From a virus, in the IMG/VR virus record IMGVR_UViG_3300006790_000098, positions 1-26,433 of that record: a DNA stretch of 26,433 nucleotides. The stretch is one strand, 5' to 3'. Of this stretch, positions 1-26,433 are shown in pieces; within the stretch, counting starts at the first letter, position 1; every line of letters starts with the position of its first letter. The position numbers were made by a program, and so were the translations under genes. Under the pieces are notes generated by a model. The model searched no databases and was not told the DNA's origin. It was given only the letters and a program-made list of their open reading frames with translations.

Positions 1-54
1 GTCAGCCCCCGGCACAAGGCCGGGAGCTTGAGGCAAAAAAAAGAAGCGGACACG

Positions 55-86
55 AAAAAGCCCCCGCCCGAAAAAGGGCGAGGGCT
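55..86 (-). terminator. Rho-independent terminator of the minus-strand gene
   Basis: Read on the minus strand, an 11-bp stem (plus-strand 76-86 pairing with 59-69, one G-T wobble) closes a six-base loop at 70-75 and is followed directly by five T (plus-strand A at 55-59). It lies about 20 bases beyond the stop codon of the gene at 107-709. There is no T tract in the plus direction, so it should work only for the minus-strand transcript. A smaller GGCC-GAAA-GGCC hairpin sits between it and the stop codon. Confidence 0.8.
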
Positions 87-106
87 GGGGCCTTTCGGCC
101 GGGGGT

Positions 107-709
107 CTACTCGTCGGATTCATCCAGGACAGTCTGAATCGCGTCGGCAATCTGGCCGCTCGGGATGATTCCCTTCTCCCATCCCTGGCAGCCGGTCCCG
201 GTCTCATTCAAGAACGTGGGAGCGTTGCCCTTTTCGACCCACTTGTTCCATTTCTTGGCGAGCCAGGCGCCGGGGTTCCCGACGTCTTCCCAGACCTCCA
301 GGGAGACGGCCTTGTCTTTGAATGAGCGGAACACTTCCACAAGCGCAACCATCTGCCGCTGTTCCTCGCTCATCTTCTCAACGTCTGCCATTGAGTAACG
401 GCGCATCAGGTACGCGGCCTGGCTCCCGCCTTGGGAGACCAGGAGGGAGACGTAGGCGAGAGCCTCTCCCTTCTTGTTCTTGACCACGAGCCGGGCCCGT
501 TGGGCGTCGACTCCCTCACTGCTGACGGTGTACCCGGCTGCCGCAAACGTGGTGAGCTTCAATCCGGAGCACTCTCCCAAGTGTTCCAAGGCCGTACCAT
601 TCTGCCAAACCGAGGGAGCCGGCATCTTGCCACGGCTCTTTGAATAGAGAGGGAAGCTCCGAGCGGTGAGCTTCACGGCGGGCGCAGTGTTCTTGTTCTT
701 GGTTGTCAT
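107..709 (-). CDS. Hypothetical phage protein, 200 aa
   Basis: I do not recognise the family. The protein begins MTTKNKNTAPAV, has a basic, Lys/Pro-rich N-terminus (about residues 1-30), a mixed alpha/beta middle with a probable beta-hairpin around the stretch reading RARLVVKNKKGEALAYVSLLV, a helical Glu/Met/Arg-rich segment, a Trp-rich portion (VWEDVGNPGAWLAKKWNKW) and an acidic C-terminal tail ending VLDESDE. It has no signal peptide or membrane segment. I chose the ATG at 709 because GGAGA lies at a proper distance upstream on the minus strand; the longer reading back to 838 would run through palindromic control DNA and is less likely. It is the only minus-strand gene in the window, divergent from the late operon and closed by its own terminator, a position typical of a regulator or an early/accessory gene, but no DNA-binding motif is visible. 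Confidence 0.75.
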   Translation of the reverse strand: MTTKNKNTAPAVKLTARSFPLYSKSRGKMPAPSVWQNGTALEHLGECSGLKLTTFAAAGYTVSSEGVDAQRARLVVKNKKGEALAYVSLLVSQGGSQAAYLMRRYSMADVEKMSEEQRQMVALVEVFRSFKDKAVSLEVWEDVGNPGAWLAKKWNKWVEKGNAPTFLNETGTGCQGWEKGIIPSGQIADAIQTVLDESDE

Positions 710-791
710 GTCATTGTCTCCAGTGCTCTCCAGGAGAGAGCGGAAAATGGGCGCCCAGGGGCGACCCTCCAGGGAAGCCGCCCTGGACCGT

Positions 792-808
792 GGCCACACT
801 GTGTGACC
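792..808. repeat. Near-perfect 17-bp dyad
   Basis: CACAC and GTGTG flank a central T at position 800, and the outer bases pair again (GG at 792-793 with CC at 807-808) with one mismatch between 794 and 806. It lies upstream of the minus-strand gene. It could be a protein-binding site; no function is shown. Confidence 0.5.
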
Positions 809-827
809 AAAGGTCCACTTAATGGAA

Positions 828-841
828 TGAATGGCCATTCA
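828..841. repeat. Perfect 14-bp palindrome
   Basis: TGAATGGCCATTCA is fully self-complementary. It sits ten bases left of the 44-bp nested dyad and about 120 bases upstream of the start codon of the minus-strand gene, which suits an operator. No known regulator can be assigned. Confidence 0.6.
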
Positions 842-850
842 CTACCGTGA

Positions 851-878
851 TTGACATTTCCTTGACACGGCCTGAAAT
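851..878 (+). promoter_or_regulatory. Candidate sigma70-type promoter inside the dyad
   Basis: A perfect -35 hexamer TTGACA (851-856) is followed after 16 bp by TGAAAT (873-878), four of six matches to the -10 consensus. It points toward the virion operon and would give a leader of roughly 280 bases. It overlaps the symmetric half-sites, so a protein bound there would compete with RNA polymerase. The TTGACA may simply be part of the operator repeat. Confidence 0.4.
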
Positions 879-894
879 GTCCAGAATATGTCAA
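851..894. promoter_or_regulatory. 44-bp nested dyad with four TTGACA-type half-sites
   Basis: TTGACA occurs at 851-856 and 862-867. The inverse occurs as TGTCCA at 878-883 and TGTCAA at 889-894. The four half-sites are exactly symmetric about position 872.5 and each pair is spaced 11 bp start to start, about one helical turn, so a dimer of dimers could bind on one face. Additional matched bases give an extended arm (TTGACATTTC against GAAATGTCCA). The geometry is seen directly; that it is an operator is an inference. Confidence 0.65.
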
Positions 895-911
895 CTGAAA
901 GCCTGGCCGTG

Positions 912-947
912 GAACACTGTACAAACGTACAGGTGAACAAGTGTTCA
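912..947. promoter_or_regulatory. Hairpin and LexA-box-like palindrome
   Basis: CTGTAC-AAAC-GTACAG (917-932) is a perfect 6-bp hairpin. It is followed immediately by the perfect palindrome TGAACA-AG-TGTTCA (934-947), whose core GAAC-AAGT-GTTC fits the Gram-positive LexA/DinR core GAAC-RNRY-GTTC. Outer arms GAACACT (912-918) and AGTGTTC (940-946) also pair. Both cores share a GWAC-N4-GTWC pattern with centres 16 bp apart. Assignment to LexA is a consensus-based suggestion only. Confidence 0.45.
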
Positions 948-964
948 GGTAGGGGTGGGGGTCT

Positions 965-1019
965 CTCCCTGTGTGCTCCGTGTGTGCGCTCCCTGTGTGT
1001 GCCGTGTGTGCTCGCTCCC
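965..1019. repeat. CTCCC/TGTGTG direct repeat
   Basis: CTCCC recurs at 965, 989 and 1015, separated by near-identical GT-rich spacers (period 24, then 26 bases) containing TGTGTGCTCCGTGTGTGC-type sequence. The array is about two and a quarter units long. It could be an iteron-like protein-binding array or only slippage-prone low-complexity DNA. Confidence 0.55.
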
Positions 1020-1143
1020 AGGAGACCACCAGCTATTGACACCGACCACCGCGTAGACCCGTGCTGAGGCTTGGGGCCCCATCCCCTCTTCTTACATCCC
1101 GCTTTCTTGTTGACCCCCCTCTTTCATGCGCGACCATTTTTGG

Positions 1144-1168
1144 GTGTACTCACATGTTATTAGTACAC
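1144..1168. repeat. Inverted repeat abutting the first operon start codon
   Basis: GTGTACT (1144-1150) pairs with AGTACAC (1162-1168) around an 11-base loop that itself contains ACATGT. The right arm ends one base before the ATG at 1169. In the mRNA it would form a 7-bp hairpin over the translation start region, and no Shine-Dalgarno sequence is visible here, so it could be a translational operator. Function is inferred. Confidence 0.45.
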
Positions 1169-2092
1169 ATGTCTCGTTCTGCGATCTTGCATCTGCTCTA
1201 CCATCCGGGCATCCCAGAGCGGCCGTATCTGCCGCACTTCTCGGTCACGGACATTACCTGGCCGCAGATTCTGGTGGGGTTCGGGTCGGCGCACCCGTAT
1301 ACCTGGCACTTGAGGCGTGGTTGGCGCAGGCAGTACAAGAAGAAGCAGCGTGCATGTAGGCTAAGACTCTTATCTGCCGGGCAAATGGGGGAGGAGTGCC
1401 TCAGCCAGACTTTTGCGGTGGCTCAAGCGGAGTACCCGACTCGGCTATTCCGGGCGTTTAAACTAGAGGATCCTCCGAGTCCTTATGAACTCGCATGCTT
1501 TCTCTTCACCTGGGCACTCCCTCAGGGGGAAAAGGGGGCGTCCGCTCAATGGGGGCGGAGTGCTCTGCTGTGGTGGCTCGCGGGAATCAGTGGCGAAGCA
1601 CTCGCACAGATATATCCGGAATGGGAGGAAGGTGCAGGGAGAGAGATCGAGCGGTTGATGAAGACGCCGATGTTCGCGATCTGGGCGCTCGGGACCGATA
1701 TGATTCCAGCGATTAAGTCGCCCACGGATGCACGAGCGCTCTTGTCATTCGGGCCGACCCGGAGACCTAAAGTGGTTGTACGGGCGTTCGAGTCGATGCG
1801 AGCGTCGATCTACGTGAATTCCCATATTTCTTCAGGCAAAAGGGGGAGGGCGGCGAAGCGATGGCTCCCGGAGTTCCGCCCGCTGTGGCATACTCTTGAC
1901 GAGCGCATCGAATGGGAGGAGGATGGGAGATGGATGCCGCGTCTTATGGGCATGAGAGAGGAGGCCGCGAGGCTCTTAAAGTACGACAAGTCTTGGATTC
2001 CGAAGCCCAGAGAGGAAAACATCCTTAGAGATTCGGACGTAACTGGCTTATACATAGAAGAGAACCGGCATCCCGGTTTACCCTGGAGATAG
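1169..2092 (+). CDS. Hypothetical protein, possible DNA-recognition or packaging protein
   Basis: First gene of the rightward operon, about 307 aa from this ATG. I do not recognise the family. It is rich in Trp, Arg and Pro, with a basic patch reading RRGWRRQYKKKQRACR in the first third, then a helical section (SPYELACFLFTWALP, RSALLWWLAGISGEALAQIY) whose GISGEALAQIYPEWEEG portion could be a helix-turn-helix, followed by a basic C-terminal half. The start is uncertain: GTG at 1061 and ATG at 1154 are in the same frame, but none has a clear ribosome site, the 1061-1153 stretch looks non-coding, and 1154 lies inside an inverted repeat. Its stop is two bases from the next start. Position ahead of the terminase genes would suit a DNA-recognition subunit or late regulator; that is inference. 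Confidence 0.65.
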   Translation: MSRSAILHLLYHPGIPERPYLPHFSVTDITWPQILVGFGSAHPYTWHLRRGWRRQYKKKQRACRLRLLSAGQMGEECLSQTFAVAQAEYPTRLFRAFKLEDPPSPYELACFLFTWALPQGEKGASAQWGRSALLWWLAGISGEALAQIYPEWEEGAGREIERLMKTPMFAIWALGTDMIPAIKSPTDARALLSFGPTRRPKVVVRAFESMRASIYVNSHISSGKRGRAAKRWLPEFRPLWHTLDERIEWEEDGRWMPRLMGMREEAARLLKYDKSWIPKPREENILRDSDVTGLYIEENRHPGLPWR

Positions 2093-2094
2093 AG

Positions 2095-2607
2095 ATGGAA
2101 GACGACAACGATTGGCTAGAAATGTTCGAGGGGGAAGACAGCACCCCTACAGGGCAAGAGGGGACCGGAAAAGGTGACTCGACGAAAACCCAGGTTCAAC
2201 CTACATTATCGCCAGTGTTGCCCAAGCCAGAGGCAGACAACCCGTCAATGCTCTCCCTTGACGTACTCCAACAATTGGCGGCAGCGCCTTCTGGGCTCCC
2301 CGCTTCCTTCCTTAAACAGGCCGCCGGACACCTCCACAAGACTCAATCAATCGTGGATTTCGCGACGACGGTGTGTATTGCAGTGGCCGAGGGAAAGCTC
2401 AAGACTTCTCAAAGTGCTGAGCTTCGTAAGTGGGCCGAACTCATGTACACCTGCATCGTGGCCAACGAGCCCCAGCAGAATAACGTCCAAGTAAACTATG
2501 TCGAACAACTCATTCAACTTGCAGGCGGAGAGCAGGCAGTACAGCCAGAAGTTGTAGACGTTAAGGAAGCGATTACGTCGCCCCGTAAGCAAGCCCAGGG
2601 AGAATAG
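2095..2607 (+). CDS. Candidate small terminase subunit, 170 aa
   Basis: The N-terminal third is acidic and disordered (MEDDNDWLEMFEGEDSTP, then Gly/Thr/Pro-rich). From about residue 50 it becomes helical, with LPASFLKQAAGHLHKTQ, then a segment around KTSQSAELRKWAELMYTC and a short VQVNYVEQLIQLAG stretch. That pattern (helical oligomerisation core, then a short beta/Val-rich strand near the end) recalls small terminase subunits, which recognise the packaging site and feed DNA to TerL. No clear DNA-binding helix-turn-helix is seen here, so DNA recognition could be supplied by the upstream gene. GGAGATAG precedes the ATG. It is tightly spaced with both neighbours, two bases on each side. The assignment rests mostly on position. 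Confidence 0.6.
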   Translation: MEDDNDWLEMFEGEDSTPTGQEGTGKGDSTKTQVQPTLSPVLPKPEADNPSMLSLDVLQQLAAAPSGLPASFLKQAAGHLHKTQSIVDFATTVCIAVAEGKLKTSQSAELRKWAELMYTCIVANEPQQNNVQVNYVEQLIQLAGGEQAVQPEVVDVKEAITSPRKQAQGE

Positions 2608-2609
2608 CC

Positions 2610-4889
2610 ATGGCTGAGGATCCGAGAGCTTTGATGCGCCAGCAAGCCTCCCAGAGGGCGTTGGCGACAGACGAGAGCAGCAGGCTCCAACAAGCTCTCG
2701 AGCGGGTAGGAATCGTTCTTCTACCGGGCTCTGCTGCCTTCAAAGAACTCATGGCTACTCTAAAGACCTATTCGGACGAGACTGGCCAGACCTTCCAGAG
2801 TGTCTTGGCTGATCGACGGCAGATGAATGATATTTTCCGAGGAAAACCGGGCCTTCCGACAGAGGGCAGAGCGGTAAGAGAACGGGATGTACTGTCTGAT
2901 GAACTCGCAAAAGCGAGGGAAAAAGTCACGCGAGCCATAAAATACTCTACGGCCGAGCAGAGCCCTCGGCTGGCCCGTTATGCCGATGAAGTTCGCCAGT
3001 CTGAGCCTGCGGCAGGATCAGATCCCGGCAGAAGAACTGGATTAAAGGGAGGAGCAACCCGCGTTTACGGTCCTACGGAGCGCGAGGCTATGGCCGCGTT
3101 CCAGAAAAACGTCGATCCAGAGTTCTTAGACAGACTTTCTTTTGTCCATTGGACGGACCATCCAAGAGGCATGATGGCAGGAGTTCGAGGGATTCCAGTT
3201 ACTGGTGATGCTCTTTCTGCGAGCATTTATTTGAGGGGAGATCCAGGAGGAGTAGGCTTTTCTGGCAATCGCTGGGATCAAGGAGACATGGGATTCCTTC
3301 TTGATGGCGATGTGACCTGGATGGGCAACTACGATGCGATGAGTGCTAGGGGAGAAATTTCAGGGCGCCACACCACAAGTCTTGATCCTATTCTTGACGA
3401 AGACACCTACTTGACCCAGCAGGCTCGGAGTTCTCTCAATCCTGATATGAAGGAGATATATGACAGGCTAGGCGAAGCAGAAGCTTCTGGTATGCGGGGT
3501 ACACGACATGAAATTTTTGGGATGTCGGACGAGGTCGCGTGGGAACCTGAAGTGGGCAATATCAATGAAGCCCTCATCGAAAAGCCCAGAGTTCGAGGAA
3601 TCGTCGTTGATCCTAAAGGCCATCGATTACGGCAAGTACAGGGAGTAGTGACTCCCGCGAGGCGTCTTCGTCCGGGCCACGTTGCACGGTCGCTTGGACA
3701 AGCAATAATCGCAGCAGAGGAAATGGGTGTTCCTCTTTACGGGCCCGACGGAGTTGTGCTCTACACACCACCAAATATGTCGAGAGAAGAGGTGGCTCGT
3801 GTGTCTCGAAACTTTCCTACAACCGAAAATATCCAAGGCATTACTCCAGAAGAGTTTGCTTCTGGAGGGCGCTGGGCCGCTCATCCAGAGCATGGAGGCG
3901 TGTTTCGGGTGGATGTCCGGGATCAGGCGGTGAAGCGATTAACAGACGAAATCCGCCTACACGAAGTTCCGGGGTATGAGGCAGCCCACGATAAAAAAGA
4001 AACTCTCCATACCAGGTCCGAAGGGCCACGAACGACTCCTCTTACTTCACCGGAGGAGTTGGAAGACGCAGTCCAACACTTTCGGGCACGTCCAGATTTT
4101 CGGGTAGAAACAGACATTGTAGACGCTAACTACAACGAGGTACTTCCGGAAAAGCTGAAGTATGAGGAGTTAGAGCCTCGGCTGAGCGCCTCGCATAGTC
4201 CAGGCCCAGTGTCTTCGACTAGGCTCGATGAGTTCCAGAGAGTCCGAGACCAGATACAAGAGGCAGAAGAGCGCCTAGCGCAAGCCCCTCCGGGCTCACC
4301 AGAGTCGAGAGAAGTCGCCTCAAAACTCGCAAAGGCGAAAGCTGCTCTTGCAAAGCTGGGACACCTCGCAGGTGTTGCAGGAACTGCCTATGAGGGTGGC
4401 CGTCTCCTCGGAGAAGTCGCACGTCATGGTCCTCTAGAGGGCACTCAACGCTATGGCGGAACGCTGGCCAAAGAGTTCGGTGGCATGGCTCAGATTCCTG
4501 CCGCCCTCGCCGAGACTTATGTTCCTGGATACGGGGAACGCGGAGTACACCCCGGCGCTGAACTGCTCGCAGGGGCGGGCCGTGCGCTACAGAGAGGAGG
4601 CCGTGCTCTTCGAGGAGAACGAGAAGAGATTGGAGGAGTAGGTCTCGATCCCAATATTCAGGGCCTTGATGACATGGACCTGGGCATTCCAGAGTACACT
4701 CCACCGGAGATGACTCCTGAGCAGAAAGAACAACTCCGCAGGGCACAAGAGCAGCCATTACCTGAATATCTTCAACCCCTCAGACCTAATCTACCCCTGG
4801 GCAGACCTCCTGATCTTCGCGAGCAGACAAGAAATGCAGCCCAGAGAGCGTTGATGAGTAGTCGAGAAAGAGACGAAGAAAACTTATGA
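2610..4889 (+). CDS. Large multidomain protein with an enzyme-like middle region, 759 aa
   Basis: Residues 1-130 are helical and charged. Residues about 175-335 form a compact globular-looking block beginning LSFVHWTDHPRG, continuing through ASIYLRGD, GDMGFLLDGDVTWMGNYDAMS, HEIFGMSDEVAWEP and ending NINEALIEKPRVRGIVVD. The early HW(T), later aromatic strand and late NEALIE resemble in layout the His-Tyr-Glu core of ADP-ribosyltransferase-like folds; this is a low-certainty suggestion. Residues about 355-440 are another mixed alpha/beta block. From about 545 there is a coiled coil (QIQEAEERLAQ, ASKLAKAKAALAKLG), then a Gly/Ala-rich segment typical of virion proteins that interact with membranes, and a Pro-rich tail. 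GGGAGA precedes the ATG, and the stop overlaps the TerL start (ATGA). Such a protein between terminase genes is unusual; it may be carried in the virion. Confidence 0.75.
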   Translation: MAEDPRALMRQQASQRALATDESSRLQQALERVGIVLLPGSAAFKELMATLKTYSDETGQTFQSVLADRRQMNDIFRGKPGLPTEGRAVRERDVLSDELAKAREKVTRAIKYSTAEQSPRLARYADEVRQSEPAAGSDPGRRTGLKGGATRVYGPTEREAMAAFQKNVDPEFLDRLSFVHWTDHPRGMMAGVRGIPVTGDALSASIYLRGDPGGVGFSGNRWDQGDMGFLLDGDVTWMGNYDAMSARGEISGRHTTSLDPILDEDTYLTQQARSSLNPDMKEIYDRLGEAEASGMRGTRHEIFGMSDEVAWEPEVGNINEALIEKPRVRGIVVDPKGHRLRQVQGVVTPARRLRPGHVARSLGQAIIAAEEMGVPLYGPDGVVLYTPPNMSREEVARVSRNFPTTENIQGITPEEFASGGRWAAHPEHGGVFRVDVRDQAVKRLTDEIRLHEVPGYEAAHDKKETLHTRSEGPRTTPLTSPEELEDAVQHFRARPDFRVETDIVDANYNEVLPEKLKYEELEPRLSASHSPGPVSSTRLDEFQRVRDQIQEAEERLAQAPPGSPESREVASKLAKAKAALAKLGHLAGVAGTAYEGGRLLGEVARHGPLEGTQRYGGTLAKEFGGMAQIPAALAETYVPGYGERGVHPGAELLAGAGRALQRGGRALRGEREEIGGVGLDPNIQGLDDMDLGIPEYTPPEMTPEQKEQLRRAQEQPLPEYLQPLRPNLPLGRPPDLREQTRNAAQRALMSSRERDEENL

Positions 4890-6586
4890 GCCAAGCGAAC
4901 GCAGCACAGCTACTCAACACGCTCCGTTCTCCGGCGCACGCCCTGCCCGCATTCGGAGAAGTACACGACCAGAAGACCGGTCGATTCGTTAAGTACAACC
5001 CTCTGGGCATCACCAGCCTCTTACAGAAAGCCGTACTAGACTACATGTCCGCTCCTCCTCGCCTGGCCACGGGTGAGACGAAGTTCTTCACTCTCTTGGG
5101 CTACCGCCAGGCAGGTAAGAGCCTGACGACGGAGTATGCGGCCTACTGCAAGGCGGCGTACATTCCAGGATGGGACCATGTCTGTATCGCAGATAACCGA
5201 GATCGTGCCGATTACCTCCACAAGAGGGTCCATCATCTCCACCAGAGGTGGCCGAAACAGCTTCGCTCCAAGACCCTCGCGACTCGTGAAAGCCGCCAGC
5301 TTACCTTTGATCCCCTACAGGGCGGTAAGATGCGTGTCCTGTCGGCAGAATCGGGCGCGGTTGGCGTGGGGCAGTCTCCTGACTCTTTCCATGCTTCCGA
5401 GTGCCATCTTTGGTCCGACTTCGATGGCTCTATGTTCCTCATCAACCCGTCGCTTATCAACCGGCAAGAGGCGCTTGTCGTCTTTGAAGCAACGCCTTGG
5501 GAGCGAAATTGCGCGTGGCATGAGCACTACACGATGGCGAAGCAGGGTTCCGGACGCCATGAAGCCCATTTCTTTCCATTTTGGGATGGGGCACTCAACC
5601 GGAGGCCCGTCACACCCGACTTCCAGCCTACGAATGAGGAGATTGGACTCCTAAATCGCTATAAACACCTGGGCCTACAGGAAGAAAACTTAGTTTTCCG
5701 GCGATTCATCATGGATACGGACCCTGAGATCCGCCGAAATCCCGAAATGTTCGGGGTCATGTACCCATTCGACGACCTTTCGTGCTGGATTGCGTCCGCA
5801 AACTCCGCGATTCCGGAACATGCGCTAAAAAAACACCTTGTTCGCGAGCTTCGGCCCTGGAATGGGCCCTATCAGGAGTATGAACCGCCTCAAGAGGGCG
5901 CAATTTACGCGATTGGGGTCGATCCGGCCGGATATGCGGCCCGAGACCACGCTGCTTTCCAAGTTTTGAAGTGTTGGCGCGGAGAATGGACCCAAGTGGC
6001 GTGTTTCGCGGACCACGTGGACCCGTTGAAGTTTACGAACGAGCTTATGCGCGTCGGAAAACGGTATAACAAGGCTCTGATGGCCGTAGAATCGAACGGC
6101 GTCGGGCAAGCCGTCCTTTCTCTCCTACAAGAGCGTGGATATCCGAATGTTTACCACGAAGGCCGCATGCGTCCGGGCTTTACGTCCACATCGAAGTCAT
6201 TAGACGAGGCTACAGGCTGGCTCGTGGATTCTCTGCTCGATACGCTGGTTTTTAACGACCATGATACGGTCCAACAGCTACAGACGTACAAAAATGACAA
6301 GCGAGTAGAGGAGAGTGCCAGTGCGGAGATTCTACGAGGCGCTTCGAGCGGAAGAAGACGGGACAGACACCACTGGGATAAAGTTTCTGCGCTACTCATG
6401 GCGATTGTCGCGGCCCGATATCTGCCCAGAAGAGATAAGCCAGGTGCTCCTATTCGTGATTCAAACATCGTAATGTTTACGGGAATGAGCTACGATGATC
6501 AGGAAAAGTACCGACAACGTCTTTCCGACGATAAGCCTACGAAAAGACAACGATTCTCGTACCGATCCGTACGAAGGAGAAAGTAA
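4886..6586 (+). CDS. terL: Terminase large subunit (packaging ATPase and nuclease)
   Basis: TerL pumps phage DNA into the procapsid through the portal and cuts the concatemer. The ATPase half shows Walker A GYRQAGKS (residues 72-79) after the strand FFTLL, a Walker B-type block with the catalytic Ser-Glu at HASECHLW (169-176), and a coupling motif FEATPW (200-205). The RNase H-like nuclease half shows the three acidic residues expected: D346 in YAIGVDPAG, E402 in LMAVESNG and D498 in HHWDKVSALLMA. Length of 566 aa is normal for the family. All motifs are intact, so the enzyme should be active. It overlaps the preceding gene by four bases (ATGA) and its stop overlaps the next start (TAATG), indicating translational coupling. 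Which packaging type (headful or cohesive end) it uses cannot be read from these motifs. Confidence 0.96.
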   Translation: MSQANAAQLLNTLRSPAHALPAFGEVHDQKTGRFVKYNPLGITSLLQKAVLDYMSAPPRLATGETKFFTLLGYRQAGKSLTTEYAAYCKAAYIPGWDHVCIADNRDRADYLHKRVHHLHQRWPKQLRSKTLATRESRQLTFDPLQGGKMRVLSAESGAVGVGQSPDSFHASECHLWSDFDGSMFLINPSLINRQEALVVFEATPWERNCAWHEHYTMAKQGSGRHEAHFFPFWDGALNRRPVTPDFQPTNEEIGLLNRYKHLGLQEENLVFRRFIMDTDPEIRRNPEMFGVMYPFDDLSCWIASANSAIPEHALKKHLVRELRPWNGPYQEYEPPQEGAIYAIGVDPAGYAARDHAAFQVLKCWRGEWTQVACFADHVDPLKFTNELMRVGKRYNKALMAVESNGVGQAVLSLLQERGYPNVYHEGRMRPGFTSTSKSLDEATGWLVDSLLDTLVFNDHDTVQQLQTYKNDKRVEESASAEILRGASSGRRRDRHHWDKVSALLMAIVAARYLPRRDKPGAPIRDSNIVMFTGMSYDDQEKYRQRLSDDKPTKRQRFSYRSVRRRK

Positions 6587-6954
6587 TGCCTGACGAAACT
6601 CCAAACACTGCGCCCATGCCAGGCATCCTCCGTCGCCCTCGGCCTCGAATCGTCGAGATGCGAGAAGCCGCAGCACGCCGGGCACTTCAACCAGAAGAAG
6701 ACCCGTTCCCGCCCGCAGAGACTCTTCGTAATGTCGAAGCAGAAGACGAAGGTTTTCCTCCTGAAGTTCTTGAGCAGATGAAAAGAGAAGGGCTTACGCC
6801 TGCTCCGAGCATCGCTCCTTCTCCCTTGGGCCCACCCACCGCAGAAGAGTTCGAGAGGCGAGAAGTGGCCCCTAATCCTGAAAGGGTGCCTCGGCCTATG
6901 ACTCGCGAGCAGTATGAGCGTTCCCAGCAACGACGTTCCAGGTCAAAGAAATGA
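6586..6954 (+). CDS. Small disordered protein, 122 aa
   Basis: Not recognised. The product is rich in Pro, Arg and Glu with no hydrophobic core: MPDETPNTAPMPGILRRPRP at the start, a Pro-rich middle (PAPSIAPSPLGPP) and a very basic end (QQRRSRSKK). It is almost certainly intrinsically disordered. Start overlaps the TerL stop (TAATG) and its stop overlaps the next start (ATGA), so it is co-translated with the packaging genes. A role as a head-assembly or DNA-associated accessory factor is possible from context only. Confidence 0.7.
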   Translation: MPDETPNTAPMPGILRRPRPRIVEMREAAARRALQPEEDPFPPAETLRNVEAEDEGFPPEVLEQMKREGLTPAPSIAPSPLGPPTAEEFERREVAPNPERVPRPMTREQYERSQQRRSRSKK

Positions 6955-7193
6955 GCGAGCCAGAGATCTATCGCCATCCAACGCAGGACGTCGCGGTCAT
7001 TGACTTGGGCCGTGGCTTGAAGCTTACGATTCCCATGGTCCTGATTGCACGCTACGGTTCTGTGCAGGCAGACTGGATTACCCTGGCAAAAAAGGTAGAT
7101 GAGGTCTATGAGACTCTCACCCTGGGCTCTCCGCCGCTCGGCGGAGTCTCGCTTAAAAAAGTTTTTGGAGAGGCAGATGGCGACGGCTCTTAG
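6951..7193 (+). CDS. Small protein, 80 aa
   Basis: Not recognised. It has a short beta-rich core (VAVIDLGRGLKLTIPMVLIARYG), an amphipathic helix (DWITLAKKVDEVYETL) and a Gly-rich acidic end. There is no signal peptide; the hydrophobic run LTIPMVLIARYG is too short and mixed for a membrane segment. It overlaps the previous gene by four bases and the following gene by 17. Its 3' part contains a strong hairpin followed by AAAAAAG and GTTTTTGG runs. Location between TerL and portal suggests a packaging or head accessory protein. Confidence 0.7.
   Translation: MSEPEIYRHPTQDVAVIDLGRGLKLTIPMVLIARYGSVQADWITLAKKVDEVYETLTLGSPPLGGVSLKKVFGEADGDGS
7129..7146 (+). other. GC-rich hairpin in a gene-overlap zone
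   Basis: CTCCGCC-GCTC-GGCGGAG is a perfect 7-bp stem with a four-base loop, 31 bases before the next ATG and followed by TCTCGCTT, six A, then GTTTTTGG. It lies inside the 80-aa gene. It might modulate translation or mRNA processing of the following gene; it lacks a good T tract for termination. Confidence 0.35.
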
Positions 7194-7404
7194 ATCTCTG
7201 CGAGACCAACTCATCCAGAATATTTTGAAAGGCAGTCGCAATGCGACTAAAGAGTCTGCAGCGGTATCTTCTGAAGGGGCACCGTCTGTAGGTACGGCTC
7301 CGGTCTCTCCCCAACGAGAACTAGAGCAGGAAGAAATCGACGAGCTACTCGATGAAGAATCTCGTCCGGGCACACAAGTGGAGCAAGGGAATGTCTCTCA
7401 ATAA
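7177..7404 (+). CDS. Small protein, 75 aa
   Basis: Not recognised. The first third is an amphipathic basic helix (MATALRSLRDQLIQNILKGS), followed by a Ser/Pro-rich linker and an acidic helix (REL EQEEIDELLDEE), ending QGNVSQ. I chose the ATG at 7177 because GGAGAGG (7167-7173) precedes it; a longer frame from 7099 has no ribosome site. It starts inside the previous gene (17-base overlap) and ends 14 bases inside the portal gene, so translation is probably coupled to both. A small head or portal accessory role fits the location, without motif support. Confidence 0.65.
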   Translation: MATALRSLRDQLIQNILKGSRNATKESAAVSSEGAPSVGTAPVSPQRELEQEEIDELLDEESRPGTQVEQGNVSQ

Positions 7405-9241
7405 AAAGCAGATTCGGGGTCTAATCGACACCCACAAGGCGAAGTCCCACATCGACCAGCGAAGCTGGGATCAGGTCCGTTCCTGGTACACCAGCAACGC
7501 CGGGAATCAGTACGGAACAGACGTGCCCCAGGGCGCAGAAGCCGTCGATGAGATGCAGGACCTGTCTTTCCAGACCAACTATCCGTACGCATTCGTCGAT
7601 ACGATGGTCGCTAACATCTGCCCGAACAACCCCGAGGTCACCGTCAACGCCCGACGGAAGCACCTCCACGAGCCTGCCCGTTACCGTGAAGCGCTCATCA
7701 ATGACACCCTGAATCGTGTCCGCAGCCACCGTATTTTGTGGCGTGCGGCTACGATGGCAAGCGTGTACCCACGCTCTTTCGTCAAGACAGTCTGGAACTT
7801 CAAGCGCCGTTCTCCCGACTTCCTTGTGATTGATCCTCGCTATGTCTGGTACGACATGTCGGTAGATCGCTGGGAAGACATTCGTTATCTCATTGAGGTT
7901 ACCGTCCTTACGCGCCAAGACTTCGAGTCTCGCGTCAAGCGCTCTGAGAACGACCCTAACGAAGATCGCGTGTACAACACGAAGGTGGCCGAGAAGGCCC
8001 AGTTCGGTGCATACCCTGAGTGGCTCCGAGATCGTCAGCGTGACCAGACTTTGATGAACGAGTCTTCCAAAGAAGTCTTCGAGTGGGTCACCGTCTACGA
8101 AGTCTACGACTTCTCGGGCGAAGGCCGTTACCACCACTATTTAGAGGATGAGGACGAAGCGCTTTTCAGCGGAGACCTCCCCTATCGATTTGTCCGCAAC
8201 CCATTCTACCGTCTCATTTTCAACGACAATCTTGAGAACATTGGTGGACTCAGTGACGTGACACTGATCGCTCCTGTACTTGAGCGGCTAAACGAACTGG
8301 ACACGTTGATGTTGTGGTTTGCCCAGACGGCAATCCCAATCACGATGCTGAACACAGGGCTTGTGGACAACCCGGAGAGGATACGGACTCAGCTTCGCGA
8401 GGCCACTTCTCCGGGCTCTATTGTTGAAGTCGCCGGGAAGTCTGGAGCTTCCATGGCAGACATCATTGGCCACACGATGACGCCGAGCCTGTCGCCAGAG
8501 TTCATGGCTTCTCGTGATCGCTGCATGCAGGTAATCGAGTTCATCCTCGGCATCCCGCAGTACTCGCGTGGAGTTGTCGGCGTGTCGGATGTCGCTACTG
8601 AGGTCGCGCTCGCAGACACTGCAACGCGTACTCGAAACGGACGACGCCAGCAGCAGATCTACGATCTTCTCTCCTGGCAGGCCCAGGGCATTGTCGGACT
8701 CTATGAGGAGTTCTTGGCAGAAGACGAAATCCTCCCAGTCCGTCTGCTCCCGAACTCCGAGATGATTGAGATTACGCGAGCCTCGATGTTGGCCCGTGAG
8801 ATCCTGGCTGGGCGAGGCGAAGAGCCTCTTGAGTACGATTACCTCGCAGTGCCGTACTCTCCTACCGAGAACAACCGACTGGTCCAGCTTCGGAATCTCA
8901 GCCAGTACTTCGAACTGCTGATGCAGAATCCACAGGTTGACCAGAGCCGACTCATCCAGAAGTTGTGTGAGCTTCTCCAGATGGAGGACGTCCTCAAAGA
9001 CACAGCACAGCTTGAGGCAGAAGCGAAGTCTGCAGAACAGCAGGCTCAGCAGGCCCAGGCTCAGGCAGGAATGGTCGGAGGGCCAGGCAACGACACGATT
9101 GCCAGCGGTTCTCTCCCTCCGGGCACAGAGCCCGTGATGCCGCCTCTTCCAATGGGCGGAGCAGGGAACGGCCAGAGTCCTCTGACTGGATTCGGCGGAG
9201 CACCCTTTGATCTCAATCCGAACATTCCGAAGGATCAGTAA
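7391..9241 (+). CDS. Portal protein
   Basis: The portal forms the dodecameric ring at one capsid vertex through which TerL threads DNA and to which the tail adaptor binds. About 616 aa, suiting a podovirus portal. The N-terminal half carries wing/clip-type alpha/beta segments (SWDQVRSWYTS, FLVIDPRYVWYDMSVDRWEDIRYLIEVT), the middle has the long helix and turn expected for stem and tunnel loop (LERLNELDTLMLWFAQTAIP, then GIPQYSRGVVGVSDVATEVALADTATRTRNGRRQQQIY), and the C-terminus has a Gln/Ala-rich coiled coil (AEAKSAEQQAQQAQAQAG) followed by a Pro/Gly/Met-rich tail. I prefer ATG 7391, giving MSLNKKQIRGL, to the frame-extending ATG at 7352, which lies inside the preceding gene. Its stop overlaps the next start (TAATG). 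Identification rests on position after TerL, size and these features. Confidence 0.88.
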   Translation: MSLNKKQIRGLIDTHKAKSHIDQRSWDQVRSWYTSNAGNQYGTDVPQGAEAVDEMQDLSFQTNYPYAFVDTMVANICPNNPEVTVNARRKHLHEPARYREALINDTLNRVRSHRILWRAATMASVYPRSFVKTVWNFKRRSPDFLVIDPRYVWYDMSVDRWEDIRYLIEVTVLTRQDFESRVKRSENDPNEDRVYNTKVAEKAQFGAYPEWLRDRQRDQTLMNESSKEVFEWVTVYEVYDFSGEGRYHHYLEDEDEALFSGDLPYRFVRNPFYRLIFNDNLENIGGLSDVTLIAPVLERLNELDTLMLWFAQTAIPITMLNTGLVDNPERIRTQLREATSPGSIVEVAGKSGASMADIIGHTMTPSLSPEFMASRDRCMQVIEFILGIPQYSRGVVGVSDVATEVALADTATRTRNGRRQQQIYDLLSWQAQGIVGLYEEFLAEDEILPVRLLPNSEMIEITRASMLAREILAGRGEEPLEYDYLAVPYSPTENNRLVQLRNLSQYFELLMQNPQVDQSRLIQKLCELLQMEDVLKDTAQLEAEAKSAEQQAQQAQAQAGMVGGPGNDTIASGSLPPGTEPVMPPLPMGGAGNGQSPLTGFGGAPFDLNPNIPKDQ

Positions 9242-9666
9242 TGCCTACTTATAATGGAAGGTGTAACTCCTGCGGAGAGTTCGAAGATTTGATGAAGGCG
9301 AGTGAGTATTTGAAGCAGGGCGGTCTCTTCTGCCCGCACTGCAAGAAAGAAGCGACCACGTTGATTCGCCGCGCTCCAGCCATCATCGGGCCCATGCCAT
9401 CAAACACGATGAACATCGACCAGATCGGGCAGAACTTCTCCTCTCCAGAAGAGAAGCGAGCGTACTTCAATCGTAGGAAAGACCGAGCCATCGTGTCTAA
9501 GAATGATCCCAAGTGGATCAAGCACTATGATTCTGTCCGCAATGGCGCCGACCAGAGTGCTCGGAAACAAGGATTCCGAGATCACGAAGATCGCCAGAAC
9601 TTTCACCGAAAAGATCAAGCGCACCGCCAAGCTATCGCTCGGGGTGACAAGAAGATCCAAGTCTAA
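9241..9666 (+). CDS. FmdB-type zinc-ribbon protein, 141 aa
   Basis: The N-terminus MPTYNGRCNSC with C8-x2-C11 and, 20 residues on, C31-P-H-C34 is the zinc-ribbon pattern of the FmdB family (Y-x2-x-C-x2-C, then C-P-x-C). The rest is highly charged and His/Gln/Arg-rich (DHEDRQNFHRKDQAHRQ), with no other domain. The ribbon should bind one zinc ion with structural rather than catalytic function. Small zinc ribbons of this type are common between portal and scaffold genes of tailed phages, where their role is unknown. Start and portal stop overlap by one base. It closes the portal-proximal transcription unit; a promoter candidate follows. Confidence 0.85.
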   Translation: MPTYNGRCNSCGEFEDLMKASEYLKQGGLFCPHCKKEATTLIRRAPAIIGPMPSNTMNIDQIGQNFSSPEEKRAYFNRRKDRAIVSKNDPKWIKHYDSVRNGADQSARKQGFRDHEDRQNFHRKDQAHRQAIARGDKKIQV

Positions 9667-9709
9667 AACTCTCACCTGGGCAAAAGTCTTAGAATGCTAT
9701 ATGCTTGCC

Positions 9710-9738
9710 TTGACGTGCCAACCTGCTTCAGGTAGAAA
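9710..9738 (+). promoter_or_regulatory. Candidate promoter of the capsid module
   Basis: TTGACG (9710-9715) and TAGAAA (9733-9738) are separated by exactly 17 bp in the only sizeable gap within the head genes. The -35 matches five of six consensus bases and the -10 four of six. It lies 24 bases before the ATG at 9762 and would allow extra transcription of scaffold, capsid and decoration genes beyond readthrough. Confidence 0.5.
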
Positions 9739-9761
9739 CCAATCAAAGAGGATTTCTTAGC

Positions 9762-10121
9762 ATGGCTAAAGAAGAAATGATGGAAGAGGAATACGGCAAA
9801 GACATGGGCGCTGACATGGACATGGACATGGAAATGGACATGGACGTGGAAGAAGAGCCCTCCGGAGAAATGGAAGAGAAGGAGATGGTTGACTTTGCCT
9901 CTCCTACTGAAGCTCTGGCTGCCGCCCTTAAAGAGCATGGCGCTGACCCTGCAACCCTCATGGACTGGTTTGATGAGTACGGATACGAGCTTGTTAAGAA
10001 AGAAGGCGGCGGAGAAGAAATGGAGATGGACGAAGAAATGGGTGAAGGTCCCATGGATCTCGTCGGTCTTCGCACTTCTGTTGTAGAGAAGCTCGGGCCA
10101 ATGCTCGGAGGTAAGAAGTGA
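9762..10121 (+). CDS. Acidic Met/Asp-rich protein, 119 aa
   Basis: The first half is strikingly low in complexity: MAKEEMMEEE, then an alternating Asp-Met tract around residues 14-28 (DMGADMDMDMEMDMD) and further Glu-rich sequence. The second half is a short folded-looking region with TEALAAALKEHGADPATLMDWFDEYG and a C-terminal helix (LRTSVVEKLGPMLGG). AGAGGA precedes the ATG. It shares a four-base overlap with the scaffold gene (GTGA) and follows the promoter candidate. An accessory scaffold or head-assembly factor is plausible, since strongly acidic proteins next to scaffold genes often act during procapsid assembly. The function is not established. Confidence 0.75.
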   Translation: MAKEEMMEEEYGKDMGADMDMDMEMDMDVEEEPSGEMEEKEMVDFASPTEALAAALKEHGADPATLMDWFDEYGYELVKKEGGGEEMEMDEEMGEGPMDLVGLRTSVVEKLGPMLGGKK

Positions 10122-10990
10122 GCGAAGAAGTCGCAAGCGCTGCACCAGCACCGGCTCCAGTAGCCGAGGCCCCCGCTCCCGCACCTGTCGAAGCGGCTCC
10201 TGCTCCTGTTGACTCTACGCCCGCTCCGAGCAGCTTTGCCTGGGACTCCTGGGATGGAACCCAGGACGCTGTTCCGGAAGAACACCAGTCTGCTTATCAA
10301 GCAATCCTGGGCCATATCCAGAACGACTTCAAGAGTCGTGAAGAAGAGATTGATTCTCTGCGTTCTATGTACGCTGCGATGCTTAACGAGGAAGACGACC
10401 CTCGCATCGGAGAACTGACCAAGCAGCTTGAAGAACTGCAAGGAAAGTACGACAGCCGAGAGAACGAGTTTACGAACCTGCAGAACACCTACAACGAGTT
10501 CGTTGAGACTTCTGCTGGCGAGTATGTAGACCGATTCTGGAAAGAGCACGAAGAGCTTGCCCAGGATCCTGAGAAGCTCGGACTCCTCGTCGAGCTTCTG
10601 GATGAAGAGAATAACTACGGAGGATCTTGGGACGGCTACGCAGCCGCCGAGCTTCTTTCTCTGTCCAAGGAGGCAATGGAAGTTGCCATCGAGGCTAAGA
10701 AAGATGGAGTCTCCGACACCTATGCTTTGAAGCTAGCGAAGGCACACGCACAGCTTGAAGAAGCGAAAGCCAAACCCTCTCCCCAACAAGTCCAGGCTCA
10801 GAAAGCTCGAGCCCAGGCTGAGGCGAAGGCTAAAGAACCCCGTGCAGCCGCGAAGATTACGAACGGCGCAACAACGGCTTCGAGTCCTCGGACCGCCAAG
10901 CCGGGCATGGGAGATGCTTCTTCTCTTGACGATTTAAGAAATCTTGCTGCTCGTCGTGCCCTTCGGGTCCACGGTGGAGGCAGGAGTTAG
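10118..10990 (+). CDS. Scaffolding protein candidate, 290 aa
   Basis: Starts at GTG 10118, with GGAGGT at good distance, overlapping the previous gene by four bases. Residues 1-37 are Ala/Pro-rich and disordered (SAAPAPAPVAEAPAPAPVEA), about 70-150 is coiled coil (REEEIDSLRSMYAAMLNEED, LTKQLEELQGKYDSRENEF), about 215-255 is a charged Ala/Lys/Gln helix, and the C-terminus is short and basic (SLDDLRNLAARRALRVHGGG). Scaffolds of podoviruses have this plan, with the basic C-terminal helix docking on the capsid protein; the scaffold shapes the procapsid and is then expelled or cleaved. Position directly before the major capsid gene supports the call. Scaffold sequences are poorly conserved, so the call rests on architecture and order. 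Confidence 0.85.
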   Translation: MSEEVASAAPAPAPVAEAPAPAPVEAAPAPVDSTPAPSSFAWDSWDGTQDAVPEEHQSAYQAILGHIQNDFKSREEEIDSLRSMYAAMLNEEDDPRIGELTKQLEELQGKYDSRENEFTNLQNTYNEFVETSAGEYVDRFWKEHEELAQDPEKLGLLVELLDEENNYGGSWDGYAAAELLSLSKEAMEVAIEAKKDGVSDTYALKLAKAHAQLEEAKAKPSPQQVQAQKARAQAEAKAKEPRAAAKITNGATTASSPRTAKPGMGDASSLDDLRNLAARRALRVHGGGRS

Positions 10991-10992
10991 CC

Positions 10993-11005
10993 GGGGATTG
11001 TCCCC
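10993..11005 (+). other. Small hairpin before the capsid gene
   Basis: GGGGA-TTG-TCCCC forms a perfect 5-bp stem just after the scaffold stop. There is no T tract, so it is unlikely to terminate transcription; it may protect or process the capsid mRNA. Weak evidence. Confidence 0.3.
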
Positions 11006-11033
11006 ACCTTCCACCCCATGAGGATCCAGACAA

Positions 11034-12128
11034 ATGGCAATTAGTCCTGACGTACTAGCAACTGCGTTGCAAGACCTGGCCCCTGGGTATTCGGAGTTGT
11101 TTTCTATTTGGCACCCACTCATGGAGCGGGTTGTCCTCAAAGGAAACGTCGATCGAGCTACCCTGAAAGGCCCCTACCGTGAATTCGTGGTCGTTTCTGA
11201 CGGCCCCGGAACCGTGACCCAAGTGTTGACCGGTTCTGAAGTTATTGCTGGCGGACGTCGCCAGAACGCACAGCGCGGAGACACCTATGCTCCCCGCCTG
11301 ATTTACGCGTTTGACGTTCCCGGTAAGGACATGGCTGAGGCAAATGGTGAGAACGATCTCGCTCGCATCATTAAGCGCTACCCCGAGTTGGCTCTGTCCG
11401 ACTTCCACGAGCGCATTGCTGACCAGCTTGGTGGTGGTAACTCCACTGCTGGCGTTGGTGGCTTCCTCACCCTGAACGGCGACCAAACCTACAACCCCGA
11501 GGGAACTGCTCGTACCGGTGTGTTCGAGTACGATACCCCCGCTAACCAGGCCGACACCGTGTTCAACCTGGCTAAGCAGGGTGCTGCAGGCGGTGTGTCT
11601 GGCTGGTACAACCAGTACGGACAGATCTCGTCCTTCGCTACTGACGGTCGTTCGACCATGCGTCAGGTCTACTACGCTGCCTCCCGCCAGGGATCTAAGG
11701 CAAGCGGTCCTGTGGATCTGCTCCTCGGTGACGAGACTTCTTACCTCAACTACATCGACGACCTGGACGATCAGGTCCGCGTGATGCGAGTTGACGGTGA
11801 CAAGGCTCCCGCCAACATGCGCCAAGGAATCCCCTTCCTCGAGGCAGACTTCTTCTTGGAGCAGGCCATCACCGACGGAATCAACGCTGGTAACTTCACC
11901 AGTGGTGGTTCGAACAACGGTGTGATCTACTTCCTGAAGACCGACACCTGGCACATGTACACCCTCGGACACGATTCCGGAATGGAGACCAAGGGCGACT
12001 TCGCCGTTCGCGGTCCTATCCGTATCCCCGAGCAGGACATGTGGCGCTACGAGTACGTCCTCAACATGGGAATGTACTGCGACCAGATGCGTGCGAACGG
12101 TGTTGTTACCGGCGGCGCAATCCCATAA
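11034..12128 (+). CDS. Major capsid protein (HK97-type fold)
   Basis: The shell-forming protein, 364 aa, preceded by GAGGA nine bases before the ATG. It begins MAISPDVLATALQDLAPGYS and contains the extended loop-like region (VVVSDGPGTVTQVLTGSEVIAGGRRQN), the spine-helix region (DLARIIKRYPELALSDFHERI), a Gly-rich stretch (QLGGGNSTAGVGGFLTL) and a C-terminal beta-rich domain ending with GPIRIPEQDMWRYEYVLNMGMYC. These features and the length suit podovirus and siphovirus capsid proteins of the HK97 fold. Arg codons are almost all CGC or CGT while neighbouring genes use CGA frequently; this suits high-level translation. It lies between scaffold and decoration genes. I see no maturation protease in the window, so no protease-cleaved delta domain is predicted. 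Confidence 0.93.
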   Translation: MAISPDVLATALQDLAPGYSELFSIWHPLMERVVLKGNVDRATLKGPYREFVVVSDGPGTVTQVLTGSEVIAGGRRQNAQRGDTYAPRLIYAFDVPGKDMAEANGENDLARIIKRYPELALSDFHERIADQLGGGNSTAGVGGFLTLNGDQTYNPEGTARTGVFEYDTPANQADTVFNLAKQGAAGGVSGWYNQYGQISSFATDGRSTMRQVYYAASRQGSKASGPVDLLLGDETSYLNYIDDLDDQVRVMRVDGDKAPANMRQGIPFLEADFFLEQAITDGINAGNFTSGGSNNGVIYFLKTDTWHMYTLGHDSGMETKGDFAVRGPIRIPEQDMWRYEYVLNMGMYCDQMRANGVVTGGAIP

Positions 12129-12154
12129 ACCCCATAGTCTAAAGGAGACTTAAA

Positions 12155-12634
12155 ATGGCTATTACAACTGCTGCTGGTATTTTCAGCACTACAGTTACCA
12201 CGACTCAGCAAGCTCCTCTGGGGTTTGAACTGGTTGTTCCCGATGGCGACAATGGCGAGCAAGTTTGGGTCTATGTGTTCAATGACGAAGCGGCTACCGC
12301 TTTTAGTCAGGGAACCATCGTTGCCCGAGATGCCGGGACCGTTACCTACGACGCAATCATTGCACCCGTGAATGCTCCTACCATCCGAGTGATTGGTGTT
12401 GCCCAGCACACCATCGCCGCTGGATCTTATGGATTCGTCCTTAAGAAGGGTATTGGCGAGGTGACTGCGGACACGGGCGGCATCACAACCGATCTGCCCC
12501 TGGTGGTCGGTAACACCGTTGCTGGAACAGCCGACACCACTGGTGTCGCTGCGACTACGTTCGCACTCGGATTCTCTACCGAGACCGTTGCGGCCACTGC
12601 AACAGCGACCTGCTGGATCAACTGCCCCGGCTAA
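12155..12634 (+). CDS. Head decoration protein candidate, 159 aa
   Basis: A Thr/Ala/Val/Gly-rich, nearly Lys- and Arg-free protein predicted to be almost all beta strand: MAITTAAGIFSTTVTTTQQA, GEQVWVYVFNDEAATAFSQG, VIGVAQHTIAAGSYGFVLKKG, then TTDLPLVVGNTVAGTADT. This composition and the place immediately after the major capsid gene are typical of cement/decoration proteins that trimerise on the capsid surface and stabilise it against internal DNA pressure. AAAGGAG lies at standard distance before the ATG. A strong hairpin follows, so it is the last gene of the highly expressed capsid block. No specific family is recognised; a head fibre-base role is the alternative. Confidence 0.78.
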   Translation: MAITTAAGIFSTTVTTTQQAPLGFELVVPDGDNGEQVWVYVFNDEAATAFSQGTIVARDAGTVTYDAIIAPVNAPTIRVIGVAQHTIAAGSYGFVLKKGIGEVTADTGGITTDLPLVVGNTVAGTADTTGVAATTFALGFSTETVAATATATCWINCPG

Positions 12635-12655
12635 TCTAGTCGGACTGTAGTAAAC

Positions 12656-12695
12656 TTAGGAGGCACCCCCTGGGCATGGGGGGTGCCTATCCTAA
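12656..12695 (+). terminator. Strong hairpin closing the capsid block, probable terminator/attenuator
   Basis: AGGCACCCCC (12661-12670) pairs perfectly with GGGGGTGCCT (12679-12688) across an eight-base loop. The stem extends with TTAGG (12656-12660) against CCTAA (12691-12695) after a two-base bulge, fifteen pairs in all. There is no long T tract, so it may terminate only partially or act as an mRNA 3' end stabiliser between the abundant capsid message and the tail genes. Confidence 0.6.
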
Positions 12696-12707
12696 TAGGA
12701 GCATGCC

Positions 12708-14288
12708 ATGGATCTGAAGCAGATTAGAGATGAGATCTTCTCCCAGGCAGACTGGGCTCCTAGCCAATCTTCTGATGCCATCGAAAGGGCTAATCGCTTC
12801 ATCAACCGGGCCTACTCGCAGATTATGCAGGAGGCCCCTTTCTTATTTTTTGAGAGCCGTCTTGGATTCGCGACGTTGCCGGATGTCACCGACAACACCG
12901 CTGCAGTCCGACAGCTAAACCCCGCTTCTCCCGCCGACACAGTATCTGTCATTGCTACAGATCCTTGGGTTCTACAGCGTAACCTGCCTACGACTACGCC
13001 AGGTCTAACTCTCTGGGATACGTCTGGTCGATGGAGAGGCCGAGAGATTCTGGTCACCGATCCTAATGGCGTTCACCACCGCCGTAAAATCCGAGACGTT
13101 TGGACTGTAGCCGCTCCTCTGAATATCCAGTACATCTCACTGTACCGGCCATGGAACAACACGACAGACACCCTCATGGACTGGAGAATCTTCACGGAGG
13201 ACTACTACCTTCCTGATGATGTGGTCGAAGTTACCTCTCTCCAGCTTTTCCGAGACAACGAAACCTGGCCCCTCGACATCCTTGGGCAGCTAGAAGCGGA
13301 GCACTTGTCGTTGTCGAACACGCCGAACCAGATCGCACAGGGTGTTCCTCGTTGCGCTTTCCGCCGTCCTCACTGGCAGATCGAGACTCCAACCAAAGCC
13401 CCCACTGCGACCCTTTCGGGCACTCCTAACTCTTGGCAAGGACCAGATCCTGCCGGGCAGTTCGAGTACTGCTTTACCTATGCTTGGGGCTATAGAGATG
13501 GGAACTTCCGAGACTTCGGTCCTGGACAACCATACTCTGCTCCCCAGACAGATCCTGCTCGCTTAGAGCCTCTCTGGGAATCTTCCCCGAGCCCAGTAGT
13601 GTCCGTCACCACCAGCAACCGGGCAGAAGATCCTATCGTCTACAACGGCGCTGCGATCAACCTCATCACGCCTGACATTGACTACATGCAAGGCTTTGGA
13701 CGTGCAGCAGATGCTCGATATCATCGCTCAGGCTGGCGGAAAAGAATCTACCGCCGTCGAGTTACCGTAGACTCTACTGGCTATGCAGCACTGCCGAACA
13801 CTCTCGCTGGAGCACTCGAGCAGGAAACTCCCGACGCTTTCTACTTGATCGCAGACATTGACGGGTTCCAGACCACGTTCGTAGATGACGGCCAGCTTAT
13901 CCCGGACTATCACCGACGCCTGCGAGAAGTAAACGGATACCAGTCTCTCCGCATGTACCCACGTCCGAATCGTAGGTACGAAGTGGATATCCGCTGTATC
14001 CGTCGTCCGCCTAAACTCAAAGACGATAGCGATGCCCCACGCCTTCACCCCGATGCGCTGGGACTTCTCGTCTACCGGGCTCTCGTCTTCCTCTACGAAG
14101 CCCAAGGCAATGTTGATCTCGCTGACCGATCTCAAATGAAGTACCAAGATCTTCTCTTCACGTTCACAAAGCGTTATGGTGATCTCCGGTACCCAGCAGA
14201 ACTTTTGATGAAAAAGCCTGCTCGGGCCGGAAAAGTCATCAATACTCGACGGCCATGGCGTCGTTGGTATAATCTGCCCAACAGCTAA
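12708..14288 (+). CDS. Head-to-tail adaptor with an inserted FN3-like region, 526 aa
   Basis: The ends look like a podovirus head-to-tail adaptor, which binds the portal and extends its channel. The N-terminal helix pair (DLKQIRDEIFSQ, SSDAIERANRFINRAYSQIMQE, residues 2-42) and the C-terminal helices (LGLLVYRALVFLYEAQGNVD, ADRSQMKYQDLLFTFTKRYG, residues 451-491) are typical. A long middle part is inserted: residues 228-300 read like a fibronectin-type beta sandwich (GQFEYCFTYAWGYRDGNFRDFGPG), and 340-400 continue in FN3 style (WRKRIYRRRVTV, FYLIADIDGFQTTFVDDG). The adaptor core of this family is usually much shorter, so the insertion probably decorates the neck. AGGAG precedes ATG 12708. A neighbouring nozzle protein has a similar FN3-style segment. 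Confidence 0.78.
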   Translation: MDLKQIRDEIFSQADWAPSQSSDAIERANRFINRAYSQIMQEAPFLFFESRLGFATLPDVTDNTAAVRQLNPASPADTVSVIATDPWVLQRNLPTTTPGLTLWDTSGRWRGREILVTDPNGVHHRRKIRDVWTVAAPLNIQYISLYRPWNNTTDTLMDWRIFTEDYYLPDDVVEVTSLQLFRDNETWPLDILGQLEAEHLSLSNTPNQIAQGVPRCAFRRPHWQIETPTKAPTATLSGTPNSWQGPDPAGQFEYCFTYAWGYRDGNFRDFGPGQPYSAPQTDPARLEPLWESSPSPVVSVTTSNRAEDPIVYNGAAINLITPDIDYMQGFGRAADARYHRSGWRKRIYRRRVTVDSTGYAALPNTLAGALEQETPDAFYLIADIDGFQTTFVDDGQLIPDYHRRLREVNGYQSLRMYPRPNRRYEVDIRCIRRPPKLKDDSDAPRLHPDALGLLVYRALVFLYEAQGNVDLADRSQMKYQDLLFTFTKRYGDLRYPAELLMKKPARAGKVINTRRPWRRWYNLPNS

Positions 14289-14298
14289 GAGAAGAATA

Positions 14299-14592
14299 AT
14301 GGAAGAACCAAAATCAAGAGCCCCTAAGATCGTTACCGGAGGAATCTACGAAGCTCCTCGCCGTGGATTCGGAACTGAGCAGATGATGTGCATCGCTCGT
14401 CTCGAGCTTCCGAACGGAAAGATCCAGGGACTGTTCCGACGTTTCGGATTAACCTTTGAGCGTTTCGAAGAGATGGGAGAGGAAATGGCCGGATGGAAGC
14501 TCATCTGGGCTCCTGGCCAAGAGAAGAAAGCTGCGCCTAAGCGCGTGGGCCGTCCCGCAAAGAAAGAGACGAAGATCGCACAAGCGAAATAG
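14299..14592 (+). CDS. Small basic protein with AT-hook-like tail, 97 aa
   Basis: A compact beta-rich centre (FGTEQMMCIARLELPNGKIQGLFRRFGLTF) is followed by a basic tail with KRVGRPAKK at residues 81-89, matching the Gly-Arg-Pro core of AT hooks flanked by Lys/Arg, which bind AT-rich minor groove. The tail is otherwise Lys/Ala-rich and disordered. It lies between adaptor and nozzle genes; AAGAGAAG precedes the ATG. A role in DNA retention at the neck or as a packaged DNA-binding protein is possible, but the motif is short and could arise by chance in a basic tail. Confidence 0.7.
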   Translation: MEEPKSRAPKIVTGGIYEAPRRGFGTEQMMCIARLELPNGKIQGLFRRFGLTFERFEEMGEEMAGWKLIWAPGQEKKAAPKRVGRPAKKETKIAQAK

Positions 14593-14611
14593 ACCGAGGT
14601 AAGGAAGAGCT

Positions 14612-16816
14612 ATGGCCTATACTCGGCACAGACTTAAAAGCGGTACTCTTCCTCTCAGAGTCGAGTCTGGAGAACTGATTTCTCCGGAGACGATTGCGTC
14701 TAAGATTGAGAACATGTACTTAACGGATGAGGGGACTCTCAGATCTGTCTGGGGTCCCGCTCCGTACGTTCCCCAGTACTCTACCGGCGCAACCCTCTAC
14801 TCAAACCTCAAGGGCATCCACCACGCTGTTATTGGAGAAGACGGAAGCCGCGAAATCTTGCTGATCCAAGACGGGGATTCTCTAAAAGTCTTCCGAGGCT
14901 GGGCTGCTGGCCCCGGTGCCGGCTCAAACATCTGGTATCCCCTCATCGCAAAGGTAGGAGCTTCGGACATAAAAGACGACTTTGGGTTCGACGACAAGCC
15001 CAGATTCCCGACGCAGTTCGAGACGACTCCCACGGGCATCGTAATCATTCCTTGTGGCGACAACTCTCGACCCTACTTCTATGATGGAAAGACTATTCTT
15101 CCTCTGGGCTATCCGACTGCCCCCGGAACCTGCGTAGGGCATGGTCCTGTTTCTCTTGGAGAAGCCCTGTTCAATAAAAGAGGATATAAAGATTTTAATG
15201 GATCAGCAACAGATTCGGGGTCACAGGCAGGATACGCTCGCCTAGGATCGATCAGCCTTGATTCTATTGATCGAACAGACGACGGCCGCGTAAAAGAAGG
15301 CCGATGGTATGCCGCTTACCAGTGGACAGATATCTGGGGCAACCTTTCTCCTCTTTCTGGGAAATCTGAAGCGGTCTCTGTTCCTTTGTCTGCAACGTGC
15401 AAGCAAAACCCTTCGGGGGCAGGCGAGGAGTTTCTTTTCGAACAAAAGTATCTCCTGTTCTGGGAAGGCATCGAGCCTGGACCCACAGGAACTATAGGAA
15501 GAGTCTTTTGCCGGACTAAGGATGTCCTTAACTCAGGCACTGCGGAGTTGTTTCGCATCCCGGCAGGACTTGTTGGAGAGTCTGCTCTTAGCGCGAATGA
15601 ATCTGACATAACCGTGCGTTTGGGCTTTACGCCTATCCCAGACAACGTCACTACAACATTCCCTGACAATATCCCAGACGACGCCCTGGTTCGACAACCA
15701 GAAGACGTCGCTCCTGTCCGACCGTTCAAGCTGTATACGCTGGCTTTCGGAAGGGGTTGGGCCGCTAACTTCTCAGACGATCCAGGCAAAATCCACCCCA
15801 GTATTCCTGGTAAGTGGGGAACTTTCCGAACTGGAGAAGAGATCTTTCCCGATCCTCGAGGATCAGAGATTACAGGAATGTTCCAGGTTCCTGATGGGCT
15901 CTTAGTCTTTACCGAAGAATCTACATTCCTGGTTGTAATTAGCTACGCAGGAGAGGGGTTCCAGACAAAGACTATTCATCCCCGCATCGGATGCGTTGCT
16001 CCCTCTTCTGTCTCTATGATGCCCGATGGCCGTGCTATTTGGCTGGGCAGGGAGGGCTTTTACTCGTACCTCAACGGATCCGTCGAGCTAATCTCTAACT
16101 CGATCCACAATGAAATCAGCCTGCTTAACTCTGCCCGACTAGTCCAGGCAGTGGCAGCGTTCGACGTTCATGAGCAGAAATACCGATGCTGGGTTGCTTC
16201 TGATGGGTCTCGCAAGAACAACCTATGCTGGGAGTACGACGGTGCTGGGTGGACTCGACGCACTGATGTGACGGCTGCTGCCGTCTGCGTGACTCAAGAT
16301 CATCGCCGCTACATGCTGACCGCAGGCGAGGCTGAAAAGCAAGGAGTCGCGAATCCTATTGAGGGCGTATACCTCCTTGACCATCAAATCCAATCTTTTG
16401 ATCCGAAGGATCGAGCTTCGATTATCCAGACTGGCTGGCTAAGAACCTTCCGATCAGAAGGTAGGGGTTCGCCTACGACTGTATACCTGTGGCTCCGAGA
16501 GTCTGGATCTGGGACGATTACAGTAGAAGTCGAGCGAGACTGGCGTGCTGGCATCGTAGAGACCGTTACTGCGAAAGCTTATCCTCCTGACGATGCTCCT
16601 CCTTTCTGGAATCAAGCAGTCTACGGGGGGACAGATGCTGACGGAGATGCGCTAACATGGAAGAAGCGGCGTCCGTACTGGACCCGAGTAGATATTTACG
16701 CGCCATCCTCTGAGACATTTCGGCTTCGGATTACGAATACAGTGCCCTGGGAGTTTCTCGGACTCGCCTTCGACGAAGTTCCACAGCCAGACACCTTCAG
16801 GAGTGCTCCGAAATGA
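14612..16816 (+). CDS. Tail nozzle / tubular protein, 734 aa
   Basis: Resembles in layout the podovirus tail nozzle proteins (P22 gp10-like, T7 gp12-like), which form a hexameric tube under the adaptor. The N-terminal part (VESGELISPETIASKIENMY) matches the opening typical of these proteins. Residues 225-260 have the FN3-style strand pattern (GRWYAAYQWTDIWGNLSPLSG). Residues about 370-500 carry propeller-like repeats: LAFGRGWAANFSD, GSEITGMFQVPDGLLVFTEES, then IGCVAPSSVSMMPDGRAIWLGREGFYSYLNGSVELIS. The C-terminal part is beta-rich (TTVYLWLRESGSGTITVEVERDW). GAGGTAAGGAAG precedes the ATG. The stop overlaps the next start (ATGA). It sits after the adaptor as in podovirus tail modules; the size is consistent with the family. 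Confidence 0.84.
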   Translation: MAYTRHRLKSGTLPLRVESGELISPETIASKIENMYLTDEGTLRSVWGPAPYVPQYSTGATLYSNLKGIHHAVIGEDGSREILLIQDGDSLKVFRGWAAGPGAGSNIWYPLIAKVGASDIKDDFGFDDKPRFPTQFETTPTGIVIIPCGDNSRPYFYDGKTILPLGYPTAPGTCVGHGPVSLGEALFNKRGYKDFNGSATDSGSQAGYARLGSISLDSIDRTDDGRVKEGRWYAAYQWTDIWGNLSPLSGKSEAVSVPLSATCKQNPSGAGEEFLFEQKYLLFWEGIEPGPTGTIGRVFCRTKDVLNSGTAELFRIPAGLVGESALSANESDITVRLGFTPIPDNVTTTFPDNIPDDALVRQPEDVAPVRPFKLYTLAFGRGWAANFSDDPGKIHPSIPGKWGTFRTGEEIFPDPRGSEITGMFQVPDGLLVFTEESTFLVVISYAGEGFQTKTIHPRIGCVAPSSVSMMPDGRAIWLGREGFYSYLNGSVELISNSIHNEISLLNSARLVQAVAAFDVHEQKYRCWVASDGSRKNNLCWEYDGAGWTRRTDVTAAAVCVTQDHRRYMLTAGEAEKQGVANPIEGVYLLDHQIQSFDPKDRASIIQTGWLRTFRSEGRGSPTTVYLWLRESGSGTITVEVERDWRAGIVETVTAKAYPPDDAPPFWNQAVYGGTDADGDALTWKKRRPYWTRVDIYAPSSETFRLRITNTVPWEFLGLAFDEVPQPDTFRSAPK

Positions 16817-17478
16817 GTTGGAAGTTCCCCAAGAATCCTGTCCTAGCAGACAGCGTTGCTGAAATTGAGAACATCAATGACTCTCTGCGCCCATTCGCAG
16901 AAGAGACGTATGGCCGACTGAACGAGCACAACTGGGCTTCTATTACCCAGGCTACTGCTAACGGAGGAGACCCGTTCGTAGCAGACGATGTGGCAGAGGA
17001 CGGAGTGTTCGTGTACCACTCTGCTGGGGTCCATTCCTCATACACTGACTTCTTAGCTGGTGGAGCGGTAAATGCCCAAGACCAAGACTTTGCTTCTTGG
17101 AGCAACTGGACAGCTTTAGACAGCTTGACCCTTAGCATTACTTGCCCCCAAACTCTGTTGTGGGTTCACGGATCTTGCCAGATTGATTGTGGTTCTATGG
17201 ATTCGTCTACTACTCCCTCTGTTCGTCTCGCGATTCGAGTAGACGGCGCTATTCTTCTGGACTCTGTAGCAGGCACCGCTGAGTGCGATAACGATGGCGT
17301 GGCCGGCATGCTCTACCCAGCATTTCCGCTGTCTACTTCTTTTGTAGTTCCCGTAGCGAGCGGAGAGCATAAAATAGATTTAGTGGTAAAGACTTCTGGC
17401 GTATCTCCTGCAGCCGTAAGTTCCACTGCCGCCTACGTCCGTTCGAGAGAACTAATCTGCTTAGAGATGAGAAGATAA
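16813..17478 (+). CDS. Beta-rich virion appendage protein, 221 aa
   Basis: A short helical N-terminus (ADSVAEIENINDSLRPFAEETYGRLNEHNW) is followed by beta-rich sequence ending VRSRELICLEMRR, with Ser/Thr/Val-rich strands such as PSVRLAIRVDGAILLDSVAG and FVVPVASGEHKIDLVVKTSG. The layout suggests a virion-attachment helix and a jelly-roll or C1q-like sandwich. Four-base overlap with the nozzle gene (ATGA). It is the first of three consecutive proteins of similar size and plan. Probable role: minor tail/appendage protein, possibly receptor contact. No family is recognised with certainty. Confidence 0.72.
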   Translation: MSWKFPKNPVLADSVAEIENINDSLRPFAEETYGRLNEHNWASITQATANGGDPFVADDVAEDGVFVYHSAGVHSSYTDFLAGGAVNAQDQDFASWSNWTALDSLTLSITCPQTLLWVHGSCQIDCGSMDSSTTPSVRLAIRVDGAILLDSVAGTAECDNDGVAGMLYPAFPLSTSFVVPVASGEHKIDLVVKTSGVSPAAVSSTAAYVRSRELICLEMRR

Positions 17479-17479
17479 G

Positions 17480-18181
17480 ATGGCTGAGATTAACTTTGAT
17501 GCTCTTGAAGAGCTTGACCAACTCAACGCAGCTTCTCTCAACACTAGGTTCGCAGAAGTCCGAAACGGCATTAATGAACTCCCAATCGATTCAATGGCGG
17601 CAGGCGCTCTTAATGAGAACCACATTCCCAGCTTAGTTGTTGGACAAGCAAGCATTCGAGTCGGCTCCGCAGCCCTCACACATAGCTATACTTCGACGAC
17701 GTACACCGTAATTACCCGAGCCGGTAACGACCTTGAGATCGATTTCGGATCTGACATCTCCTTGGGCACAGGAAACGGCGTCGGAGGTATTCTCGTGTTC
17801 TGTGAAGTCTTCGCCCGAAGACTGCGGAATACTACGAACGCTGATCCATGGTCTTATTCAGGAGCTAAAGCTTTTTTCCGAATCTCTGCTGCGCCCTCTT
17901 CTGGAGGAGCGTATGCGGCGATCAACCGTACTGAGCGATATTTCCAAGCCTTGTTCGAGGGACCAGCAGGGACGCCTAACTACGCGGGCTTAGCAGGGAC
18001 ATCTCAGCGTTTCGTTATTCCGATTCAGACATTGATCACGTCTTCAGACTCTTCTACCGTTCGGAAGATTCGAGTAGAGACTAAGGTCGCTCCTGATCCT
18101 GGCCATGGCGGAGACGCCCAGACTTTACTTTTACGGGAGAGCTATCTTTCTGCCATCGTATTGAGGTCTTCGAAAAGCTAA
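17480..18181 (+). CDS. Beta-rich virion appendage protein, 233 aa
   Basis: The N-terminus INFDALEELDQLNAASLNTRFAEVRNGINELP is a widespread pattern of tail-associated proteins (L-N-x2-F-x6-I-N-x-L), anchoring them to the virion, followed by LNENHIPSLVV. The rest is beta-rich with Gly/Ser turns (GNDLEIDFGSDISLGTGNGVGG, SQRFVIPIQTLITSSDSS, RKIRVETKVAPDPG) and ends LSAIVLRSSKS. It starts one base after the previous stop and its stop overlaps the next start (TAATG). It shares its overall plan with both neighbours, suggesting a hetero-assembly at the tail tip. Not a recognised enzyme. Confidence 0.72.
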   Translation: MAEINFDALEELDQLNAASLNTRFAEVRNGINELPIDSMAAGALNENHIPSLVVGQASIRVGSAALTHSYTSTTYTVITRAGNDLEIDFGSDISLGTGNGVGGILVFCEVFARRLRNTTNADPWSYSGAKAFFRISAAPSSGGAYAAINRTERYFQALFEGPAGTPNYAGLAGTSQRFVIPIQTLITSSDSSTVRKIRVETKVAPDPGHGGDAQTLLLRESYLSAIVLRSSKS

Positions 18182-18834
18182 TGCCTGATATTACTCTGCC
18201 GCACACCTTCGCAGATGGGAATACTACCAATGCCGCTCAGGTAGAGGAGAACACGTTTCGATCCGAGGTAACGCCTCCTACTTCCCTGAGCGTTATCAAC
18301 GGCAGGCTCGACGATGACAACAGAGAAGCTGGCTGGGATCTGAACTACTCTCACATTCAAAGGGGGGCATTGTCTGGGGGACGCTCGGTAGGATCTACGA
18401 CCAACCACCACTACTTTCAAGAAAACTTTCCCAACTTCAATCTAACTTCGGGCGACTTAGATGCGCGATACCAGATGATTCCGGGAGCTTCGCAGTCTTT
18501 CTACCTCCCGTTTACGCCTTCTCTGGTCGTCTTTACCTGGTCAATCTTCGCTGGTTACTGTGACCCTACTGCCACGGCACCGAACGTAGAAAGCCCATCC
18601 GGCGCTCGGCTACGGCTTTTCCTTAATGGAAGCCGAGTAGCTCACCGCCTCGCTCCTCAATGCCTTACCCGCACAGAAGGCGAATGGGTATTCGCGCGAC
18701 ACTGGGCGGGGCATTACTTTTGGACAGGAGCCACCCTCCAAAAAGGGTGGCACTCTGCGGGGTTAGGGATTGCCCAAACTCACTATCTTACTAATGTAAG
18801 AGTGAAACGATTCGACTTTGTTTATTTCCGATAG
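18181..18834 (+). CDS. Beta-rich virion appendage protein, 217 aa
   Basis: The N-terminus LPHTFADGNTTNAAQVEENTF...SVINGRLDDDN matches the tail-protein pattern (T-F-x-D-G, N-A-A-Q-V-E-x-N-F, I-N-G-x-L-x4-N) that often introduces short appendage or fibre-like proteins. The middle and C-terminus are beta-rich and aromatic (SQSFYLPFTPSLVVFTWSIFAGYC, RLRLFLNGSRVAHRL, ARHWAGHYFWTGATL, VKRFDFVYF). It is third in the trio at 16813-18834. An internal 8-bp perfect hairpin (18730-18751) is present. Role: minor virion or tail-tip protein; whether it binds host receptor cannot be judged. Confidence 0.72.
   Translation: MPDITLPHTFADGNTTNAAQVEENTFRSEVTPPTSLSVINGRLDDDNREAGWDLNYSHIQRGALSGGRSVGSTTNHHYFQENFPNFNLTSGDLDARYQMIPGASQSFYLPFTPSLVVFTWSIFAGYCDPTATAPNVESPSGARLRLFLNGSRVAHRLAPQCLTRTEGEWVFARHWAGHYFWTGATLQKGWHSAGLGIAQTHYLTNVRVKRFDFVYFR
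18730..18751 (+). other. Intragenic perfect hairpin
   Basis: GCCACCCT pairs with AGGGTGGC across a six-base loop (CCAAAA) inside the third appendage gene. Perfect stems of this length are noteworthy but may be chance in a coding frame. No T tract follows. Confidence 0.3.
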
Positions 18835-18843
18835 GAGGCCGAC

Positions 18844-19578
18844 ATGGCAGTAGTAAGAGATTTCCTTTCCGCCCCAGGATTCGGCAGCTACAAAAAAGCT
18901 CTCCAGAAAGATGCTGGAAAGCTCCGCCAAGGACTGACTGCATTCGGCCCTTCGGAAGCCTACAAACAACAGCAGAAAGTTAACGTAGCGTCTGACATTG
19001 ATAAGCAACTCAAGGCCACTACCGAAGGAATGATCGAAGGGCAGCAAAATCCCTTAAAGATGGCAAAGGAAATTGGCAAGGCTGCGGCTGAAGCGTCTGC
19101 CGGAGCGAGCTTGGGCGTGGAGCAGAAAGCTCTTGAAGTCGCCCAGGCAGAGCAGCAAAATGCTCAGAAGCTCCTCAACGCAGAAGCAGACCGAAGAAAC
19201 GCCATAATCACAGAAGGCCTCGGGTTAGTGTCGGGGGGCATTAGTGATTTCGGAAAACAACAGTCAGAAGAGGGCAAGGAAAACTTAGGCAAGGTTGCTC
19301 AGATCGCTTCTATCGCACTGCCCCTCCTCCTTTGCTGGGTTGCCCGAGAGGTTGTGCCTGGCCGTTGGAGAGACTGCCGTACTTACATCCTGTTCGGCGC
19401 ACCGAAATGGTTCCGCGCTTTCTACATCAAGCATGGTCCTGCAATCGCAGCATGGCTACGCCGACACCCCTGGGCAAAGACTCCCCTCGTGCCTCTCTTC
19501 CGTTATTTTGCATGGCGAGGCAAGCGCATGGGTGAGCAAGACCCTAAACTCATCGAACTTCAAGCTGACTTTCTGTAG
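18844..19578 (+). CDS. Internal virion protein with C-terminal CWVARE module, 244 aa
   Basis: The first 160 residues are helical and Ala/Gln/Lys-rich (KQQQKVNVASDIDKQLKATTEG, KEIGKAAAEASAGASLGVEQKALEVAQAEQQ). A hydrophobic hinge (IASIALPLLLC) leads into a Trp/Arg-rich C-terminal module beginning CWVAREV at residues 164-170, continuing WFRAFYIKHGPAIAAWLRRHP and ending in a basic stretch (RYFAWRGKRMG). That module, with the starting CWVAR motif and repeated aromatic/basic helices, recurs at the end of internal or tail proteins of many podovirus-like phages; its function is unknown. AGGAGG precedes the ATG. The gene leads into two giant internal-protein genes and is likely part of the ejected set. 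Confidence 0.78.
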   Translation: MAVVRDFLSAPGFGSYKKALQKDAGKLRQGLTAFGPSEAYKQQQKVNVASDIDKQLKATTEGMIEGQQNPLKMAKEIGKAAAEASAGASLGVEQKALEVAQAEQQNAQKLLNAEADRRNAIITEGLGLVSGGISDFGKQQSEEGKENLGKVAQIASIALPLLLCWVAREVVPGRWRDCRTYILFGAPKWFRAFYIKHGPAIAAWLRRHPWAKTPLVPLFRYFAWRGKRMGEQDPKLIELQADFL

Positions 19579-19586
19579 GATTAACC

Positions 19587-22500
19587 ATGGCCAGAAATCT
19601 CTCTAGTGTCCGGAATGTAGGTCTTCGAGAAAGCGTTGACCAGATTATTCGCCAAAGCCAGCGTGATGCTGCTCGTGCCGCAGGCGATACCGACATCGAA
19701 CCCCGCCAGTTCCTGACACAACAGGAGCAACTAAAGCTTCAACGAGAGGGACTGAAGCAGTGGAACGACTACCTCCGGGCAGTCGCGACCTACCGCGATA
19801 GCCAGACGAAAAGCCTCAAAGAAGAGCTTGCCCTAAAGACGCAGGCCCTCAAGACCCTTGAAGGAATCGGAAGAGCAGGCCAACAAGCCGGTGCCTCACA
19901 AAATCGAGTTAACATCGCCGGAAACCTAAGCCTTGCTTCAGAAAACAACGAGCTTGCGATCAAAGCGCTCGAAGAGATGGCCGCAGATCTTCCAGCCAAA
20001 GATGAAGCCACGGTCCTTAATCTTGCCAACGACATCGAAACGGGGAACTGGGGCACATCAATCCAAGACATTGTGAATGAGAACCCTGCTCTTTTTATTG
20101 AACACTACCCCGCTGTGATGGCGCGTCTTGGAGACGTACTGGGAACGACCCCCGCGTCTCTTGAGCGGGTTCTTATTGATGAATCTACGAGCACAAACCA
20201 GCCGCAGATTACCCGAATCTTCACGGAAGGACAGCGGCGGCATGCGGGGGCCTTGGATCGAATTGAAGAGCTTCTTGATACTGCAGAAAGAGCAGAGGAT
20301 GCGGCCGACCGACTAATCACGTCTACTCCTGAGAGCCGAGAAGCTTTCGCACTGGCCAAACAAATCCTGGACGCTGACCCTAATAACCCTGATGCTACTC
20401 TCCAATCTCTCGGCGCTGGGCCAGGAACTGCCATGGATGATCTTCCAGGCAGTGAGATGTACGAGCAGTTCCTAAAAACTGTCGGAGACGTCGAGACAGA
20501 GGTGTATGCTCGTCAGCTTTTTGAAGCTACGATCAATGATCCTCTCTTCAATGAGTACGTCAGGTCTCAAGGATACGACCCCGATCAGCTTTCTTTCGGG
20601 CAGAAGGAACAACTTCTTACCCCGCTGATTACCCAGCGCCGTAGGGAGCAGGGCCGAGACTTTGTCGCTGGCCAAGCCTACGTCGCTGCTCAGACTCTTG
20701 CTGCTCTGGATCCCAGAGACGATGTCGCTCCCACATTTACAGAGGTTCTAGACGCTCTCATCATGGGCTCTACTCGTCCCTTCAAAGTTATCCGAGAGCT
20801 TAGAAGGCTTGGAAAGCAAAAAAGAGTCCGCCAAGTCCAGCAAGAACTGCAGCGTCAGGCAGACCAGGGCATCGTTCCTACTGAAGTCGAGCAGGATCTG
20901 CCCCGTGTCTCTGCTGAAGAACAGCAGCGAGCCACAGAGAATCTCCGCCGGGCAACAGAAGCCGCTGAAGCTGGAGAAGCTCCCGCCGCCGCAGAGGCAG
21001 AAGCAGCACCTGAAGCTCCAGCAGAAGCTCCAACAGAAGCAGCGCCCGAGACTCGTATGCCTAGTCAGGCAGTGATCGACAGTCTCCAGTCAAACGCAGA
21101 CCGCTTCGGTGCTCGTCCTACGATTCAACTCGATTCAGGAGAGGAAGTCTTCGTCATCCCAGACGGAGGCGGCAAGCTCTATCAGATGGTTGACGGCCAA
21201 CTCCAAGAGTACGCACCTGCTGGAGCCCCCGAGCCCGCTGCTCCAGAAGCAGCGCCTCAGCCTGCAACGTCATTGGAGCAGGCAGGAGCCACGAATATCG
21301 TTTCTCCTGCTGGAGATCCTTACGGTCCCTATGGTCAGTTCGAAGATGGATCTGTCGGATTCATGCGAGACGGAAAGCTCGTCCGCGTCCGTCCTGGGCA
21401 AAGAGGGTACGACAGTATCCGATCTGTGCTCAGCGGCGGAGAAGCCCTTATTGAGGGTGATGCAGGCGATGGCACAGGAGATGATGCTCCTCCTTCGGAT
21501 GGAAAGCAGGGAAGTTTGTTCAACAACATTGCTGCGGGGATTACAGGTTCTACCGATTCTCAAGCCGCAGAAATGATGGACAACGAAGAACTTCTCCAAA
21601 AGGCTGAAGAGGATAGTCCACTCGGGGAGGCGGCCAGAAGAGAAGCAGATCGAAGAGACAACAACGCTATTCAACTTTTTAAGGATGGCCTTGTCTCGTA
21701 CGAGGACGCAGTCAGTCGAATGATTCGACCTCGAGATTTTAGAGAAGAAGCCCCACCCGAGCCACTCGCAGTAACACAAGGGGAAGGCAGAGATCCTTTC
21801 CAGAGTTTCCTCCCATCCTCTCCGGCAAGAGGAGAAGAGGCTTCGGCTCCGGCTCCGGCTTCTGGAGGGCCCGTTAGGGTCGAGCCTCTCGAGTTCAGTG
21901 CTTCTGAAATCGTCGAAGATCGCGGAGCATTCGATGACCCCGTAGGGGATGCGGAGAGAGCACGGCAGATTATGGAGGAGGTCAGGAAAAGAAGACTTCG
22001 GATGCAGAACCCAAACATGGTGAACATCGACGAAGATCCCGCCGTCTATGCGGGCCGTACAGGCCGTACAATTTCTCCGACTCGAGTTGCTCCACTTGAG
22101 ATCGAAGGGACGCCTCCCCCACTCGAAGAACTCGACTTTAGCACCATGAGCCGAGACGAAGCCATGGCAGAAGCGCGAGAATACCAACGAGTTCTTGAAG
22201 GTCAGGGGCTTTCTCCTGATCAAGTCTACGAAGAGATGGAACGCCGAATCTACTCCAAGAATCCAGAGGTCTTTGCTCCAGTGATGGCAGAACCTATGGG
22301 CACTCAGGAAGACATCGATCGGCTTCGGGCCGCAGGAGGAAGACCTGCAGGGTCCCCAACGCGAGTGGCCCCACTTGAGATCAGCCGCAAAGAGATCGAA
22401 AGAGATCGTGAAGCGTTTGATGATCCTCGAGGAGACGCCGAAACCGCATCTCGGATTATGAGAGAAAACAGACAGAGGCGACTTCGGACGTACAACCCGA

Positions 22501-23150
22501 CGGCGCAGAATCCGGAACAAGAAGCTGCTGCCGAAGAGGGCGTTACAATTCCCTCAACCCGAGTTGCTCCTTTGGAGATTCAAGGGGACTCTCCTCCAGT
22601 TCGAGTTGCTCCTTTAGAGATTAAGGGAGAAGCCCGAGAGACTCTCGAGCCCGCAGAAACGTATTCTCCCTCCGCAGAACGAGAGGAAGCCCAAGAAGCA
22701 GCCGCGTCTGACGAAGAGGATGCCGCTGTCGAAGCGACTGAGACTCCTGCCCCAGAACCGGCCCAAACCGAGTTTCAGAACGAACCCGAAGAGGCGAAGA
22801 AGGAAGAAGAGGAAGAGGAGGAGGAAGAGAAAGAACAAGCTGCTGCTCCACGGAGGGGACGTCAAGGCCTTCCAGACTCTGGGGGCCGTCCTTCAGGAGG
22901 CATGGCTCCTCCCTCAGGCCGCTCAGGAGGATCTCAGCCTAGGTCGCCGGCAAAGGCAACTCTTTTCGAGGAGCAGAAAATGGGCGTCGCCGCTAATCCA
23001 GGCGCTCAGATTACAGGACCTCCGAACCTCTCTAGCGCAGAGTCTTTAGTAGGCACTAAAAAACCCATCACTAATCAGCGAAATACTTTAGCGTTAAGAT
23101 TAGCAGAAAGCGCCCAGAAGAAAGCAGGCCAGATGGGAGGCATGGCGTAG
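19587..23150 (+). CDS. Large low-complexity internal virion protein, 1187 aa
   Basis: Residues 1-430 are mostly helical and charged (RQSQRDAARAAGDTDIEPRQFL, NNELAIKALEEMAADLPAKDE, a segment reading LLTPLITQRRREQGRDFVAG). Residues about 455-495 are Ala/Pro/Glu-rich linker. Two small beta-rich repeats occur in the middle (IQLDSGEEVFVIPDGGGKLYQMVDGQLQEY; NIVSPAGDPYGPYGQFEDGSVGFMRDGKLVRV). From residue 763 come repeated VRVEPLEF/TRVAPLEI units, followed by a run of ten-odd Glu around 1069-1085 and a basic Gly/Ser/Pro tail. The plan matches ejected internal proteins rather than a tape measure. It follows the CWVARE gene by eight bases and its stop abuts the next ATG. No protease or lysozyme motif is visible. 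Weak AGGA precedes the start. Confidence 0.78.
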   Translation: MARNLSSVRNVGLRESVDQIIRQSQRDAARAAGDTDIEPRQFLTQQEQLKLQREGLKQWNDYLRAVATYRDSQTKSLKEELALKTQALKTLEGIGRAGQQAGASQNRVNIAGNLSLASENNELAIKALEEMAADLPAKDEATVLNLANDIETGNWGTSIQDIVNENPALFIEHYPAVMARLGDVLGTTPASLERVLIDESTSTNQPQITRIFTEGQRRHAGALDRIEELLDTAERAEDAADRLITSTPESREAFALAKQILDADPNNPDATLQSLGAGPGTAMDDLPGSEMYEQFLKTVGDVETEVYARQLFEATINDPLFNEYVRSQGYDPDQLSFGQKEQLLTPLITQRRREQGRDFVAGQAYVAAQTLAALDPRDDVAPTFTEVLDALIMGSTRPFKVIRELRRLGKQKRVRQVQQELQRQADQGIVPTEVEQDLPRVSAEEQQRATENLRRATEAAEAGEAPAAAEAEAAPEAPAEAPTEAAPETRMPSQAVIDSLQSNADRFGARPTIQLDSGEEVFVIPDGGGKLYQMVDGQLQEYAPAGAPEPAAPEAAPQPATSLEQAGATNIVSPAGDPYGPYGQFEDGSVGFMRDGKLVRVRPGQRGYDSIRSVLSGGEALIEGDAGDGTGDDAPPSDGKQGSLFNNIAAGITGSTDSQAAEMMDNEELLQKAEEDSPLGEAARREADRRDNNAIQLFKDGLVSYEDAVSRMIRPRDFREEAPPEPLAVTQGEGRDPFQSFLPSSPARGEEASAPAPASGGPVRVEPLEFSASEIVEDRGAFDDPVGDAERARQIMEEVRKRRLRMQNPNMVNIDEDPAVYAGRTGRTISPTRVAPLEIEGTPPPLEELDFSTMSRDEAMAEAREYQRVLEGQGLSPDQVYEEMERRIYSKNPEVFAPVMAEPMGTQEDIDRLRAAGGRPAGSPTRVAPLEISRKEIERDREAFDDPRGDAETASRIMRENRQRRLRTYNPTAQNPEQEAAAEEGVTIPSTRVAPLEIQGDSPPVRVAPLEIKGEARETLEPAETYSPSAEREEAQEAAASDEEDAAVEATETPAPEPAQTEFQNEPEEAKKEEEEEEEEEKEQAAAPRRGRQGLPDSGGRPSGGMAPPSGRSGGSQPRSPAKATLFEEQKMGVAANPGAQITGPPNLSSAESLVGTKKPITNQRNTLALRLAESAQKKAGQMGGMA
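21873..22016 (+). repeat. Repeat module copy 1 in the 1187-aa protein
   Basis: VRVEPLEF followed by 40 residues ending in RRLRMQNPN. It is about 60 percent identical to the second copy over the 40 residues (25 of 40), sharing E-I, the AFDDP-x-GDAE core and the RRLR-x2-NP end. A shorter TRVAPLEI motif lies between the copies at 22080-22103. Confidence 0.75.
22359..22502 (+). repeat. Repeat module copy 2 in the 1187-aa protein
   Basis: TRVAPLEI followed by 40 residues with AFDDPRGDAE and RRLRTYNPT, exactly 486 bases after copy 1. Two further short motifs, TRVAPLEI at 22557-22580 and VRVAPLEI at 22599-22622, follow without the 40-residue extension. Confidence 0.75.
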
Positions 23151-26100
23151 ATGGCTGAGGTTCCTGCCATAGATCCTCTTCGAGAACGACTCGGAGAAGA
23201 GGAATACAAGCGTTTGACTGATGAGAGGGCCCGACAACAGCAGGCCGCTCAGCAGCAAGCTTCCCCTCCTCCTGTAGGAACGCCACAGGCTACTACTGCG
23301 CCTCCATCTCTCCGCCCAATCGAAACTCCTCGATCACGATCTAAGAAAAAGGCTTCGCTATTTCCTGGGCGCAGACAGCGGATTGAAGAGACCCGAGCAC
23401 TGACTCAGCCTATTATTGATGCAGCGAAACAGAGGAGTGTTCTCCGGACTCAGGATCCCCAGCCTCCTCGACCTACTCGGGCACAAGCGACAGCGCCCAC
23501 TCCTACGCCGACTGCTCCTACTCCGAGCGTATCGCTTCCCTCTGCCCCTACTCCTCCTGCTCCGCCTGCAAGAACTCCTGGCGCTCTTGGGCAAGCCGCG
23601 CGTCGAGCGCAGCAGATCGGACGAGAGCAGGGACTGCTCGCCATGTACGACGATCTTCGAGTCCCAGAAGAAGTCACCCAGGGTGCCCTGCAAGATGTAG
23701 ATCTTGTTCAAGTAGGCTCCCGGTACATGCCGTATCTGTCGGATGTAATCGGGAAACTAGAACAGGCTAGCTACCAAAGACTTCTGGAAAATGATGAAGT
23801 CACTCCAGCCACGATAACTCCAGAACAACGGGAAGAATACCAGCAAGAAGCTAGCCGAATCGCTGCCCGGCGATTGGCCGCTTATCAGCAAAGCAAGATG
23901 GGCCGTTGGTTCATCGACCCCTATGACCAAGATGTCATGGACTCCATCAGAAGATGGCCACGAAGGCTTCGTCCTTTTGTTGCGATGTTTAGTCCTGTGA
24001 AGTTCGGAGGCCCTGGAGACATTCCAGTCGAAGAGGGAGGACTTGCCCGGCGGGCTCAGATTATCAGTTCTCCCGTAGGACTTCGGGGGGAGGGCCCTCT
24101 CTCCCAGTTCGCCCGAGCGGCTCTGAGCACCGTATGGGGATCTACTCTCCGTACGGACGGTTGGGGAACAGATGAACAGATCGATCTTCAACGTCGAGGC
24201 TATGACATCCTCGACGAGTATTCGAATCTTGCGGACTTCTTTGACCCGAACAATGAGAAGGGAGAAGATCCTGGTCGCCTCGCAAAGATCGGAGCAGGAG
24301 CCGCGCTCTTAGGAGTGGTCCTCACAGACATCGATCTCATCACTCTGGGCCTCATGCCTGGAGGTAAAGTTGCTCGGTCCCGTAAGATTGCAAGAATCGC
24401 TGGTCGCCTTGAGCGATCAGAAGAGATGCTCAAGATCGCAGACGACGTAGAAGCCGGAACGATCACTTCCGCAGAAGCGATTGAGCAGATCAGAGGCATC
24501 GCGTTCCGAGGAGACCGAAGTGTCGGTAATGCTTTCGCCAACATCGTTACGGACACCGCAGGCCCTAAGCTAAACCTCAACGCGGCGGCTTTCTCTGATG
24601 CAGCAGCAGCTAAGCTGGGAGAAGCCAGGACAAGAAGGATCCGCGCTCTTGAGCTAAAGGCGAAGGCGGATGAGGCATTAGCGAACGCAACGTCGGCTGC
24701 GGAGAAAGCAAGACTAGAAGAACTGGCGACCGAAGCTATGGCTCGGGTTCACTCCTCAGAACTCGAAAGGCTTGCAATCGTAGAAACTAACAAGAACTCC
24801 GTGCTTCAATCTCTTGGGCTCACGGCTGAGCAAGCGGCAGAGATTAAGACAATAGCAGACCTCCGAAAAGTTCGGCCTGGCATGACCGAAGAGGCCAAGA
24901 ACGCACTCAACCTTGCGACCGATGCTCTCCGGACGTCTGCTCGAGAAGCGAAGGAGATCACAGAAGCCTTCAGTCCTATCGCAAAGTACTTCGACGAGTG
25001 GGCGGCTGGAGCCAAAGTCAACACCCAACCGGGCATAGGGGAAGCTGCAAGTTTCGGAGAAGAACTCCTCACGGGCACACGACGCGTCGTCTTTAAGAAG
25101 TCAGACGTCGTAGACGGAACAGTAGGGACTTCTCCTGCTGGCCGGATCCAAGCGTTTCGTCTTGTGAACACTAAGACTGGGCAGACACTCCCTCCAGGCA
25201 GAAAAGCTAAGCGAGGACAGGAATACGAAGTCCAGGCTCAAGTTATTGCGGACGATGGCAACGTGGTAATGATCCGGATGCCTACGCGGCCTGGTGGGAC
25301 TGGCATGACCCTGAAGGGTGATGCAGCAACTACGTTCAACCACAACATCCGAGAGCTTGCGACCTTGGCGGTTTCTCAGCGACTCAATGCCACCAAGGGC
25401 ACAAGAGCGATTGCGGCGCAGACCAAGGCCCGAAAGATCCTTGACGATATTGAGGGAGATGGGCCTCTTGGGGCCGCCGTCCGTGCGTATGAAGGCGCAG
25501 CGAGCAATGTCCGATTGACAGAATCGGGTCTGGCCAAGGCAATGAAGAAGCTCACCAAGGCGCAGAAGACCCAGGTCAATAAGCTCATCCGGGCAGGAAA
25601 GGCGACCGCCAGGGCAAGCCGTGAGATGCTCGAAGCTGAGATTGCCGCGAAGACTCCGCAAGTTTTAGCCGCAAGCATCCGAGAAGTTACAGACGGAATC
25701 CTTAAGTTCCGAGACCAAGGACTTCGAGCGCTGGGTTCTGAGTCTGATTCCCTTTCCCCTTGGGAAGCCTGGAAGCTCGCCCGCCGAGCAGGCAAAGATA
25801 AAATCGAACAGGCATTCAGCTCTTCGGCCCATGAGATTCCGGCTGCCGAGAAGTTTAAGAGCCTGATGGATGAGTTCGTCGATGTCACCGACAAGACGGG
25901 AAGATCCACCATTAACGGTACGAGCGGCATCTATAAGAGTCTCAAGGAGGCTTACGGCAAAGACTTTGCGGCCGCTATCCTGAAGACCGAAGGTGACCTA
26001 CGAAAGCTTCTCCTCAAGAAGAACCTCACGGGGGAAGAGACTGCAAAGCTCCAGAAAGAGCTTCGCCGGGTTGTTCGACTGGGAGAGGCGAACAAGGCGT

Positions 26101-26433
26101 GGACTTCTGGCGCTGAGTTCGGAGCCCAGTTCTCCGATGCCTGGAAGAGTGTCGCTAACTTTAACCCCAGCTACTGGAAAAGAATCGATCCAAAGAGTGC
26201 TATCGCTAAGATTCCAGGAGTCGCAAACGCAAAGCTGCCGACTGCGGCGCTCCTTGTCCACTACTGGAACAGAGTAAAGCGCACCACGGACCCCATGCTC
26301 TCTCGCGTTGGGCAGATCGGTCCTGAACAGATGTTCATTCTCAAGGCTACCGACAACATGATTGCTCGGTACTCCAACGAGATTCTGGACGTTAGCTACG
26401 CTCGACATCTCGGAGATACTCCAGAAGAGCGCA
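23151..26433 (+). CDS. Large internal virion protein, partial (no stop in window)
   Basis: The frame beginning MAEVPAIDPLRERLGEEEYK stays open to the window edge (at least 1094 residues) and the ATG directly follows the previous stop (TAGATG), with GGGAGG ten bases upstream. The N-terminal 150 residues are Pro/Ala/Gln/Arg-rich (APTPTPTAPTPSVSLPSAPTPP), then come mixed helical parts including IDPYDQDVMDSIRRWPRRLR and FDPNNEKGEDPGRLAKIGAG followed by a hydrophobic stretch (AALLGVVLTDIDLITLGLMPGG, from about residue 380). Beyond residue 480 it is mainly long charged helices (KADEALANATSAAEKARLEEL, KKLTKAQKTQVNKLIRAGKATARASREML). Such proteins are ejected to form a trans-envelope channel. No catalytic motif was identified in the visible part. 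Confidence 0.82.
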   Translation, partial: MAEVPAIDPLRERLGEEEYKRLTDERARQQQAAQQQASPPPVGTPQATTAPPSLRPIETPRSRSKKKASLFPGRRQRIEETRALTQPIIDAAKQRSVLRTQDPQPPRPTRAQATAPTPTPTAPTPSVSLPSAPTPPAPPARTPGALGQAARRAQQIGREQGLLAMYDDLRVPEEVTQGALQDVDLVQVGSRYMPYLSDVIGKLEQASYQRLLENDEVTPATITPEQREEYQQEASRIAARRLAAYQQSKMGRWFIDPYDQDVMDSIRRWPRRLRPFVAMFSPVKFGGPGDIPVEEGGLARRAQIISSPVGLRGEGPLSQFARAALSTVWGSTLRTDGWGTDEQIDLQRRGYDILDEYSNLADFFDPNNEKGEDPGRLAKIGAGAALLGVVLTDIDLITLGLMPGGKVARSRKIARIAGRLERSEEMLKIADDVEAGTITSAEAIEQIRGIAFRGDRSVGNAFANIVTDTAGPKLNLNAAAFSDAAAAKLGEARTRRIRALELKAKADEALANATSAAEKARLEELATEAMARVHSSELERLAIVETNKNSVLQSLGLTAEQAAEIKTIADLRKVRPGMTEEAKNALNLATDALRTSAREAKEITEAFSPIAKYFDEWAAGAKVNTQPGIGEAASFGEELLTGTRRVVFKKSDVVDGTVGTSPAGRIQAFRLVNTKTGQTLPPGRKAKRGQEYEVQAQVIADDGNVVMIRMPTRPGGTGMTLKGDAATTFNHNIRELATLAVSQRLNATKGTRAIAAQTKARKILDDIEGDGPLGAAVRAYEGAASNVRLTESGLAKAMKKLTKAQKTQVNKLIRAGKATARASREMLEAEIAAKTPQVLAASIREVTDGILKFRDQGLRALGSESDSLSPWEAWKLARRAGKDKIEQAFSSSAHEIPAAEKFKSLMDEFVDVTDKTGRSTINGTSGIYKSLKEAYGKDFAAAILKTEGDLRKLLLKKNLTGEETAKLQKELRRVVRLGEANKAWTSGAEFGAQFSDAWKSVANFNPSYWKRIDPKSAIAKIPGVANAKLPTAALLVHYWNRVKRTTDPMLSRVGQIGPEQMFILKATDNMIARYSNEILDVSYARHLGDTPEER

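Follow-up and report, generated by a model that had tools for sequence, protein, structure and literature searches.

Lying in the divergent region where the leftward genes and the late operon part, the nested dyad of four TTGACA-type half-sites at positions 851-894 of the window is very probably a genuine cis-regulatory site. The window is the whole IMG/VR virus record analysed here, 26,433 bases long, in which the structural genes read rightward. On the evidence of sequence comparison, the dyad is probably (at roughly 0.6) an operator for a putative cooperative regulator in a divergent early/late control region, composed of two inverted copies of a unit, TTGACA-N5-TTGACA, that recurs in the phage family. 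The wider and more interesting result is a promoter form that recurs in phages and carries two additional TTGACA boxes; no description of it was found in the literature searched. The elements of the control region are as follows.

828..841, no strand assigned: perfect 14-bp palindrome TGAATGGCCATTCA, adjoining the dyad
851..894, no strand assigned: nested dyad, two inverted TTGACA-N5-TTGACA copies with 10 bp between them
851-856, 862-867, 878-883 and 889-894: its half-sites, TTGACA, TTGACA, TGTCCA and TGTCAA, respectively
851..867, plus strand: rightward-reading unit TTGACATTTCCTTGACA
878..894, minus strand: leftward-reading unit TTGACATATTCTGGACA, in the orientation seen at the homologous place in two relatives (G003, G005)
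918..947, no strand assigned: second candidate operator, tandem 14-bp palindromes TGTACAAACGTACA-GG-TGAACAAGTGTTCA, SOS-box-like

The four half-sites were found where the preliminary description had placed them, with 11 bp within each pair, so that the window has two TTGACA boxes exactly 11 bp apart, as does the phage-family unit. The centre at 872.5 was also given correctly, and the box spacings are 11, 16 and 11; the mirror symmetry, however, is not exact as had been claimed, the third box being TGTCCA rather than TGTCAA. Compared with the named pattern, the dyad is an exact match on the plus strand and has one mismatch on the minus strand, and as an inverted repeat it has 17-nt arms, 82% complementary, with 10 nt between. 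Its order exceeds chance, as had been proposed: the pattern never arose in 100 dinucleotide shuffles, even with three mismatches allowed (0 expected), and when any hexamer was allowed in this layout (gaps of 3-9 within the repeat and 0-24 at the centre, no more than one mismatch), 851-894 was the sole instance in the 26.4 kb, while 20 Markov replicates yielded none.

The dyad is non-coding, with a leftward gene on one side and the rightward structural operon on the other, and lies within the largest intergenic region (about 707-1060; the right edge moves to 1168 with the later start of the late gene). This region had been called the only intergenic one, which is wrong, as others exist. The flanking and reference genes are listed below.

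107..706, minus strand: 199-aa ORF, first leftward gene, counterpart in position of the small first genes in G003, G005 and C243
1061..2092, plus strand: first gene of the rightward late operon, for which a GTG start is listed and ATG at 1169 is an alternative; its homologues head the same operon in relatives
4886..6586, plus strand: terminase large subunit (TerL), the query for finding relatives
7352-9241, rightward: portal
11034-12128, rightward: major head protein

The palindromes at 918-947 appear similar to the LexA-type GAAC-N4-GTTC palindrome and to SOS boxes, among them the M. xanthus consensus (PMC9705874). Their tandem layout recurs at the homologous place in one relative (L004, 3580-3609), and another, L279, has one related SOS-box-like palindrome at about 34-47, adjoining a TTGACA unit.

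The TerL search yielded 54 IMG/VR loci and two bacterial-assembly loci. No cultured relative was found by DNA, TerL leading only to distant ones of about 24% identity, and a short promoter query against cultured phages gave no match. Among direct TTGACA pairs (at most one mismatch) in the 54 TerL relatives and the window, 20 were at 11-bp spacing, the sole enriched value, against 0-7 pairs at each other spacing from 7 to 39 bp. The unit was present in 20 of 41 full records, with a low reversed-pattern control. It lies within 700 bp upstream of the first-late-gene homologue in seven of 15 lineages (the window, L003, L005, L010, L021, L083 and L082), where 0.04 would be expected, and 200 randomisations of these upstream regions gave at most one lineage with a unit. 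The remaining eight of the 15 lineages lack it there. Thus, about half of the lineages keep the unit, its spacing and its position. At this place the unit faces left in G003 and G005 and is followed by TATAAT or TATATT at N31; in L010, L021, L082 and L083 it stands without a clear -10 box, and L083 has four perfect tandem 11-bp boxes upstream of the first-late-gene homologue. In G004, G005, G006, G065 and C243, a second unit with a -10 box at N30-31 precedes a PD-(D/E)XK nuclease gene. The leftward genes constitute a replication operon in relatives; those of G005 encode AAA_5, DUF2201, a VapE/DUF5906-type primase-like protein, a helicase, a PD-(D/E)XK nuclease, an AAA_24 ATPase and DNA polymerase A.

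One of the loci compared, L082 (4236-11689; G041, Myxococcales assembly CP070713), is a late cassette of terminase, portal, head and tail genes inside a bacterial chromosome, directly following pyrF-, SpoU- and CinA/MoCF-like genes. No matches to early genes of related phages were found in the 100 kb examined. The locus might represent a provirus in decay, a cassette of the gene-transfer-agent kind or an assembly join.

What is conserved is the direct repeat TTGACA-N5-TTGACA and not the mirror arrangement. The comparison with related phages that had been suggested as a check thus bears the reading out by half: the half-sites, their 11-bp spacing and their place recur in relatives, but the full four-site mirror is absent from the window's closest relatives with a readable region. 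An IMG/VR scan for the nested form with centre gaps of 0-30 gave three further matches only: L055 (gap 10), L280 (gap 9) and L279 (gap 25). The first two are other contigs, L055 having five direct and two inverted boxes; L279 is a TerL relative (51-53% identical) whose long control region holds seven units and a nested dyad of its own. The mirrored form therefore does recur, yet with just three other matches it is rare and no family hallmark. Mirror-symmetric regions of about 330 bp were also observed in L032 (2830-3183), L033 (510-838) and L035 (3472-3790): both ends carry a TTKACA-N5-TTGAC unit that points inward (one of the two in L035 being degenerate), and TGTAACC repeats at about 10-12 bp come after each unit.

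In many other phages, the unit was found as part of a multi-copy promoter form. An IMG/VR scan for TTGACA-N5-TTGACA-N{20,45}-TATAAT gave, among the matches listed, 18, 45 and 11 unique sites at N31, N32 and N33, respectively, compared with 0-7 at any other spacing. The pooled form, TTGACA-N5-TTGACA-N8/9-TTGAC-N17-TATAAT, comprises at least 152 unique sites; its consensus is ctCTTGACATTctCTTGACAAntTa..TcTTGACtt..tgTATAAT, and the third box most often precedes the -10 box by 17 bp. Sites at N30-34 were detected in 29 of 31 records tested, most of them picked for scan matches already found, and the reversed control gave 0. In records with several sites, all are on one strand and mostly in one region, and ORFs commonly begin 20-50 bp downstream. 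When the promoter pattern was searched for in 682 bacterial genomes of two phyla (398 + 284), the sole match was a phage contig in the 2.6-Mb assembly G042, in which the exact repeat occurs in that contig only. A host regulon in the two sampled phyla is disfavoured, because the pattern matched a phage contig only. No description of tandem TTGACA phage promoters was found in the open-access literature searched.

Does the window copy itself act as a promoter? A TTGACA-N16-TGAAAT promoter had been suggested to overlap the dyad, and it is unsupported: TGAAAT matches the -10 consensus in four of six positions and has no A at position 2, and a standard sigma-70 scan of window positions 1-1300 returned 0 promoters. 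At N29-34 of the two units, the best -10 match is 3/6 leftward (GGTAGT) and 2/6 rightward, and the triple-TTGACA form, with a -10 box at N30-33 and a third -35-like box, is absent in either direction. Since no -10 match here exceeds 3/6 and the sigma-70 scan was empty, 851-894 is better called an operator than a promoter.

Several candidates for the binding protein were considered. The minus-strand product of 199 aa, put forward earlier for a binding test, has no Pfam match and no recognisable DNA-binding domain, gives one borderline PHROG hit of unknown function, and has no homologue detected among the loci compared. Its structure model (pLDDT 38) is unusable, and that of its positional counterpart in G005 is partial (pLDDT 61.5; strands, then helices). 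Nothing points to this protein as the binder, given the lack of a Pfam match, a homologue or a usable model. A phage-encoded OmpR-type regulator was not found, its domain (PF00486) being absent from 24 phage records; an OmpR-type protein supplied by the host is possible. Broad Pfam/PHROG scans of some early genes named no CII-like protein. A comparison of 16 promoter-bearing genomes left just one widely shared protein, a DUF2201 VWA/metallopeptidase-like protein (14 of 16), which is no DNA binder. As an observation in its own right, this DUF2201 gene is common to the window's family and to unrelated large phages (14 of the 16 genomes compared), and an AAA/MoxR-like ATPase gene lies near it in several of these genomes.

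Sigma-70 region 4 is the module that reads TTGACA. Small proteins with this region (PF04545 over cut-off) were found in nine of 41 records searched, all of promoter-form phages (G046, G049, G053, G055, G057, G058, G063, G067 and G068); six of the nine are about 87 aa long and have a Cys cluster (for example, L251 14106-14369, minus strand). The window's close relatives had none in their records. The standalone protein, real in nine promoter-bearing phages, was therefore rejected as the window's binder, being absent from these relatives, and is a lead for those nine phages only.

What would the site do? Cooperative regulator binding is its most natural reading, because the half-sites stand one helical turn apart. 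A putative DNA-binding regulator, phage-encoded or perhaps the host's, would occupy a single face of the helix, each TTGACA taking up one subunit, with cooperative binding along each 11-bp repeat. In relatives, the unit is located at a fixed 30-33 bp before the -10 box and immediately upstream of the -35 box, which would be the position of a transcription activator. Since the window's two units face each other, a four-subunit assembly is proposed; it would determine how the leftward genes are balanced against the rightward late operon, and control could reach either or both. The analysis shows the sequence itself, its non-randomness, how unit, spacing and position are kept in relatives, and the constant distance to -10 boxes outside the window; for the window, we infer protein binding, its cooperativity, activation over repression and the direction controlled. 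The reading as a cooperative operator, as originally put forward, is plausible, with the half-sites and the 11-bp spacing recurring at a homologous place, but its promoter and its suggested binder are unsupported.

Beyond the window, a more tentative proposal, to which we give somewhat less than even chances, is that of an undescribed phage-specific control system in which the core promoter is preceded by two extra -35-like boxes at helical spacing; these boxes, present many times in each genome and in unrelated uncultivated phages, would be read by a phage-encoded factor, the window being a mirrored switch operator of this system. In some large phages, the factor is possibly the standalone sigma region 4 protein.

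A repressor operator is unlikely, although it is the alternative with most to recommend it. The TTGACA-reading protein would then block RNA polymerase. As the -35 consensus is likewise TTGACA, promoters would be shut off by boxes that overlap or adjoin a -35 element, and the dyad would silence genes at the early/late switch. This is consistent with the third TTGAC of the multi-copy promoters being the -35 element itself, with the inverted TGTCAA boxes of L279 coming after a -10-like sequence, and with the two further palindromic candidate operators beside the dyad (828-841 and 918-947). Both conserved boxes of the multi-copy promoters, however, lie upstream of the -35 element, the usual place for activation, and no repressor gene was identified. 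It is improbable that the boxes are extra -35 elements that dock sigma region 4 of the host RNA polymerase or of a standalone phage protein, instead of binding an ordinary regulator. Every box does equal the -35 consensus, and the nine carriers among 41 records are all promoter-form phages; yet the region 4 protein is absent from the records of the window's close relatives and from many promoter-bearing records, though many of these are fragments. The iteron-like arrays (four tandem boxes in L083, five direct and two inverted in L055, seven units in L279) would suit a replication origin or partition site whose tandem 11-bp boxes serve as iterons for an initiator or segregation protein, but the sharp distance to the -10 box and the many dispersed copies before genes fit promoters and not a single origin, making this very doubtful. 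An origin by chance, or as a side effect of constraints on coding or composition, is barely credible: the mirror form is rare among relatives, but the non-coding location, the statistics and the positional conservation of the unit speak against it, and the result in seven of 15 lineages largely refutes it.

The timing of genes in uncultivated phages is little known. A promoter signature that is fixed, searchable and repeated many times in unrelated phages, and nearly missing from the sampled bacterial genomes, offers a direct handle on their early genes and frames a concrete question: which protein reads the tandem TTGACA boxes? In the window, that box has taken the form of a mirrored site where early and late genes meet.

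How does the site compare with known systems? Sigma-70 promoters share the TTGACA box, and relatives have a -35-like box and TATAAT 16-18 bp apart; the difference lies in the two extra TTGACA boxes 11 bp apart upstream, and the window is without an adequate -10 box either way. Lambda-type cooperative repressor operators and mycobacteriophage stoperators have several half-sites in a divergent control region, with dispersed multiple copies in some genomes. The TTGACA sites resemble them in both respects, but the unit here is an 11-bp direct repeat, and no repressor gene was identified. Lambda CII activator sites, TTGC-N6-TTGC flanking the -35 element, resemble the TTGACA unit in being direct repeats, spaced by about a helical turn, in the -35 region of phage promoters; the unit differs in sequence and lies upstream of the -35 element rather than around it. 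The E. coli Pho box differs from the TTGACA unit in sequence and in orientation relative to the -10 box. Compared with OmpR/PhoB sites in general, the TTGACA form is phage-specific in the genomes sampled, no OmpR-type domain occurs in the 24 phage records, and the mirrored four-box form of the window is not typical. Nevertheless, the TTGACA unit has the 11-bp direct-repeat architecture of an OmpR/PhoB-type site. Such sites (Pho box; M. tuberculosis PhoP, PMC4832192) share with it 11-bp direct repeats, up to three or four boxes, at promoters, and PhoB/PhoP-type regulators bind these 11-bp-period direct repeats as cooperative tandem dimers (PMC4832192).
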